A stretch of 60,476 nucleotides of DNA from Streptomyces sp. rh34. GTDB taxonomy: Bacteria; Actinomycetota; Actinomycetes; Streptomycetales; Streptomycetaceae. The notes below the pieces were generated by a model. The model did not search any database and had not been told where the DNA came from. It worked only from the letters and a program-made list of their open reading frames with translations. Positions 1-60,476 of this stretch are shown in pieces; positions within the stretch are counted from its first letter, which is position 1; each line of letters opens with the position of its first letter. The stretch lies in NCBI RefSeq assembly GCF_002551245.1, contig NZ_NTGZ01000012.1, positions 1 to 60,476 of the forward strand, written 5' to 3'. The position numbers were made by a program, and so were the translations under genes.

Positions 1-756
1 GAGACAGGCGAGCGCGTCGGCCGCGTCGGCGGTGTCGTCCGCGCCGAGCAGCTCGGCCGGGGTGTCGCGCAGCTCGACGCGGGCCAGCGGGCGGGTCTCG
101 TCGATCGCGGTGAGCCGGGTGCGGGCCAGCCCCGCCGCTCCGGGGTCCACCAGGAACAGGAGCGTACGGCTGCGCGGGTAACCCCCGGCGTGGGCGGCGA
201 CGAGGAGCAGCCCCGCACTGTGCCCGTCCAGGACCCGGCAGGCCTCCCCGTAGAGCCGCCGGCCGCCGGCCTCCCCGGGCCCGCGGGCCTGGATGCCACC
301 GGCCCGGCCGCCGCCCGCCCAGGCCCCGTCGCGGTTGTCGCCGGTGAGGCCGAGGGCGGCGGCGAGCGAGCCGCCGGGGACGGCGAGGGCGGCGGTCAGG
401 GTTCCTTCGGCGATCCGGGGCAGCAGGGCGGCCCGCTGGTCCGGGGTGCCGAGAGCGGCGATCAGGGGTGCGGCGAGGGCGGCGGTGGCGAGCAGCGGCG
501 AGGGCAGCAGCGCGCGCCCGGTCTCCTCGCAGGCGAGGGCCAGCTCGGTGGCCGTGCAACCCGCTCCGCCGTACTCCTCCGCGAGCGCGAGGCCCGGCAG
601 CCCGAGGTCCCCGGCGAGCCTGCGCCACAGGACCGGGTCGTAGCCCTCGGGGGTGGACACGGCGGCGGGGATCGCGTCGGGTCCGGCGCTCCTGGCGAGC
701 AGTTCGCGCAGGGTGCGACGGATCTCGTGCTGTTCCGCGGTGAAGGCGGCGTCCAT
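1..756 (-). CDS. Acyl-CoA dehydrogenase, C-terminus cut by window edge
   Basis: Only the first 252 residues are visible, from the ATG at 756 to the window edge. The N-terminus is the helical domain of an acyl-CoA dehydrogenase (opening MDAAFTAEQHEIRRTLREL, then an EEYGGAG motif near residue 61). The family oxidises acyl-CoA thioesters at the alpha-beta bond with FAD. The catalytic base and C-terminal helical domain lie outside the window, so activity cannot be judged. It is divergent from the thiolase gene at 919, and a regulon palindrome lies at 796-810, 40 bp before its start. This ties it to the CoA-catabolic genes further right. Confidence 0.85.
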   Translation of the reverse strand, partial: MDAAFTAEQHEIRRTLRELLARSAGPDAIPAAVSTPEGYDPVLWRRLAGDLGLPGLALAEEYGGAGCTATELALACEETGRALLPSPLLATAALAAPLIAALGTPDQRAALLPRIAEGTLTAALAVPGGSLAAALGLTGDNRDGAWAGGGRAGGIQARGPGEAGGRRLYGEACRVLDGHSAGLLLVAAHAGGYPRSRTLLFLVDPGAAGLARTRLTAIDETRPLARVELRDTPAELLGADDTADAADALACL

Positions 757-795
757 CTGCGGGCTCCTTCCACCCAGGGGCCGGCTGCCCCTGAC

Positions 796-810
796 CTGAC
801 GGGGCGTCAT
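796..810. promoter_or_regulatory. Regulon palindrome, site 1
   Basis: CTGACGGGGCGTCAT, an inverted repeat with TGACG/CGTCA arms. It lies 40 bp upstream of the acyl-CoA dehydrogenase start at 756 and matches eight other sites in the window. Arm length and spacing fit a TetR-family dimer site (inference). Confidence 0.7.
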
Positions 811-897
811 ATTAGGTGCGGGGGGCGGGAATTCCCAGGGTTGCGTACGCGCGTGGGCGAAGGAAGCCGTTGGGCGCAACCGGTTGCGGAGGTCGCT

Positions 898-916
898 ATC
901 TGATGTACCGTCAGAT
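898..916. promoter_or_regulatory. Regulon palindrome, site 2
   Basis: The core CTGATGTACCGTCAG (900-914) is flanked by AT on both sides, extending the outer arms to ATCTGA/TCAGAT. It ends only 2 bp before the ATG of the thiolase gene at 919, leaving no room for a ribosome-binding site. The operator must therefore overlap the promoter, and the message is probably leaderless. Confidence 0.75.
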
Positions 917-918
917 TC

Positions 919-2190
919 ATGTCCCTGGCCCCGGCTTCCCCCACTCCAGCCTCCCCCACCCCGGCTTCCTCCGTGCCGGCTTCCCCCGCTCAGGCTTCCC
1001 TCGTCCCGGCTCCCCCTGCCGCCTCCCGTCGTCCGCGCAGGGTCGCCGTCGTCGGCGTGGCGCTCGCGGACTGCGGCCGTGTCGACGACGCCACTCCGTA
1101 CGCCCTGCACGCCCAGGCCGCCCGCCGCGCGCTCGCCGACTCCGGCCTCGACCGCTCGGTCATCGACGGCTTCGCCTCGGCGGGGCTCGGGACGCTCGCC
1201 CCGGTGGAGGTCGCCGAGTACCTGGGACTGCGGCCCACCTGGGTCGACTCCACGGCGGTGGGCGGCGCCACCTGGGAGGTGATGGCCGCCCACGCGGCGG
1301 ACGCCATCGCGGCGGGCCGTGCGCGGGCGGTGCTCCTCGTCTACGGGTCGACGGCCCGGGCCGACATCAAGGCGGGCCGCCGCACGTCGAACCTCTCGTT
1401 CGGGGCGCGGGGGCCGTCGCAGTTCGAGGTGCCGTACGGGCACTCGCTGATCGCCAAGTACGCGATGGCCGCCCGCCGCCACATGCACGCCTACGGCACG
1501 ACGCCGGCGCAGCTCGCCGAGGTGGCGGTGACGGCGCGGGCGAACGCGGCGGCGAACCCGGAGGCGATGTTCCGGGAGCCGATCACGGTCGACGACGTCC
1601 TCTCCGGCCCGATGATCGCGGACCCGTTCACCAAGCTGCACTGCTGCATCCGCAGCGACGGGGGCTGCGCGGTGCTGCTGGCCGCCGAGGAGTACGTCCC
1701 CGACACGGCGAAGGAGCCCGTCTGGATCCTGGGCACCGGGGAGCACGTCTCGCACTCCACGATGTCCGAGTGGGAGGACTTCACGGTTTCGCCCGCCGCC
1801 GTCTCCGGCCGCCTGGCCTTCGAACGGGCCGGGGTACGGCCCGCCGACGTCGACCTGGCCGAGATCTACGACGCGTTCACGTACATGACGCTGGTGACGC
1901 TGGAGGACCTGGGATTCTGCGCGAAGGGCGAGGGCGGCGCGTTCGTCGAGAACGGCCGCACCGGGCTGCGCGGCGAACTCCCGGTGAACACGGACGGCGG
2001 CGGCCTGTCCGCCTGCCATCCCGGGATGCGGGGGCTGTTCCTGCTGGTGGAGGCGGTACGGCAACTGCGCGGCGAGGCCGGCGAACGACAGGTCCGCAAG
2101 GCCGGCGGCCGTCTCCCGGAGTTGGCGGTGGCCTCGGGGACGGGCGGCTGGTTCTGCTCGTCGGGGACGGTGTTGCTGGGGCGGGGGTGA
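919..2190 (+). CDS. SCP-x/Ltp-type thiolase-fold protein (thiolase or retro-aldolase)
   Basis: The 423-aa protein has a thiolase fold after a low-complexity Ala/Ser/Pro leader (residues 1-38). Landmarks are VAVVGVA (42-48), EIYDAFT (315-321), GGGLSACHPG (360-369) and GWFCSSG (410-416). The position that carries the nucleophilic Cys in true thiolases reads VGGATWE (114-120), with no Cys. That resembles Ltp2-type steroid side-chain aldolases, which need a DUF35 partner; a DUF35 gene under the same operator lies at 11405. A claisen-type thiolase using another Cys is not excluded. The ATG at 919 directly follows an operator. The true start could instead lie inside the repeated leader, but no better ribosome-binding site is visible there. 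Confidence 0.8.
   Translation: MSLAPASPTPASPTPASSVPASPAQASLVPAPPAASRRPRRVAVVGVALADCGRVDDATPYALHAQAARRALADSGLDRSVIDGFASAGLGTLAPVEVAEYLGLRPTWVDSTAVGGATWEVMAAHAADAIAAGRARAVLLVYGSTARADIKAGRRTSNLSFGARGPSQFEVPYGHSLIAKYAMAARRHMHAYGTTPAQLAEVAVTARANAAANPEAMFREPITVDDVLSGPMIADPFTKLHCCIRSDGGCAVLLAAEEYVPDTAKEPVWILGTGEHVSHSTMSEWEDFTVSPAAVSGRLAFERAGVRPADVDLAEIYDAFTYMTLVTLEDLGFCAKGEGGAFVENGRTGLRGELPVNTDGGGLSACHPGMRGLFLLVEAVRQLRGEAGERQVRKAGGRLPELAVASGTGGWFCSSGTVLLGRG
934..1008 (+). repeat. Five 15-bp tandem repeats in the thiolase leader
   Basis: Five consecutive 15-bp units (934, 949, 964, 979, 994) each encode a pentapeptide of the form A-S-x-x-(P/Q). They produce a disordered Ala/Ser/Pro N-terminal extension not expected in thiolases. 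Confidence 0.8.
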
Positions 2191-2252
2191 CGGGGTCCGC
2201 CCCGTGCGTCCCGGCTGCCCGCCCGACTCACGGCCCGACTGCCCCGCCCGGC

Positions 2253-2390
2253 TCACAGCCCGACGACAGTCAGCACGCTCTCCAGCTCTTTGAAGTCATC
2301 GGCGTTCCGCGTGTAGAGCGGCAGGTCCCGGACCGACGCGATGGACGCGATCATCAGGTCGAGGTGTCGCGGCCGAGGGTCGCGACGGGA
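2253..2390 (-). pseudogene. VapC/PIN toxin C-terminal remnant
   Basis: Reading the minus strand to the TGA at 2255-2253 gives about 45 residues, including LDLMIASIAS, LPLYTRNADDF and a LTVVGL end. This is the characteristic C-terminus of VapC PIN-domain toxins, with the acidic D in DLMIA and the TRN-x-DDF motif. The N-terminal two thirds and any VapB antitoxin are missing. It is therefore a decayed toxin-antitoxin locus filling the gap between the thiolase and PNPOx genes. Confidence 0.7.
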
Positions 2391-2453
2391 CCTCACTGCA
2401 GCCCGCTGTGTCTCAGCGTGCTACGCCCTGCGGACGGAGCCCTGTGCGGTCCA

Positions 2454-3134
2454 ATGGCCTCCATGAGCGACCACACACCGCACGCCTTCCGCGACCTCCT
2501 GCACACCCAGCGCGTCTGGGACACCGAGCTGCCGTCCTTCGACCCGGCGTCGGCCCCGCCCGCCCCGGTCCCCCTCTTCCACACCTGGTTCGCCGAGGCC
2601 GTCGCGGCGGGGCAGCCGGAGCCGCACGCGATGTCGCTGGCCACGGCCGACACCGAGGGCCTCCCCGACGTACGCACGCTGCTCCTCCACGACGCCGACG
2701 AGCGCGGCTTCCACTTCGCCACCCACGCCACCAGCGCCAAGGGTCGCCACCTCGCCGTCCGCCCGCACGCGGCGCTCGGCTTCTACTGGCCCGCGCAGGG
2801 CCGGCAGGTACGGGTCCGGGGTGCCGTCGTCCGCTGCACGCCCGCCGAGAGCCACGCCGACCTGCACGCCCGGTCCACCGGGGCGCTCGCCGCCGCGCTG
2901 ACCGGGTCGCAGAGCGAGGTCGTGGGCTCCGTGGCGGAGCTGCACCGGGCGGCGGACGCGGCCTGGGACCGGGCGCGGGCGGAACCGGACACGGAGGCTC
3001 CGACCTGGACCCGGTACGTGGTCGAGCCGGCCGAGGCCGAGTTCTTCCAGGGTGACGCCCGGCGCCGCCACATCCGACTGCGTTACCGGCGCCAGGAGGA
3101 CGGTGGCTGGACGCGCGAGCTGCTCTGGCCCTGA
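2454..3134 (+). CDS. Pyridoxamine 5'-phosphate oxidase family protein (PdxH-like)
   Basis: About 226 aa with the split-barrel FMN-binding fold of PNP oxidases. HAMSLATADTEGLPDVRTLL near residue 60 is the FMN-binding N-terminal strand region, GFHFATHATSAKGRHL follows, and the C-terminal WTRELLWP resembles the PNPOx dimerisation tail. PdxH oxidises PNP/PMP to PLP; members this divergent often act on other substrates, so the substrate is open. Two in-frame ATGs (2454 and 2463) are possible and neither has a strong ribosome-binding site. It stands alone between remnants and the htpX-like gene. Confidence 0.75.
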   Translation: MASMSDHTPHAFRDLLHTQRVWDTELPSFDPASAPPAPVPLFHTWFAEAVAAGQPEPHAMSLATADTEGLPDVRTLLLHDADERGFHFATHATSAKGRHLAVRPHAALGFYWPAQGRQVRVRGAVVRCTPAESHADLHARSTGALAAALTGSQSEVVGSVAELHRAADAAWDRARAEPDTEAPTWTRYVVEPAEAEFFQGDARRRHIRLRYRRQEDGGWTRELLWP

Positions 3135-3235
3135 CCGGCGCGGACAGCGACCGGCGCAAGCACCGCTTTTACCCGGTTCAGACCGCAAAGGGGCACTATG
3201 GGAGTCAGGTGAGAGGGAGCTGTTGGGAGGCACCG

Positions 3236-4144
3236 ATGCCACGAGCCCGCTCGCGTTACGCCCCCGACCGGGGCCTGACCGGTCGCATGGTGACCACCAT
3301 GTTCCTGATCGGCCTGCTCTACGTCGTCTTCGTGGGCGTGCTTCTCGCGGCCCTGCAAGGCTCCTGGCCGATCATCCTGGTCATCACGGGCGGCCTGTTC
3401 ATCGCCCAGTTCTGGTTCAGCGACCGCATCGCCGCGTACGGCATGGGGGCCCGCGAGGTCACCCCCGAACAGGCCCCCGAGCTGCACGGCACCATCGACC
3501 GCATCTGCGCGCTGGCCGACATGCCCAAGCCCAAGGTCGCCATCGCCGAGAGCGACGTACCGAACGCGTTCGCCACCGGCCGCAGCGAGAAGACGGCCCT
3601 GGTCTGCGCGACGACGGGCCTGCTGCGCCGACTGGAGCCGCAGGAGCTGGAAGGGGTCCTCGCCCACGAGATGTCGCACGTCGCGCACCGGGACGTCGCC
3701 GTCATGACGATCGCCTCGTTCCTCGGGGTGCTGGCGGGCATCATCACCCGTATCGCCCTGTGGGGCGGCTTCGCCCGCAGCAGGCCGGGCAACGACCCGG
3801 CGGGCATCCTCCTGCTGCTGATCCCGCTGATCAGCGCCGTCGTGTACGCGATCAGCTTCCTGCTGACCCGGCTGCTCTCCCGCTACCGCGAGCTGTCCGC
3901 CGACCGGGCCGCCGCCCTGCTCACCGGACGGCCCTCCGCGCTCGCCTCCGCCCTGACGAAGATCAGCGGGCAGATGGCCCGCATCCCGACCGAGGACCTG
4001 CGGAAGGCGGAGCCGTACAACGCGTTCTACTTCGTCCCGGCGTTCTCCTCGAAGGAGAGCCTGGGCCGGCTGTTCTCCTCCCACCCGACGCTGGAACAGC
4101 GCCTGGACCAGCTGTCGCGCATCTCCACCGACCTGTCCCGCTGA
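3236..4144 (+). CDS. HtpX-like M48 zinc metalloprotease
   Basis: 302 aa, membrane-embedded. Two N-terminal hydrophobic segments span about 18-62. The zinc motif HEMSH (144-148) is followed by two more hydrophobic segments, and the YRELSAD stretch supplies the likely third ligand Glu. HtpX-type proteases degrade misfolded membrane proteins during envelope stress. The ATG at 3236 is preceded by GGGAGG at 3225-3230. The pspAB gene follows after 29 bp with its own AGGAG, and this htpX-PspAB pairing is common in actinomycetes and fits a membrane-stress unit. Confidence 0.88.
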   Translation: MPRARSRYAPDRGLTGRMVTTMFLIGLLYVVFVGVLLAALQGSWPIILVITGGLFIAQFWFSDRIAAYGMGAREVTPEQAPELHGTIDRICALADMPKPKVAIAESDVPNAFATGRSEKTALVCATTGLLRRLEPQELEGVLAHEMSHVAHRDVAVMTIASFLGVLAGIITRIALWGGFARSRPGNDPAGILLLLIPLISAVVYAISFLLTRLLSRYRELSADRAAALLTGRPSALASALTKISGQMARIPTEDLRKAEPYNAFYFVPAFSSKESLGRLFSSHPTLEQRLDQLSRISTDLSR

Positions 4145-4173
4145 GCGCTTCAACGTTCTAAGGAGTTACGCCC

Positions 4174-4758
4174 GTGGGCCTGCTCGACGTGATCCTCGGC
4201 CGGAGCAAACCGGTCCGTCCCGACCTCGACCAGCTCTTCGCCGTCCCCTCGGCCGCTCTCACCCTGCAGGCCGCCACCGGCCTCACCCCGACCGGTCTGG
4301 GCTCGGTCTGCTTCGCAGGAGTGGAGGGTGGCGGTTTCGCGCGCCTCCAGGAGGACGTACGCGAACTGCTGGACGCGGACACGGAGCGCGGCGGCATCCC
4401 GGTGGAGTTCAGCCGGGACGCGTACGGCTACACCTGGCTGCTGGCCAGCCATCCGGCCGAGGACACGGCGGGGCTGGTCAACGACCTCCACGCGGTGAAC
4501 ACCCTGCTCCAGGACGGCGGCTTCGGCCCGCACCTGCTCTGCTCGCTGATCGGCTTCCGGGACGCGGAGGGACGGGCCCTCGCCCTGGTCTACCTGTACA
4601 AGCGCGGCACGTTCTATCCCTTCGCGCCGCTGCCCGGCGGCGCCGAGAAGCGGGACAACCAGCTGGAGCTCCAGGTCAGGGGCGCCCTCGGCGACGACCT
4701 CCGGGTGGAAAAGGACCTGTCCCGGTGGTTCCCGGTGTGGGGGGCGCCGGGGCTGTGA
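4174..4758 (+). CDS. pspAB: PspA-associated protein PspAB
   Basis: 194 aa, soluble, without signal peptide or membrane segment. The opening MGLLDVILGRSKPVRPDLD and the central HPAEDTAGLVNDLHAVN stretch are typical of PspAB proteins encoded beside PspA or M48 proteases in actinobacteria. Its biochemical role is unproven; the family is linked to phage-shock/envelope-stress responses by gene neighbourhood. The GTG start at 4174 follows AGGAG at 4161. It forms a probable two-gene unit with the preceding protease. Confidence 0.82.
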   Translation: MGLLDVILGRSKPVRPDLDQLFAVPSAALTLQAATGLTPTGLGSVCFAGVEGGGFARLQEDVRELLDADTERGGIPVEFSRDAYGYTWLLASHPAEDTAGLVNDLHAVNTLLQDGGFGPHLLCSLIGFRDAEGRALALVYLYKRGTFYPFAPLPGGAEKRDNQLELQVRGALGDDLRVEKDLSRWFPVWGAPGL

Positions 4759-4983
4759 GCTCCGCCCCGGCACTCTGCGGCTCTGGCGCCTCCGGCACTC
4801 CGGCAGCGCGCCGGGGCCGGGTCCTGCACCGGCCCCTCATTCCGGCCAACCTTCCTGTCATGACGGCGAGTTGCCGGGCTTCTTCCCGCCGCTCCGTTTA
4901 TCGACAGCCACATCGGGCTATGCCTCAACCGCTGACGACGGTGGTCACGCCGTCGATGTTCCCCCCGTCCTAGGAGGTGTCCG

Positions 4984-5070
4984 ATGGCCAAGCGCATTCT
5001 TTACAAGGCTGCGAGCAAGTTCGGCTTCACGACCAAGGGAGCCGCCGGGGCCTACCCCTGGATCCCGTAA
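4984..5070 (+). CDS. Candidate RiPP precursor peptide, 28 aa
   Basis: A perfect AGGAGGT ribosome-binding site (4972-4978) stands 5 bp before this ATG, and the frame closes with TAA at 5068-5070. The peptide has a basic, amphipathic N-terminal part (KR at 3-4, K8, K12, K18, with FGFTTKG at 13-19), a small-residue linker (GAAG) and the C-terminal hexapeptide AYPWIP containing Tyr24 and Trp26. A cytochrome P450 gene follows 72 bp later. A short leader, an aromatic C-terminal core and one P450 match the logic of P450-crosslinked RiPPs such as the atropopeptide tryptorubin, whose core is AWYIWY. Identity as a precursor is inference; the strong ribosome-binding site, small size and context support it. 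Confidence 0.8.
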   Translation: MAKRILYKAASKFGFTTKGAAGAYPWIP

Positions 5071-5086
5071 CACGTCAGGCCCGATG

Positions 5087-5119
5087 ACGGCCCGGCCCCG
5101 CCTGTCGGGGCCGGGCCGT
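5087..5119 (+). terminator. Hairpin between peptide gene and P450 gene
   Basis: A perfect 14-bp stem (5087-5100 pairing with 5106-5119) with a CCTGT loop, followed by TTCT rather than a long U-tract. It sits after the peptide stop and before the P450 start. It probably works as a partial terminator or mRNA-stabilising element that yields more peptide message than enzyme message. Confidence 0.7.
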
Positions 5120-5142
5120 TCTCCGACCCAGGGGTATCACCG

Positions 5143-6396
5143 TTGACCGAACAGACCATGCCCCGCCTCCCGGTCCGTACGGGCGCGACGCAGGCCGGGC
5201 TGATGGAGCAGTACGAGAAGGACCGCCTCGGCCATCTCCTGGCCTCGGTCGAGCGGCACGGCCCGGTGGTGGAGCTGACCGGGGGCACCGTCCTGGTGAA
5301 CGACCCGGCCGCCGTCCACGACGTACTCCGCTGCACCAACACCGACTTCCTCGTCACCGGCAACATCCGGCGCGACGAGGTCAGCGGCGAGCGCGGCGAT
5401 CCGGCCACCGAAGCGTGGATGCGGGGCCGGCGTGCCACCCAGAAGGGCATGTCTCCCCCGGCGCTGGAGGCCCACCGCGCCTGGCTGGAGGAAGAGACCG
5501 GCCGGCTGTGCGACCGCTGGCGGACCCGTTCCTCGGTCATCGATCCCGTCGCCGAGCTGGAGCAGTTGTCCGCCCGCTCCTTCGCCCGGTTCTGCTTCGG
5601 CACTCGCGACGCCGGGGCCGCCGCCCGGCGCACCGGCGACCTGCTGAACTCGCTCACCCCGCTGATCAGCAGCCCCTTCCACTTCCCACCCGCCGTGCGC
5701 CGCCTCCTGCCCCGCTACCGCCGGTCGGTCAGCGCGCAGAAGAAGCTGGAGGAGGAGCTGCGCCGGGTGCTCGACGGGCCGGGCGAGGGCGGGCTCGTCG
5801 CGTCGCTGGCCGCCGCCGGGCTCGACGGCGAGGCGACGGTCCGCATGCTCGTCTCCAACGGCCTCGCCTCCTACCGGGTCCCGGCCGCCGCCGTCACCTG
5901 GGCGCTGGTGGCGCTGGCCCGTGAGCCGGACGTGGCCGAGGAGTGCGCCACCGCCGTGGACCCGGGCGGCGGCGACACCACCCCGGACATCCTGCGCTGG
6001 ACGATCGCCGAGTCACTGCGCCTGTGGCCGCCCAACTGGCTGATCCTGCGCACGGCCAACGGCGAGCAGACCTGCGGCGGCTGGAGCCTCCCGGCGGGCG
6101 CGGCGGTCATGATCTCGCCGTACGTCATGCACCGCACCGCACCGGTCTTCACCGACCCCTCGGCGTTCCGCCCGCACCGCTGGGCGTCGCTCCAGCCGGC
6201 CGCCGGGGAGTACCTCCCGTACGGGATCGGCAGCCGCTGGTGCGTCGGCAAGGCGCTGGCGGACCTGGAGCTGGCGACCGTCCTGTCCACGCTCGTGGCC
6301 CGGTTCCGCTTCACCGTGGAGCACATGGACCCGCTCCCGGACGTACGGACGACGCTGCTCCCGGCCCGCCTCACCCTGGGGCTGAGGCCCCGCTGA
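5143..6396 (+). CDS. Cytochrome P450, candidate peptide-crosslinking enzyme
   Basis: 417 aa soluble bacterial P450. It has the E290-x-x-R293 motif (ESLR), the heme loop YGIGSRWCVGKA with the thiolate ligand Cys367, and a C-terminal beta region. The I-helix normally carries an AG-x-(D/E)-T signature; here it reads LASYRVP (241-247), so the acid-alcohol pair that protonates the peroxo intermediate is replaced by Arg-Val. That suggests non-standard chemistry. The TTG at 5143 has AGGGG 8 bp upstream; ATG at 5158 is an alternative. Position directly after the 28-aa peptide gene suggests it cross-links Tyr/Trp in that peptide. No ferredoxin, protease or exporter gene is adjacent. Confidence 0.88.
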   Translation: MTEQTMPRLPVRTGATQAGLMEQYEKDRLGHLLASVERHGPVVELTGGTVLVNDPAAVHDVLRCTNTDFLVTGNIRRDEVSGERGDPATEAWMRGRRATQKGMSPPALEAHRAWLEEETGRLCDRWRTRSSVIDPVAELEQLSARSFARFCFGTRDAGAAARRTGDLLNSLTPLISSPFHFPPAVRRLLPRYRRSVSAQKKLEEELRRVLDGPGEGGLVASLAAAGLDGEATVRMLVSNGLASYRVPAAAVTWALVALAREPDVAEECATAVDPGGGDTTPDILRWTIAESLRLWPPNWLILRTANGEQTCGGWSLPAGAAVMISPYVMHRTAPVFTDPSAFRPHRWASLQPAAGEYLPYGIGSRWCVGKALADLELATVLSTLVARFRFTVEHMDPLPDVRTTLLPARLTLGLRPR

Positions 6397-6429
6397 GGCG
6401 CGGCGGCACCGGCCTTCGGCCGTCGAACG

Positions 6430-6576
6430 TCAGCCGTTGACGGTGGCGTGCTCCAGGAACGCGGTCCAGGCGGCCGGGGCGACGGCGAAGGCGGGCCCGT
6501 CGGTGACCTTGGAGTCGCGGAGGTGGACGGTGTGGGGGCAGGGGGCGACCTCCACGCAGGCTTCGGCGGAATGCTG
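6430..6576 (-). pseudogene. DUF397 protein C-terminal remnant
   Basis: The minus strand reads about 48 residues ending at the TGA at 6432-6430, including CVEVA, LRDSKVTDGPAFAVAP and AAWTAFLEHA. This is the conserved DUF397 domain usually encoded beside XRE-DUF5753 regulators. Immediately upstream the frame meets a TAG, and no start or companion regulator remains, so the gene has lost its N-terminus. Confidence 0.7.
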
Positions 6577-6610
6577 CTAGCCAGACGAGCAAGAAACTCC
6601 CCGATCGGGT

Positions 6611-6995
6611 AACCCGTCGCCGGGCACCGACTGCACCTCTCCGGTATCCACTTCGACGCCATCCGGCTCCGGGGCGTCCGGGGCGAGGCCGTGCTCCAGC
6701 ATCTGGCCACCCTGACGGAGGGCGAACCGGGCCCGGTCGTGCGGGAGATGGCGGGGGCGCGGTGGACGTACTTCCTGATCCCGCCGGGGTCGAGCGACGG
6801 GTACGACTGGCCGCCGGGCGCGACGTGCTTCGGGCCGGCCGCGCGCGACCAGTGGGTGGGCATCCCCGCCCCGGACGGCAACACCTACCCGCTGAGCTGG
6901 CGGTGCGGGGCACCGGAGGAGGACGCGTTCGTGGACGCGGAGTGCTGCACGGGCTGGTGATGGCCCAGTTGGCCCCGGCGGCGGCGGAGGAGTGA
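6611..6995 (+). pseudogene. Broken streptomycete hypothetical gene (start lost, C-terminal frameshift)
   Basis: After an in-frame TAA (6610-6612) the plus frame is open. It contains LSGIHFDAIRL, GARWTYFLIPPGS, WPPGATCFGP and WVGIPAPDGNTYPLSW, patterns I associate with a family of small streptomycete proteins of unknown function. There is no convincing start; the first GTG is at 6691, inside the conserved part. Near 6944 the frame ends abruptly at a TGA at 6958-6960, while the next frame continues VLHGLVMAQLAP to a stop at 6995, suggesting a 1-bp loss. It abuts the DUF397 remnant, so one deletion probably fused two broken genes. Confidence 0.55.
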
Positions 6996-7021
6996 GCACC
7001 GGGCCGGGCGGGGCCCACGGA

Positions 7022-7060
7022 CTCACGGCTCACGGGCTCACGGGCTCACGGGCTCACGGG
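7022..7060 (+). repeat. 8-bp tandem repeat (CTCACGGG) over a stop codon
   Basis: Four perfect copies of CTCACGGG (7029-7060) follow one imperfect copy. The TGA of the minus-strand gene 7054-7725 lies inside the array, so copy-number change could alter that protein's C-terminus. Confidence 0.85.
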
Positions 7061-7725
7061 CTGAGCGTGATGCCGTGGCGTGCCGGCCCCAGGCTCGCCC
7101 GGTAGCGGCGGACGCCCCAACTGCGGTGCTCCAGCTCGGCGGCGACCAGTACCTCCGCCGTGTTCGCCGCGCCGGGGACCAGCTCCACCAGGGCGGCCAC
7201 CGGGTGGTCGCCGACCAGCGGCAGGCGGCGCAGGCTGCGAAACTCCCACTGCGGGTCCGGCTGGGACGCCCCGTGGCCGCGCACGATCCACTCCTCCCGG
7301 CCGGGGCCCGCGTCCGGCTGCCGCTCGACGCCCAGGTCCACGATGCCGGTGCTCACCGTGAAGCTGAGTCCGGTACCGGGGCCGGCCGCCGCCGGGCGGG
7401 TGCGTTCGCCCGGGTCGATGAGCCGGGCCACCGGCCGTACGGCGGGGTCGGGGGTGGTGAGGGAGACCGCCAGGGAGGCGTGCCGGAAGACGCCCGGTGA
7501 CTGCGGGGTCTCCGGCCGGAAGGAGCACACCAGCAGCAGGTGGCGGTAGTCCCGCCCGGGCGTGCCGCGGACCTGGGCGAGCCAGTCGGCGGGGGCGCTC
7601 GGGTGGTCGGCGGGCAGCAGGTCCCAGCCGAAGGTGAGCCGGCCGCGCAGCGGTCCGTCCTCGGCCGGGGCGCCGAGGGTGCGCTCCGGCACCAGCGCGA
7701 CATCGTGCAGCTGGACCTCGGTCAT
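7054..7725 (-). CDS. Hypothetical protein co-transcribed with a CHAT protease
   Basis: 223 aa that I do not recognise. No signal peptide or membrane helix is visible. It has alternating hydrophobic/charged segments that look beta-rich (LTFGWDLLPADHPSAPADW, YRHLLLVCSF, LSFTVSTGIVDLGV, WGVRRYRASLGP). Its ATG overlaps the stop of the upstream CHAT gene by 4 bp (7722-7725), so the two are translationally coupled and probably work together, for example as substrate, regulator or effector of the protease. The C-terminus ends within an 8-bp tandem repeat. Confidence 0.75.
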   Translation of the reverse strand: MTEVQLHDVALVPERTLGAPAEDGPLRGRLTFGWDLLPADHPSAPADWLAQVRGTPGRDYRHLLLVCSFRPETPQSPGVFRHASLAVSLTTPDPAVRPVARLIDPGERTRPAAAGPGTGLSFTVSTGIVDLGVERQPDAGPGREEWIVRGHGASQPDPQWEFRSLRRLPLVGDHPVAALVELVPGAANTAEVLVAAELEHRSWGVRRYRASLGPARHGITLSP

Positions 7726-10700
7726 GTGCTGGCTCCCTTGCTCCGGCCCAGTAGGAAGGTGAACGCTCCCCAGTCCCGGTAGTGGGGGTGGCGGGCCCGG
7801 GTGGCGGTCTGCGCTGCGCGGAACGCGCGCTCAAGATCCTCTCCCGAAGCGGCCCGCTGGTGCAGGCGGTGGTAGAAGTACGTCGCCGGTTCGGGGCGGA
7901 CGGCCCACAGGCAGCCCACGACGGCCTGCACACCGGCGGTGATCAGCGCGGCCGGGACGCCGCGGATGTTGTCCGCCCGGTCGAACCGGCCCAGCGCCGA
8001 CTCGCACGCGGCGAGCGTGACCAGGCGGACGCCCCGCAGGTCGAGCCCGAGGAAGTCGTGGGCGAGGAGCCGGCCGTCGTCGTCCTCGTCCGGGGTGAGG
8101 TAGAGGCAGTGCAGCCAAGGGGCGTCCTGGTCCATCGTGCCGTGGACGGCGAGGTGGACGACGTCGGCCGTGGCGAGTTCGGCGAGCAGCGCGGCGCGGG
8201 TGGCGGCCGGACCGGTGAGCACGGTCGCGCCGACCGCCGCGGCGACCGTCCTGGCGTGCTCCTCCAGCGCGGGTTCGGCGGGCATGCCGTAGGGGACGCC
8301 GCCGTTGGCGGAGGCGAGGACGGCGGTGCGGCGGGGGCGTACGGGGCCGGCGGCGGGGAGGAGCGCTTCGAGACCGGCGATGGTGGTGACGGTCCAGTCG
8401 TCGGCGATCACGCGGCCCCCGGCGGTGCAGAGCGCGACCGGCAGGTAGTGCAGTGCGCCGTGCGGCCAGAGCAGGAGGCGGTCCTTTCCCCGCGCGCGCC
8501 ACGCGGCCCACCGGTCGCCCGCGACGAGCGGGAGTTCGTGTCCCGTGAGCAGCCGGCGGCCCTCCGGTGTCACGTCGCCGAAGAGCGGGTCGCGTTCGAC
8601 CTCCGTGCGGACCGCCTCGACCAGGTCGGCGACGGGGTGCCGGTCGGCGTAGGCCGCGGCCCGTTCCGGTCCGCCGTCGGCGGGGTCGCCGAGCTGCACG
8701 ATCATCGCGCTGTCCTCGCGGGTGACGGCGAGCAGGACGGCCGCGCCGTTCACGGCGGTGGGCAGGAACCAGGTGAGCAGGACCGTGCGGTCGTCCAGGA
8801 GTTCCGCCGTACGCGCCCACAGGTGCGCGTCGTCCACGAACGCCGCCGAGCGGCCGCGCAGTTCGTCGTCGATGAACGAGGAGATGCGCCGACGCAGGTT
8901 GCGGGCGAACTGCTCGCGTTCGTCGCCGCCCCGGGGGGCCCCGCCGCCCGCGCTGCCCTCGCGGCCCCCGTCGCCGTCGCCGCTCTCACGGTCCTCGGCG
9001 CCCTCGCGTCCGGGGTGGTGGTCGGCGTCCAGCACGTCGAGCAGGTTCGCCGTCGCGCCGCCGGGGGCGGTGGGGCTCTCCAGGGCACGGAGTTTCTCGA
9101 CGTAGTTCCCGATGTGCGGGGGCGGGGTGACCGGGCCGTCGATCCGGCGCCACGCGCCCGCCTCCGGGCCCTTGCCCGCCTGGTGGAGGCCGAGCATCAG
9201 GGCCACCGGCATGGTCTCGATCTCGACGGTGAGTTGCCATACGGCGGAGTGGACGAGGTCGCGCAGCACCTCGCCGAGCGCCGGGGCTCCGCTGGTGTCG
9301 AAGTTCGGGACGTCCACGATGATCGCGTACACGGCGTTCCTGAGGGCGTCGCCGCGCAGTCGCGGTATCTCCCGGAGGACGGGCAGCAGGCAGGCCTGGG
9401 CCAGGTCCTGCTGGCCCAGTGAGGCGTAGGAGAGAGCGGCGTACGTGGAGTGGCCCCACGGGAAGGGGACCGCGGCGGAGACCGGCTCGCCCTGCTCCAC
9501 GGCCAGGCGGTACAGGTCCGCCGTCAGGAGTCTGACCGCCGCGCTGTCGCCCGGTCCCGCCTGCCGCAGGAGGTCGGCGCCCAGCGCGGGCTGCCGCCGG
9601 TCGCGGGCGTGGGCGGCGGCGTGCAGCAGCGCGGCGGAGCGCCGGGCCGCCGGCCAGGACGCCGGGAAGGACCGTGGGACGGGGTCGCCGGGGGCCGGGC
9701 AGCCGGTGGGGTCGTCGGGGAGTGCGTGCAGCCGGGCCTCCGTCAGCTGCCGGCGGTGCGCGGGGCCCCGGAGGAGGGAGGAGCTGTCGGCCCAGTCCAG
9801 CGCGGCACGGAGCAGCGGCCGGTCGGCGCGTTCCCGGGCGAGGCTGATGCCCTGGTCGACGGTGCGGGCGGCGACGGCGCCGCCGTACGCGGCAAGGAAG
9901 GCCCCGGCGTCCGAGCCGAACACGTTCTCGCGTACGGCGTCGACGAGCGTGTCCGGCACGTCGGCCACCGACCGGAGCAGGAAGAGCAGCAGGTCCGGCG
10001 GAGCGGCCCCGGGCGCCTCGTACAGCGCGGCGAACGCGGCCCGCGCGGTCTCCTGGTCCACGTCTCCGTCCTCCGCGAGCACCTGGGCCAGCGCGGCCAG
10101 GATCGCCGGACGCAGCGCGCCGCCCGGGCCGCGCTCCCGGTCATCCGACTCGGCCGCCCTCAGCAGCAGTTGGGCCGCCTCCGCCCGCAGCCGCGCGTCG
10201 AACCGCATCGGCCGCTCCCCGTCGGGCCACGGCCGGTGCGGCGGAGAGCGGTACAGGTCGGCGGCGAGCTGGGCGGCCCGCACGGTCCACTCCTCACCGG
10301 CGTACCCGTCGCCGCCCCGGTCCTCCGGCCCCCGTACCGCCAGCCGCAGCCTGGCGGCCGCCAGGAGGGCCGCCGCCAGGTCCGGGGAGCCCTCCAGCTC
10401 CGCGACGAGGCGGCCCGCCACCGTGTCGGCCTCCTCGAAGACCGAGCGATCGCACCGCTGCGCCAGAACCGGCGCCGCGCTCTCGACCGTACGCAGGGCC
10501 GCCTGCCGCCAGGTGGACTCCGCCCCGCACTCCTCGGCGACCTCGGCCACCAGCCGCCAGTAGAGGTGGAGGACGTCGGCGGGCGCGTCCCGGCTCCGGG
10601 ACGCCTCCTCGGTCAGCGCGTTCAGCATCGCCTCGGCGGTCAGCCCGTGCGCTTGCTCCAGTTCCCGCTCCAGTCCGCGCCGCGTCCGTTCCATCCCCCG

Positions 10701-11273
10701 GGCCCGCACCTTGGCCGCGTCGAGGGACAGCACCCGGTCCCCGACGTGGAGCGCCAGTTCCAGCAGGACGGACACCGGGTCGAGGACGTAGGTGACGGTG
10801 GGCGGACCGGCCGCCGCGTGGCCGGGCGGGCCGAACCGCACCCGGCCGGCGCAGACCATCCCCCGCCGCGTCTCGTCGGTCAGCACGCCGGCCATGTCGC
10901 CCGCGGCCGGCAGCACGTGGGACACCACCAGGACGAGCGATCCGGCACCGGCGGCCGTCTCCAGCCAGCCGGGCGGCAGGTCCAGGCCGAGGTCGTACGC
11001 CAACTCCAGGCCGCCGGGGCCGAAGACGGCGAAGACGCCCGCCGTGTCCCGGTGGACGCACCACCGTGCGTCGACGGCGTCCGCGAACGGCAGTCCGTCC
11101 AGCGAGGTGAGCACGGCCAGCCCTCGCGTGTGGGCCCGGGTGAACAGGCTTCCGCCGGGACCGGCCCCGGTGAACGGGCTGAGCCCCGCCTGCCCGACCG
11201 CCAGCCCGGCGTGCCGGACTCCGTCCACCTCCGCCACGAACGCCCAGCCCGTGACATCCCCCGACCGTCGCAC
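7722..11273 (-). CDS. Large CHAT-domain (caspase-like) protein
   Basis: 1183 aa from a GTG at 11273, preceded by a G-rich GAGGGGG stretch. The C-terminal ~340 residues form a CHAT peptidase domain. The catalytic His is in HLAVHGTMD (His about 1044) and Cys in LAACESALG (Cys about 1090), both intact. The N-terminal ~250 residues appear beta-rich (GWAFVAEVDG, VFAVFGPGGLELAYDLG). The centre is a long Ala/Leu/Glu-rich helical array that may be TPR-like. A low-complexity Asp/Glu/Gly linker around residue 760 precedes the protease part. CHAT proteases in bacteria act in defence or regulated proteolysis, and here the 223-aa partner overlaps the stop. The longer open frame upstream of 11273 lacks coding character. 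Confidence 0.85.
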   Translation of the reverse strand: MRRSGDVTGWAFVAEVDGVRHAGLAVGQAGLSPFTGAGPGGSLFTRAHTRGLAVLTSLDGLPFADAVDARWCVHRDTAGVFAVFGPGGLELAYDLGLDLPPGWLETAAGAGSLVLVVSHVLPAAGDMAGVLTDETRRGMVCAGRVRFGPPGHAAAGPPTVTYVLDPVSVLLELALHVGDRVLSLDAAKVRARGMERTRRGLERELEQAHGLTAEAMLNALTEEASRSRDAPADVLHLYWRLVAEVAEECGAESTWRQAALRTVESAAPVLAQRCDRSVFEEADTVAGRLVAELEGSPDLAAALLAAARLRLAVRGPEDRGGDGYAGEEWTVRAAQLAADLYRSPPHRPWPDGERPMRFDARLRAEAAQLLLRAAESDDRERGPGGALRPAILAALAQVLAEDGDVDQETARAAFAALYEAPGAAPPDLLLFLLRSVADVPDTLVDAVRENVFGSDAGAFLAAYGGAVAARTVDQGISLARERADRPLLRAALDWADSSSLLRGPAHRRQLTEARLHALPDDPTGCPAPGDPVPRSFPASWPAARRSAALLHAAAHARDRRQPALGADLLRQAGPGDSAAVRLLTADLYRLAVEQGEPVSAAVPFPWGHSTYAALSYASLGQQDLAQACLLPVLREIPRLRGDALRNAVYAIIVDVPNFDTSGAPALGEVLRDLVHSAVWQLTVEIETMPVALMLGLHQAGKGPEAGAWRRIDGPVTPPPHIGNYVEKLRALESPTAPGGATANLLDVLDADHHPGREGAEDRESGDGDGGREGSAGGGAPRGGDEREQFARNLRRRISSFIDDELRGRSAAFVDDAHLWARTAELLDDRTVLLTWFLPTAVNGAAVLLAVTREDSAMIVQLGDPADGGPERAAAYADRHPVADLVEAVRTEVERDPLFGDVTPEGRRLLTGHELPLVAGDRWAAWRARGKDRLLLWPHGALHYLPVALCTAGGRVIADDWTVTTIAGLEALLPAAGPVRPRRTAVLASANGGVPYGMPAEPALEEHARTVAAAVGATVLTGPAATRAALLAELATADVVHLAVHGTMDQDAPWLHCLYLTPDEDDDGRLLAHDFLGLDLRGVRLVTLAACESALGRFDRADNIRGVPAALITAGVQAVVGCLWAVRPEPATYFYHRLHQRAASGEDLERAFRAAQTATRARHPHYRDWGAFTFLLGRSKGAST

Positions 11274-11404
11274 GCCGCCCCCTCGTACCCGCGGATCATG
11301 GCCCCCCGCGCCACCCTTCCACAGGCGGCGAACACGGGCAGACCGTTTCCGGCGGGATCCGGCCGCCCGGCCGCCCCGACCTCTCCCGGACGTCGCGGAG
11401 CCGG

Positions 11405-11839
11405 TCAGCCGCAGGGCCGGAACACCGCCACGGCCTCCCCGTCCTCGCCCTCCCCGGCGCCCCGGAAGGTGACCGTCAGCCGCATCCCGACGCGGAGACC
11501 GTCGTGCGCGCACTCCACGATCCCGGTCATCATCCGGGGGCCCTCGGCGAGGTCGACGACGGCCGCGACGTACGGGACGCGGGAGCCGAAGGGCGGCAGG
11601 TCGTTGCGGTGGACGACGGACCAGGTGTAGAGGGTCGCCTCCCCGCTCGCACGCTCCCACCGGACGTCCTCGCTCCAGCAGTACGGGCAGAACTCGCGCG
11701 GGTAGTGGTGGGCCCGGCCGCATCCGCCACAGCGGCGCAGGAGCAGGTGCCCCTCCGCCGCCGCGTCCCAGTAGGGGCGGGTGAAGGCGTCGGGCTCGGG
11801 GAGGTCGAAGCGCGGGGCCGCCGTGCGCTCCGGGGTCAC
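11405..11839 (-). CDS. DUF35/OB-fold zinc-ribbon acyl-CoA-associated protein
   Basis: 144 aa from a GTG at 11839 that overlaps the DoxX stop (GTGA). The N-terminal half has a rubredoxin-like zinc ribbon with two Cys pairs (CGGC and CPYC, about residues 36-53). The C-terminal half is an OB-fold (LYTWSVVHRNDLPPF, YVAAVVDLAEGPRMMTGIV). DUF35 proteins are obligate partners of SCP-x/Ltp thiolase-fold enzymes (as in the ChsH2-Ltp2 aldolase). A likely partner is the protein at 919-2190, whose gene carries the same operator. Confidence 0.85.
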   Translation of the reverse strand: MTPERTAAPRFDLPEPDAFTRPYWDAAAEGHLLLRRCGGCGRAHHYPREFCPYCWSEDVRWERASGEATLYTWSVVHRNDLPPFGSRVPYVAAVVDLAEGPRMMTGIVECAHDGLRVGMRLTVTFRGAGEGEDGEAVAVFRPCG

Positions 11840-12288
11840 GGGAACAGTCCGAGGGCGGAGTCCAGGGACCAGGTCTGCCAGGCCATGCCGAACAGGGCCA
11901 CCAGGGAGATCAGCGCCATCATGGCGTTCTGCCCCTGCTCGGCCCAGTCGTGGATCATCAGGACCAGGTAGAGGAGGTTGAGGAGGAGTCCGGCGGCCAG
12001 GGCCACCGGGGTCAGGAATCCCGTCACCAGGCCGAGTCCCAGGGCCAGTTCCGCGTAGACGACGACGTACGCCATCACCTTGGGGCGCGGTTCGACGATC
12101 CGCCCGAAGCCCGTGCGCACCACGCCCCAGCGATGCTTGCCCGCGACGTCGGCCGCCCAGGCGATGCCCGTGCCGCGCTCGAACCAGCCCTTCTTGTCCT
12201 TGTGCCGCCAGCTCTCCAGCCACCACAGGCCGAGGCCTATGCGCAGGACGGCGAGCCATTCGGCGCCGCTGAGCCAGATCGTCTGCAT
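11836..12288 (-). CDS. DoxX/TQO small-subunit family membrane protein
   Basis: 150 aa, with an N-terminal amphipathic segment (LAVLRIGLGLWWLESWRHK) and three or four hydrophobic helices (VMAYVVVYAELALGLGLVTG, VALAAGLLLNLLYLVLMIHD, MMALISLVALFGMAW). The ATG at 12288 has a GGAGG ribosome-binding site a few bases upstream. DoxX-like proteins are linked to quinone/thiosulfate redox or used as redox-linked membrane modules. Co-transcription with DUF35 under a regulon palindrome (12310-12324) suggests service to the catabolic pathway, possibly in electron transfer (inference). Confidence 0.75.
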   Translation of the reverse strand: MQTIWLSGAEWLAVLRIGLGLWWLESWRHKDKKGWFERGTGIAWAADVAGKHRWGVVRTGFGRIVEPRPKVMAYVVVYAELALGLGLVTGFLTPVALAAGLLLNLLYLVLMIHDWAEQGQNAMMALISLVALFGMAWQTWSLDSALGLFP

Positions 12289-12309
12289 CGGGCCTCCGGA
12301 GAGCGATTT

Positions 12310-12324
12310 CTGACGGGCCGTCAG
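12310..12324. promoter_or_regulatory. Regulon palindrome, site 3 (perfect)
   Basis: CTGACGGGCCGTCAG, a perfect 15-bp palindrome and the best match to the consensus. It lies 21 bp before the DoxX start on the minus strand. Confidence 0.8.
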
Positions 12325-12578
12325 TTCAGTTAGTTCAGCGGACAGGTGGGGCCTCGCGCAAGAGGGAGGCGGCATCCGGCCTCTGCCGGAAGCCGGACAC
12401 CGATGCCCGGCACCGCCCGCGAACCCGGCGTCCGGGCGTGGCACGTGCCGGGAGCATGTGGGGGCGACGCCCGGCGCCGTCCGCGACATGCGGCACGGAA
12501 GGCCCGCTGTCGGGATTCCGAGACGTAGAAGGCCGTAAATCCGGACACCGGGGCCCCTCGGCGTTTCGCCGACCGACC

Positions 12579-12597
12579 GGTTGGAAACTGACCAACC
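12579..12597. promoter_or_regulatory. Inverted repeat ahead of the FAD oxidoreductase
   Basis: GGTTGG and CCAACC arms separated by 7 bp, ending 19 bp before the TTG at 12617. Possible operator for the biosynthetic cluster. The rest of the 12325-12616 gap shows no gene I can support. Confidence 0.45.
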
Positions 12598-12616
12598 AGC
12601 CTGCAGAGGAGGCCCC

Positions 12617-14485
12617 TTGCTGGTTCTGCTGGATCACCCAGTGCCGACCTCCGTCGAGCCGCTGCTGAGAGGCGCGCACATACTGCACCGCCCCACGCTC
12701 GGGGCCCGGCCGGGCGCCCTCCGCGGTCGGGCGCTGGCCCGGGACCGGCCGGACGTCCTGCTCACCCGGTCCGCCCCCGAGGCCGCCGAGACGGCCGCCT
12801 GGGGCGCGGCGGCGGGCGAGCGCCCCCTGGTCGTCGTCCTCCTGGACCGGGTGGCCGGACCGGGCGGGGCACGAGAGGGCGCCGCGCGGGTCCGCCGCCC
12901 GCGCACCCGCCGATTACCCGGGGCCGGACCGGCCGCATCCCGATTACGCGTGACCGTGTGCCCGTCGGCCGGGGCCGCCGAGCCCCCCGCGGACCTCTAC
13001 GCACGGGCGCTCGCCACGGCCGAACGGCACTTCCTGGCCGAGCGGGTCCGCCCGGTGCTCGCCGGGCACCTCGGCGCCGTCCGGCCGGAGGCGGCCTCGG
13101 TCGTCCTGGTGGGCGCCGGGGTGGTGAACCTGCTGACCGGGCTGCGGCTGCTGCGGGCCGGTCACCGTGTGACGTTCTACGACAGTGGCCCCGACCCCCG
13201 GTCCGACGCGCCGTGGACATGCTTCGGATGCAGCAGGGGCGGCGGCGACGCCCGGATGTTCACGCTCACCGAGGCCGACGGCTATTTCGGCAGCCCCGGC
13301 GGCGGGCCCCCGCCCTTCACCCAGCCGGTGAAGGACAAGGGCTGGGGCCTGGCCGACCTGGCCCGCCTCGGGCCGGCGGAGACGGCCTGGACCGAGGACA
13401 ACGCCCGGGTGCCTGGCTGGCTGGCCCGGTCCCTCACCGAGGACGTCCTGGGCTACAACCTGACGTCCGACCGGCTCTGGCGGGAGCTCCGGCACGACGC
13501 TCCGGAGCTGTTCCACGGAGTCGGCCTGCGGGAGGGCATCCTGCGGGTCTACAGCGATCAGGCCGTGCTCGAAGCCCATGTGGCGCGTCAACGCGTCCTC
13601 ACCGACCGGCACTTCGAGATCCTGTCCGCCGACCGGGTCAGCGCCCGGCACCCGGCGCTGGCCGCGGCGCACCGGGCGGGGGCCTTCGTCGGCGGCATCG
13701 AGGTGAACGGGTTCACCGTGCAGGTGCACCGGTTCCTCGGCGTCGTGGCCGACGCGGCCGAGCGGGCGGGCGCGGTCTTCCACTGGGGCCGGCCGGTGGA
13801 CGCCCTCGTCCCGGGCGAGGGCGGCGCGCCGGACGGGATCAGCTGTCGTGACGGCGAGACGGTCCGCGCCGACCACTACGTCCTCTCCCCCGGCGCCTAC
13901 GGGGAAGCGCTGCTGCGCGGCACCGCGTCCGCCGGGCTGATCCACGGAATGGTCGGCGTCTGGCTCACCCTCCCCGACGCCGGCCGGGGACTGAAGAACT
14001 CCCTGAAGATCACCCGGAGCGGGCACACCGCGGCCGACGCCAACGTCACCGTCACCGAGGGCCCGGACGGCCGCTCCTTCCTCACCGTCGGATCGGGCTA
14101 CGGCTGGACGGGCGCCGACCCGGACAACATCGATCCGACCCAGCTCGAAGCGCTCTACGCGGCGGTCGACGACACGGCGTCCTCCTTCTTCCCCGACGCG
14201 TTCGACGAGGCCCGGAGATCCGGTCTGCTGAAGCGGAGCAGAAGATATTGCGTGCGACCCTGGACCGCTTCGAGCCTTCCGGTCTTCGAGACCACGAGGA
14301 CCGCCGGAGGCGGGCTTCTCCTCGTCACCGGCGGTCACAACACGGGCGGATTCGCCCAGGCACCCGTGACCGCCGAGGCGGTGGCGGCTGCACTGCGCGG
14401 GGAAAGCCATCCGATGCACTTCGACTATCACCCGAATCGACTCCGTATGTTCTACGGACAAAAGGATGCGAGGCTCCCGGAATGA
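12617..14485 (+). CDS. FAD-dependent oxidoreductase (DAO fold) with extra N-terminal domain
   Basis: 622 aa from a TTG at 12617, with GAGGAGG at 12606-12612. Residues 1 to about 115 form a separate alpha/beta segment (LVLLDHPVP, DVLLTRS, PLVVVLLDRVAG) recalling the substrate domain of D-2-hydroxyacid dehydrogenases. A Rossmann FAD-binding domain begins with VLVGAGVVNLLTGLRLLRAG (residue 163 on). The C-terminal LLLVTGGHNTGGFAQAP closes a D-amino-acid-oxidase/glycine-oxidase-like fold. It probably oxidises an amine or amino-acid intermediate. Its stop overlaps the methyltransferase ATG (ATGA), so it heads a biosynthetic operon. The domain combination is unusual, and the substrate is unknown. 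Confidence 0.78.
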   Translation: MLVLLDHPVPTSVEPLLRGAHILHRPTLGARPGALRGRALARDRPDVLLTRSAPEAAETAAWGAAAGERPLVVVLLDRVAGPGGAREGAARVRRPRTRRLPGAGPAASRLRVTVCPSAGAAEPPADLYARALATAERHFLAERVRPVLAGHLGAVRPEAASVVLVGAGVVNLLTGLRLLRAGHRVTFYDSGPDPRSDAPWTCFGCSRGGGDARMFTLTEADGYFGSPGGGPPPFTQPVKDKGWGLADLARLGPAETAWTEDNARVPGWLARSLTEDVLGYNLTSDRLWRELRHDAPELFHGVGLREGILRVYSDQAVLEAHVARQRVLTDRHFEILSADRVSARHPALAAAHRAGAFVGGIEVNGFTVQVHRFLGVVADAAERAGAVFHWGRPVDALVPGEGGAPDGISCRDGETVRADHYVLSPGAYGEALLRGTASAGLIHGMVGVWLTLPDAGRGLKNSLKITRSGHTAADANVTVTEGPDGRSFLTVGSGYGWTGADPDNIDPTQLEALYAAVDDTASSFFPDAFDEARRSGLLKRSRRYCVRPWTASSLPVFETTRTAGGGLLLVTGGHNTGGFAQAPVTAEAVAAALRGESHPMHFDYHPNRLRMFYGQKDARLPE

Positions 14486-15321
14486 CGGACGAAGAAGCCA
14501 CGGCCGACACGACGGCATGGCAGCAGCGAGGCAGTTCCTTCGGCGACGGGGTCGACGCCTACGAGACGACCCGGCCGGGATATCCCGTCGAGAGCGTCCG
14601 GTGGATCCTGGGAACCGAACCGCGGGACGTGCTGGACCTCGGCGCGGGCACCGGCCTGCTCACCCGGGTCCTGGCGGCCGAGGGGCACCGGACCCGGGCG
14701 GTCGAACCGGACGGCGCGATGCGCGCCCGCATCACCGCCACCGCCCCCGGATCCGTGGCCCTGGCCGGCAGCGCCGAGAACATCCCGCTGCCCGACGCCA
14801 GCCTGGACGCGGTGCTGGTCAGCCACGCCTACCACTGGTTCGACCCCGCCCCCGCCCACGCCGAGATCGCGCGCGTACTGCGCCCCGGCGGAGTCCTGGC
14901 GACCCTCTGGAACCTCCGCGACGAAGAGGTCCCCTGGTCGGCGGCGCTGTCCGGGATCCTCGCCGACGAGGACACCGGGACCGACCCGCGCACCCCCGCG
15001 GCGATCATGCTGCACGGCGCGCTGAGGGCGCTGCGCACCCAGGACACCTCATGGCTCACCGGCTGGCTGCGCGACCCCACGTTCGGGCCGGAGTTCGGGG
15101 CCGTCGAACAGGGATTCTTCCCGCACTCCGAGACGAAGACGATCGAGTCCCTCGTCACGCTCATAAAATCACGTTCGTACTACCTGACGTCCTCTCCGGA
15201 CCGCCGCCGGGAAATCGAGGAACGCATACGTGAACTCGCCACCGTGCACCCGGAACTGAAAAGCGGCAACACCTTCGAGCTACCCTACGTAACGGTCGTA
15301 TTCACCACGGTCCGCAACTGA
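14482..15321 (+). CDS. Class I SAM-dependent methyltransferase
   Basis: 279 aa. Motif I is VLDLGAGTGLLTRVL (about residues 50-64), followed by the acidic AVEPDGAMR, the AENIPLPDASLDAVLVSHAYHWF region and an LRPGGVL loop, a standard small-molecule methyltransferase (UbiE/Methyltransf_11 type). The ATG overlaps the stop of the FAD oxidoreductase. It presumably methylates an intermediate of the cluster; acceptor (N, O or C) cannot be told from sequence. Followed by an A/G/C-rich repeat tract. Confidence 0.85.
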   Translation: MTDEEATADTTAWQQRGSSFGDGVDAYETTRPGYPVESVRWILGTEPRDVLDLGAGTGLLTRVLAAEGHRTRAVEPDGAMRARITATAPGSVALAGSAENIPLPDASLDAVLVSHAYHWFDPAPAHAEIARVLRPGGVLATLWNLRDEEVPWSAALSGILADEDTGTDPRTPAAIMLHGALRALRTQDTSWLTGWLRDPTFGPEFGAVEQGFFPHSETKTIESLVTLIKSRSYYLTSSPDRRREIEERIRELATVHPELKSGNTFELPYVTVVFTTVRN

Positions 15322-15329
15322 CGCACCGC

Positions 15330-15440
15330 ACCGGAACACGGGAACACGGGCAGCCCAGAAACCCGAAACACCGGAAATACCGGAACGTCGGAACACCGGA
15401 ACGTCGGAACACGGGAAACCGAAACCGGAAACCGGAAACA
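15330..15440 (+). repeat. Degenerate GGAACACCGGAA tandem tract
   Basis: Between the methyltransferase stop and the ligase GTG, short units resembling CCGGAACAC / CGGAACGT repeat about ten times with a period of roughly 8-13 bp. The composition differs from flanking coding DNA. It starts within 10 bp of a stop codon, like the arrays at 7022 and 17210. Confidence 0.7.
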
Positions 15441-15461
15441 TCATCGCCGAAAGGGAACACG

Positions 15462-17222
15462 GTGCTCTCACCCGTCGCCGCGTCCGTCCACTCCGCACGA
15501 GACGGCGGAAAGGCACGCTGGGAAGGCTTCTTCACCGGACACCGGGTCTGGGACGAGACGCGCGTCGCGGAGAGCGCCAAACGGCTTCTCGGCATGGACA
15601 CCGCGGCCGTGGCGAGGGCCGCGGGCGAGGCGGTGCGGCCGTACCGGGCCCAGCCGGGAAGCACCGCCCCCTCGCTCCTGCTGCACACCACCACACCCCT
15701 GCTCAAAGCGTTCGACGGGGACCTGGCCGCTCTGCTGAGCGGCCAGGAACCCCACGACGTGACCACGTACGTCGAAGCGAGGTCGGTGTATCTGGGGACC
15801 CCCGACGACCTCACCCTGGGCCGTACCGCGCCCTGGGCCGAGGCCGCGGCGCTCCGGGGCGTCCCCGCCGTCGACATCGGCGACCTGGACCACTACTACC
15901 TGACCCACGCCCTGCTGCTCATGGCGGAGGCCCACGAGGAGGGGGCGGACACCCCCCTGAGCCACGTCATCGACTGGCTGCGCGACCGCCCCGACGCGGT
16001 GATCCGGCTGTACGCGCTGGACGTGGAGACGCAGATCTTCCTGCTCTGGCTGCTCCGCAGGACCGGGCTGGCCGAGCTGGCCACGGACGCCAACAGCCCG
16101 GCGGTCGCCACCGGATGGAACCGGAAGAACCACATCCACCCCACGGTCGCCGACGCCCGTGCGATGCCCGCGTCCGCGCTGGACCTGCCCCCCGAGGAAC
16201 TGCTCGCCGCCGAGCAGCGTCTCGGGCGGGCCCACCGGCGGCTGGGGCTGACCGTCCCGGTCCTGCCCGGCTACACGATCGCCCGCACCGGTGTCGACCG
16301 GGACGCCTTCGTGGCCGACGTGCTCGACGCGGCCGCCCTGCTCCGATGCCGCTACGGTCTGGACCGGGCCGCGCTCAAGCCCGCCGACGCGGGCGACGGG
16401 GCGCGCATCGTGGGAAACCTGGACCTCGCCGACACCGGACGGCTGGCCGCGGAGGCCCGCACCGCGCACGCGGTCGGGGACGACCACCTCCTGGAGGCCT
16501 GGGTCACCTTCCTCACCGTCTCCCTGGGCGACGAGGAGGCCGAGCCCGGCCCTCCGGGGCCCGCCTCAGCCGAGCCCGGCTCCCCGGAGGCCGGGCCACC
16601 GGCGGCCCGCCGCATCCCGGTCGTGCCGTCGGGGCACATCCGCAACGGGCAGGTCGCCGATGGCCTGACCCTCCAGATGCTGGACGGCTACTCCTGGCGG
16701 GGCAACGACTACGTCGACGAGGCCGGCTGGACCGCTCTCGGGCTGCCCCGGGACGCGTACCGGACCGTCCGCGCCGCGCTGGAGGCCGTCCGCTCGGCCT
16801 TCCGGGGCTCGGGGAGCGTCGCGGACGGCAGCTACGGCGGGCTGGTCACCGGCGGCATCGACTTCGCCGTGGGCCGGCTCGGCGGCGCGTTCGGCGACCG
16901 TCTCCTGGTCGGGGCGATCGACTTCAACCTCTCCGCGCACGGTGCCGAGAGCCTGCGCACCTTCCGGGACCGCGCCCGGGAACAGGCGATCGACGAACCG
17001 TACGCCTCCACCCGCGTCTTCCTGCCGCCCGCGGACCGGACGCTCCATCAGATGGACGCGACGGCCCGGTCCATGGCCGTGCCCGGCGCCCTGCTGGAGG
17101 CGGTGGCCTGCGTACCGCGACGGTGGGCCATGGTCGCCGCGACCGGCGCCGAACCGTCCGTCGCCGCCGCCCGGGCCGAGGCGCTGGCAGCGGCTCTGGC
17201 CGCCCCCGGCCCCTGCCCGTGA
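15462..17222 (+). CDS. ATP-grasp-like amide/peptide ligase (PGM1-like, tentative)
   Basis: 586 aa from a GTG at 15462. The N-terminal ~240 residues are a pre-ATP-grasp region (LLLHTTTPLLKAF, DHYYLTHALLLMAEAHEEG, NRKNHIHP). The second half reads as ATP-grasp: RYGLDRAALKPADAGDGARI gives the lysine/flexible loop, LLEAWVTFLTVSLG the linker strand, and GGIDFAVGRLGG...LLVGAIDFNLSAHGAESLR the metal-binding C-terminal part (acidic D in IDFNL). This pattern resembles peptide ligases related to pheganomycin PGM1. A Pro/Gly/Glu-rich insertion lies around residue 350. The C-terminus runs into a 21-bp repeat. Probable role: amide bond formation between amino-acid-derived building blocks. Confidence 0.62.
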   Translation: MLSPVAASVHSARDGGKARWEGFFTGHRVWDETRVAESAKRLLGMDTAAVARAAGEAVRPYRAQPGSTAPSLLLHTTTPLLKAFDGDLAALLSGQEPHDVTTYVEARSVYLGTPDDLTLGRTAPWAEAAALRGVPAVDIGDLDHYYLTHALLLMAEAHEEGADTPLSHVIDWLRDRPDAVIRLYALDVETQIFLLWLLRRTGLAELATDANSPAVATGWNRKNHIHPTVADARAMPASALDLPPEELLAAEQRLGRAHRRLGLTVPVLPGYTIARTGVDRDAFVADVLDAAALLRCRYGLDRAALKPADAGDGARIVGNLDLADTGRLAAEARTAHAVGDDHLLEAWVTFLTVSLGDEEAEPGPPGPASAEPGSPEAGPPAARRIPVVPSGHIRNGQVADGLTLQMLDGYSWRGNDYVDEAGWTALGLPRDAYRTVRAALEAVRSAFRGSGSVADGSYGGLVTGGIDFAVGRLGGAFGDRLLVGAIDFNLSAHGAESLRTFRDRAREQAIDEPYASTRVFLPPADRTLHQMDATARSMAVPGALLEAVACVPRRWAMVAATGAEPSVAAARAEALAAALAAPGPCP

Positions 17223-17289
17223 TCGACGGGCCCCTGCCTGTGATCAACCGCCCCCTGCCCGTGATCGACCGACCTCCGCCCGTGATCAA
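17210..17289 (+). repeat. Four 21-bp repeats between ligase and monooxygenase
   Basis: Four units share the core GTGATC at 17219, 17240, 17261 and 17282, an exact 21-bp period, with context CCCCTGCCCGTGATCGACCG. The first copy contains the TGA stop of the ligase gene. Two-helical-turn spacing ahead of the monooxygenase gene recalls SARP heptamer direct repeats, and a SARP gene is nearby. Confidence 0.85.
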
Positions 17290-17352
17290 TTCGCAATCGA
17301 TTTCGCTCTTGACCGAGACCCATCAACAGAGCGGGCGATTACGCTCCGAACC

Positions 17353-18546
17353 ATGCCCAACAGCCCGTCCCCCACCGGCAGTGACGCCGCCGCCCTCACC
17401 GACCGTACGGACGACCGTCCCGTCTATGTCATCGGCGGCGGCCCCGGAGGCCTGGCCGCCGCCGCCGCACTGCGCGCCCGGGGCGTACGGGCCGTGGTCC
17501 TGGAGAAGTCGGACCGGGTCGGCGCGTCCTGGCGCGGCCACTACGACCGGCTCCGCCTGCACACGACCCGCCGCTGGTCGGCGCTGCCGGGGCTGAGGAT
17601 GCCGCGCGGATTCGGGCGCTGGGTGGGCCGGGACGACGTGGTGCGGTACCTGGAGAAGTACACCGAGCACCACGGGCTGGAAGTGGTCACCGGCGTCGAG
17701 GTGACGCGGATCGACCGGGCCCCCGACGGCTCCGGCGACTGGCAGCTCACGGCGACGGGCGGTCGGGTCCTGCGGGGCCGCGCGGTCGTCGTCGCCACCG
17801 GCTTCAACCACACCCCGCGCATCCCCGACTGGCCGGGCCGCGACACGTTCACGGGCGACCTGCTGCACGCGGCGGCGTACCGCGCCCCGGCCCCGTACAC
17901 CGGCCGGGACGTCCTGGTCGTCGGCATCGGCAACACGGGCGCGGAGATCGCCGCGGACCTCGCGGAGGGCGGCGCGTCCCGGGTGCGCATCGCGGTCCGG
18001 ACGGTCCCGCACATCGTCCGCCGCTCCACCGCGGGCTGGCCGGCCCAGGCCACCGGCATCCTGGTCCGCCGCCTGCCGGTGCGGCTCGTCGACCGCGCGG
18101 GGGCCGTGATGTGCCGGATAGCCGTGCCCGACCTGGCCGCCCACGGCCTCCCCCGCCCCGACACCGGCCTGTACTCCCGGGTCCGCCAGGGCGCGATCCC
18201 GGTCCAGGACGCCGGGTTGGTCGACGCGGTCAGGTCCGGCGCGGTCACCCCGGTGGCGACGGTCGCCTCCTTCGACAAGGACACGGTGGTCCTGGCCGAC
18301 GGCACCCGCCTCACCCCGGACGCCGTCATCGCCGCCACCGGCTACGACCGGGCCCTGGAGCCGCTGCTCGGCCACCTGGACGTCCTGGACGGGCGGGGCC
18401 GCCCGGTCGCCCGCGGCGGATGCTCGCCGAAGGGCGCCCCGGGGCTCTACTTCACCGGATTCACCAACCCGATCAGCGGGATGCTCCGCGAAATGGCCCT
18501 GGACGCCGAGAAGATCGCGAAGAGGGTGGCGCGGGCGTCGCACTGA
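17353..18546 (+). CDS. Flavin-containing monooxygenase (CzcO/YUC-like)
   Basis: 397 aa with two Rossmann sites. FAD binding is GGGPGGLAAAAALRARGVR (about 33-51) and NADPH binding is VVGIGNTGAEIAADLAEGG (near 195). The linker ALVVATGF-type strand is present as VVVATGFNHTP, and the C-terminal AVIAATGYD motif completes a class B FMO. Such enzymes hydroxylate amines or thiols or perform Baeyer-Villiger oxidation. Its transcript probably starts in the 17290-17350 gap downstream of the 21-bp repeats. It is likely a tailoring enzyme of the ligase cluster. Confidence 0.85.
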   Translation: MPNSPSPTGSDAAALTDRTDDRPVYVIGGGPGGLAAAAALRARGVRAVVLEKSDRVGASWRGHYDRLRLHTTRRWSALPGLRMPRGFGRWVGRDDVVRYLEKYTEHHGLEVVTGVEVTRIDRAPDGSGDWQLTATGGRVLRGRAVVVATGFNHTPRIPDWPGRDTFTGDLLHAAAYRAPAPYTGRDVLVVGIGNTGAEIAADLAEGGASRVRIAVRTVPHIVRRSTAGWPAQATGILVRRLPVRLVDRAGAVMCRIAVPDLAAHGLPRPDTGLYSRVRQGAIPVQDAGLVDAVRSGAVTPVATVASFDKDTVVLADGTRLTPDAVIAATGYDRALEPLLGHLDVLDGRGRPVARGGCSPKGAPGLYFTGFTNPISGMLREMALDAEKIAKRVARASH

Positions 18547-18578
18547 GGGCCTGGAGCCCCCACGTACCCCGGAGCCCC

Positions 18579-18594
18579 GCACGCCAAGGCGTGC
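18579..18594. terminator. Hairpin between convergent genes
   Basis: GCACGCC/GGCGTGC stem around an AA loop, extendable by flanking GCCCC/GGGGC pairs. It lies between the convergent monooxygenase and transporter genes and is likely bidirectional. Confidence 0.65.
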
Positions 18595-18622
18595 CGTGGG
18601 GCGAGGGCGGGCCCGGCCCCGG

Positions 18623-20182
18623 TCAGACGTCCGACAGGGCCGTCTCCGCCGGGTCGTCCCCGTCGTGCTGCGGCACGTCGCCGCCGATGACGCCGACGCG
18701 CCGCAGCACGACGGCGGACAGGAGCGAGAGCACCAGGGTGCACGCCGCGGCGGTGATCATCGCGGTGTTCATCCCGGAGGTGGCCGCTTCCTTGGCGTGG
18801 TCGAGCCAGCCGGCGGGCATCCGCTGCGCCGAGGAGACCGCACCGGCGAGGCTGTCACCCGCGACGTCGGCCACCTCGGACGGGACGCCGGCGGGCATCT
18901 CGACCCGGTCGCGGTAGACCGCGGTGGCCAGGCTGCCGAGGACCGCCACGCCCAGGGCGAGGCCCAGCTCCTGCACGGTCTCCGACATCGCCGAGGCCGA
19001 GCCGGCCTTCTCCGCCGGCGCGGCGCCGACCACCAGGTCGGTGCCCAGGGCCGCGATCGCCCCGAGCCCGAGGTAGACGAGACCGAAACCGATCACCATC
19101 GGGGCGATGCCGTCCGAGGCGTCCACCAGGGCGAGCAGCGCGTACCCGACCGTGGACAGCGCCAGGGTGGCCGCCACCACGATCCCCGGCGGCACCCGGC
19201 GCGCGACCAGGGGCGACCCGATCGCCGCCAGGAACATCAGCAGGGCAGGCGGCCCCATCCACAGGCCCGCCTCGACGGGGGGCAGCCCCTCGACGAACTG
19301 GAGCTGCTGAGTGATCAGCAGCATCGAGCCGCCGACGCCGACGAGTCCGACGAGCAGCACGCTCAACGCTGCGCTGAACGTCCGGTCGGCGAACAGGCGC
19401 ACGTCCAGCAGCGGGTTCGCCAGCCTGCCCTGACGCCGGACGAACAGCACCGCGAAGAAGGCTCCGAGCAGCGCGGCGGCGACCGTGGGCCCGTCGGGGC
19501 CGTCCTCGGCGAACCGCTTCACCGCGTAGACCACCGGCAGGATCGCCATCAGCGACAGCGCGACGCCGAGCAAGTCGAACGCGCCGCTTCGCGGTGCCCG
19601 GTACTCGGGGATCAGGGCCGGAGCGGCCACCAGCAGCACGATCGCGACCGGGACCGCGAGGAGGAACACCGAACCCCACCAGAAGTGATTCAGCATCACA
19701 CCGCCGACCACCGGCCCGAGCGCCATGCCGAGCGCGAAGCTCGTCGCCCAGACACCGATGGCCAGGGAGCGCTGGCGCTGATCGGCGAACATGTTGCTGA
19801 TCAGCGCCAGTGTGGACGGCATCAGCGTGGCTCCGGCGATCCCCAGGGCCGCCCGCGCGACGATGAGCAGATCGGCGCTGGTGGACCAGGCCGCCAGCAC
19901 CGAGACGATCCCGAAGGCCGCGGCCCCGGACATCAGCAGCCTGCGACGGCCGATCCGGTCGCCCAGCGTGCCCATGGTGAGCAGGAAACCGGCGATCAGG
20001 AAGCCGTAGGCATCCATGATCCACAACTCCTGGGTGCCGGACGGACGCAGATCCTCCGCCAGCGAGGGGAGCGCCAGGTACAGCACGGTGACGTCGAGGC
20101 CCAGCAGCACGGTGGGCAACGAGAGGACGGCCAGCCCTCCCCACTCCCGGGCACCCGCTCTGCGTACGGTCGTTGTGCTCAT
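18623..20182 (-). CDS. DHA2-family MFS drug exporter (14 TM)
   Basis: 519 aa, ATG at 20182. About fourteen hydrophobic helices are visible. The motif GTLGDRIGRRRLLMSG is the MFS loop 2-3 signature, and WIMDAYGF at helix 2 is typical of EmrB/QacA proteins. It should be a proton-driven exporter. It is divergent from the SARP activator (99-bp shared promoter region) and convergent with the monooxygenase, so it is probably the product exporter or self-resistance gene of the cluster. Confidence 0.9.
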   Translation of the reverse strand: MSTTTVRRAGAREWGGLAVLSLPTVLLGLDVTVLYLALPSLAEDLRPSGTQELWIMDAYGFLIAGFLLTMGTLGDRIGRRRLLMSGAAAFGIVSVLAAWSTSADLLIVARAALGIAGATLMPSTLALISNMFADQRQRSLAIGVWATSFALGMALGPVVGGVMLNHFWWGSVFLLAVPVAIVLLVAAPALIPEYRAPRSGAFDLLGVALSLMAILPVVYAVKRFAEDGPDGPTVAAALLGAFFAVLFVRRQGRLANPLLDVRLFADRTFSAALSVLLVGLVGVGGSMLLITQQLQFVEGLPPVEAGLWMGPPALLMFLAAIGSPLVARRVPPGIVVAATLALSTVGYALLALVDASDGIAPMVIGFGLVYLGLGAIAALGTDLVVGAAPAEKAGSASAMSETVQELGLALGVAVLGSLATAVYRDRVEMPAGVPSEVADVAGDSLAGAVSSAQRMPAGWLDHAKEAATSGMNTAMITAAACTLVLSLLSAVVLRRVGVIGGDVPQHDGDDPAETALSDV

Positions 20183-20281
20183 GGCGCTCCCCTGCGTCTC
20201 GCGTCTCGGCAACCTGCACGCGCCACAGTGCCGACCCCCACGCACGGTTTCCTGAGGGTCGTCCGGCGATAGACTCCGGCC

Positions 20282-23134
20282 ATGCGTTACGGGGTGCTCG
20301 GCCCGCTGGCCGTCTGGGACGCCGAGGGGCGGCCGGTCAAGGTCCCCGAAGCGAAGGTCCGCGCCCTGCTGGCGGATCTGCTCGTCCAGGGCGGCGGGCC
20401 GGTGCCGGCGGACCGCCTGATCGAGGACCTGTGGGCGAGCGGCCCGCCGGGCGGGTCGGCCAACACGCTGCAGACCAAGGTCTCCCAGCTGCGCCGCGTG
20501 CTGGGCCGGGAGCGGGTGGTCCGCGAGCCCGCCGGCTACCGGCTGCTGCTCGCGGACGACGGGCACGACGTGATCGGCACGGTCGACGCCCTGGAGTTCC
20601 AGGAGCTGGCCGAGCGCGCCCGCGCCCACCGGGAACCGGCGGTGCGGGCGAACCTGTTCGCCGAAGCGCTCGCGTTGTGGCGGGGCCCGGCCTACGCCGA
20701 TGTGGCCGAGTCCCTGTTCGCCCGCGGCGAGATCGCCCGGCTGGAAGAGCTGCGCCTCAACGTCGTCGAGGACCACGCCGAGGCGCGCCTCGCACAGGGC
20801 GAGCACGCGGCGCTGGCGGCGGAGCTGGGGGCGTCGGTGGGGCGCCACCCGCTGCGCGAGCGGCTGCGCATGACCCATATGCGTGCCCTGTACCGGGCCG
20901 GGCGGCAGGGCGACGCCCTGCGGAGCTTCGAGGATCTGCGGCGGCGACTCGCCGAGGAGCTGGGGGCGTCACCCGGTCCGGAAGCCTCCGCGCTGCACGA
21001 GGCGATCCTGCGTCAGGAGACGCAGCTGGCCACACCCACGGTCGAATCGCTGTCGTGCCGTACCAATCTTCCCACCCCGCTGACTCCGCTGATCGGCCGG
21101 CGCGAGGCAGCCGAGCGGGTCCTGGCCCGGCTGGACCCCGGCGGGAACACCCGTCTCGTCACCCTCACCGGTCTCGGCGGAGTGGGCAAGTCACGGCTGG
21201 CGGTCGCCGCGGCACGCGACGCGTCCGGGCGGTTCGCCGACGGGGTGTGGCTGGTCGAACTGGCGGGCCTGGGCGCCGCGTCGGCCCCGGACGACGTCGC
21301 CGAACGGGTCATCACGACGCTGGGGTTGTGCGACACCGCGGCGACGGAGCCGGATCTGGACGACCTGGTGGGCTGGCTGTGCCGGGCGGTGGCGGACAAG
21401 CGGCTGCTGATCCTGCTGGACAACTGCGAACACCTCGTCGAGCCGGTCGCCGTGCTCGCGGGTGCCGTGCTGTCGGCCGTGCCCGCGGCGCACCTCCTGC
21501 TCACCAGCCAGGAGCCCCTCGACGTGCCCGGCGAGGTGGTACATCCGGTACCGCCGCTGACGCTGCCGGAACGGACCGACCCGCGGGCGGTCGCCCGGGC
21601 CGGCGCCGTCGAACTGTTCGTGCAGCGGGCCGCGGCGGCGGCGCCCGGCTTCGTCCTCGACGCGGACAACGCGGAGGCCGTCGCCACCATCTGCCGTCGC
21701 CTCGACGGTATTCCGCTCGCCCTGGAACTCGTGGCGTCCCGGCTGCGGACGCTGAGCCCGCAGGAACTCGCCGCCCGGCTGGACGACCGGTTCGCCCGGC
21801 CCGATGTCCGGGTACGCGGACTTCCGGACCGCCAGCAGACGCTGCGGGGCATGCTCGACTGGAGCTGGCAGCTGCTGACCGAGGACGAGCGCACCGTGCT
21901 GCGACGCCTGGTCGTCCACGCCGACGGCTGCGTCATGGCGTCCGCCCGGGCGGTCTGCGCCGACGCCGGCCTGGGCGCCGGGCGAATCCCCGACCTGTTG
22001 TCCCGGCTGGTGGACCGCTCGCTCGTGGTCCGTGAGGGAGACCGGTTCCGGCTGCTCGAATCCGTGGCAGCCTACGGCGCCGAACGGCTGGTGGAGGCGG
22101 GCGAGGAGACCGCCGTACGCGCACGGTTCGTACGCCACTGCACCGAGCTGGCCGAGCGGGAGAGCGAGCGGCTGCGCGGCCCGGACCAGCGGAGCTGCCT
22201 GGAGCGCCTTGACGCGGAGACCGTCAACCTGCGCCGCGCCCTGGAACTCGCGGTCACCCAGGACGCCGCCGGATACGCGGTACGGCTGGTGAACGCGCAG
22301 GCGTGGTACTGGTTCCTGCGCGGCCGGCTCACCGAGGCCCGCAGGTCGCTCAGGACGGCGCTGGCCGCCGGGGGCGGGGCGGCCCCGGCCGCGCGCGTGG
22401 CGGCGCGGCTCTGGCTGGCCGGTATCGAGCTGCGCACGTCGGGGGCCGGTACGGCAGCCGCCCCGGCGGACGCGGACCCCACCGCCGGCGTCGAGGACCC
22501 TGTGCTGAGAGCCCGGTTGCAGTGGTTCGTCGGCACGGGCCTGACCGGCGGCGGCCACCACCGCGAGGGCCGGCGGCTGGTGGAGGCGAGTCTGGCCGGC
22601 GCGCGCGCCGCCCGGGACCGCTGGGGCGAGGCCGCGGCACTGGTCGAGCTCGCCGGCCATGCCCCGGGCCAGGACGCGTCCGCGGAGCTGGGCGCCGCAC
22701 TGTTCGTGGAGGCCGGCGACCGCTGGGGCCGGCTGCGGGCCACCCGGGCCCTGGCGCTCGCGGCCGAACGCGGGGGTGACCTCGTACGGACGGAACGGCT
22801 GCACCGGGAAGGTCTCCTGATGGCCGAGGAGCTCGGCCTGTGGACCGAGGTCGTCGAGGCGCTGAGCTGGCTCGGCAGGACGGCGTTGGCGGGCGGCCGT
22901 ACCGAGCGGGCGGCGGAACTGTACGAGCGCGCGCTGGCCGTGTCGGCCGAGCGCGCCTACAGCGTGGGCGAGATCCGTGCCGAGATCGGCCTGGGACAGG
23001 CGGCACGGCTCCGCGGCGACCGGGATGCCGCCAGGCGCCACCTGAACCGGGCTCGGGCCAAGGGCCACACGTCGGGCCACGCCGGCCACGCCGAGGCCGC
23101 ACTGGCGGAACTGAACCTCGTGCCCCGGCCCTGA
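20282..23134 (+). CDS. AfsR/SARP-family activator with BTAD and NB-ARC domains
   Basis: 950 aa. Residues 1-95 form an OmpR-like winged helix (YGVLGPLAVWD, then TKVSQLRRVLG). Residues ~96-250 are the BTAD domain. A STAND-type NTPase follows, with the P-loop GLGGVGKS (near 300) and Walker B LLILLDNCEH (near 375). The remainder is a helical TPR-like tail. Large SARPs activate natural-product clusters by binding heptameric direct repeats. A promoter with a GATAGACT -10-like element lies just upstream (20266-20273). It is the likely pathway activator for 12617-20182. Confidence 0.9.
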   Translation: MRYGVLGPLAVWDAEGRPVKVPEAKVRALLADLLVQGGGPVPADRLIEDLWASGPPGGSANTLQTKVSQLRRVLGRERVVREPAGYRLLLADDGHDVIGTVDALEFQELAERARAHREPAVRANLFAEALALWRGPAYADVAESLFARGEIARLEELRLNVVEDHAEARLAQGEHAALAAELGASVGRHPLRERLRMTHMRALYRAGRQGDALRSFEDLRRRLAEELGASPGPEASALHEAILRQETQLATPTVESLSCRTNLPTPLTPLIGRREAAERVLARLDPGGNTRLVTLTGLGGVGKSRLAVAAARDASGRFADGVWLVELAGLGAASAPDDVAERVITTLGLCDTAATEPDLDDLVGWLCRAVADKRLLILLDNCEHLVEPVAVLAGAVLSAVPAAHLLLTSQEPLDVPGEVVHPVPPLTLPERTDPRAVARAGAVELFVQRAAAAAPGFVLDADNAEAVATICRRLDGIPLALELVASRLRTLSPQELAARLDDRFARPDVRVRGLPDRQQTLRGMLDWSWQLLTEDERTVLRRLVVHADGCVMASARAVCADAGLGAGRIPDLLSRLVDRSLVVREGDRFRLLESVAAYGAERLVEAGEETAVRARFVRHCTELAERESERLRGPDQRSCLERLDAETVNLRRALELAVTQDAAGYAVRLVNAQAWYWFLRGRLTEARRSLRTALAAGGGAAPAARVAARLWLAGIELRTSGAGTAAAPADADPTAGVEDPVLRARLQWFVGTGLTGGGHHREGRRLVEASLAGARAARDRWGEAAALVELAGHAPGQDASAELGAALFVEAGDRWGRLRATRALALAAERGGDLVRTERLHREGLLMAEELGLWTEVVEALSWLGRTALAGGRTERAAELYERALAVSAERAYSVGEIRAEIGLGQAARLRGDRDAARRHLNRARAKGHTSGHAGHAEAALAELNLVPRP

Positions 23135-23279
23135 GCGGCCTCCTCACGGTCCCTTCGCCGCTCCTCGCCGCCTCTTCGCCGCCCCTTCGGGTGACGCCCG
23201 TCACTCCCTCGGATGTCACATCCTCCGGGGCCCGTTCCGTCCTGTGTGCAGCCACGGACGACAGCAGAGGGAGCACATC

Positions 23280-23753
23280 ATGAACGCCCGACTCAACGCC
23301 TTCGCCAGCCCGGTAGCGGGAAAGGTCGTGCGGCACCTGCTCTCGGCGGGCAAGGTCGTCGAGGACACGACACTGCCCCCGGTGACCCAGGAGCTGGTGA
23401 AGATCCGCGCGAGCCAGATCAACGGCTGTGGCGGCTGCCTGGACATGCACACCAAGGAAGCCGCCGCGGCCGGGGAGACCGCGCTGCGGCTCAACCTGAT
23501 CGCCGCCTGGCGGGAGTCCACCGTCTTCACCGACGCCGAGCGCGCCGCGCTGGAGCTGACCGAGCAGGGCACCCGCATCGCGGACGCGGCGGGCGGGGTC
23601 CCGGACGACGTCTGGGCGAACGCCGCCCAGCACTACGACGAGGAGCAGCTCCTCGCCCTGGCCTCCCTGATCGCGCTGATCAACACCTTCAACCGGCTGA
23701 ACGTCATCCTCCAGCAGCCGGCCGGCGGCTACCGGGTCGGGCAGTTCGCCTGA
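23280..23753 (+). CDS. AhpD-like carboxymuconolactone decarboxylase-family protein
   Basis: 157 aa. The core motif INGCGGCLDMHTKEA (Cys pair near 52 and 55, His near 59) matches the AhpD/CMD alkylhydroperoxidase redox centre. It is all-helical with no signal peptide. These proteins reduce peroxides or disulfides with the CxxC pair. The ATG is preceded by GAGGGAGC. It is monocistronic, followed by a strong hairpin terminator. Confidence 0.88.
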   Translation: MNARLNAFASPVAGKVVRHLLSAGKVVEDTTLPPVTQELVKIRASQINGCGGCLDMHTKEAAAAGETALRLNLIAAWRESTVFTDAERAALELTEQGTRIADAAGGVPDDVWANAAQHYDEEQLLALASLIALINTFNRLNVILQQPAGGYRVGQFA

Positions 23754-23763
23754 GAGCTGTCCC

Positions 23764-23806
23764 GTCCGGATCAGGCCGGACCCCGCGGGCCCGGCCTGAT
23801 CCGGAC
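23764..23806. terminator. Strong bidirectional terminator
   Basis: A perfect 16-bp stem (23764-23779 pairing with 23791-23806) between the convergent ahpD-like and NmrA-like genes. Confidence 0.85.
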
Positions 23807-23843
23807 GAGCGACCGTAGGGGGTGCCAGGCGTCGCGGACCCGG

Positions 23844-24716
23844 TCACGATCCGCCGGACGCGCCCTCGGCCCAGACCCCGGTGGCCGCGATGCGCCGCGC
23901 CCACGGTTCCAGGTCCGCCGCCTCCCGGCCGAGCACCTGGCGGACGCCGTCGGTCACCTCGGCCGTGTGGCCCGCGCGGTGCAGGGCGAACATCGCGCCG
24001 AGGGAGTCGGCGGCGGCCTCCGGCCATCCCTGGGCGAGGAGTTCGGCGCGGTACGCCTGCGGGGTCAGCTCCTCGTAGCGGATGGGCCGGCCGGCCGCGC
24101 GGGCGATGGTCTCCGTGGCCCCGGCGAAGGTGAGGGCGCGGGGGCCGGACAGTTCGTACGTGCGGCCCGCGTGGCCGTCCTCGGTGAGGACGGCCGCCGC
24201 GACCGCCGCCACGTCGTCGGCGTCGACGAAGGGTTCGGGGACGTCCCCGATGGGCAGGCCGAGGCGGCCCTCGCCGAGCGGGGCCCGCCACAGGTCCTCG
24301 TCGAAGTTCTGGAAGAAGTTGTTGGGGCGCAGGAGGGTCCACTCGGCCCCGGTCCCCCGGACCGCGTCCTCCGCCGCCGCCATGCCCCGGCCGAAGCCCT
24401 CGCCCGCGTGCTCGATGCCGTGGCCGGACAGGACCACGAAGCGGCGGACCCCGGAGGCCTCGGCGCGGGTCACGAAGTCCTTCACGGGGGACGGGTCGTC
24501 GGGGGCGACCAGGTAGAGGGCGTCGGCCCCGGCGAGGGCGGGCTCCCAGGTGTCGGGGAGGGTCCAGTCGAACCGGACCTCGCCGGAGCGGGAGGCGGGG
24601 CGGACCGTGGTGGTCCCGGTCGCCCGCAGCCGGGCCACGACCCGGCGGCCGGTCTTGCCGGTGGCCCCGAGGACGAGGATGCCGGACGGAACGCGGTGTG
24701 TGCTCTTCGTCGTCAT
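23844..24716 (-). CDS. NmrA-like NAD(P)-binding protein, copy 1
   Basis: 290 aa from ATG at 24716. The N-terminal ILVLGATGKTGRRVVARL is the GxxGxxG dinucleotide site of atypical short-chain dehydrogenases. ALYLVAPDDPSP and VVLSGHGIEHAGEG follow, and no Tyr-x-x-x-Lys catalytic motif is obvious, as in NmrA/QOR2-like redox sensors. It is divergent from the AraC regulator at 24818. A close paralogue is encoded on the other side of that regulator (25930-26796). Confidence 0.85.
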   Translation of the reverse strand: MTTKSTHRVPSGILVLGATGKTGRRVVARLRATGTTTVRPASRSGEVRFDWTLPDTWEPALAGADALYLVAPDDPSPVKDFVTRAEASGVRRFVVLSGHGIEHAGEGFGRGMAAAEDAVRGTGAEWTLLRPNNFFQNFDEDLWRAPLGEGRLGLPIGDVPEPFVDADDVAAVAAAVLTEDGHAGRTYELSGPRALTFAGATETIARAAGRPIRYEELTPQAYRAELLAQGWPEAAADSLGAMFALHRAGHTAEVTDGVRQVLGREAADLEPWARRIAATGVWAEGASGGS

Positions 24717-24817
24717 GGGCCCAGTCCATCGCGGGGATCCCGCCGGACCCATGGGCGTTCGTCCGTCGTGCATAGGGGAGCGTCCGGAGCGGAGGCGGCT
24801 CTGCCTACAGTTGCGTC

Positions 24818-25777
24818 ATGGACGTGTTCGACGAGCTGTTGCGGGGCGTGCGGGGCAGTGGCGCGGTGTTCGGCCGTTCGGTGCTGCGCGCGCCGTGGTC
24901 GGTGCGGTTCACCGACGGGGCGTATCTGACGCTGTGCCTGCCGATGCGGGGCGGGGGGTGGATCGTGCCGGAGGGCGGCGAGCCGCTGCGGGTGGAGGTC
25001 GGCGAGTCGGCGATCGTCCGCGGCCCGGCCCCGTTCGTCTTCACCGACGACCCGGCGAACGGTACGGGGACGGGCCTCGCCGGCGGCGTACGCGAGGTGG
25101 GCGGAGGCGTGGCCCCGGCCGGCGCCCCCGCGCCGGAAGCCGGACCCGGGTCCGGCTTCCCCACCGTGCTGCTGGCCGCCACCTACGACGTGCGGGCGCA
25201 GGTGCCGCAGCGGCTCCTGCGGGCGCTCCCGCCCGCCCTCGTGGTGCCCGACGAGCAGGACTGCGCGCCGATGCGCGACTATCTGGAGGGGCAGATCGGC
25301 GGCGGGCGGCCGGGCGAACAGATCGTGCTCGACCGGCTGTTGGACTGGCTGCTGGTGTGCACGCTGCGCGACTGGTTCGACCGGCCCGAGGCGGATCCGC
25401 CCGGGTGGTACGGGGCGCTCGGCGACCAGGTGGCGGGGCCGGCCCTGCGGGCGATGCACGAGGACCCGGCGCATCCCTGGACGACGGCGGAGCTGGCGGT
25501 CCGGGCGGGGGTCTCCCGGACGACCCTGGCGAAGCGGTTCACCGAGCTGGTCGGGGAGGGCCCGGTGGCCTACCTGACCGCATGGCGGATGACGCTCGCG
25601 GCCGACCTGCTGACCCGCCCGGAGCTGACGGTGGCGGCCGTGGCCCGGCGGGTCGGCTACGCGGACGCGTTCGGTTTCAGCGCGGCGTTCAAGCGGCTGC
25701 GCGGCGAGAGCCCGACCGCGTTCCGGCGCGCGGCTTCGGCCGCCGACGCCGTGGAGACGGCCGCCCCGGCGGGTTGA
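24818..25777 (+). CDS. AraC-family regulator with cupin_6 sensor domain
   Basis: 319 aa. The N-terminal cupin-like domain (VRFTDGAYLTLCLPMRGGGW, ESAIVRGPAPFVF) is followed by a C-terminal two-HTH AraC domain (WTTAELAVRAGVSRTTLAKRF; TVAAVARRVGYADAFGFSAAF). The 101-bp gap to the divergent NmrA-like gene suggests control of that gene, and probably of the paralogue downstream. Confidence 0.9.
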   Translation: MDVFDELLRGVRGSGAVFGRSVLRAPWSVRFTDGAYLTLCLPMRGGGWIVPEGGEPLRVEVGESAIVRGPAPFVFTDDPANGTGTGLAGGVREVGGGVAPAGAPAPEAGPGSGFPTVLLAATYDVRAQVPQRLLRALPPALVVPDEQDCAPMRDYLEGQIGGGRPGEQIVLDRLLDWLLVCTLRDWFDRPEADPPGWYGALGDQVAGPALRAMHEDPAHPWTTAELAVRAGVSRTTLAKRFTELVGEGPVAYLTAWRMTLAADLLTRPELTVAAVARRVGYADAFGFSAAFKRLRGESPTAFRRAASAADAVETAAPAG

Positions 25778-25929
25778 ACCGCCCCACGGGCCCGAAGGGG
25801 TGAGCCGCCCCCGGGCGCTGGGGCGGCTGCCTCTCCTGGAGCCCGGAGCCCGGCCCGCCTCCGACCCTCGGCCCGGCCCGCCGCCCCGGGGCCCGGTTCC
25901 GGCCTCCGCCCCCGGCACCGGCAGAGGGC

Positions 25930-26796
25930 TCAGCCCCAGACGCCCCGCGCCGCCGCGTCCCGGACGAACACGGCGAAGTCGCGCGGCTCCCGGCCGAGCG
26001 CCCGGCGCACCCCGTCCAGGACGGGCGCCTCCCGGCTGGTGGTGATCGGCTTCAGCGCGTCCGTCCAGAGACCGGCCTCCTCGTCCGGGAAGCCCTGGGC
26101 GACGAGCCCGGCACGGAAGGCGGACGTGTCGACGGGGACGTACGCGGCGCGCTTGCCGGTCACCTTCGCGATCTCGTCCAGGACGTCGTCGATGCCGAGC
26201 GCGCGCGGGCCCGAGAGCCCGTACTCCTGGCCCCCGTGACCGTCCTCGGTGAGCGCGGCGACGGCCACCGCCGCGATGTCGTCCGCGTCGACGAACGCCG
26301 CCCTCCCGTCCCCGGTGGGCAGCGCCAGCTCGCCATCGCGTACGCCGTCGAGGAAGACGCCCTCGCTGAAGTTCTGCGCGAACCAGCCGGGCCGCAGGAT
26401 CGTCCAGGTCACCCCGGAGGCACGTACGGCCCGCTCCCCCTCTCCGTGCGGGCCGCCGTCCTCGTAACCGGGGCCGAAGTAGCCGGGCTCGTCCGTGCCC
26501 CGGGCCGAGAGCAGCACCAGCCGCCGCACCCCGCTCGCGACGGCCTGTTCGACGAAGGCGGGCGTCGGGGAGGGTGAGGCGTCGAGCGGGGTGATGTAGG
26601 CGGCGGCGGCCCCGTCCAGGGCGGCGGCCCAGGTGGTGGGGTCCGCCCAGTCGAACGGGGTGTCGCCGGTCCGCGAGGCCGCCCGGGTCTCCACTCCCCG
26701 CTCGCGGAGCCGGGCCACCACCCGGCGGCCGGTCTTGCCGGTGCCGCCGATCACGAGTACGGGTTCCTGCGCGGAGGTCGTGTCTGTCCGATTCAT
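25930..26796 (-). CDS. NmrA-like NAD(P)-binding protein, copy 2
   Basis: 288 aa from ATG at 26796. VLVIGGTGKTGRRVVARLRERG is nearly identical in pattern to the paralogue at 23844-24716, and the central VLLSARGTDEPGYFG and C-terminal ALGREPRDFAVFVRD also correspond. It converges with the AraC gene. The pair suggests duplication followed by retention under one regulator. Confidence 0.85.
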   Translation of the reverse strand: MNRTDTTSAQEPVLVIGGTGKTGRRVVARLRERGVETRAASRTGDTPFDWADPTTWAAALDGAAAAYITPLDASPSPTPAFVEQAVASGVRRLVLLSARGTDEPGYFGPGYEDGGPHGEGERAVRASGVTWTILRPGWFAQNFSEGVFLDGVRDGELALPTGDGRAAFVDADDIAAVAVAALTEDGHGGQEYGLSGPRALGIDDVLDEIAKVTGKRAAYVPVDTSAFRAGLVAQGFPDEEAGLWTDALKPITTSREAPVLDGVRRALGREPRDFAVFVRDAAARGVWG

Positions 26797-26900
26797 GGCA
26801 CCAGCCTCGCCCGGCGGGGTGGCCCCCGCCCATGGCTCAGTGACCGGGAGGCATGTCCGAGCGTCCGGCGGAGGCGGCACGCCGGCCTCCCATCGGGGAA

Positions 26901-26940
26901 ACGACCGAGGCCCGGATCCAGGGATCCGGGCCTCGGTCGT
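26901..26940. terminator. Terminator downstream of tRNA-fMet
   Basis: A perfect 19-bp stem (26901-26919 with 26922-26940) and a two-base loop, 9 bp beyond the tRNA 3' end. It probably stops transcription from both sides. Confidence 0.85.
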
Positions 26941-26949
26941 GTTCTTCAG

Positions 26950-27023
26950 TAGCGGGGACAGGATTTGAACCTGCGACCTCTGGGTTATGAGCCCAGCGAG
27001 CTACCGAGCTGCTCCACCCCGCG
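26950..27023 (-). tRNA. Initiator tRNA-fMet (CAU anticodon)
   Basis: Read on the minus strand, a 74-nt cloverleaf begins CGCGGGG and ends CCCCGCTA without encoded CCA. The C1:A72 mismatch and the three consecutive G:C pairs closing the CAU anticodon loop (GGGCTCATAACCC) are hallmarks of bacterial initiator tRNA. The T-arm GGTTCAAATCC is canonical. Confidence 0.95.
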
Positions 27024-27128
27024 TCGGTAAACACCACTCTACGCCACGGATTGCCTCTCCGTGACCACGGGAGTTTCGCCCGCACGGCCGGCCGGTGATC
27101 GCGCGAGCCTTTGCCTGCACACCCATTC

Positions 27129-27143
27129 CTGACGCAGCGTCAG
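27129..27143. promoter_or_regulatory. Regulon palindrome, site 4
   Basis: CTGACGCAGCGTCAG, a perfect palindrome. It is the first of a tandem pair upstream of the acyl-CoA synthetase at 27226, 24 bp from its twin. Confidence 0.75.
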
Positions 27144-27152
27144 TTCAGTAAC

Positions 27153-27167
27153 CTGACAGTCTGTCAG
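27153..27167. promoter_or_regulatory. Regulon palindrome, site 5
   Basis: CTGACAGTCTGTCAG, a perfect palindrome, 58 bp upstream of the 27226 start. This is the only promoter in the window with two copies, suggesting tighter or cooperative control. Confidence 0.75.
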
Positions 27168-27225
27168 CTAACCGGCCGGCCCCGCCGGTTCACCGGTGGG
27201 CCATCGAGCAGGAGTGGGCGGAACG

Positions 27226-29454
27226 ATGCTTGGATCGACTCACGGCACCCTCACCACCGACTTCCGTGCCCGGGTGGTGGCCTGCGGCGAGGAGCCGCAC
27301 GCCGCCGTCGTCAGCCTGCCGACGGCCTCGGCCCGGGGCGGCCTCGACGTCAGCGGGCGACCGCTGCACCTGACCGTGCCCGACCTGGACCGCTTCTTCC
27401 GGCCCCGGTCCGTGGCCGTCGTCGGGGCATCGGACGCCGAGGGCCGCCCCAACACCGGCATCACCCGGCAGCTCATCGCCTGGGCCGACCGGGTCGGGGC
27501 CCGGCTGCACCCGGTGCACCCGACCCGGCGGACCGTGTTCGGCCGGGACTGCTTCCCCTCGGTCGCCGACGCGCCCGAGCAGGTCGACCTCGCGGTCCTG
27601 CTGGTCGCGGACCCGCTCCCGGTGATCGAGGAGCTGGGCGAGGCCGAGGTGCCCTTCGCCGTCGCCTTCGCCTCCGGGTTCGCCGAGACCGGGGAGGCGG
27701 GCGCGGAGGCCCAGGACCGGCTGGCGGCGGCCGTGGAGCGCTCCGGGCTGCGCCTGCTCGGCCCGAACACCAACCTGAACGCCTTCGAGAGGTTCCGCGA
27801 GGACCTGGAGGGCCCCGCCATCGCCCTGATCACCCAGTCCGGACACCAGGGCCGCCCGCTCCACGCCCTCCAGGAGCTGGGCATCCGGCTCTCCCACTGG
27901 GCCCCCACGGGCAACGAGGCCGACCTGGAGACCGCCGACTTCCTCGCGTACTTCGCCCAGCTCCCCGAGGTCGGGGCCATCGCCTGTTACGTCGAGGGGC
28001 TCAAGGACGGCCGCTCCTTCCTGCTCGCCGCCGACCGGGCCGCCCGCGCCAAGGTCCCCGTCGTCGCCGTCAAGGTGGGCCGCACGGAGGCCGGGGCCAG
28101 GACCGCCGCCTCGCACACCGGCAAGCTGACCGGGGCGGACCAGGTGGTGGACGCGGCGATGCGGCAGTTCGGGGTGATCCGGGTGAACGGCCTGGACGAA
28201 CTCCAGGACACCGCCGCCCTGCTGGCCCGTGCCCGGCCGCCGCAGGCCGAGGGGGTCGCCGTGTACTCGATCTCCGGCGGCACCGGCGCGCACTTCGCGG
28301 ACCTGGCGACGGCGGCGGGGCTCTCACTGCCCGCCCTCTCCTCCGCGAAGCAGGACGAACTGCACACCTGGATACCCGACTACCTGAACGTCGCCAACCC
28401 CATCGACAACGGCGGCCACCCGGTCGGCGACTGGCGCGGCCGGAAGATCATCGACGCGATCCTCGCGGACCCGTCGGTCGGGGTGCTGATCTGCCCGATC
28501 ACCGGCCCCTTCCCCCCGATGAGCGACCGGCTCGCCCAGGACCTGGCGGACGCGGCGGAAGCCACCGACAAGCTGGTCTGCGTCATCTGGGGCTCCCCCG
28601 TCGGCACCGAGGACGCCTACCGCACCACCCTGCTGGGCTCCTCCCGCCTCGCCACCTTCCGTACGGCCGGCAACTGCGTCACCGCCGTGAAGGCCTACGT
28701 GGACCACCACCGGTTCACCGACCGCTACCGCTCCCCCTTCGAGGACGCCCCGCGCACCCCGTCGCCCTCCTTCCGCAAGGCGCGGGGCCTGCTGCGGCCG
28801 GGACAGCAGCTCAGCGAGCACGCGGCGAAGCAGCTCCTGCGCGCGTACGGGATCCGGGTGCCGCGCGAGCAGCTGGTGACCAGCGCGGCGGCGGCGGTCC
28901 GGGCGGCGGGCCCGGTCGGCTACCCGGTGGTGATGAAGGCCTCCGGGCCCCGGCTCGCCCACAAGACGGAGCTGGGCCTGGTGAAGGTCGGCCTCACCTC
29001 GGCCAGCCAGGTCCGCGACGCCTACCGCGAGCTGACCGACATCGCCCGGTACGAGTCCGTGGACCTGGACGGCGTCCTGGTCTGCCAGATGATCGACCGG
29101 GGCGTCGAGATGATGGTCGGGGTGACCCACGACGCCCTCTTCGGCCCGACGGTGACGGTCGGGCTCGGCGGGGTCCTGGTGGAGGTGTTGCACGACTCGG
29201 CGGTCCGGGTGCCGCCGTTCGGCGAGCAGGAGACCCGGGACATGCTCGGCGAGCTGCGCGGCCGGGCCCTGCTGGAGGGGGTGCGCGGCGGGCCCCCCGT
29301 CGATGTGGACGCCCTCGTCGAGGTGGTGCTGCGGGTGCAGCGCATGGCCCTGGAGCTGGGCGACGACCTGACCGAGCTGGACATCAACCCGCTGGTGGTG
29401 CTGGGCCGCGGGCAGGGCGCGGTGGCCCTGGACGCGCTGGCGGTGTGCCGGTGA
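27226..29454 (+). CDS. NDP-forming acyl-CoA synthetase (two-domain fused type)
   Basis: 742 aa. A CoA-binding Rossmann domain (FFRPRSVAVVGASDAEG), succinyl-CoA-ligase-like domains (VAVYSISGGTGAHFADLA) and a C-terminal ATP-grasp_5 domain (YPVVMKASGPRLAHKTELG; ELDINPLVVL) are present in order. The family activates carboxylic acids with CoA and ATP, forming ADP. The ATG at 27226 is preceded by GGAGTGGGCGGA; a GTG at 27196 is possible. The stop overlaps the enoyl-CoA hydratase GTG by 4 bp. Two regulon palindromes precede it. Confidence 0.85.
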   Translation: MLGSTHGTLTTDFRARVVACGEEPHAAVVSLPTASARGGLDVSGRPLHLTVPDLDRFFRPRSVAVVGASDAEGRPNTGITRQLIAWADRVGARLHPVHPTRRTVFGRDCFPSVADAPEQVDLAVLLVADPLPVIEELGEAEVPFAVAFASGFAETGEAGAEAQDRLAAAVERSGLRLLGPNTNLNAFERFREDLEGPAIALITQSGHQGRPLHALQELGIRLSHWAPTGNEADLETADFLAYFAQLPEVGAIACYVEGLKDGRSFLLAADRAARAKVPVVAVKVGRTEAGARTAASHTGKLTGADQVVDAAMRQFGVIRVNGLDELQDTAALLARARPPQAEGVAVYSISGGTGAHFADLATAAGLSLPALSSAKQDELHTWIPDYLNVANPIDNGGHPVGDWRGRKIIDAILADPSVGVLICPITGPFPPMSDRLAQDLADAAEATDKLVCVIWGSPVGTEDAYRTTLLGSSRLATFRTAGNCVTAVKAYVDHHRFTDRYRSPFEDAPRTPSPSFRKARGLLRPGQQLSEHAAKQLLRAYGIRVPREQLVTSAAAAVRAAGPVGYPVVMKASGPRLAHKTELGLVKVGLTSASQVRDAYRELTDIARYESVDLDGVLVCQMIDRGVEMMVGVTHDALFGPTVTVGLGGVLVEVLHDSAVRVPPFGEQETRDMLGELRGRALLEGVRGGPPVDVDALVEVVLRVQRMALELGDDLTELDINPLVVLGRGQGAVALDALAVCR

Positions 29455-30305
29455 GCGGGGAGGCGGCACAGGCCGCGGCACAGGACGGGGCGGAGGGCGC
29501 GGCACAGGCCGCCCTGGACGAGACCGTCCTGCACGTGCTCGACGGCGGCGTCTCGTGGATCACCCTCAACCGCCCGGAGGCCATGAACGCCGTCACCTGG
29601 GACCAGCGGGAGCGGATCGTCGCCCTGCTGGAGGAGGCTTCCGCCGACCCCGCCGTCCGGGCCGTCGTGCTCACCGGCACCGGCCGCGGCTTCTGCGCCG
29701 GGGCCGACCTGCGCGGCACCCCGGCCCCGGCCCGGGAGCGAGTCCCGGGGGACGTCGCCCGGACGATCCGGCTCGGCGCACAGCGGCTGATCGCCGCCGT
29801 GCTGGACTGCGAGAAGCCGGTGATCGCCGCCGTCAACGGAACGGCGGCCGGGATCGGCGCGCATCTGGCGTTCGCGTGCGATCTGGTCCTGGCGGCCGAC
29901 ACGGCGAGGTTCATCGAGGTCTTCGTACGCCGAGGGCTCGTCCCGGACGGCGGCGGCGCGTATCTGCTGCCCCGGCTGGTGGGCCCGCGGCGCGCCAAGG
30001 AGCTGATGTTCTTCGGGGACGCGCTGCCGGCGGCGGACGCGGAGCGACTGGGTCTGGTCAACCGCACGGTTCCGCGCGAGGAGTTGGAGGCCCTGGCCAA
30101 GGAGTGGGCGGACCGGCTGGCGGCCGGCCCCACCCGGGCCCTCGCCCTGACCAAGCAGCTGGTGAACGCCTCGCTGGACGGCGACCGGGCCACGGCGTTC
30201 GCGGCGGAGGCCGCCGCCCAGGAGATCAACATGACCACGCGCGACGCCAACGAGGGCGTGGCGTCCTTCGTCGAGCGCCGGTCGCCGGAGTACCGGGGGC
30301 GCTAG
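29451..30305 (+). CDS. Enoyl-CoA hydratase/isomerase family protein
   Basis: 284 aa after an Ala/Gln-rich leader of about 20 residues. Crotonase landmarks are ITLNRPEAMNAV, the first oxyanion-hole motif FCAGADLRG, the second NGTAAGIGAHLAFACDL and the FFGDALPAADAERLGLVN region. It would hydrate or isomerise an enoyl-CoA. The GTG overlaps the synthetase stop, so they are one operon under sites 4 and 5. Its stop overlaps the end of the convergent PNPOx gene by 4 bp. Confidence 0.88.
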   Translation: MSGEAAQAAAQDGAEGAAQAALDETVLHVLDGGVSWITLNRPEAMNAVTWDQRERIVALLEEASADPAVRAVVLTGTGRGFCAGADLRGTPAPARERVPGDVARTIRLGAQRLIAAVLDCEKPVIAAVNGTAAGIGAHLAFACDLVLAADTARFIEVFVRRGLVPDGGGAYLLPRLVGPRRAKELMFFGDALPAADAERLGLVNRTVPREELEALAKEWADRLAAGPTRALALTKQLVNASLDGDRATAFAAEAAAQEINMTTRDANEGVASFVERRSPEYRGR

Positions 30306-31243
30306 GACCCTTCGGCCACCGGGGGGTTGAAGCGGTGGAAGGCGGGTTCCGACCAGCGCAGCGGGGAGGCGGCGGCGATCTCCCGTACGGCGGTGACCTC
30401 GAACTCCACGAGGCGCTCCGCCCCCGGGATCCGCGCCACCGCGTCCCCGTCCCAGACCGTGCGGGCGAAGCCGGTCAGGTGGAGGGAGGCCCCGGTGTCC
30501 CAGCCGGGCACGAGCAGACCGGCGACCGGGTTGAGTTCGAGGTTGCCCAGGGTCAGGAACATGCCGTTGCCCGCGTAGTCGGGCCAGCGCAGCAGCCGGG
30601 GTGTGAGCACCTGGACGAAGCCCGGGTTGCCACCCCGGTGCGAGGCGTCGGCGTCGCCCCGGTCGGACGCGGTGGCGACGAAGAAGGTGTCGGCGGTCCG
30701 CAGCGTTTCCTGCTGCGCCGGGCTCAGGGCGTCGCCGTCCGTGACCGCGGGCCGCTGCCCGCTCGCCTCGCCCGGTGCGATCCGGCGGTGCCGGCGCACC
30801 TGGATGTACTTGGGGCAGTTGGCGACGGCCTGGTCGAGGGTGACGCGGAGCCCGTCCCCGTGACGGACCGCCCGGCCGTTCATCCGCATCCGGCGCCGGG
30901 TGGCCGGTTCGATGCCGATCATGCCGATGCGGGCGGGGGCGGCCCCACCCGTGCCGGCGCCGGACAGCGGACCGGCCAGCGGGTCGTAGGGCGACGGCAG
31001 TGCCCCGATGATCAGGGTGTCCGGCGCGGGCACGCTCAGGAACCCCGGTTCGCCGGTGAGCTGCGTCGCCCAGATCCGCCCCCGCTCGTCCGCCCCGCCC
31101 ACCACCAGGAAGGGCTGCCGGACGAGGAAGTCCGCCGCCACCTCGGGGATGTCGGAGCGGATGGCCCGCCCCGCACTCTCCGCCCGCCGGGTGAGCCCCG
31201 CCCGCTCCTGCGCGGCGACCTCGCCCCGGTGATATCCGCTCAT
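30302..31243 (-). CDS. Pyridoxamine 5'-phosphate oxidase-like flavin/F420 protein
   Basis: 313 aa. DFLVRQPFLVVGGADERGRIWATQL is a PNPOx-like split-barrel start. GNPGFVQVLTPRLLRWPDYAGNGMFLTLGNLELNPVAGLL is the conserved core of the larger family fused or linked to ferredoxin-type oxidoreductases; no ferredoxin domain is visible here. FMN or F420 binding is likely, substrate unknown. It faces the enoyl-CoA hydratase tail to tail, and no regulon palindrome precedes it. Confidence 0.75.
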   Translation of the reverse strand: MSGYHRGEVAAQERAGLTRRAESAGRAIRSDIPEVAADFLVRQPFLVVGGADERGRIWATQLTGEPGFLSVPAPDTLIIGALPSPYDPLAGPLSGAGTGGAAPARIGMIGIEPATRRRMRMNGRAVRHGDGLRVTLDQAVANCPKYIQVRRHRRIAPGEASGQRPAVTDGDALSPAQQETLRTADTFFVATASDRGDADASHRGGNPGFVQVLTPRLLRWPDYAGNGMFLTLGNLELNPVAGLLVPGWDTGASLHLTGFARTVWDGDAVARIPGAERLVEFEVTAVREIAAASPLRWSEPAFHRFNPPVAEGS

Positions 31244-31272
31244 GACCCCGCCCGCCTGCCCTTCTGCCGATG

Positions 31273-31375
31273 ACCGGACGCCCGGACGCCCGGACGCCTG
31301 GACGTCTGAAGGCCTGCGTGCCTGGACGCCCGGATGCCTGCAGGCCTGGATGCCGTGGTTGCCTGGAAGCCCGCT
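31273..31375. repeat. 8-bp tandem tract (GCCCGGAC / GCCTGGAC)
   Basis: About a dozen degenerate 8-bp units with alternating CCC/CCT fill the gap between the PNPOx start and the VOC stop at 31380. The array ends within 5 bp of that stop codon. Confidence 0.75.
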
Positions 31376-31379
31376 TGGC

Positions 31380-31835
31380 TCAGAAGAAGCCGCAGGTGGG
31401 AGCGCCGGCGACAGGGGCGTCCGCCGGGTCGGCCCCGGTCGGCGCGTAGACCTCCAGGCGGATGCCGTCGGGGTCGGTGAAGAAGATGCCGCCCGACGTG
31501 CCGCTCTCGCCGTGGGGTACGACGCCCTCGTGGGCGAACTCCGTGCCCAGCCCGCGCAGGACCTCTTCGGTGGCCCGGACCTCCTCGACGGAGTCCACCT
31601 GGAACGAGAGGTGGTGGAGGCCGGGGAGGGCCGTCGCGAAGGTGCCTTCGCTCTGTTGCCACAGGGTCACCATCAGCCGGGAGTCGTGCCCCAGGAAGAT
31701 CCAGCGGCGATCGGCGTCCTTGCCCTCGGCCAGCACCTCGAAGTCGAAGACCTCGCGGTAGAAGGCGGCCGAGCGTTCCAGGTCGGTGACGTTGAGGCCG
31801 ACGTGGCCGGTCTGCAGGTTCTTCGCCTTGCCCAT
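31380..31835 (-). CDS. VOC-family (glyoxalase/dioxygenase fold) protein
   Basis: 151 aa with two beta-alpha-beta-beta-beta modules. TGHVGLNVTDLERSAAFYREVF supplies the first metal-site His, GLHHLSFQVDSVEEV the second, and FFTDPDGIRLEVYAP the C-terminal Glu. These fit glyoxalase I, fosfomycin-resistance or extradiol-type metal sites. Divergent from the CGNR regulator gene at 31997. Substrate unknown. Confidence 0.85.
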   Translation of the reverse strand: MGKAKNLQTGHVGLNVTDLERSAAFYREVFDFEVLAEGKDADRRWIFLGHDSRLMVTLWQQSEGTFATALPGLHHLSFQVDSVEEVRATEEVLRGLGTEFAHEGVVPHGESGTSGGIFFTDPDGIRLEVYAPTGADPADAPVAGAPTCGFF

Positions 31836-31900
31836 GATCGGTCCCGCTCCTTCGGTCAGGGTCGCGAGAGGATCTCGTAACCGCTGATATCGAGTTTGGG

Positions 31901-31950
31901 GGTTAGATCGAACCGGGTCAACCGGTCATCTTCATTTGGCTGGTTATGAT
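31901..31950 (+). promoter_or_regulatory. Promoter/operator region of the CGNR gene
   Basis: GGTT/AACC inverted arms (31901-31914), a direct repeat of AACCGG (31911 and 31920) and a TATGAT -10-like element at 31945-31950. A likely autoregulatory site between the divergent VOC and CGNR genes. Confidence 0.45.
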
Positions 31951-31996
31951 TGACGGAGCAGTCGCCCCCCGTCCCGCGTGACAGAAGGAGCCAGCC

Positions 31997-32578
31997 GTGT
32001 CGCATCCCCCCGGCGCGGACCCCCGGCCACTGACCGGCGAGCCGCTCGCTCTCGATCTGCTCAACACCCGCTGGATCGACGGGGGCGGCCCGCACGACCT
32101 GCTGGACTCCGTGGCCGGTCTGGCCGTCTGGCTGAACAGCCCGCCGGTACGGGGCCACCTCGACCCCACCCCGACCGCCGACCCCGCCACACGGGACCGG
32201 CTCCTCCTCGCCCGGACGGCGCTCGACACCCTGGCCGCCTCGGCCGCCCGTCAGGATCCGGCCACCCCCGAGAGCGCCGACCGGCTGAACGAGGTCCTCT
32301 CCCACGGACGCATCCGCCGCACCCTGGGTCCCGACGGGGTGCCGACGTCGGCGGTGGAGGTGGACGACCCGTCCTGGGCCCCCGCCTGGTACGCGGCGGA
32401 GAACTGGCTGCGACTGATCGCGGACCGGCCCGAACGCATCCGCCCCTGCGCGAACCACGCCTGCATCCTGCACTTCTACGACGTCTCCAAGAACGGGACG
32501 CGCCGCTGGTGCTCCATGGCGGGCTGCGGCAACCGCGCGAAGGCGCAGCGCCACTACGCCCGGCGCTCCGGGGCCTGA
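31997..32578 (+). CDS. CGNR zinc-finger (ABATE-domain) regulator
   Basis: 193 aa, GTG at 31997 with AGAAGGAG upstream. The N-terminal ABATE domain opens with LTGEPLALDLLNTRW. The C-terminal zinc finger has C-x4-C (CANHAC) followed by RRWCSMAGCGNRAKAQRHYARR, the CGNR signature. Proteins of this family are stress-related DNA-binding regulators. Divergent from the VOC gene, which it may control. Confidence 0.88.
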   Translation: MSHPPGADPRPLTGEPLALDLLNTRWIDGGGPHDLLDSVAGLAVWLNSPPVRGHLDPTPTADPATRDRLLLARTALDTLAASAARQDPATPESADRLNEVLSHGRIRRTLGPDGVPTSAVEVDDPSWAPAWYAAENWLRLIADRPERIRPCANHACILHFYDVSKNGTRRWCSMAGCGNRAKAQRHYARRSGA

Positions 32579-32629
32579 CGCCCGACCGCCCCGGGCCGAC
32601 CTGGCCGACCGGCCCGCACGGGTTCACAT

Positions 32630-32644
32630 CTGACGAACCGTCAG
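32630..32644. promoter_or_regulatory. Regulon palindrome, site 6
   Basis: CTGACGAACCGTCAG, one mismatch from perfect symmetry. It ends 5 bp before the ATG at 32650, so the flavin reductase message is probably leaderless, as at site 2. Confidence 0.75.
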
Positions 32645-32649
32645 CTCTA

Positions 32650-33288
32650 ATGGGTGGCGTGATGGGACACGCAGGCATGGCCGCCACCGCCGTCCGGTAC
32701 CTCAGGTCCGTCGGCGCCGCCACGACAGCCGCACCGGGGGCACCGGCCGGGACACCGCACGAGGCGCTGCCCCGGCCGGACCTCAGGGCCGTCCGGGACG
32801 ACGAGCGGCCGCCCGTAGCGCCGTCCGAATTCCGGCGCGTGCTGGGCCACTTCGCCAGTGGCGTCACCGTGATCACCGCCCGCGACGCCGACGGGCCGAC
32901 GGGCTTCGCCTGCCAGTCCTTCGCCTCGCTCTCGCTGGACCCGCCACTGGTGTCCTTCATGGTCGCCCGTACGTCGACGACCTGGCCGCGCATCGCCCGC
33001 ACCGGGGCGTTCTGCGTGAACATCCTGGGCGCGGAACAGGGCGCGCTCTGCAGGGGGTTCGCGGTGAGCGGAGCCGACAAGTTCGCCGGGGTGGCCCACG
33101 AGGCCGCCCCGGCGACCGGGTCGCCGCTGCTGGACTCCGTACCCGCCTGGATCGACTGCCGTGTCCACGCCGTGCACACCGGTGGCGACCATCTCATCGT
33201 GGTCGGCAGGGTGGAGGCGCTGGGGGCGGCGGAGGAAGGCGAGCCCCTCCTCTTCCACCGGGGGGTGTTCGGCCGGTTCAGCCGCTAG
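32650..33288 (+). CDS. Flavin reductase-like FMN-binding protein
   Basis: 212 aa. An N-terminal extension (~55 residues) precedes a flavin_reduct domain: FRRVLGHFASGVTVITARDADGP, GFACQSFASLSLDPPLVSFM, and RTGAFCVNILGAEQ. Such proteins (for example HsaB) deliver reduced flavin to a partner monooxygenase. The operator places it in the CoA-catabolic regulon, but no oxygenase partner is encoded in the window. It overlaps the tail of the convergent MFS gene by 11 bp. Confidence 0.85.
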   Translation: MGGVMGHAGMAATAVRYLRSVGAATTAAPGAPAGTPHEALPRPDLRAVRDDERPPVAPSEFRRVLGHFASGVTVITARDADGPTGFACQSFASLSLDPPLVSFMVARTSTTWPRIARTGAFCVNILGAEQGALCRGFAVSGADKFAGVAHEAAPATGSPLLDSVPAWIDCRVHAVHTGGDHLIVVGRVEALGAAEEGEPLLFHRGVFGRFSR

Positions 33289-34600
33289 GTACGGCCTCGG
33301 CGGTCCGGGCACGGCGGATCACCAGCGACATCAGCGCCGCCATCGCGCACAGCGCCCCCGACGCGTACCAGACGACGTCGTAGCTGCCGAAGACGTCCCG
33401 CGCGACCCCGCCGAGGAACGCCACCACCGCCGCACCCACCTGGTGCGAGGCCAGCACCCAGCCGAAGACGATCGCGCTGTCCTCGCCGTACTGCTCGCGG
33501 CAGAGCGCCAGCGTCGGCGGAACCGTGGCGACCCAGTCGAGACCGTAGAACACGATGAAGAAGATCATCGGCGGCTGCACCTCGGGCGCCATCAGCATCG
33601 GCAGGAACAGCAGCGAGATCCCGCGCAGCGCGTAGTAGACGGCGAGCAGCCTGCGGGCGTCGAAGCGGTCGGTGAGCCAGCCGGAGAAGATCGTACCGAT
33701 GACGTCGAAGACCCCGATCACCGCGAGCAGCGAGGCGGCCGCCGTGATCGGCATGCCGTGGTCGTGGGCGGAGGGGACGAAGTGGGTACGGATCAGGCCG
33801 TTGGTGGAGGCCCCGCAGATCGCGAAGGTGCCCGCGAGCAGCCAGAACGGTCCGGTGCGGGCCGCGTCGAACAACACCCGCACCGTCCGGCGCGCGGCGC
33901 CCCGGGCCGGCGCGGGCTTGGACACGAAGTCCCCGCCGTACGGGGCGAGCCCCACATCGGCCGGGTGGTCACGCATCAGCAAGCACACGAACGGGACGAC
34001 GACGAGGGCCGCCAGGGCGACGGTGACCGAGGCGGGCCGCCAGCCGTGCTCTTCGACGATCCACGCGCAGAGCGGAAGGAAGACCAGCTGTCCGGAGGCC
34101 CCCGCCGCGGTGAGGACGCCGGTGACCAGGCCCCGGCGGGCCACGAACCAGCGGTTGGTGACGGTCGCGGCGAACGCCATCGCCATCGACCCGGTGCCGA
34201 GGCCGACCAACAGCCCCCAATAGATCATCAGTTGCCAGGAAGCGGTCATCCAGACGCTGGCGACGGCTCCGGCCGCCACCATGGTGAGCGCGACCGCCAC
34301 GACCCGCCGGATGCCGAAGCGGTCCATGAGCGCGGCGGCGAACGGCGCGGTCAGCCCGTACAGCGCCATGTCGATGGAGACCGCGAGCCCGATCTCGCCC
34401 CGGGACCAGCCGAACTCGGTGTGGAGCGGATCGATGAGCAGCCCGGGCAGGGAGTTGAACGCCGCACCGCCGATGATCGTCACGAAGGTGACGGCGGCGA
34501 CGATCCACGCCCGGTGGACGCGGGGACGGGGGCGACGACGCGCCGCGCGGGGCAGCCGCCGGTCGTCGTCCCGGGCGGCGTTTTCGATGGTCTCGGTCAC
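33278..34600 (-). CDS. MFS transporter (monocarboxylate/OFA-like)
   Basis: 440 aa from a GTG at 34600. Twelve hydrophobic helices are visible, with FGWSRGEIGLAVSIDMALYGL at helices 1-2 and MDRFGIRRVVAVAL as the loop motif. The LIRTHFVPSAHDHGMPITAAA region resembles bacterial monocarboxylate or oxalate/formate antiporters. It is convergent with the flavin reductase. Import of the regulon's carboxylate substrate is possible but no palindrome precedes this gene. Confidence 0.82.
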   Translation of the reverse strand: MTETIENAARDDDRRLPRAARRRPRPRVHRAWIVAAVTFVTIIGGAAFNSLPGLLIDPLHTEFGWSRGEIGLAVSIDMALYGLTAPFAAALMDRFGIRRVVAVALTMVAAGAVASVWMTASWQLMIYWGLLVGLGTGSMAMAFAATVTNRWFVARRGLVTGVLTAAGASGQLVFLPLCAWIVEEHGWRPASVTVALAALVVVPFVCLLMRDHPADVGLAPYGGDFVSKPAPARGAARRTVRVLFDAARTGPFWLLAGTFAICGASTNGLIRTHFVPSAHDHGMPITAAASLLAVIGVFDVIGTIFSGWLTDRFDARRLLAVYYALRGISLLFLPMLMAPEVQPPMIFFIVFYGLDWVATVPPTLALCREQYGEDSAIVFGWVLASHQVGAAVVAFLGGVARDVFGSYDVVWYASGALCAMAALMSLVIRRARTAEAVPSG

Positions 34601-34724
34601 ATGGACCAGCTTCTTGGCCTGCGCCCTTCGCCACGAGTGGCCCGGGGGACATGGTTCGCAGGAATCGGGCCACGGCCGGCTCCAGAGCGGCTGTTGTACG
34701 GCCCACCCCGGCACGATCGACGGG

Positions 34725-35378
34725 TCAGCGACGTGCGGTCACCAGGAGCGTCCCGATGTGCCCGGCCTCAGGAGCGTCGAGGACCCGGGCGTCGACGTCG
34801 CGGAAGCCCGCCCGCTCGAGGAAACCCGTCCAGCGCCGCGGCGTGTAGCTGTACCGGTAGGTGAACATCGCTTTCCCGGCGAACCCGCCCTTGTACATGC
34901 CCTGCGGCCCGTACGCCCCGGGGATCGCGGGCGGGTGCGAGAACGCGAACACCCCGCCTGGCCGGAGCCGCTCCGCTACGAGCGGGAACAGGCGGGCCGG
35001 GTCGGTGAACCACGCCGCACCGAAGATCGAGTAGACGGCGTCGTAGGTTGCGGTGTCAGCGGCAAGTATCTCCAGCACCTCGCCACAGACGAAGTCGGCC
35101 CCGGTGCCGGCCCACCGGTCCGTCACCTTCTTCACCATGACCGGAGACAGGTCGATGCCCGTCGCCTTGATCCCGCGCCCGGCGAGGAGGGCGAGAGCCC
35201 GGCCGGTACCGCAACCGATCTCCAGCGCAGTCGCCGGATCGCCGAGGACCTCCGGCCCGGGGCCGTGCCCGGCATACTGGGTCCAGCAGAAGGCGGGCTC
35301 CATAGCGTCCGTGAACGCGGAGCCGGCGTAGGTGTCCCACAGCTCCGTCTCAGCTGCGATGTCGTGTCGTGCGGGCAC
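34725..35378 (-). CDS. Class I SAM-dependent methyltransferase
   Basis: 217 aa, GTG at 35378. Motif I is ALEIGCGTGRALALLAGRG, then TGIDLSPVMV and the LRPGGVFAFSHPP loop. A small-molecule methyltransferase of unknown substrate. Same strand as the hypothetical gene 35466-35963 but separated from it by a terminator-like hairpin, so co-transcription is uncertain. Confidence 0.82.
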   Translation of the reverse strand: MPARHDIAAETELWDTYAGSAFTDAMEPAFCWTQYAGHGPGPEVLGDPATALEIGCGTGRALALLAGRGIKATGIDLSPVMVKKVTDRWAGTGADFVCGEVLEILAADTATYDAVYSIFGAAWFTDPARLFPLVAERLRPGGVFAFSHPPAIPGAYGPQGMYKGGFAGKAMFTYRYSYTPRRWTGFLERAGFRDVDARVLDAPEAGHIGTLLVTARR

Positions 35379-35405
35379 AGTGCCTCTCTCGGTGTTGACG
35401 GGGAA

Positions 35406-35441
35406 GGCCCCTGCCCTCCGCGCGAGAGGAGAGCAGGGGCC
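35406..35441 (-). terminator. Hairpin after the 165-aa hypothetical gene
   Basis: GGCCCCTGC/GCAGGGGCC arms with an inner CTCC/GGAG stem, 25 bp past the stop at 35466. Confidence 0.65.
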
Positions 35442-35465
35442 GGCGCAGGGGGCCGGATCCTGGGG

Positions 35466-35963
35466 TCAGTGGCTGTCGGGAACCTTGCTGTCACACGGCG
35501 AGCAGTCCGCTCCATCGATCGCCCACAGCTCGGCGTCGACGTCCCAGCCGTCGGCCGCGAGGAAGTCCGCGGTACGCAGGCACAGGCCGTCAGACCGGCG
35601 CGCGACGAACGGCGCGTGATGCTTGTACGCCCCCGCGTTGTGGACCTTGCACATCGCCCAGTAGACGGGGGTGTCGAGGATGAGCTGATGCACACCGATG
35701 TCAACGAGCTTCCCGACACCCAGGTGCACGTCCGGGTTCTCCATGGCGGACACGGTGTACGCCACGGCCTGGCCGAGGATCCGCCCCGCCATGTTGCGGA
35801 CCATGGTGTTGTCCCGCAGGAGCAGGGCGATCTCCCGCTCCCACAGGGTGCCGCCGTCCTTGACGTTCACCGTCAGATGCTCGATGTGCGGCGCCACGGC
35901 GTCAAGGATCTGCTCAGGGTCTCTGGTACGGGCGAGGGTGGGCGGCTGAACTGCGATGGTCAT
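35466..35963 (-). CDS. Hypothetical protein, 165 aa
   Basis: I do not recognise the family. Soluble, no signal peptide, mainly helical. Notable segments are HIEHLTVNVKDGGTLWEREIA, RILGQAVAYTVSAMENPDVHLG and a C-terminus with GADCSPCDS (two Cys). ATG at 35963 with a short AGGATG upstream. Flanked by terminator hairpins on both sides (36000-36027 and 35406-35441), so it seems to be an independent transcript. Confidence 0.7.
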   Translation of the reverse strand: MTIAVQPPTLARTRDPEQILDAVAPHIEHLTVNVKDGGTLWEREIALLLRDNTMVRNMAGRILGQAVAYTVSAMENPDVHLGVGKLVDIGVHQLILDTPVYWAMCKVHNAGAYKHHAPFVARRSDGLCLRTADFLAADGWDVDAELWAIDGADCSPCDSKVPDSH

Positions 35964-35999
35964 CCTGTCCTCCGTCGATCGTCGGGTGGTGCGATGGAG

Positions 36000-36027
36000 C
36001 CCGCACCCCGGCCGACCGGGGTGCGGG
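36000..36027. terminator. Hairpin upstream of the 165-aa gene
   Basis: A perfect 12-bp stem CCCGCACCCCGG/CCGGGGTGCGGG with a CCGA loop. It would end transcripts coming from the remnant at 36067-36574. Confidence 0.8.
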
Positions 36028-36066
36028 GGTCTGTTGGGCCTGACACCGGCGTCACTCCCCGGCACG

Positions 36067-36574
36067 TCATGGGTCAACCGAACCGCCTGGTGAGGCGGCG
36101 CGGTCAGCTCGAAGACGTCGGGTGATAGCGGCCACTGCCGTACGGGCGACCTCGGCGGCATCGGCGTGGGAGGCGTCTACGTCCAGGACGCGTACGCCCT
36201 GGTGCCGGAGGAATCTGCCGGCCTCCGCGAAGTAGGCGCACTCGATGCGGCTGCTGGGGTACGAACGGCGGCGAAGATCCCTCGTACCGCAGTAGCGCGA
36301 GGCCGCCGCCCACCCACGCCGACAGCACGCGAGGCCGGCCCTCCGGGTGGTCGAGTACGGGGCCCAGGCGGTCAGAGCCGACGCGCTGCATCGCGTCCAT
36401 CGTCCGGGTCAGGCTCGTCTCCGCCACGAGCCAGGACCGGCCTACAGGTATCGGAGTGAGGTGGGCACCTGCCCACCGGCGGCGCGCAGACGCGGGGCCC
36501 GGGGCGCAGGTGGCAAGCCACCCCGTGCCCGCGTGACGAGTTCGTGGGTCCATGATCTGAACCGTAGGGAGCAC
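36067..36574 (-). pseudogene. Frameshifted or fused gene remnants
   Basis: Two reading frames each show coding character over part of this stretch. From 36574 one frame encodes a streptomycete-type hypothetical start (AHLTPIPVGRSWLVAETSL, RVGSDRLGPVLDHPEG) until about 36290. A second frame then continues to the TGA at 36069-36067 with SSRIECAYFAEAGRFL and VRVLDVDASHADAAEVARTAV, which resembles the C-terminus of a small P-loop kinase. No single frame covers both. Either a frameshift or fusion of two decayed genes would explain it. Confidence 0.45.
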
Positions 36575-36640
36575 CGAGAATCGGCGGAGAGTCTGATTCT
36601 CGATTATTCGCCGAGCCTGGTCAGTGATGCGTGGTGATGC

Positions 36641-37477
36641 TCACGGGCGGTCCACCTGCGCCCGCGCCCTGCTGATCAGCCGGTGCGCCGTCGACCCGTA
36701 CACGGCGGCCGCGTTGAACGCGTCCCACACCCGCTGGTACACGGTCACGCTGTCCGGGTCGTCGAGCCACAGCTCCGCGTGCCAGTCCTCCACGATCGCC
36801 AGGCGGTCGTCGTACAGCCAGAAGGAGTTGCCGGGCGGCACGGCGACCTGGGCGCCGTACGGGACGATCCCGAGGCGCACGGTGTCCAGGCCGAGGATGC
36901 CGACGAGGCGGTCGAGCTGCGCGGCGAGCACGGCGGGCGGGCACACCCCGGCGTGCAGCGCGGCCTCCCACATGATGATGTGGAACACCCTGTCGGGTTG
37001 GTAGAGCAGCTCCTGCCTACGCATCCGCGCTCGCACCGCATCGTCTACGTCCCGAGGGGACTGGTGCAGGTCGGCGAACCGGGTGAACACGGAGCGGGCG
37101 TAGTCGGGGGTCTGGAGCAGGCCGACCACCATGGAGCTCTGCCAGGCCCGGAGCACCGTAGAGCGCTCGTACTCCACCAGCAACGTGTCCTGGACCGGAC
37201 GGTGCCCGGCCCGAAGCTGTCGGCGCCATGACCGGGTGTGGGACTCCAGCCCCTCCAGTCGGGACAGGAGTTCACCGGCGACCGCCGGGTGCTCGGTCGC
37301 CTCGGCCCACGCCTTCAGGTCCTCGGCGGTCGCGGTCTGCCGTCCGGTCTCGATCTTGGAGACTTTGGACTGCGTCCACCCCAGCCGGGCGGCCAGCTCC
37401 CGGCCCGTGACCCCGGCACGCAGCTCACGAAGCCGCGCTCCGAGGGATTCCCGGGCCTTCTGATAGTCCGTGCTCAC
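36641..37477 (-). CDS. XRE-family regulator with DUF5753 domain
   Basis: 278 aa, GTG at 37477. The HTH is at residues ~20-60 (LAARLGWTQSKVSKIETGRQTATAEDL). DUF5753 follows, with ERSTVLRAWQSSMVVGLLQTPDYAR and the DRLVGILGLDTVRLGIVP region. Such regulators pair with a small DUF397 or DUF6879 protein in streptomycetes and affect development or secondary metabolism (WhiJ-like). The DUF6879 gene is 9 bp upstream, a clear operon. Confidence 0.92.
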   Translation of the reverse strand: MSTDYQKARESLGARLRELRAGVTGRELAARLGWTQSKVSKIETGRQTATAEDLKAWAEATEHPAVAGELLSRLEGLESHTRSWRRQLRAGHRPVQDTLLVEYERSTVLRAWQSSMVVGLLQTPDYARSVFTRFADLHQSPRDVDDAVRARMRRQELLYQPDRVFHIIMWEAALHAGVCPPAVLAAQLDRLVGILGLDTVRLGIVPYGAQVAVPPGNSFWLYDDRLAIVEDWHAELWLDDPDSVTVYQRVWDAFNAAAVYGSTAHRLISRARAQVDRP

Positions 37478-37486
37478 ACACCGACG

Positions 37487-38218
37487 CTACCGCTGCGCCT
37501 GGTCGTGCGGGACGGCATGGTGCCAGGCCGCCTCCCGGACCTGCGCGTACCGCACCACCTCGACCGGGTTCGTGATCAGCTCGACACCGAGGAGGTTGTC
37601 CTCTCCGTCGTGGAGCAGCAGCGCGACGACGCGGCTGTCGAAGATCCAGAAGTCCTCGACGGGCAGACGCAGTTCCTCGGCCTGCGATCGGGGCAGAATG
37701 CGGATGTCCTCGCCGACCGCCGTGTTCCGGTGGGCGTTGTCCAGGAGGTACAGCTGCCCCGGCGTCGGCGGCTCGTCCAGAATCCGCACCCGCTCGAACC
37801 GCACGCCCCGTGCGGTCTGCTCGCGCCGGTTGGTGCACCACGGGTCGGTGAGGTCCCACGTCACGGGCTCACCGGCCACGAACTGGGCGTAGGTCTCCGT
37901 GTCCTCGTCGGACGCGTACCGGAGGCGGGACTCCAGCCTCCACGCGGAGTGCCTGACCTCGGCGAACATGCCGCCGAAGTCCTCGAAGCCGATCATCTGC
38001 GGCACATGGACGGGCCCCTTCGGGCCGAAGTTGGCGAGCAGCTCCCGAGGGACGGTCACCGCGCCTTCGCCCTCGCTGAGGTTGTCGAGCTGGGCAAGCT
38101 CGCCGGGGTCGGTGACGCGGTCGCCCTGGACGACGTACCGGTCCGCGTCAACCTGGTACAAGGTCGGGCACCCATCGTTGCCGGAGTTGGTGCCGACTCT
38201 GCGCAGGTATCGGGTCAT
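37487..38218 (-). CDS. DUF6879-family protein
   Basis: 243 aa, ATG at 38218 after AGGAGG. The second half is typical of DUF6879: MFAEVRHSAWRLESRLRYASD, WCTNRREQTARGVRFERVR, GQLYLLDNAHRN and a VEDFWIFDSRVVALL core. The first ~75 residues are an additional conserved segment. The function is unknown; it is thought to work with the adjacent XRE-DUF5753 regulator, which starts 9 bp downstream. Confidence 0.88.
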   Translation of the reverse strand: MTRYLRRVGTNSGNDGCPTLYQVDADRYVVQGDRVTDPGELAQLDNLSEGEGAVTVPRELLANFGPKGPVHVPQMIGFEDFGGMFAEVRHSAWRLESRLRYASDEDTETYAQFVAGEPVTWDLTDPWCTNRREQTARGVRFERVRILDEPPTPGQLYLLDNAHRNTAVGEDIRILPRSQAEELRLPVEDFWIFDSRVVALLLHDGEDNLLGVELITNPVEVVRYAQVREAAWHHAVPHDQAQR

Positions 38219-38395
38219 CGGATCCTCCTGTGAGATGTGACGCGCACCGTACCGAGGCCGCTGCCACGGTCAACAGTGCGCCGTAGTGGGCTGGATGTGC
38301 GGACTCGTCCCGTCTGTGATGGCTCCGGATCGAGCACGCCGGTGTTCTCCGGTCCCCGCCGCTCGACTCCGCGCCGTCGACACGCTGAGGCCGCA

Positions 38396-38700
38396 TCAGA
38401 TCGACGCGGTGACCTTGCCCACCACCGCGGCGCTCGCCGAGACGTCGTGGCTCAGCCGGACGACCCGGTGCGGCAACGCGGCAAGTCGGGGCGCGGCCTC
38501 CGCACGAGCGCTCGCCCGGCCTCCACCGTCCACAACCTGAGCCAGTTCAAAGACGCCCGGGTACCGGTCCTCCGTCTTCCCTGACATGAAGTCCGCATCG
38601 GCGAGCGTCCGGCCGCCGTCGACGATGTCCGGTGCCGCATCGGCGTCGACCTGAGGGAAGAGGAGGCCGACCTCCCCGCAGTTCGTGAACTCTTGGAGGG
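38396..38700 (-). other. Open stretch without recognised gene
   Basis: A minus frame stays open to a stop at 38396 and shows protein-like character (LLFPQVDADAAPDIVDGGRT, EDRYPGVFELAQVVDG, LPHRVVRLSHDVSASAAVV). I do not recognise it. It lacks a credible start and fuses upstream with DNA of the cutA remnant, so it is probably the tail of another decayed gene. Confidence 0.3.
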
Positions 38701-38719
38701 CGCAGCCGCCCAGTAACGT

Positions 38720-38902
38720 GCTACCGACTTCCGGATCCACGTCGGGCACCGGTCGGCGCCGGCCGTGACGGGCACGGCGCAGACCTCCGGGTTGTCCCAC
38801 GGATGCGCCTCCAGGAGGTACGCCTCCAGCTCCTGGTACCGGTCGGCAGTCGTCTTCAGCAGCAGCTGCCGCTCCTCTCCGGTGCCGAACTCCTCCAGGT
38901 GC
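38720..38902 (-). pseudogene. CutA1 remnant
   Basis: About 60 residues in one minus frame match the C-terminal half of CutA1 divalent-ion tolerance proteins: QLLLKTTADRYQELEAYLLE, HPWDNPEVCAVPVTAG and TWIRKSV. The N-terminal strand with its start codon is missing and no stop follows the usual end, so it is truncated on both sides. Confidence 0.7.
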
Positions 38903-39285
38903 TCAGAACACGCTCGTCACAGGACGGATGATCTGGGCCCCGGCCGCCGGCCGCTGCTGGACTGCGGGGCCCGCAAGGGCAACTGACTGCTTTCGAGCCG
39001 GTGTTGCCGTCGACACCCGCACACGTTCAGTTATGGTCCCGAGCGTATCGACCCGCGTCAGCCGGTGGCGGTCGGCCGCAGAATCATTGGGTAGGGCCAC
39101 ATCCAGCACGCTTTTGCCTGCATCGTGCACCGCCCGAGCTTTCCGCCACGGCGCCGGCGCCGCCGATATCGCGGTGTCGAAGCCGGACTTGCGGACGGTC
39201 TCGACCAGCAGCACGCCTCTGCCCTGGGGCGCCCCCGCCCGGCCGCCGCCCTCGACACGGACATGTCGTGCACGCCCGAAGTCAA
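38903..39285 (-). pseudogene. IS1380-family transposase remnant
   Basis: A minus frame reads HVRVEGGGRAGAPQGRG, LLVETVRKSGFDTAISAAP and WRKARAVHDAGKSVLDVAL, the conserved N-terminus of IS1380-type transposases. Homology is lost after ~60 residues and the frame ends at 38903, with catalytic DDE residues absent. The element is dead, and no terminal inverted repeats are evident. It lies between the cutA remnant and the DUF2809 gene. Confidence 0.72.
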
Positions 39286-39740
39286 CGCGGAGCGAGCCGC
39301 CGGGCTCCCGCGTGGACGGACCAGGCCGCCGCCGCGCCCACCGCGTACCACAGCAGGTCCGGTGCGTTGAAGGTCGAGCCGAGCACCAGCCGGGCCGCCG
39401 TGCTGTGCGCCGACAGCTCCGCCGGTACGCCGGTGAGCTGCGCGAACTCCACCGCCCAGCTCAGGCCGAGCGCCGTGGAGGCCACCACCACCGGCCGTGC
39501 GCGGGGCGCGCAGAAGGCGACGAGGGTGCAGAGCAGCACCGTGTAGAGCGCGCTCCCCGCGTACTTGGCGAAGGCGCCGTCCGCCCCGGCGCGCACGGCG
39601 AGGCCCGCGGCGACGGTGACCACGGCCGCCACCGCCGCGAGCGCGCGGACCATGAGCGGACGGGCCGTGAGCGGACGGGCCCCGGGCCCGCGGGTCGTGG
39701 AGTCGCCGGTGGGCCGCGAGGGCCGGGCCGGGGCCCTCAT
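39282..39740 (-). CDS. DUF2809-family membrane protein
   Basis: 152 aa with four hydrophobic segments (VRALAAVAAVVTVAAGLAV, ALYTVLLCTLVAFC, VVASTALGLSWAVEFAQL, LLWYAVGAAAAWSV). The WAVEFAQLTGVP and RLVLGSTFNAPDLLWYAVG patterns are DUF2809 signatures. ATG at 39740 overlaps the stop of the upstream MFS gene, so it is translationally coupled to that transporter. Function unknown. Confidence 0.82.
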   Translation of the reverse strand: MRAPARPSRPTGDSTTRGPGARPLTARPLMVRALAAVAAVVTVAAGLAVRAGADGAFAKYAGSALYTVLLCTLVAFCAPRARPVVVASTALGLSWAVEFAQLTGVPAELSAHSTAARLVLGSTFNAPDLLWYAVGAAAAWSVHAGARRLAPR

Positions 39741-41110
39741 GCGAGCCCGATCCTCTTGAGCTGCCGAATCGGCCGGACCGCCAACAGCACCGCCACCACT
39801 CCCAGGTTGACCACGGCCGCCGCCACCAGCAGCTCCGGCGCCCCGACCGCCTCGGCCACCGGGCCCGCCAGGGCGCGGCCCGCCGCGACCATCAGGAGCG
39901 AGCCCGCCACATCGTAGGCGTGCAGCCGGTTCAGGGCCTCCGGCGGGACGTGCGTCTGGACCGTCGTGGACCACATCACCAGCCAGAACGCGGCCGATCC
40001 GCCCGCCAGCAGCTGTCCCGCCGCCAGCACCGGCACCGGCATCCCGAGCGCCAGCACCAGCAGGCTCACCGCCACCAGCGGCAGCGCCACCGCCCCCGCC
40101 GCCAGCGGATGCGACGGGCGCAGCCGCAGGGCCAGGAGACCGCCGACGACGCTGCCCGCCCCGTTCACCGCCATCAGCATCCCGTACGCCCCCGAACCGT
40201 GCGCCTCGGTGACCAGGACGGCGGTCAGCGGGAGCATCGGGCCGAGGACCGCGAAGCCGTACACCGTCCAGACCGCGATCACGCCCCACAGCCAGGACCG
40301 TGCCCGGAACTCCCGCCACCCGCCGACCAGTTCGGCGGCGAAGGTGCCGCGCGCCGTGTCGTCGTGCGGGGCCGGGGCCAGCCGCATCAGGAAGAGGCAG
40401 ACCCCGGAGACCGCGAAGGTCGCCGCGTTCGCCGCGTAGACGGCCCCGGCGCTGGCGAGGCCGACGAGAGCCCCGGCGAAGGCGGGCCCGGCCATGGTCA
40501 TCAGCGCCTCGGCGACCCGCAGGACGGCGTTGGCGCGTTGGACGTCGGTGGAGACGCGCGGCACGGTCGAGGCGACCCCGGGCTGGAAGAGCGCCGCGCC
40601 GACGCCGGCCACCGAGCTGAGGACGTACACCGCCCACAGCGGCGGGTTGCCCGTCGCGAAGGTCACGGCCAGCACGGAGGCGCCGATCAGCCGCAGGGCG
40701 TCGGCGATGATCATCATGCGGCGCGGGGTGAACCGGTCGGCGAGCACCCCGCCGAACAGGACGAACACCGCCAGCGGCCCCATCCAGGCGGCGAGCGCGA
40801 AGCCGACCGAGGACGCGGGCCGCCCCGCGCCCAGCAGCCCGGCGGTCAGGGCCACCGGGATCATGCCGTCGCCGAAGAGCGCGACCGTACGGGCCACGAA
40901 GAAGTAGCGGAAGTTACGGTTCCAGAGCCGCGCGGGGCCGGGGGCGGAACCGAAGGAGGACCCTGCGCCCCGACCCGTTCCGGCGGGGCCGCCCGGCCCG
41001 CCGGGATCGAGCGGGGGCAGGGCCGGGAACGGGTCCGACGTCGGGGTGGCGGTCGTTCGGGTGTCGCGCGCGGCGTCGGGAATGGACGCGCGCTCTGTCG
41101 GCTTCTCCAT
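39737..41110 (-). CDS. MFS transporter (EntS-like exporter)
   Basis: 457 aa from ATG at 41110. A ~65-residue Pro/Gly/Thr-rich N-terminus precedes RNFRYFFVARTVALFGDGMIPVAL and VLADRFTPRRMMIIADALRL, typical of EntS/DHA3 exporters; twelve helices follow. The 73-bp gap to the divergent DJ-1/AraC gene contains a TGGTCTATACCA palindrome. It forms an operon with the DUF2809 gene. Confidence 0.87.
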   Translation of the reverse strand: MEKPTERASIPDAARDTRTTATPTSDPFPALPPLDPGGPGGPAGTGRGAGSSFGSAPGPARLWNRNFRYFFVARTVALFGDGMIPVALTAGLLGAGRPASSVGFALAAWMGPLAVFVLFGGVLADRFTPRRMMIIADALRLIGASVLAVTFATGNPPLWAVYVLSSVAGVGAALFQPGVASTVPRVSTDVQRANAVLRVAEALMTMAGPAFAGALVGLASAGAVYAANAATFAVSGVCLFLMRLAPAPHDDTARGTFAAELVGGWREFRARSWLWGVIAVWTVYGFAVLGPMLPLTAVLVTEAHGSGAYGMLMAVNGAGSVVGGLLALRLRPSHPLAAGAVALPLVAVSLLVLALGMPVPVLAAGQLLAGGSAAFWLVMWSTTVQTHVPPEALNRLHAYDVAGSLLMVAAGRALAGPVAEAVGAPELLVAAAVVNLGVVAVLLAVRPIRQLKRIGLA

Positions 41111-41133
41111 CACGTCGCTAACCTGTATCAGCT

Positions 41134-41149
41134 TGTGGTCTATACCACT
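41134..41149. promoter_or_regulatory. DasR-like (dre) palindrome
   Basis: TGTGGTCTATACCACT contains TGGTCTATACCA, one base from the symmetric dre core TGGTCTAGACCA bound by the GntR-family regulator DasR in streptomycetes. It sits between divergent MFS and DJ-1/AraC genes. Another HutC-type GntR protein could also use it. Confidence 0.5.
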
Positions 41150-41183
41150 ACGCGAATTTCCTGTGATCTTCGAGGAGGCCGTC

Positions 41184-42212
41184 GTGCCGCACCGCGTCGT
41201 CGTCCTGGCCCTCGACGGGCTGCTCCCCTTCGAACTGGGCATTCCGCAGCGGATCTTCGGCCGCAGCCTCGGCACGGAACCGGGCGGAAAGGACAGAAAG
41301 GTCGGAAAGGGTGAAAAAAGCAGGAAGGGCGGGAAGCTGTACGACGTGGTGACCTGCTCGGTCCGCCCGCCGGGCCCGGTCCGGACCGACGCGGACTTCT
41401 CCGTCCTCGTGGAGCACGGCCCGGAGGCGCTCGCCACCGCCGACACGGTGGTCATCCCCGCCTCCTACGAGCTGGGCCCGGTCTTCGAGGAGGGCCGGCT
41501 GACCGAGGAGCTGGCCGCCGCGCTCGCCCTGGTCCGGCCCGGCACCCGGATGGTCTCCATCTGCACCGGCAGTTACGTCCTGGCGGCGGCCGGCTATCTC
41601 GACGGCCGCCCCGCCACCACGCACTGGTCATCGGCCGACCACTTCCAGCGGACCTTCCCGCAGGTCCGCGTCGACCCGGACGTCCTGTTCATCGACGACG
41701 GCGACGTCCTCACCTCCGCCGGGGTCGCCGCCGGGATCGACCTCTGCCTCCACCTGGTGCGGCGCGACCACGGGACGGCCGTCGCGAACGAGATCGCGCG
41801 CCGCACCGTCGTGCCGCCACACCGGGACGGCGGGCAGGCCCAGTACATCCACCGACCCCTCCCCGAGCCGCAGTTCGCGACCACCACCGGGGCCCGGGCC
41901 TGGGCGCTGGCCCGTCTCGACCGGCCGATCCTGCTGCGGGACATGGCGGAGCAGGAGGCGATGAGCGTACGGACGTTCACGCGCCGCTTCCGCGAGGAGG
42001 TCGGGATCAGCCCCGGCCAGTGGCTCACCCAGCAGCGGGTGGAGCGGGCCCGGCATCTGCTGGAGTCGACGGACCTGTCCATCGACCAGGTGGCCCGGGA
42101 CGCGGGCTTCGGCACGGCGACCTCGCTGCGCCAGCACCTGCAGGCGGCCCTGGGTGTGCCGCCGACGGCCTACCGGCGTACGTTCCGGTCCTCGGCGCCC
42201 ACCGCGTCCTGA
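41184..42212 (+). CDS. AraC-family regulator with DJ-1/PfpI domain (GATase-1 like)
   Basis: 342 aa, GTG at 41184 with GAGGAGG upstream. The N-terminal DJ-1/PfpI domain has VVVLALDGLLPFELGIPQRIF and the nucleophile-elbow region MVSICTGSYVLAAAG (Cys retained). The C-terminal AraC domain has two HTHs (LLRDMAEQEAMSVRTFTRRF; SIDQVARDAGFGTATSLRQHL). Residues ~33-50 form a Lys/Gly-rich insertion encoded by A/G-rich repeats (41281-41337), not usual for the family. Divergent from the EntS-like exporter, which it may control. Confidence 0.9.
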   Translation: MPHRVVVLALDGLLPFELGIPQRIFGRSLGTEPGGKDRKVGKGEKSRKGGKLYDVVTCSVRPPGPVRTDADFSVLVEHGPEALATADTVVIPASYELGPVFEEGRLTEELAAALALVRPGTRMVSICTGSYVLAAAGYLDGRPATTHWSSADHFQRTFPQVRVDPDVLFIDDGDVLTSAGVAAGIDLCLHLVRRDHGTAVANEIARRTVVPPHRDGGQAQYIHRPLPEPQFATTTGARAWALARLDRPILLRDMAEQEAMSVRTFTRRFREEVGISPGQWLTQQRVERARHLLESTDLSIDQVARDAGFGTATSLRQHLQAALGVPPTAYRRTFRSSAPTAS

Positions 42213-42267
42213 GGCCCTCGCGATGCCTTCTCGCCTCGGCCCGGGGGGCGCTCGTGGAAGACGCGGT

Positions 42268-43317
42268 TCAGAAGACCAGGACCCCCCGGGCCACCCGCCC
42301 GTGGTGCGCGTCGTCGGCCGCCTCGGCGAAGTCCTCCACCGGGTAGGTCTCGGTGACCAGTTCGTCCAGCAGCAGCCGGCCCTCCCGGTAGAGGTCCGCG
42401 TACAGGGCGATGTCGCGCTGGGGCCGCGAGGAGCCGTAGCGGCAGCCGAGGATCGACTTGTCCAGGTACATCGAGGAGACCAGGAACGACGCCTCGGCGC
42501 TCGCCGCCGGTACGCCCAGCAGCACGGCCTGCCCGTGCCGGTCGAGGAGGTCGACCGCCTGGCGGATCAGCTCGGTGCGGCCGACGCACTCGAAGGCGTG
42601 GTCGGCCCCGTCGGGCAGGATGTCGCGCACGCCCTCCGCGCTCGTCAGGAAGTGCGTGGCGCCGAACCGCCGGGCCACCGCCTCCTTCGCCGGGTTGCTG
42701 TCGACGGCGACGACGGTGAGCGCGCCGGCCAGCCGGGCCCCCTGGAGCACGTTGAGCCCGATGCCGCCGGTGCCGATGACCACGACGGTGTCGCCCCGGT
42801 CGACCTTCGCCCGGTTGAGGACGGCCCCGACGCCGGTCAGGACCCCGCAGCCGATCAGCGCCGCCGAGGTGAGGGGCAGGTCGGCGGGGATCTTGACGGC
42901 CTGGACGGCGCGCACCACCGTACGTTCCGCGAAAGCGGAGTTGGAGGCGAACTGGAACAGCGGCTCACCGCCGCGCGAGAACGGCCGCCCCGGACGCCCG
43001 ATCGCCTTGCGGCACATGGTCGGTCTGCCCCGGTCGCACTGGGCGCAGGCCCCGCAGTTGGCGAGGGTGGACAGCGCCACGTGATCACCTGGCCGTACGT
43101 GGCCGACCCCCGGCCCGACCGCTTCCACCACGCCCGCCCCCTCGTGGCCGAGCACGACGGGGACCGGGAAGGGGATCGTGCCGTCGATCACCGACAGATC
43201 GCTGTGGCAGAGCCCGGCGGCGGCGACCGCCACCAGCACCTCCCCGGGCCCCGGGTCCCGTATCTCCAGGTCGTCCACGACCTCGGTCCGTGTGCCGTCG
43301 AAGACGACGCCTCTCAT
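42268..43317 (-). CDS. Zinc-dependent alcohol dehydrogenase (MDR family)
   Basis: 349 aa. The catalytic-zinc region is GLCHSDLSVIDG and VVLGHEGAGVVEAVG. The structural zinc uses four Cys (CGACAQCDRGRPTMC), and the NAD site is VVVIGTGGIGLNVLQGARLAG. It oxidises an alcohol, possibly to the aldehyde of a pathway intermediate. The ATG overlaps the acyl-CoA dehydrogenase stop by 4 bp. It is the last gene of the SDR-ACAD-ADH operon under site 7. Confidence 0.9.
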   Translation of the reverse strand: MRGVVFDGTRTEVVDDLEIRDPGPGEVLVAVAAAGLCHSDLSVIDGTIPFPVPVVLGHEGAGVVEAVGPGVGHVRPGDHVALSTLANCGACAQCDRGRPTMCRKAIGRPGRPFSRGGEPLFQFASNSAFAERTVVRAVQAVKIPADLPLTSAALIGCGVLTGVGAVLNRAKVDRGDTVVVIGTGGIGLNVLQGARLAGALTVVAVDSNPAKEAVARRFGATHFLTSAEGVRDILPDGADHAFECVGRTELIRQAVDLLDRHGQAVLLGVPAASAEASFLVSSMYLDKSILGCRYGSSRPQRDIALYADLYREGRLLLDELVTETYPVEDFAEAADDAHHGRVARGVLVF

Positions 43318-44429
43318 CTCGGCTCCCTCGGTAGGCCGAGCACCCGCTCGGCGATGATGTTCCGCTGGATCTCGTCGGAGCCGCCGTAGATGGTGTCGGC
43401 CCGGCTGAAGAGGAACAGGTGCTGTGCCTCGTCGAGTTCGTACGGCCGCTCCACCGTCCACGGCTCCGGGCCGACGGCCCCCGCCTCGCCCGCGACCTGC
43501 ACGGCCAGTTCGCCGAGCCGCTGGTGCCAGCCGCCCCACAGCAGCTTCGCCACACTGGGCGCGCCCGGGTCGCCGGTGGAGCCCAGGGTGCGCAGGGCGT
43601 GCCGGCGCATGGTGTCCAGCTCCGCCCACTGCCGGACGAGCCGGGCCCTGATGACCGGGTCCTCGGCGGCCCCGCTCGCCACGGCGGCGGCGACCACCCG
43701 GTCCAGCTCCTCGGCGAACCCGATCTGCTGGGCGAGGGTGGACACCCCACGCTCCAGGGCGAGGAGGCCCAGGGCGACCTGCCAGCCGTTGCCCTCGCCG
43801 CCGACGGCCTCCGCGGCCCGCGCCCCGTCGAGGAAGACCTCGTTGAACTCGCTGGTCCCGGTCAGCTGCCGGATCGGCCGCACCTCGATCCGGCCCGGCT
43901 GGTCCATCTCCAGCAGCAGGAACGACAGCCCGTGGTGGCGGGTGGAGCCGGGGTCGGTGCGGGCGAGGACGAAGCACCAGTCGGCGTCCAGGGCGAGCGA
44001 GGTCCAGATCTTCTGCCCGGTCACGGCGTAACCGCCGGTCCCGTCCGGTACGGCGGCGGTGCGCAGCCCGGCGAGGTCGGAGCCCGCGCCCGGTTCGCTG
44101 TACCCCTGGCACCACAGCGTCTCGCCCCGGGCCACGGGGGGCAGATGGCGCCGCTTCTGTGCCTCGGTGCCGTACGTGATCAGGGTCGGGGCGAGGAGGT
44201 TCTCCCCGATGTGGCCCATCCGGGCGGGGGCCGCGGAGCGGGCGTACTCCTCGGCCCAGACGACCTGCTGGGTGAGGGTGGCGCGGCGGTTGCCGTAACT
44301 CTCGCCGGGCCAGCCGATCCCGATCCACCCGGCGCGCCCGAGCTCGCGTTCCCAGGCGCGGGGGCCGGGGGCGGGGGTGTCGGCGAGATGGCTCTCCAGC
44401 CAGCTGCGAGCCTCGGTACGGAAGTCCAT
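43314..44429 (-). CDS. Acyl-CoA dehydrogenase
   Basis: 371 aa, ATG at 44429 with CAGGAGG upstream. Landmarks are WCQGYSEPGAGSDLAGL (FAD/acyl-CoA loop), VTGQKIWTSLALDADWCFVLART and the C-terminal IYGGSDEIQRNIIAERVLGLP. It belongs to the large-subunit FadE group used in steroid-like catabolism, where such enzymes often form alpha2-beta2 pairs. Sits between the SDR (45-bp gap) and the ADH (4-bp overlap). Confidence 0.9.
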   Translation of the reverse strand: MDFRTEARSWLESHLADTPAPGPRAWERELGRAGWIGIGWPGESYGNRRATLTQQVVWAEEYARSAAPARMGHIGENLLAPTLITYGTEAQKRRHLPPVARGETLWCQGYSEPGAGSDLAGLRTAAVPDGTGGYAVTGQKIWTSLALDADWCFVLARTDPGSTRHHGLSFLLLEMDQPGRIEVRPIRQLTGTSEFNEVFLDGARAAEAVGGEGNGWQVALGLLALERGVSTLAQQIGFAEELDRVVAAAVASGAAEDPVIRARLVRQWAELDTMRRHALRTLGSTGDPGAPSVAKLLWGGWHQRLGELAVQVAGEAGAVGPEPWTVERPYELDEAQHLFLFSRADTIYGGSDEIQRNIIAERVLGLPREPR

Positions 44430-44473
44430 GCTGCCTCCTGTCGTCCTCCCCGGGGCTCCGCCCCCGAGGGCGG

Positions 44474-45388
44474 TCACCGGTTCGGCCGGTCCCCCGCCCT
44501 CGCCGCCGCCGCCATCTCCTCCAGCCGCGCCAGCATCGGCATCGGGTCCGCCCCCACCGTCCCGGGCAGGAAGTCCGCGATCCGTTCCGGGGTCCAGGGC
44601 CCCTCCCCGTATGCCGCCCGCAGCTCCCTCGGCTGGGCCCAGACCGCGATCTTCGGGCCCGCGATCGTGTACACCTGCCCGGTGATCCGCTCCGCCCGCG
44701 CCCGCTCGCTGAGCAGGTAGACCACCAGGGCCGCCACGTCCTCCGGCTCCCCGATCTCCTTCAGTTCCATCGGCACCCCGGCCGACATCCGGGTCCGGGC
44801 GACGGGTGCGACCGCGTTGGCCGTGACGCCGTACCTGTGCAGGCCCAGCGCCGCGCTGCGCACCAGCGAGATGATCCCGCCCTTCGCCGCGCTGTAGTTG
44901 GCCTGGGAGACGCTGCCCTGGTGGTTGCCGCTGGTGAAGCCGATCAGCGTGCCCCCGCCCTCCTGCTTCCGCATCACCGCCGAGGCGGCCCGGAAGACCG
45001 TGAACGTGCCCTTGAGGTGGGTGGCCAGGACCGGGTCCCACTCCTCCTCGGCCATGTTGAACAGCATCCGCTCGCGGAGGATCCCGGCCACGCAGACCAC
45101 CCCGTCGAGCCGGCCGTACTCCGCCAGCGCGGTGTCCACGATCCGCTGCCCGCCCGCCATCGTGGAGATGTCGTCGGCGACCGCGACCGCCTCGCCGCCC
45201 GCCGCCCCGATCTCCTTCACGACGGACCGGGCGATCTCGCTGGTCGGTTCGGAGCCCTCGACGGAGACGCCGTAGTCGTTGACGACGACCCGCGCCCCCT
45301 CCGCCGCCGCGGCCAGCGCGACCGCCCGCCCGATGCCGCGGCCGGCCCCGGTCACGGCGACCACCCTGCCTGCCAAGAAGTTCCCCAT
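44474..45388 (-). CDS. Short-chain dehydrogenase (17-beta-HSD4-like)
   Basis: 304 aa. VAVTGAGRGIGRAVALAAAAEG is the TGxxxGIG cofactor motif, NDYGVSVEGSEPTSE matches peroxisomal multifunctional-enzyme type SDRs, VCVAGILRERMLFNM is the NNAG-region equivalent, and YSAAKGG carries the catalytic Tyr-x-x-x-Lys. The likely role is 3-hydroxyacyl-CoA oxidation with NAD. First gene of an operon; regulon palindrome 7 is 22 bp upstream and shared with the divergent cyclase gene. Confidence 0.9.
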   Translation of the reverse strand: MGNFLAGRVVAVTGAGRGIGRAVALAAAAEGARVVVNDYGVSVEGSEPTSEIARSVVKEIGAAGGEAVAVADDISTMAGGQRIVDTALAEYGRLDGVVCVAGILRERMLFNMAEEEWDPVLATHLKGTFTVFRAASAVMRKQEGGGTLIGFTSGNHQGSVSQANYSAAKGGIISLVRSAALGLHRYGVTANAVAPVARTRMSAGVPMELKEIGEPEDVAALVVYLLSERARAERITGQVYTIAGPKIAVWAQPRELRAAYGEGPWTPERIADFLPGTVGADPMPMLARLEEMAAAARAGDRPNR

Positions 45389-45410
45389 GTCCGGCCCCTT
45401 CCCGCGGTTT

Positions 45411-45425
45411 CTGACGGACCGTTAG
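45411..45425. promoter_or_regulatory. Regulon palindrome, site 7
   Basis: CTGACGGACCGTTAG, one base off symmetry, in the 84-bp gap between the divergent SDR and cyclase genes. It can control both. Confidence 0.78.
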
Positions 45426-45472
45426 ATTTTACGGGCAGGCGGATACCCCGGCACAAGACCCAGGAGGTCCCC

Positions 45473-46399
45473 ATGTCCCTGCCGGCCGAGTTCCACGAGA
45501 TCGCGAAGCGCGTGAACAACTGGGGCCGCTGGGGCGAGGCCGACGAGACCGGGACGCTCAACCTGATCACCGACGCCGTCGTGCGGGAGGCCGTGGCCAC
45601 CGTGCGCACCGGCCGCCGGATACCGCTCGCGCTGCCGCTCCAGCAGGACGGGGTGCAGAGCGGGCTCATCCCGGGCCGGGTCAATCCGCTGCACACGATG
45701 GTCCAGATCAACCAGGAGATCTTCGGCCCCGGCACGGTCGCCACCAGCGACGACGCCGTCACGATGGGGCTCCAGGCCTCGACCCACTGGGACGCCCTGC
45801 CCCATGTCTCGCACAGCGGGAAGATCTACAACGGCCGCCCGGCGGACACGATCACCGCCCACGGCGGGGCCCGGTTCTCCTCGATCGCCACCGTGGGGCA
45901 CCTCGTCTCGCGCGGGGTGCTGCTGGACGTGGCCCGCGCCCGGGGGGTGGACCGGCTGCCCGGCGACCACGCCGTGACACCGGAGGACCTGGCCGCGGCG
46001 GAGGACTTCGGGGACGTATGCGTACGGGCCGGGGACGTCGTGCTCGTACGGACCGGGCAGGTGCGGGTGGCGCTGGCCGGGGACCGGCAGGCGTACGGCT
46101 ATCCGTCGCCCGGGCTTTCGGTGCGCACGCCCGAGTGGTTCCACGCCCGGGATGCCGCGGCGGTCGCCAACGACACCCTGACCTTCGAGATCTTCCCGCC
46201 GGAGATCGAGGACCTGTGGATGCCGGTGCACGCGCTGCACCTGGTCGAGATGGGCATGCTCCAGGGCCAGAACTGGAACCTGGAGGCGCTGTCCGAGGCC
46301 TGCGCGCAGGAGCGCCGGTACGCCTTCCTGCTCACCGCGTCGCCGGAGCCGTTCGCCGGGGCGACGGGCTCGCCGGTCGCCCCGGTGGCGGTCCTGTGA
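45473..46399 (+). CDS. Cyclase-family metal-dependent hydrolase
   Basis: 308 aa, ATG at 45473 with CAGGAGGT upstream. WGRWGEADETGTLNLIT opens a cyclase/kynurenine-formamidase fold. The metal motif reads ASTHWDALPHVS (His, Asp, His of the HxGTHxDxPxH type with Gly changed to Ser), and EIEDLWMPVHALHL near the C-terminus supplies further His/Glu. Family members hydrolyse cyclic or acyl amides and lactones. Divergent from the SDR operon and sharing operator 7, it may open a ring intermediate (inference). Confidence 0.85.
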   Translation: MSLPAEFHEIAKRVNNWGRWGEADETGTLNLITDAVVREAVATVRTGRRIPLALPLQQDGVQSGLIPGRVNPLHTMVQINQEIFGPGTVATSDDAVTMGLQASTHWDALPHVSHSGKIYNGRPADTITAHGGARFSSIATVGHLVSRGVLLDVARARGVDRLPGDHAVTPEDLAAAEDFGDVCVRAGDVVLVRTGQVRVALAGDRQAYGYPSPGLSVRTPEWFHARDAAAVANDTLTFEIFPPEIEDLWMPVHALHLVEMGMLQGQNWNLEALSEACAQERRYAFLLTASPEPFAGATGSPVAPVAVL

Positions 46400-46432
46400 A
46401 CGGCCTCCCCGAGGAGGGGAGGGGCCAAAAGC

Positions 46433-46930
46433 TCAGGTCAGGTTGGTGAAGAGGCAGGAGGGCGGTTCGCACGCCTCGCCGCCCCGGCCGACGACCGAGG
46501 GCGCCTCCGGGGGCCGCACCGGGCCGCACCGGTCGACCTCGCACCAGATCTGCTTCCCGCCGCCCTCCGGCAGCCAGCCCCAGCGGTCCGCGAGGCCGTC
46601 CACCAGCTCCAGGCCCCTGCCGCCCGTGTCGTCGCCCTCCGCGTGCCGCCGGCGCGGGGGGCACTCGCTGGCGTCCGCGACCTCGACCCGGACGGTCCCG
46701 GCCGCGCCGGACGCCCCGGCCCCGCCGAAGAGCATCCGCAGCACAGCGGGACAGCCCGTGTGGACGACGGCGTTGGTGACCAGCTCCGAGATCAGCAGGA
46801 TGAGCGTCTCGGCGAGCGGCTCGTCATCCCCTATCCCGGAACCGACCAGACGCGACCGCGCCCACCTGCGGGCCCGCCCCACCTCCGCGGGATCCGGACC
46901 GACCTCCAGCTGAACCTGAAGCACCTGCAC
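46433..46930 (-). CDS. RsbW-like HATPase anti-sigma/serine kinase
   Basis: 165 aa, GTG at 46930. GHKL ATPase boxes are LLISELVTNAVVHTG (N box), VEVADASECPP (G1) and GGRGLELVDGLADRWGW (G2 with the ATP lid). Streptomycetes have dozens of such solitary ATP-binding proteins linked to sigma-factor or STAS partner control. The C-terminal ~25 residues are Pro/Gly-rich. Upstream lies a 15-bp palindrome at 46980-46994. Confidence 0.88.
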   Translation of the reverse strand: MQVLQVQLEVGPDPAEVGRARRWARSRLVGSGIGDDEPLAETLILLISELVTNAVVHTGCPAVLRMLFGGAGASGAAGTVRVEVADASECPPRRRHAEGDDTGGRGLELVDGLADRWGWLPEGGGKQIWCEVDRCGPVRPPEAPSVVGRGGEACEPPSCLFTNLT

Positions 46931-46979
46931 CGCTCACACCATCCGAACCGGCGGACACATCGCCTCGCGCCTCCTCAGG

Positions 46980-46994
46980 ATCACGGAACGTGAT
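46980..46994. promoter_or_regulatory. 15-bp palindrome in a 407-bp gap
   Basis: ATCACGGAACGTGAT, perfect 6-bp arms around GAA. It lies 49 bp upstream of the HATPase start and 78 bp upstream of the possible small gene at 47073. TTGACG at 47011 might be a -35 element for the latter. Confidence 0.45.
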
Positions 46995-47072
46995 TCCCCT
47001 ACGCGACAGCATGGTTGACGTACAGTCACCGCAACAAGCGCTTCGGGCATATTCCAGCGCGAAGGAGTACGC

Positions 47073-47285
47073 GTGGTGCATACTGTGCGACGCACGTTGC
47101 GGGGAGTCGAACAGGAGCGCGCAGGGACTGCGAGAAACGCTCTTCGGGCAGGCCCGGCACATCTCCGGCGAGAGCCCTCGCCCCGGACCGGAGCCGCCGC
47201 ACAGGCCGCTCCCGGATCGCCCGGTTCCAGAACCACTCGCATCCCACGGAGCGTACCCGAGCCGGACACCGACTCCACCCGGTGA
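47073..47285 (+). CDS. Possible small basic protein, 70 aa
   Basis: GTG at 47073 follows GAAGGAG by 6 bp, and the frame runs to TGA at 47285. The product is Arg/Ala/Pro-rich without recognised motifs, and its third codon positions are less GC-biased than neighbouring genes, so coding status is doubtful. The 46931-47337 gap holds no better candidate. Confidence 0.3.
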   Translation: MVHTVRRTLRGVEQERAGTARNALRAGPAHLRREPSPRTGAAAQAAPGSPGSRTTRIPRSVPEPDTDSTR

Positions 47286-47337
47286 CGAATCACGCAAAGG
47301 CCGCACGTCGGCATCGGCATCGCACGGCTGCGCTGCG

Positions 47338-48333
47338 TCACCCTCCGCCCCCTGCTCCCGAGCCTCCTCCGCCGGGCGCCGCCGGGCTGCCCGGACGCGG
47401 CCGGGCGGCCCCCAGGCCGGCGGCCAGGAGCTCCTCCGCCGCGGCCCCGGTGAGCCGGCTCGCGGACCGGAGCCAGGCCCGTTTCAGGTGGAGGTGAACA
47501 TCTGCCTCCCAGGTGAAGCCCATCCCGCCGTGGATCTGGAGGCAGTCGCGCGCGTTGCGTACGGCCGCCTCGTCGGCGAGCAGTTTCGCCGCCGCGATCT
47601 CCACCGGGTCGCCGGTCACGGCGGCCGCGTACACGGCGGCACGGGCCGGTTCGGTGCGGGCGAGCATGTCGGCGCAGAGATGTTTGACCGCCTGGAACGA
47701 TCCGATGGGCGATCCGAACTGCTCACGGTCCCCGGCGTGTTGAACGGCCGCCTCGGTGGTCCGGACGGCGCTGCCGAGTTGTTCGGCAGCAGTGAGAAGC
47801 GCCCCCTCGTAAAGGAATGCGCCGGGGTACGCCTCTGGCGCTGCCGCACGCCCCTCCACCCGGTGCAGCGGGGTGAGCGGGTCCATCGACCGTACGGGCC
47901 GGGCCCCGGCGACGAAGGCGCGCAGCGGCTCCCCGACGAGTGCGTCGGACCCCACCAGCACCGCGTCCGCCTCCGCCAGGTGGGCCACCGGCAGGTCCCC
48001 GTCCACGGCCGTCACCACCGCCTCGCCCTCGGCGGCCCCCTCCACCAGGCCCGCCGCCAGGTGCGTGGCGGCCAGCGGGCCCGGCAGCAGCGCCCGGCCC
48101 GCCTCCTCGAAGAGCAGCACCGCCTCGGGCAGTCCGAGACCCACCCCGCCCGCCTCCTCCGGCAGCCGGAGCGCGAAGAAGCCGGCCGCGCCCAGTTCCC
48201 GCCAGAGCGAACGGTCCAGGGTCCCGCCCCGCTCCACCGCCGCCCGCAGCCGGTCCCGGTCGAACACCGCGCCGAGCAGGTCGCGCATACCGGACCGCAG
48301 GGCCCGCTGGTCGTCCGAGAGCTGGAAGTCCAC
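47338..48333 (-). CDS. Acyl-CoA dehydrogenase, small-subunit type
   Basis: 331 aa, GTG at 48333. MDFQLSDDQRALRSGMRDLL, LPEEAGGVGLGLPEAVLLFEE and LQIHGGMGFTWEADVHLHLKRA are the features of the shorter FadE partner in heteromeric steroid-type dehydrogenases. The N-terminal and C-terminal helical domains are present, and the middle beta-domain is degenerate. A Gly/Ala/Pro tail ends it. It starts 7 bp after the stop of the larger ACAD gene, suggesting an alpha2-beta2 enzyme. Confidence 0.88.
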   Translation of the reverse strand: MDFQLSDDQRALRSGMRDLLGAVFDRDRLRAAVERGGTLDRSLWRELGAAGFFALRLPEEAGGVGLGLPEAVLLFEEAGRALLPGPLAATHLAAGLVEGAAEGEAVVTAVDGDLPVAHLAEADAVLVGSDALVGEPLRAFVAGARPVRSMDPLTPLHRVEGRAAAPEAYPGAFLYEGALLTAAEQLGSAVRTTEAAVQHAGDREQFGSPIGSFQAVKHLCADMLARTEPARAAVYAAAVTGDPVEIAAAKLLADEAAVRNARDCLQIHGGMGFTWEADVHLHLKRAWLRSASRLTGAAAEELLAAGLGAARPRPGSPAAPGGGGSGAGGGG

Positions 48334-48340
48334 GGTGGTC

Positions 48341-49498
48341 TCAGCGCCCCTTCGGCAGGCCGAGGATGCGCTCGGCGACGATGTTCCGCTGGATCTGGGA
48401 GGTGCCCGCGGCGATCGTGTACGAGAGGGAGGAGAGCCGGTCCAGCGCCCATTCCTGGTCCAGGTCGAACGCGTCGCCGCCCCCCAGCACCTCCGCCGCC
48501 GCCTCGTACAGCTCCTGGCGGGCCACGGAGTAGCGCAGTTTGAAGACGGAGCCGCCGGTGCCGGGGACTGGGCCCGTACGCTCCGACTCCGCCACGTTCC
48601 ACTGGGTGAGCCGCCACAGGGCCCGGAATTCGGCGTTGAGCCTGCCGAGGCGCCGGCGCAGCACCGCGTCGTCCCACCGCCCGTTGCGCCGGGCCTCGTC
48701 GGCGAGGGCGTCCAGGGTGCGGCGGCAGGCGACGACCTCGCCGGCGAAGGCCGTGCCGCGTTCGAAGGAGAGGGTGACCATGGTGACCCGCCAGCCGTCG
48801 TTCTCCGCCCCCACGCGACAGGAGACGGGCACCCGGACCTCGTCGAGGAACATCTCCGCGAACTCCGTGGACCCGGCCAGGGTCCGCAGCGGCCGGACCG
48901 TGATGCCGGGGGCGTCCATCGGCATCGCGAGCCAGGTGATCCCCCGGTGTCGGGAGGCGTCCGGATCCGTGCGCACCAGCAGCTCGCACCAGTCGGCGAC
49001 CTCGGCGTGCGAGGTCCAGATCTTGGCTCCGCTGATCACGTAGGCGTCGCCGTCGCGCACCGCGCGGGTGCGCAGCGCGGCCAGGTCGGAGCCCGCGTCC
49101 GGCTCGCTGAACCCCTGGCACCAGACCTCGTCGCCGCGCAGCACCGGGGGCAGCCAGCGGGCCCGCTGTTCGGCCGTGCCCTCGGCGGCGATCGTCGGCC
49201 CGGCGTGCAGCAGTCCGACGAAGTTCGCCCCGACGTAGGGGGCGCCGGCCTTCTCCGTCTCCTCCAGGTAGATCAGGTGCTGGGTCGGGGTCGCGCCCCG
49301 CCCGCCCGCGTCCACGGGCCAGTGCAGGCCCGCGTACCCGGCGTCGTACAGCATCCGCTGCCAGGTGGTGTCGTACGCCCGGCGCGCGGGCCAGTCGTCG
49401 GGCGAGGGCTTCGGGGGCAGGCCGGGGAGGGCGCCGGCCAGCCACTCCCGCAGCCGCCGCCGGAACTCCTCCTCGGCCTCCGTGTACGCGAGATCCAC
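48341..49498 (-). CDS. Acyl-CoA dehydrogenase, large-subunit type
   Basis: 385 aa, GTG at 49498. It shows WCQGFSEPDAGSDLAALRTRA, VISGAKIWTSHAEVADWCELLVRTD, FERGTAFAGEVV and the C-terminal AAGTSQIQRNIVAERILGLP. Middle gene of the amidohydrolase-ACAD-ACAD operon (12-bp and 7-bp gaps). The pairing of large and small ACADs mirrors ChsE-type heterotetramers that act on polycyclic or branched acyl-CoAs. Confidence 0.9.
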   Translation of the reverse strand: MDLAYTEAEEEFRRRLREWLAGALPGLPPKPSPDDWPARRAYDTTWQRMLYDAGYAGLHWPVDAGGRGATPTQHLIYLEETEKAGAPYVGANFVGLLHAGPTIAAEGTAEQRARWLPPVLRGDEVWCQGFSEPDAGSDLAALRTRAVRDGDAYVISGAKIWTSHAEVADWCELLVRTDPDASRHRGITWLAMPMDAPGITVRPLRTLAGSTEFAEMFLDEVRVPVSCRVGAENDGWRVTMVTLSFERGTAFAGEVVACRRTLDALADEARRNGRWDDAVLRRRLGRLNAEFRALWRLTQWNVAESERTGPVPGTGGSVFKLRYSVARQELYEAAAEVLGGGDAFDLDQEWALDRLSSLSYTIAAGTSQIQRNIVAERILGLPKGR

Positions 49499-49510
49499 GA
49501 CGCCCGCCGC

Positions 49511-50704
49511 CTAGGTGTCCAGGTCCAGGCCGAGCATCCGGATCGCGTTTCCGCGCATCAGTTTGTGGATGGTCTCCTCGTCCAGTCCCTTGACGTGGTC
49601 GAGGGCGACCTCCTTGGTGTGCGGGAAGGTCGAGTCCACGTGCGGGTAGTCGGTCTCGAAGGTGGCGTTGTCGCGGCCGACGACGTCCAGCGACGCGATG
49701 CCGTGTTTGTCGCGGAAGAAGCAGCAGAACATCTGCCGGTAGTAGTACGTGGACGGCGGCTCGGGGATCAGATCGCGCACCCCGCCCCAGGCCCGGTGCT
49801 CCTCCCAGACGTCGTCGGCGCGCTCCAGGGCGTACGGGATCCACCCCATCTGGCCCTCGCTGTACGCCAGTTTCAGCGTCGGGAACTTCACCAGGACCCC
49901 GCTGAAGAGGAAGTCCATCATCGAGGCCATCGCGTTGTTGAAGGAGAGCGAGGCCTGCACGGCCGGGGGCGCGTCCGGGGAGGCGGCGGGCATCTGGGAA
50001 CTGGAGCCGATGTGCATGTTGACGACCGTGCCGGTCTCCTGGCAGACGGCGAAGAACGGGTCCCAGTAGCCGGTGTGGATGGACGGCAGCCCGAGGTGGG
50101 TGGGGATCTCGGAGAAGGTGACCGCGCGCACGCCCCGGGCCGCGTTGCGCCTGATCTCCGCGACGGCGAGGCCGATGTCCCAGAGCGGGATGATGCAGAG
50201 CGGGATCAGCCGGCCGCCGCTGTCGCCGCACCACTCCTCGACCATCCAGTCGTTGTAGGCGCGCACGCAGGCGAGGGCGACCTCCTTGTCGTGCGCCTCG
50301 GCGAAGGTCTGCCCGCAGAAGCGCGGGAAGGTCGGGAAGCAGAGGGAGGCCTCGACGTGGTTGAGGTCCATGTCCTTGAGGCGTTCGGCCGGGTCCCAGC
50401 AGCCGGGCCGCATCTCGGCGCGGGTGATGCCCTCCAGGGTCATGTCGTCGCGGTCGAAGCCGACGGCGGCGATGTTCCGCTTGTACGGGAACTTCAGGTC
50501 CTCGTAGATCCACCAGTCGGTGGGCGGCCCGTCCGGGTCCATGGTGATGACGTACTTCCCGCCCGTGTACGCCAGCTCCCCGATGCCCGCGGTGAGCGGC
50601 CGCGGCCCGCGCTCGCGGTACTTCGCCGGCAGCCAGGTGGAGAAGAGGTGCGCGGGCTCGATCACATGGTCGTCGACGCTGACGATCCGAGGCAGTTCCG
50701 TCAT
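49511..50704 (-). CDS. Amidohydrolase-2 family TIM-barrel hydrolase/decarboxylase
   Basis: 397 aa. The N-terminal SVDDHVIEP holds a metal-binding His, NMHIGSSS the barrel His, and FETDYPHVDSTFPHT the C-terminal Asp. This is the ACMSD-like amidohydrolase_2 group often found with acyl-CoA dehydrogenases in actinobacterial catabolic clusters. It may hydrolyse a ring-cleavage product or decarboxylate. First gene of its operon; regulon palindrome 8 lies 61 bp upstream. Confidence 0.87.
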   Translation of the reverse strand: MTELPRIVSVDDHVIEPAHLFSTWLPAKYRERGPRPLTAGIGELAYTGGKYVITMDPDGPPTDWWIYEDLKFPYKRNIAAVGFDRDDMTLEGITRAEMRPGCWDPAERLKDMDLNHVEASLCFPTFPRFCGQTFAEAHDKEVALACVRAYNDWMVEEWCGDSGGRLIPLCIIPLWDIGLAVAEIRRNAARGVRAVTFSEIPTHLGLPSIHTGYWDPFFAVCQETGTVVNMHIGSSSQMPAASPDAPPAVQASLSFNNAMASMMDFLFSGVLVKFPTLKLAYSEGQMGWIPYALERADDVWEEHRAWGGVRDLIPEPPSTYYYRQMFCCFFRDKHGIASLDVVGRDNATFETDYPHVDSTFPHTKEVALDHVKGLDEETIHKLMRGNAIRMLGLDLDT

Positions 50705-50765
50705 GGTGTCGTCCCCTCCGGCGCACCCGGCGCGGTCCCGGGCGCTGGCAGTCTCCGATAGCTTT

Positions 50766-50780
50766 CTGATGACCCGTCAG
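50766..50780. promoter_or_regulatory. Regulon palindrome, site 8
   Basis: CTGATGACCCGTCAG, two mismatches in the left arm. It lies upstream of the amidohydrolase operon (start 50704). Confidence 0.65.
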
Positions 50781-50855
50781 ATCGATGTGCGGCACTCAGG
50801 CTAGCCCCGCACCCCTGGACCGACAAGGCACGGAGCCCTACGCTCTCCGCACTGT

Positions 50856-50870
50856 CTGACTGGCCGTCAG
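50856..50870. promoter_or_regulatory. Regulon palindrome, site 9
   Basis: CTGACTGGCCGTCAG, one mismatched pair. It lies 15 bp before the GTG of the acyl-CoA synthetase at 50886. Sites 8 and 9 share the 181-bp divergent promoter region. Confidence 0.72.
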
Positions 50871-50885
50871 TTCGGAGGGACCGCT

Positions 50886-52457
50886 GTGACCGCCGTGAAC
50901 GACGTGACCGCATCCGCCCACGCCCTGGGCGCCTCCCGCACCTTCTGGGAGCTGATCGAACGCCGTGCCGCCCGCACCCCGCACGACCCGGTCCTGCTCC
51001 AGGAGGACCGGAGTCTGACCTTCGGCGAGTTGCGGGACCGCGCCGAGCGGGTCGCCGCCGGGCTGTACGGGATGGGCGTGCGCGCGGGCAGCGTGGTGGC
51101 CTGGCAGCTGCCGACCCGGCTGGAGACGGCCCTGCTCTCCTTCGCCCTGACCCGGCTCGGGGCCGTGCAGAGCCCCGTCATCCCGTTCCACCGGGACCGC
51201 GAGGTGCGGTTCGCGCTGCGCGAGTCGGGGGCCTCGTTCTTCGCCGTGCCCGGGGTGTGGCGCGGCTTCGACCACACGGCGATGGCCGAGCGGATCGCCG
51301 GGGAACTCGACCACCCGCCGCGGGTCCTCGAGGCGTACGACGCCCTCCCCGACGGCGACCCGGCCGTGCTGCCGCCGCCGCCCGGACCGTCCTCCGGCAC
51401 GGAGGTCCGCTGGATCTACTGGACCTCCGGCACCACCTCCGACCCCAAGGGCGTCCTGCACACCGACCGCTCCCTGATCGCGGGCGGCTCCTGCCTCGCC
51501 CACGCCCTGAAGCTCTCCGCGCGGGACGTGGGCTCGATGGCGTTCCCGTACGCCCATGTCGCCGGGCCCGACTACACGGTGATGCTCCTGCTGTACGGGT
51601 TCCCCGCGGTGATGTTCGAGCAGTTCGCGCTGCCGGACGCGCTGGCGGAGTACCGGCGGCACGGGGTGACCGTGGCGGGCGGGTCGACGGCGTTCTACGC
51701 GATGTTCCTGGCCGAGCAGCGCAAGGACCCGGGCAGCCGCCTCATCCCGACCCTCCGTCTGCTGGCGGGCGGCGGGGCGCCGAAGCCGCCGGAGGTCTAC
51801 CACGCGGTGGTGCGGGAGATGGGGGTCCAGCTCACCCACGGCTACGGCATGACCGAGGTCCCGATGATCACCATGGGCTCCCCGGACGACACCCCCGACC
51901 ACCTGGCGCTGACCGAGGGGCGGCCGCCGGAGGGGATGGAGATCCGGATCACCGACGAGCGGGGCGAGCCGCTCCCGTACGGCGCCGAGGGCGAGGTGCG
52001 GCTGCGCGGGGAGGCGGTCTGCCGGGGGTATCTGGACGCGGAGGCCTCCGCCGCGGCCTTCGACGCCGAGGGGTTCCTGATCACCGGGGACCTGGGGCGG
52101 CTCCGGGAGAGCGGACACCTCACGCTCACCGGGCGGCTGAAGGACATCATCATCCGCAAGGGCGAGAACATCTCCGCCAAGGAGATCGAGGACCTGCTCC
52201 ACACGCACCCCGCCGTGGCCGACGCGGCGGTCATCGGGCTCCCCGACGCCGACCGCGGCGAACGCGTCTGCGCGGTGGTGGAACAGCCGCCCGGCACCCC
52301 GCCCCTGACCCTGGCCGGGCTCTCCGCCCATCTGCGGGAAGCGGGCCTGTCCGTCCACAAGGTGCCCGAGCAGTTGGAGGTGCTGGACGAGCTGCCGCGC
52401 AACGAGACGCTGCGCAAGGTGCTCAAGTACCGGCTGCGGGAACGGTTCGGCGGGTGA
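50886..52457 (+). CDS. AMP-forming acyl-CoA synthetase (ANL superfamily)
   Basis: 523 aa, GTG at 50886 with GGAGGGA upstream. Core motifs are IYWTSGTTSDPKGVLHTD (P-loop, A3), HGYGMTEVP (A5), LITGDLGRLRESGHL (A7/A8) and KDIIIRKGENISAKEIED (A8 hinge). The A10 lysine lies in LPRNETLRKVLK. It would adenylate a carboxylic acid and transfer it to CoA. With the NDP-forming synthetase it gives the regulon two activation routes. The closest analogues are cyclohexanecarboxylate or steroid-acid CoA ligases; substrate unproven. Confidence 0.9.
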   Translation: MTAVNDVTASAHALGASRTFWELIERRAARTPHDPVLLQEDRSLTFGELRDRAERVAAGLYGMGVRAGSVVAWQLPTRLETALLSFALTRLGAVQSPVIPFHRDREVRFALRESGASFFAVPGVWRGFDHTAMAERIAGELDHPPRVLEAYDALPDGDPAVLPPPPGPSSGTEVRWIYWTSGTTSDPKGVLHTDRSLIAGGSCLAHALKLSARDVGSMAFPYAHVAGPDYTVMLLLYGFPAVMFEQFALPDALAEYRRHGVTVAGGSTAFYAMFLAEQRKDPGSRLIPTLRLLAGGGAPKPPEVYHAVVREMGVQLTHGYGMTEVPMITMGSPDDTPDHLALTEGRPPEGMEIRITDERGEPLPYGAEGEVRLRGEAVCRGYLDAEASAAAFDAEGFLITGDLGRLRESGHLTLTGRLKDIIIRKGENISAKEIEDLLHTHPAVADAAVIGLPDADRGERVCAVVEQPPGTPPLTLAGLSAHLREAGLSVHKVPEQLEVLDELPRNETLRKVLKYRLRERFGG

Positions 52458-52525
52458 GGCGGGCGTCGGCCGGGCGAGGCAGGCGTTACGGGGGCGACGC
52501 GCCGTCCCCGTAACGCCCGGGGTTG

Positions 52526-53047
52526 CTACGCGTCGGGCTCGATCACCGTGAAGTACACGGCGAACGCCGCCACCACATCGCTCTCCGCCACCAGCCCGTC
52601 CCGGTCCGTGTCCAGGCTCTGGGCGCCGATGCTCGCGATCTCGGCACGGGCGCCGAGGACCCGGAGCGCCCGCTCCACGTCCGCCACCGCCGCCCTGCCG
52701 TCGTTCCCGCAGTCCGCGACCGCGATGGCCGCACGCAGGAACGGCCGGGCGATCTCGGCGAACCGCCCGGGATTGTCCCGGAGCCGCTTCACGGCCCCGC
52801 CCACGAACTCCTCACGGGTGACCCGCTGGTCCCCGTCCACATCGGCGATCCCCGCCATGCCCTGCCAGAAGGCCTCGGCACCGGTGTAGAGCGCCTGCCC
52901 CTTGTCGCAGCGGGCCGTCGTACCGAACTCGGCGAGCAGACGGGCCGCCGCGGCATTGAAATCGGCACGGTCGATGTAGCCGTTGCCGTCCTGGTCGAAG
53001 GCGGCGAAGCGGTGCGCGATCTTTCGCTCGTACTCTGCGCTGTCCAT
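52526..53047 (-). CDS. EF-hand calcium-binding protein (calerythrin-like)
   Basis: 173 aa. Three canonical EF-hand loops are seen: DQDGNGYIDRAD, DVDGDQRVTREE and DTDRDGLVAESD. A fourth, degenerate loop (DCGNDGRAAVAD) precedes the last. Four-hand sarcoplasmic/calerythrin-type proteins of this size occur in streptomycetes as cytosolic Ca2+ sensors or buffers. ATG at 53047. Confidence 0.92.
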   Translation of the reverse strand: MDSAEYERKIAHRFAAFDQDGNGYIDRADFNAAAARLLAEFGTTARCDKGQALYTGAEAFWQGMAGIADVDGDQRVTREEFVGGAVKRLRDNPGRFAEIARPFLRAAIAVADCGNDGRAAVADVERALRVLGARAEIASIGAQSLDTDRDGLVAESDVVAAFAVYFTVIEPDA

Positions 53048-53131
53048 GCGGGGAGCGTACGACGCCCGGAGCGCTCACGTGTCACCGAGCAGGTCCTCCT
53101 GTGTGACAACCTCGCATCGGAGGCAGCCGCT

Positions 53132-53506
53132 TCAGGCGCTCAGCGGCCTGCACTCCTCGTCGGTCGCGGACCGCGCGTCCGGGTAGACGTCGAACAGACG
53201 GCGCACCCCGAGCGCCCCGAGCACCTTGTTGACGTGCGAACCGTCCTCCGCGCCCCGGGCCGGGAGAATCAGCCGCAGCCGGCCGCCGCAGGACTTCATC
53301 AGCCGACGCGAGGCGATCAGCACGCCGACGCCGCTGGAGTCGCAGAAGAACACCTCGGACAGATCGAGCACCACATCGTGCTGCCCCTCCGCCACCGCCT
53401 CGTGGACGGACTGGCGCACGACGGGTGAGGTCACCAGATCGAGTTCGCCGCTCATGCGCAGCACGGTCCAGGAGCCCTGCTCCGCCTCGTCCACCTTCAG
53501 CGTCAC
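53132..53506 (-). CDS. STAS-domain anti-sigma factor antagonist (BldG-like)
   Basis: 124 aa from GTG at 53506. VLRMSGELDLVTSPVVRQSV and VVLDLSEVFFCDSSGVGVLI form the STAS core, with the phosphorylatable Ser in DSSG near residue 57. Such proteins bind or release RsbW-type kinases. A longer in-frame start exists upstream, but homologues are about 110-125 aa. Divergent from the sigma-factor gene at 53835. Confidence 0.88.
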   Translation of the reverse strand: MTLKVDEAEQGSWTVLRMSGELDLVTSPVVRQSVHEAVAEGQHDVVLDLSEVFFCDSSGVGVLIASRRLMKSCGGRLRLILPARGAEDGSHVNKVLGALGVRRLFDVYPDARSATDEECRPLSA

Positions 53507-53834
53507 GCGACTGGACCTCTCGTTCCGGGGCTCCCGGCAATCCGGAAGTTTCCGTTCCTTCTCGCGGCTGCCCCACCGCACCCCCATGAAACACCGACGC
53601 GCCGACCGACGCCCAGGAGGTTTCCGGCGGAAAGGAGCACTTCGGGCTGTTTTCGCTGATCAGAACGGCCAGGGAGGCATCCGGGCCGAAAATCGACTAG
53701 CGTCGTCGGCCACGCGCCGCGGGATGAGAGTTGCCGCAAAGGCGCGTGCGCCGCCCGCCCGGCGGACTACATTCGGTCCTCACGGGCACAGGTCAGACAC
53801 GGAGCTGGGTGACAGGCCGGGGGCTGGGGGGTTC

Positions 53835-54428
53835 ATGGCGAAGGAGACAGCACCCCGCTGGGACCGCAGGATGCAGCAGAGGCTGGCCCGCGGCGAGGCG
53901 GCGGCGCTCGGCGAGCTCTATGACCGGTTCGCGGCCCTCGTCCACAGCCAGGCGCACCGGATGCTCGACGACGAGGACGCCGCCGACCTGGTGACCCGCG
54001 AGGTATTCGCCCAGGTCTGGGAGAACCCCGAGGCGTACGACCCGAAGCAGGGCTCGATGCGCTCCTGGGTGGCCCGCCTCGCCCACCGCCAGTCCGTCCA
54101 GCGGCTGCGCCGGGCGGCGGCCTCCTCGTACGCGGCGGAGCACGGCGAGGGCGCGGCGCCCGACCCGGAGGAGCTGGAGCGGCGGGTGCGCAGTGCCACG
54201 GCCGCCGCCCGCGCGGACTACATCGTCTCCTCGATGCCCGCGCCGCTGCGGCAGGCCCTGGAGCTGGCGTACATCCATCGCCGGGACTACCGGCAGACCG
54301 CCGCCGACCTCGGGGTCACCGAGGACGAGGCGCGCCGGCGGCTCCGGCTGGGGCTCCAGCTGCTCTCCACGGCGAACGCACGCCCGCTCGAAGGGGCCTC
54401 GCCACCCGGTTACGGACGGGTCCGGTGA
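53835..54428 (+). CDS. ECF-like RNA polymerase sigma factor
   Basis: 197 aa from ATG at 53835. Region 2 has LGELYDRFAALVHSQAHRML and DLVTREVFAQVWENPEAYDP. Region 4 has LRQALELAYIHRRDYRQTAA and LGVTEDEARRRLRLGLQLL. It lacks regions 1 and 3, as ECF sigmas do. The stop overlaps the GTG of the anti-sigma-like gene, indicating coupling with its cognate regulator. The 53507-53834 gap contains only promoters; a CGGAA/TTCCG inverted motif sits at 53543-53554. Confidence 0.88.
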   Translation: MAKETAPRWDRRMQQRLARGEAAALGELYDRFAALVHSQAHRMLDDEDAADLVTREVFAQVWENPEAYDPKQGSMRSWVARLAHRQSVQRLRRAAASSYAAEHGEGAAPDPEELERRVRSATAAARADYIVSSMPAPLRQALELAYIHRRDYRQTAADLGVTEDEARRRLRLGLQLLSTANARPLEGASPPGYGRVR

Positions 54429-55930
54429 GCGACGACGGACGCGAGAGCGAGGGAGGCGGGGAGGAGGTGCGCGGCGCCCGCCGGATACCGGGCCCGCGCG
54501 GGGCGGCGGACGACCTCGACCTGGAGTCCGTGCCGCTGCCTCCCCTGCCGCCGGCCGGACCGGCCGCCCCCGACGAGGCCGTACCGGAACAGGCCGTACC
54601 GGAGCCGTCCGTGCCGGAGCCGTCCGTGCCGGAGCCGGAGCCGTCCGAGGCCCCGGAGACCGAGTCCGTGGCCGAGGCCGGGCCCGCGGCCGAGCACGCC
54701 GTCGAGCACGGACCCGAGCCTGTGGCCGAGCACGGGACCGAGCCCGTGGCCGGGCCTGCGGCCGAGCTCGGGACCGATCCGACGGCCGGACCGGAACAGG
54801 CCACCCCGGAGCCGCTCATGACCTCCGCCCCGGATCTCCCCCACCGGGTCCTCAAGGCCCTTCTCGGCGCCTGGGCCCTGTCCGCCTGTTCGGCCGAGGA
54901 GACCGCCGCCGTGGAGGACCACCTCACCGCCTGCGCCCCGTGCGCGGACGAAGCACTGCGGCTGCGGGACGCGGTGGGGCTGCTGCACACCGACGGCTCC
55001 CTCGACCTCGACCCGACGCTGCGGTCCCGGGTGATGGACGGGTGCCTGGGCCGCCGCCCGGCCCGGATACCGGTGCCGGAGTGGGCCGCCCCGTACGACG
55101 CCGAGACCGCCCGGCTCGACGCGCTGCTCCGCGACATCGGCGACTCCGAGTGGCACGCGCCGGTGCGCCTGCGGTGGTTCGAGGAGGAGCGCGAGGTCAG
55201 CCGCAGGACCACGGTCGCCGGCGTGATCGGCCACCTGACGGCGGTCGACGGACTGCTGTCCGCCGCGCTCGGCCTCGACGACCCGCTCGGCGACAGGGCG
55301 CCGCTGGACCCCACCGAGCGCACCGAGACGTACTGGTCGTCGGCGCACCGGCCGCCCACCCGGGCCGTCCGCGAGCCCTGGCGGGCCCAGAGCCACGAGC
55401 TGATCCGTACGGCGTCCTTCGCCGGGCGGAACGTCGCCGAGACCTCCGTCTCCTACGGGGCCTTCGCCCTGCCGCTCCAGGACGCAGCTCTGGACCGCGC
55501 CTTCGAGTGCTGGGTGCACGGCGGGGACATCGCCGACGCCGTCGACTACCCGTACCGGGCCCCGTCGGCGGCCCATCTGCACCGGATGATCGACCTGGCG
55601 GCCCGGATGCTTCCGGCCGCCGTGGCGGGACGCCGCCGCGCCGGACTGGCCGGACCGGCGAAGGACCTCGTCACGGCCGGTGCGCCGGGCCGCTCGGTCC
55701 ATCTGGAGATCGAGGGCCACGGCGGAGGCGACTGGTACATCGCGCTGGACTCCCCGGCCGCCGTCGGCTCGCCCGACCGCGCGGTGGCGCAGGTCGCGCT
55801 GGACGGGGTCGAGTTCTGCCGGCTCGTCGCGGGCCACATCTCGCCGGTGGAAGCGGCCGCCGGCCAGGAGGGCGACCGCGAGGCCATCCGCGACGTGCTG
55901 TTCGCGGCGGCCGCGCTCAGCCGGCTCTAG
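54425..55930 (+). CDS. Zinc-finger anti-sigma protein with maleylpyruvate-isomerase-like domain
   Basis: 501 aa, GTG overlapping the sigma stop. Residues ~45-135 are a Pro/Glu/Val-rich repeat region (VPEPSVPEPSVPEPEP; AEHG/EPVAG units). Then comes a ZAS-type motif in EDHLTACAPCADEALRL (His-x3-Cys-x2-Cys). The C-terminal ~280 residues are a DinB/mycothiol-dependent maleylpyruvate-isomerase-like domain (HLTAVDGLLSAALGL; WVHGGDIADAV). No transmembrane helix is seen, so it is a cytosolic anti-sigma factor, possibly sensing thiol status through the zinc site. Confidence 0.82.
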   Translation: MSDDGRESEGGGEEVRGARRIPGPRGAADDLDLESVPLPPLPPAGPAAPDEAVPEQAVPEPSVPEPSVPEPEPSEAPETESVAEAGPAAEHAVEHGPEPVAEHGTEPVAGPAAELGTDPTAGPEQATPEPLMTSAPDLPHRVLKALLGAWALSACSAEETAAVEDHLTACAPCADEALRLRDAVGLLHTDGSLDLDPTLRSRVMDGCLGRRPARIPVPEWAAPYDAETARLDALLRDIGDSEWHAPVRLRWFEEEREVSRRTTVAGVIGHLTAVDGLLSAALGLDDPLGDRAPLDPTERTETYWSSAHRPPTRAVREPWRAQSHELIRTASFAGRNVAETSVSYGAFALPLQDAALDRAFECWVHGGDIADAVDYPYRAPSAAHLHRMIDLAARMLPAAVAGRRRAGLAGPAKDLVTAGAPGRSVHLEIEGHGGGDWYIALDSPAAVGSPDRAVAQVALDGVEFCRLVAGHISPVEAAAGQEGDREAIRDVLFAAAALSRL

Positions 55931-55990
55931 GACCGGTTCTCCAACTGCCCCGTGCCGGGCGGCGCCCGGTCCGGTCCCAGGGCCACGCCC

Positions 55991-56887
55991 CTACGCGAAG
56001 ATCACCGTACGGCGGCCGTTGAGCAGGATGCGCCGCTCCGCGTGCCACTTCACCGCGCGCGCCAGCGCCCGGCACTCCACGTCCCGGCCGATGGCGACCA
56101 GCTGGTCCGGCGTCGCGTCGTGACCGACGCGCTCGACCTCCTGCTCGATGATCGGGCCCTCGTCGAGGTCGGCGGTGACGTAGTGCGCGGTCGCGCCGAT
56201 CAGCTTCACCCCGCGCGCGTGCGCCTGGTGGTAGGGCTTGGCGCCCTTGAAGCTCGGCAGGAACGAGTGGTGGATGTTGATGATCCGGCCGCTCAGCTGC
56301 TTGCACAGGTCGTCGGAGAGGACCTGCATGTAGCGGGCCAGGACGACCAGCTCGACGTCCTCCTCGCGGACCAGTTCCAGCAGCCGCGCCTCGGCCTCCG
56401 CCTTGTTGTCCTTCGTCACCGGGAGGTGCCGGAAGGGGATGCCGTACGAGGCGACGAGCTCGGCGAAGTCCGTGTGGTTGGAGACGACGGCCGCGATCTC
56501 GACCGGCAGCGCCCCGGTGCGGGAGCGGAACAGCAGGTCGTTGAGGCAGTGGCCGAACTTGCTGACCATCAGCACGATCCGCATGCGCTCCGCGGGCCGG
56601 TGGATCTGCCACTCCATCCGGAAGGCCTCCCCGATCGCGGCGAAGCTGGCGCGCAGCTTGTCCACCGTCACGGTGGCGTCCGCCGAGAAGTGGACGCGCA
56701 TGAAGAACAGGCCCGTGTCGTGGTCCCCGAACTGCTGACTGTCCTCGATGTTGCAGCCGGTCATGAAGAGATAGCTCGACACGGCGTGCACGATGCCCTG
56801 TTTGTCGGGGCAGGAGAGCGTGAGGACGTACTGCTCGGTCGCGGCGGCGTCCGAGGCGGCGGAGGGGGCGGGCTGCGGCGCGGTCAT
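55991..56887 (-). CDS. purU: Formyltetrahydrofolate deformylase
   Basis: 298 aa from ATG at 56887. The N-terminal ACT domain has LTLSCPDKQGIVHAVSSYLF. The formyltransferase fold has VLMVSKFGHCLNDLLFR and LARYMQVLSD. The catalytic set is IINIHHSFLPSFKG, GATAHYVTADLDEGPII (His/Asp). It hydrolyses 10-formyl-THF to formate and THF, balancing one-carbon pools. Monocistronic. Confidence 0.95.
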   Translation of the reverse strand: MTAPQPAPSAASDAAATEQYVLTLSCPDKQGIVHAVSSYLFMTGCNIEDSQQFGDHDTGLFFMRVHFSADATVTVDKLRASFAAIGEAFRMEWQIHRPAERMRIVLMVSKFGHCLNDLLFRSRTGALPVEIAAVVSNHTDFAELVASYGIPFRHLPVTKDNKAEAEARLLELVREEDVELVVLARYMQVLSDDLCKQLSGRIINIHHSFLPSFKGAKPYHQAHARGVKLIGATAHYVTADLDEGPIIEQEVERVGHDATPDQLVAIGRDVECRALARAVKWHAERRILLNGRRTVIFA

Positions 56888-56915
56888 CCTCGTAGGGTGC
56901 CACACCCGCCCGGCG

Positions 56916-57413
56916 TCAGGCCGTCCTGGTCATGATGCGGATGACGTCCAGCGAACGCGGCGGTATGTCCGGATCCTCCGCGTCGTTGGTGGCGAGCATC
57001 ACATGGGCCTCGCGGGCCGCGTGAACGGCCTCGGGCCAGCCGTGGTGCTCCAGATAGGCGGAGACGGGGGCGTCCGCGCCGACCTGGTGCATGATCCGCA
57101 GCACCCGCAGGGCGGCGGCGTCCACGGCGGCGGCCTCGGCGGAGTCCCTGAATATGGTGCCGACGTACTTCTCGGCGGACCAGTTGTCGAGCCAGGTGTC
57201 CTCGACCAGGCGGTACACGGCGTCGGTGACGTCCCCGTACCCTTCCCGGCCGGCGAGCCAGCACTCGTGGTGGAAGGCGGGGTCGGAGAGCATGTGCAGC
57301 GCCGAGCGCACGTTGGTGCGCCAGCGCCACCACGGCATGTCAGTGAGCGGCATGCCGCCCATGGTGGAGGAGCGACGGCCGCGACGGGAAGAGTTCTCCG
57401 AACCTTGCTGCAC
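56916..57413 (-). CDS. SCO4402-family conserved protein
   Basis: 165 aa from GTG at 57413; an internal ATG at 57362 is an alternative start. WWRWRTNVRSALHMLSDPAFH, YGDVTDAVYRLVEDTWLDNWS and VLRIMHQVGADAPVSAYLEHH are conserved among streptomycetes. No function is known and no catalytic motif stands out. It is separated from purU by 28 bp on the same strand, possibly an operon. Confidence 0.85.
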   Translation of the reverse strand: MQQGSENSSRRGRRSSTMGGMPLTDMPWWRWRTNVRSALHMLSDPAFHHECWLAGREGYGDVTDAVYRLVEDTWLDNWSAEKYVGTIFRDSAEAAAVDAAALRVLRIMHQVGADAPVSAYLEHHGWPEAVHAAREAHVMLATNDAEDPDIPPRSLDVIRIMTRTA

Positions 57414-57536
57414 GGTCGTCGATCGTACGTTCCTTCACCGCGCCTCCGCACGGGCCCCCGTAATTCACCTGGACGTCACCGTGCGTTGAGAACGGCACAC
57501 CGCGCCGTTACCCCGGGCCCGGAAGGGTCCTGGTCC

Positions 57537-58808
57537 ATGACCGGACGGCGACGCCCCACCTTCCCCCGCCCCTTCCCGGGCATCATCAGCGCGGCGGCGG
57601 CGGGGGCGGTGCTGCTGTCCGGCTGCGGCGTGCTCCCTGGGGCCTCGGGGGGGTCCAGGGGGCCCGTCACCGTGATGACCTGGGCGCCCGACCGCTCGGA
57701 GGACATCAACGCGGTGAAGATGTCCGGGGTGCCCGCGATGGCGCAGACGTACGCCCGCTGGGTCAACGACACCGGCGGCATCGACGGGCGTGAGCTGAAG
57801 GTGGTCGTCTGCGACGAGGGCGACACCGCGCTCGGCGCGGAGCGGTGCGCTCGGGAGGCCGTCGAGAAGAAGGTGGCCGCCGTCGTCGGCTCCTACAGCC
57901 GCCACGGACAGAGCTTCATGCCGGCGCTGGAGGCGGGCGGTGTCCCGTACATCGGCGGCTACGGCGCCTCCATCGAGGAGTTCAGCAGCTACCTCTCGTA
58001 CCCCGTCAACGGCGGCCAGCCGGCGCTGCTGGCCGGTCACGGGCGGCAGTTGGGCCGCAGCTGCGAGCGGGTCTCGCTGGTGCGGCCCGACTCGATCGGC
58101 GGCGACGGCATGCCCCCGCTCCTGAACAACGGGCTGATGGCCGCCGGCCGGCCCGCCTCCACCGACATCCTCGCCCCGCTGGACGCCACGTCCTACGACG
58201 AGCAGGCCGCACAGGCGCTGGAGCGGTCCGACGGCGGCTGTGTGACGGCGGTGCTCGGCGCCCGTACGGAGACGTTCTTCGACTCCTTCCGCCGCCTGGA
58301 GCCGGATGGTGAGCAGGTGAGGATCTCCTCCGTGCTGGGCAGCGTCAACCAGCCGCTCATCGACCGCACGGGCGGCCCGAACAGCCCCTTCGAGGGCGCC
58401 TACGTCACCGGCTGGTACCCGGACGCGAGGAACGCGCGCTGGAAGGAGATGCGCGAGGTGGTCGGGAAGTACGCCTTCGGGGACAACCGCATCGACCCGG
58501 ACGACACCGCCGTGCAGACGACGTGGATCGCGTACACGGCACTGAGGGCGGCCGTCCGGGCGATCGACGACGAGGACGTCACGTCGGGCCGGGTGGTGGC
58601 CGCCCTCAACCGGGGCGTCGAGGTCGACACCGGCGGCCTGACCCCGACGCTCCGCTGGCGCTTCAAGGACCTGGTCGGCACGTTGAGCTACCCGCGCATC
58701 GTCAACACGAAGGTGACGTTCCAGGTGGTCCGCGAGGGCCGGCTCACCGCCCAGAAGAAGGGCTTCGTGGACGTCTCGGACACCCTGACGGACGCCCCGC
58801 GCGGCTGA
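57537..58808 (+). CDS. Lipoprotein, periplasmic-binding (branched-chain amino-acid receptor type)
   Basis: 423 aa. Type II signal peptide: basic MTGRRRP, hydrophobic IISAAAAGAVLL, lipobox LSGC with Cys near residue 30. Then a Peripla_BP_6 fold: QTYARWVNDTGGIDGRELKVVVCDEG, VVGSYSRHGQSFMPALEAGGVPYIGG and ADNRIDPDD-like C-terminus. It should bind an amino acid or similar ligand outside the cell; no ABC permease genes are adjacent, so it may be an orphan receptor. Confidence 0.9.
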   Translation: MTGRRRPTFPRPFPGIISAAAAGAVLLSGCGVLPGASGGSRGPVTVMTWAPDRSEDINAVKMSGVPAMAQTYARWVNDTGGIDGRELKVVVCDEGDTALGAERCAREAVEKKVAAVVGSYSRHGQSFMPALEAGGVPYIGGYGASIEEFSSYLSYPVNGGQPALLAGHGRQLGRSCERVSLVRPDSIGGDGMPPLLNNGLMAAGRPASTDILAPLDATSYDEQAAQALERSDGGCVTAVLGARTETFFDSFRRLEPDGEQVRISSVLGSVNQPLIDRTGGPNSPFEGAYVTGWYPDARNARWKEMREVVGKYAFGDNRIDPDDTAVQTTWIAYTALRAAVRAIDDEDVTSGRVVAALNRGVEVDTGGLTPTLRWRFKDLVGTLSYPRIVNTKVTFQVVREGRLTAQKKGFVDVSDTLTDAPRG

Positions 58809-58868
58809 GGGCCGCCCCGTGGGCCTCTCGTTCGGGTCGTGCCGGGCCCGGGCTGCCCGGTCCCGGGC

Positions 58869-60373
58869 TCAGAGCTCGGTGTACGCGTGCTTGGTGAGGC
58901 CGTACTTCACCGCGATCGCGTTCCAGAGCTTGGACGCCTCGCGCTTGGCCTGGGTGGCCACCCCGCTCTGCTGGTTGCCCTTGGCCGTCTCGCCCGTCGA
59001 CCGGGCCTTCCCGCCCTTGCAGACGTGCTTCTGCTTCTTGGCCTGTCGCGCCCAGGTGGCGTAGTGCTCGTCGGCCGCCGCCGACGCCTTCCACGCCCGG
59101 TTCAGCGAGGCGGTCAGCTCCGCGTTCCGCGGGAGCTTGTCCACGGTCAGCCCGTCGAGCCGGGTCACCAGGTCGCGGCGCTGCTGGGCGGCGCCCCTGA
59201 GGTCGTCGTTCGCCCGGTCCAGATCCTTGCAGGACTTGATCTTCTCGACCGCGCCGATCACCGCGGCCCGGCTGTTGTTGCTGTCGGCCAGCAGCTTGTC
59301 CAGCGCCTCGGCCTGCGGCTTCGCCGGGTCGGGCGGCGCGGCCTCGGTGGTGGGGTCCGTGACCGGTGAACTCTGCGCGGCGACCGGCTGCTTGTCGTCC
59401 TTGCCGGAATCGTCGCCGCCGCTCAGCAGTGCGCCCGCGCCGAGTCCGATGACGGCGCAGCCCACGACGACCGCGGCGATCAGCGGGACATGCGCGGACC
59501 GCCGGCGCGGGGCGCCGCCACTGGGCTGCGGGGCCGGGCCGTCGTGCTCCGCGCGGCCCTGGAGGCCGTGGAGGCCGGACGGGTAGCCCCCCGGCGCCTG
59601 GGGCGGCAACTGGCCGCCCTGGGGCTGCTGGTGAGGCTGCTGGGGCTGGTGGCCCTGCTGCTGATACGGGGACGGGGGCTGCTGCTGGTACGCCGGTGGG
59701 GGCTGCTGCCCCGCGTCGAACTGCGGCATCTGCTGCGTGGCGCCCGCCGGTTCCTCGCTGCGGAACAGGTTGTCGAACTCCGCGGGCGGCTGCCGGTCCC
59801 CCGGCGCGCCCGGCCTGATCCCGTACGGGGCCCCTCCGGGCACCGGGGGTATGTACTGCGTCGCGTCGGCGTCGCCGCCGCCCTGCGGGGGCCCCACGGG
59901 GCCGGGGCCGCCGGGGACGGGCGCGATGAACTGCGTGGCGTCCGCGTCACCGCCGGGAAAACCCTGACCGCTCTGCCCGCCCCGAGCGCCCGGCCCGGCC
60001 TCCGGCGGCAGCGGCTGTGCGTACGGCTGGGGCTGCGGCGGCTGGGGCTGCGGCGGCTGGGGCTGCTGCTGGTTCTGGTGCTGCTGGGGGTACTGCGGCT
60101 GGTAGGCACCAGGTTGCTGGGACTGCGGCTGTTGCGGCTGTTGCGGCTGGTAGGAGCCGGGCTGCTGAGGCTGCTGATACGCCCCGGGCTGCTGGTACGC
60201 CTCCGGGCCCGGCGGCTGCTGCGCGGGCGGCAGCGGCTGCGGCTGCGCCGGCGGGTAGCCGTAGGCCCCCTGCGCCTGCTGGTCCGGCTGCGACGGCGCG
60301 GCGGACTGCGGCCCCCACTGCCCGCCCCACGGCTGACCGCCCGCGGGCGCCGCCTGCTCGCCCTGTCCGGCAC
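58869..60373 (-). CDS. Pro/Gln-rich membrane-anchored protein, 5' end lost at adapter artefact
   Basis: The frame is open from the stop at 58869 to the adapter junction at 60373 (about 500 residues visible). The N-terminal ~290 residues are disordered Gln/Pro/Gly/Tyr-rich repeats (QQP, YQQ), including two DADATQ repeats. They are followed by one transmembrane helix (VPLIAAVVVGCAVIGLGAGA) and an extracellular domain with two Cys (KSCKDLDRAND; KKQKHVCKGG). The C-terminus is helical. No in-frame start is visible before the artefact, so the true N-terminus is missing. Function unknown. Confidence 0.8.
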
Positions 60374-60425
60374 CTGTCTCTTATACACATCTCTGATGGC
60401 GCGAGGGAGGCGTGTATAAGAGACA
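60374..60425. other. Transposase mosaic-end and 454 adapter sequence (assembly artefact)
   Basis: CTGTCTCTTATACACATCT at 60374-60392 is the 19-bp Tn5/Nextera mosaic end. The next 19 bases, CTGATGGCGCGAGGGAGGC (60393-60411), are the complement of the Roche 454 A primer. A partial second mosaic end, GTGTATAAGAGACAG, follows at about 60411-60425. This is library adapter, not genome. Confidence 0.93.
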
Positions 60426-60476
60426 GGGTTCGGGTCGAGCGGGCGGCGCAGGTCGGTGCGGTAGGCGGCCCGAACC
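60426..60476. other. Sequence beyond the adapter, origin uncertain
   Basis: About 50 bp of GC-rich DNA bounded by GGTTCGGG and CCCGAACC inverted arms. It cannot be assumed contiguous with the rest of the window. Confidence 0.5.

Follow-up and report, generated by a model that had tools for sequence, protein, structure and literature searches.

Several peptides carrying a direct link between a tyrosine and a tryptophan have been described. Pseudosporamide, a product of Pseudosporangium, is N-acetyl-Tyr-Pro-Trp with an aryl bond between Tyr and Trp, and the accessible text of its description gives an MIC above 100 µg/mL for the six microbes tested and an IC50 of 11 µM for P388 (PMC7277628). Similarly, micitide 982 contains a link between Tyr C6 and Trp C5', and its published synthesis, as we read the excerpt available, places a proline unit between the Tyr and Trp partners (PMC13250620); the available section of a review describes micitide as the product of a P450, MciB, and a precursor peptide (PMC12299652). 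In lapparbin, according to a source available in part, Tyr C6 is joined to Trp N1'. MpoB, a "P450 cyptide synthase", appears with a YPW motif in the title of a 2025 paper (reference in PMC13383641), and full-text literature searches for YPW with P450 and for MpoB returned no further source on this enzyme.

Other P450-modified RiPPs serve as points of comparison. The biarylitide enzyme P450Blt makes Tyr-x-Trp rings (PMC12352619; PMC10929621), and the biarylitide precursor is given, in the accessible part of one paper, as 5 aa encoded by an 18-bp gene (PMC13417212). ApyO, according to an excerpt of its report, acts close to the C-terminus, where it cross-links YLY, a motif of the aromatic-x-aromatic kind (PMC11117315). 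Atropopeptides are defined, in the published text available, by a KSLK-type leader motif (variants KSLK, RSLK, ESLK, KSRK, KPLK, and PSLK), a Trp at core position 2, and a P450 class of their own (PMC11450843). Classifications of P450 RiPPs by Nam (2023), He (2023), and Liu (2024) are outlined in the portion of the review available (PMC12299652), and the peptide group considered below may already be listed in one of them.

Layout and conservation of the locus

The window, by which we mean the whole 60,476-nt stretch of Streptomyces sp. rh34 DNA that was analyzed, contains two neighboring genes on the plus strand. The upstream gene (4984..5070; ATG at 4984, stop at 5068-5070) encodes a 28-aa precursor peptide, MAKRILYKAASKFGFTTKGAAGAYPWIP, and is preceded by a ribosome-binding site, AGGAGGT (4972..4978), with a 5-nt spacer to the ATG. 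Residues 1-22 (4984..5049) compose the predicted leader, which resembles cittilin leaders, and are followed by the predicted core AYPWIP (5050..5067), in which a cross-link is predicted to join Tyr24 (5053-5055) and Trp26 (5059-5061). Cittilin is a name that we take to denote RiPPs with a YIYY core, and it is applied here to YIYY/YVYY precursors. The stop codon is separated by 72 nt from the TTG start of the second gene (5143..6396), which encodes a cytochrome P450 of 417 aa (Pfam p450, E=1e-33), a predicted Tyr-Trp macrocyclase whose predicted haem-thiolate ligand, Cys367 (6241..6243), lies within YGIGSRWCVG and is invariant in alignments A1 and A2. The original prediction had placed AGGAGGT 5 bp before the ATG, a 28-aa gene ending in AYPWIP behind it and a P450 gene 72 bp further on, and these coordinates and features were all found to be accurate.

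Within its own genome (8.2 Mb) the locus is single-copy, the next P450 match having 30% identity. Five of the nine neighboring frames scanned gave a Pfam match (PNPOx, PspAB, CHAT, ChsH2 zinc-ribbon/OB-fold, and, weakly, DoxX), and none of the nine was recognized by Pfam as a RiPP tailoring gene; the peptide itself matched nothing in NCBIfam or Pfam, and a scan of 4759-5200 found neither a sigma-70 promoter nor a T-tailed terminator. Downstream, the minus strand carries a 41-codon frame (6430-6555), which we take to be probably a remnant and whose end resembles, by eye, the tail of a DUF397 protein, as well as a gene for a large protein that ends in a CHAT domain (7722-11723).

Relatives were picked by P450 score and not by peptide. 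Among 392 same-genus genomes sampled, six, including that of the window, encode a P450 at E<=1e-50, and a pattern-based search that took a single genome per species yielded four named Streptomyces loci at 91-95% P450 identity together with three distant ones; of the named relatives found, Streptomyces anulatus NRRL B-2873 came closest, with a P450 identity of 95% and a DNA identity of 89-94% in segments that span most of 12 kb. The close group comprises seven distinct loci, namely the window, L009-L012 (P450 identity to the window 91-95%), L018 (66%), and L019 (61%), while L016 and L017 were left uncounted because their precursor and intergenic DNA repeat those of L011 and L012. All seven encode this peptide, or one very similar to it, ahead of the P450, and the short gene is therefore genuine, beyond chance. 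A purine-rich, Shine-Dalgarno-like site precedes the peptide in the other six loci as well, the weakest being that of L019 (ACGGGGAC).

Conservation is concentrated at the C-terminus of the peptide, where A23-P28 (AYPWIP) are identical in 7/7 loci, and extends to the leader residues M1, A2, K3, R4, L6, A9, A10, S11, K12, G14, T16, K18, G19, and G22. The leader motif FGFTTKG, to which the original prediction drew attention, is not conserved as such, given the changes F13L, F15I, and T17V among the close loci. The peptide of L018 continues for three residues (SSR) past AYPWIP, so that the C-terminal limit of the core is unsure. Peptide dN/dS is 0 for window/L009 (one synonymous change and no nonsynonymous change), 0.29 for window/L012, 0.14 for window/L018, 0.20 for window/L019, and 0.09 for L018/L019; the P450 values for the same pairs are 0.22, 0.23, 0.47, 0.44, and 0.61, respectively. 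The peptide is under purifying selection, and in the three distant pairs it is more tightly constrained than the P450; the reverse holds for window/L012, a comparison that carries little weight because it involves four changes in all. Free drift of the peptide (dN/dS near 1), which had been named beforehand as evidence against a precursor, was thus not observed in any of the five pairs. At the DNA level, the two-gene cassette is all that L018 and L019 have in common with the window, the flanks compared not being shared, whereas L009-L012 share its neighbors. The interval from pspAB to the peptide gene is longer in L009-L012 than in the window by approximately 1.2-1.3 kb (window 4775-4842 vs. 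L009 4350-5701).

The spacer between the two genes contains a GC-rich hairpin (5086..5120, plus strand) with a 15-bp stem, a 5-nt loop, and no T run. The folding z of the window spacer is -2.7, and its stem length was reached by 0 of 200 shuffles. Perfect stems of at least 11 bp, reached by at most 6 of 200 shuffles, occur in 10 of 21 loci, and stems with an interruption are found in L011 and L012 (z -2.0 and -2.7); the L019 spacer has a z of -4.1, the L018 spacer contains an 11-bp stem while folding as a whole no better than shuffles (z -1.2), and no long perfect stem was found in L057-L062, L064, or L066. Searches of Rfam gave nothing above the gathering score, and Pxr matches covering the hairpin, which at 24.1 and 22.7 bits fall short of the 80 required, were taken as chance. 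In the Nocardia locus L021 (NZ_CP107850.1, OG300_RS00080), a hairpin recognized by eye after the precursor gene (2880-2940) overlaps the annotated P450 start, which, because it lies inside the hairpin, is probably too early, the true start being downstream. We infer that the hairpin likely attenuates or stabilizes the transcript such that peptide exceeds enzyme.

The P450 clade and the peptides encoded beside it

The main tree included 18 of 21 control P450s, the controls being the loci of the best 30 profile matches that remain after the nine with a peptide (the fragment L035 and the near-copies L039 and L045 were dropped), and L024, L041, L064, and P0008 were left out. In this tree, the window belongs to a 34-row clade (100/100) whose 11 loci with DNA are those with a Y-x-W peptide, and a 100/98 branch splits 26 rows (18 controls, six cittilin, two PYSYY) from 43 rows that include the window. 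Among the 43, 23 are without DNA, and the peptide counts given below cover loci with DNA.

The two sides of this branch differ in helix I, in which the P450 of the window has R245-V246-P247 (5875..5883) replacing the usual acid-threonine pair. The threonine column holds Thr in 26/26 cittilin-type and control rows; among the 43 window-side rows it holds Val in 38, Ile in two, and Ala, Met, and Thr in one each, and the residue that follows is Pro in 41/43. Within the window P450 clade, the pair is replaced, mostly by x-Val followed by Pro. CYP152 peroxygenases have Arg-Pro in place of the acid-alcohol pair. A full-text literature search for the acid-alcohol pair together with RiPP cross-linking P450s found no paper among those available.

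When atropopeptide-type P450s were added (in a tree with 14 controls, further near-copies having been dropped), the window clade persisted (28 rows, 100/98), while threonine-bearing rows nested among x-V-P rows with weak support (91/72, 91/86). The 43 window-side rows may consequently be a grade, in which the x-V-P rows lying outside the window clade are not necessarily monophyletic with it. The 12 atropopeptide-type P450s compose one side of a 100/100 branch, 3.08 changes per column from the window P450; those beside AWYIWY peptides also lack the acid-threonine pair, yet they lie at this distance. The tree comparison proposed in the original prediction therefore leaves both tryptorubin-type and cittilin-type P450s outside the window clade. 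Identity of the window P450 is 26-29% to cittilin-type P450s vs. 24-37% to control P450s, and hence no closer to the former, and a structure model (pLDDT 87) is that of a plain P450, with CYP184A1, CYP51, and the like as best solved matches, which is non-discriminating.

All groups were scanned for upstream peptides with the same two filter settings, one stricter and one looser. With the stricter filter, a Y-x-W peptide was found just upstream of the P450 in 11/11 loci with DNA of the window clade; the precursor scan suggested in the original prediction thus bears it out, and P450 homologs lacking an upstream peptide gene, which it regarded as counterevidence, were not encountered in this clade. 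Elsewhere on the x-V-P side, an aromatic peptide was found in nine of ten loci, three of them Y-x-W, and the tenth (L059) has an aromatic peptide whose ribosome site fails the filter. Cittilin-like loci had an aromatic peptide in 9/9 cases, none being Y-x-W, and the 21 control loci had a peptide in 0/21. The looser filter gave an aromatic short frame in one of the 21 controls (L048, MPGFGLPYAQFW) and Y-x-W in none. Viewed across the best 30 profile matches in 394 class genomes, a peptide was found in nine (the window, L025, five YIYY, and two PYSYY) and in none of the other 21. In the window's own genome, no peptide was found at seven of ten other P450 matches, with flanks that were measured from the match and lie partly inside the P450.

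The peptides of more distant relatives are varied. L020, of the same genus (P450 37%), encodes MKFFSRLTRKSMPGRYPWH upstream; L021, on the Nocardia plasmid NZ_CP107850 (P450 33%), encodes MSRRLLYVAARLIGAKTRVRKYIWDVS; and the peptide of L023, which is the same place as L025, ends in GGRYHWATPTG. In the family to which the L023/L025 genome belongs, profile A2 matches a P450 at E<=1e-66 in 14 of 297 genomes, and a short aromatic peptide lies upstream in 14/14 (13 by script; L059 by eye, then confirmed), the ends being SYAWV, SYIWH, RYHWAW, RYWWFH, YHWATPTG, Y[IP]YWPY (four loci), AYPFYW (two), RYIIYRLR (one), and the cittilin-type PYVYY (two). Plasmid searches gave, besides the Nocardia locus, a single further record, a Halorussus P450 of 28% identity. 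L013-L015, from Halobacillus and Ktedonobacteraceae, have P450s of 24-33% identity that stand outside the trees; nothing resembling the peptide appeared around L014, the match in L013 begins within the gene such that its upstream region was not properly covered, and L015, searched for the words TTKG, YPW, and KSLK only, gave one antisense chance frame.

Several of these loci have features of their own. Approximately 160 nt before the P450 match, L058-L061 (G960, G1015, G873, G963) encode precursors that end in Y[IP]YWPY followed by a short Lys-terminated tail; with their several aromatic residues, these precursors might form two or more rings, and the accompanying P450s are a separate, well-supported group. 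L062 and L064 encode precursors ending in TGAYPFYWG and AGAYPFYWR, respectively, approximately 200 nt before the match, and the L064 P450 has an internal TAG (a pseudogene or a sequencing error). In the genus of the window, L026 and L027 encode MRKMILTGALFARLTRKDRLTLPYSYY before a P450 that groups with the cittilin ones.

The co-occurrence of the helix-I change with an upstream Y-x-W peptide gene (11/11 readable loci) provides a simple rule for genome mining. A further idea, offered tentatively and with the odds somewhat against it, is that the window P450 represents its own RiPP macrocyclase lineage, one without the helix-I acid-threonine pair (x-Val-Pro), and one that came to act with Y-x-W precursors separately from the enzymes of biarylitides and atropopeptides, and that AYPWIP, held while leader and enzyme diverge, might serve as a conserved signal or in a cofactor-like role and not as a fast-evolving antibiotic. 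The invariant AYPWIP end is in our judgment unusual for a RiPP core, and poses the testable question of why bacteria keep this peptide.

The predicted product and its relation to known systems

Taken together, co-conservation, purifying selection, and the controls provide good support for a genuine minimal RiPP locus, the precursor-plus-P450 unit of the original prediction. The P450 is predicted, with fairly high confidence, to join Tyr24 to Trp26 by an aryl-aryl bond across Pro25, the likely product being a small Tyr-Pro-Trp ring peptide; a cross-link pattern different from that of atropopeptides, as the original prediction expected, is thus probable, with Tyr i linked to Trp i+2. In the proposed sequence of events, the basic leader (residues 1-22) would dock on the P450 and thread the C-terminus to the haem, where one two-electron oxidation (-2 H, -2.016 Da) would link the two residues. 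A C-C bond would correspond to pseudosporamide and micitide, and a C-N bond, the alternative, to lapparbin. The leader would presumably be cut off by a host protease not encoded at the locus, and the hairpin would keep the enzyme level below that of its peptide. For a product that has lost its leader and 2 H, the calculated [M+H]+ is 744.3715 for AYPWIP, 673.3344 for YPWIP, 463.1976 for YPW, and 505.2081 for Ac-YPW.

Three other readings were weighed against such a Tyr-Trp ring. The P450 might modify the peptide in a different manner, by hydroxylation, by N- or C-terminal chemistry, or by two or more cross-links in which the backbone or Pro participates; P450 RiPPs with multiple rings or with hydroxylation are known (tryptorubin, in the accessible text of PMC11450843; SroB, PMC11002830) and the conserved Ile-Pro tail may take part, but the core offers one Tyr and one Trp at i,i+2, the spacing of known single Tyr-Trp cross-links, and the helix-I threonine present in 26/26 comparison rows is missing, which makes this reading unlikely. 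Less probable still is a regulatory leader peptide, in which the progress of the ribosome over Tyr and Trp codons would control the hairpin and P450 expression by attenuation while the P450 acts elsewhere. The order of short frame, strong GC hairpin, and enzyme gene is indeed that of an attenuator; however, the frame has only one Trp and two Tyr codons, which are not in a run, its leader part is kept at the amino-acid level with synonymous changes, and no Rfam model matches above the gathering score. Moreover, L058-L061 have the aromatic peptide without the long stem, and the aromatic pattern of the peptide tracks the P450 clade.

The least probable reading, which we regard as very nearly discounted, is that the locus encodes an atropopeptide of the tryptorubin type. 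Like tryptorubin A, it is a two-gene cluster with a short aromatic C-terminal core and a single P450, the likeness on which the original prediction of an atropopeptide-like architecture had been based. That architecture does not carry over to the details: no KSLK-type motif is present in the window peptide, AYPWIP has Tyr at core position 2 and Trp at position 4, the leaders are unlike, and the P450s lie far apart, behind the 100/100 branch noted above. KSLK or PSLK leaders were found in 12/12 AWYIWY loci fetched (15 of 392 genomes matched). Membership of this class is already refuted by its published definition, as far as the accessible text gives it (PMC11450843).

The Tyr-Pro-Trp ring remains the preferred reading, and the locus can be compared on this basis with the other systems. 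Cittilin-type precursors ending in YIYY/YVYY were found in L032, L034, L036, L041, L043, L063, and L065, and, with precursors of 27 aa, resemble the window in the order of one precursor before one P450 and in the leader pattern KRxxYxxAAxLG. In local alignments, the score of the window leader against the leaders of L032, L034, L036, and L043 was reached by 1, 90, 19, and 12 of 5000 shuffles, respectively; the Nocardia (L021) leader is like that of the window and unlike those of cittilins, the L026 leader (PYSYY core) is unlike that of the window (1582 of 5000 shuffles reach the score), and the L020 and L025 leaders show no similarity to it. Membership of the cittilins, considered for this likeness of leaders, is ruled out by the core, Y-x-Y-Y as opposed to AYPWIP, and by the P450s, which in cittilin-type loci form their own 100/98 group keeping the helix-I threonine, whereas the window lies across the 100/98 branch and lacks it.

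The best NCBIfam match of the window P450 is NF050147 (aminopyruvatide P450 ApyO), at 160 bits, well below the equivalog cutoff of 525. Aminopyruvatide biosynthesis is alike in that the YLY joined by ApyO is also an aromatic-x-aromatic motif close to the C-terminus, but the window has no MNIO or radical SAM partner in the nine frames scanned and its peptide has no C-terminal Asp. With the biarylitides the locus shares the Ar-x-Ar three-residue ring (predicted here from the Y-x-W spacing), and P450Blt accepts Tyr-x-Trp substrates; the precursor, however, is 28 aa long and not a pentapeptide.

The closest likeness, one of motif and layout, is to pseudosporamide and micitide, which have a Tyr-Trp link at i,i+2 (predicted in the window) with Pro between (in micitide, as we read its synthesis); the window core runs on with Ile-Pro after Trp. 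Pseudosporamide differs further in being N-acetylated, no acetyltransferase having been found among the nine neighboring frames scanned. As suggested for MpoB by the title of its paper, a YPW motif on a precursor peptide is combined with a P450, and the window does have YPW near the precursor C-terminus with a P450 gene beside it. The chemistry is not new, because Tyr-Pro-Trp rings are already known, and the distinct product class envisaged in the original prediction gives way to cross-linked products in print, as described in the accessible parts of PMC7277628 and PMC13250620 and in the MpoB title. We therefore predict that the locus belongs, by motif and layout, with the Tyr-x-Trp cross-linked P450 RiPPs, to which it contributes a small gene pair that lends itself to testing and whose enzyme is placed in its P450 clade.
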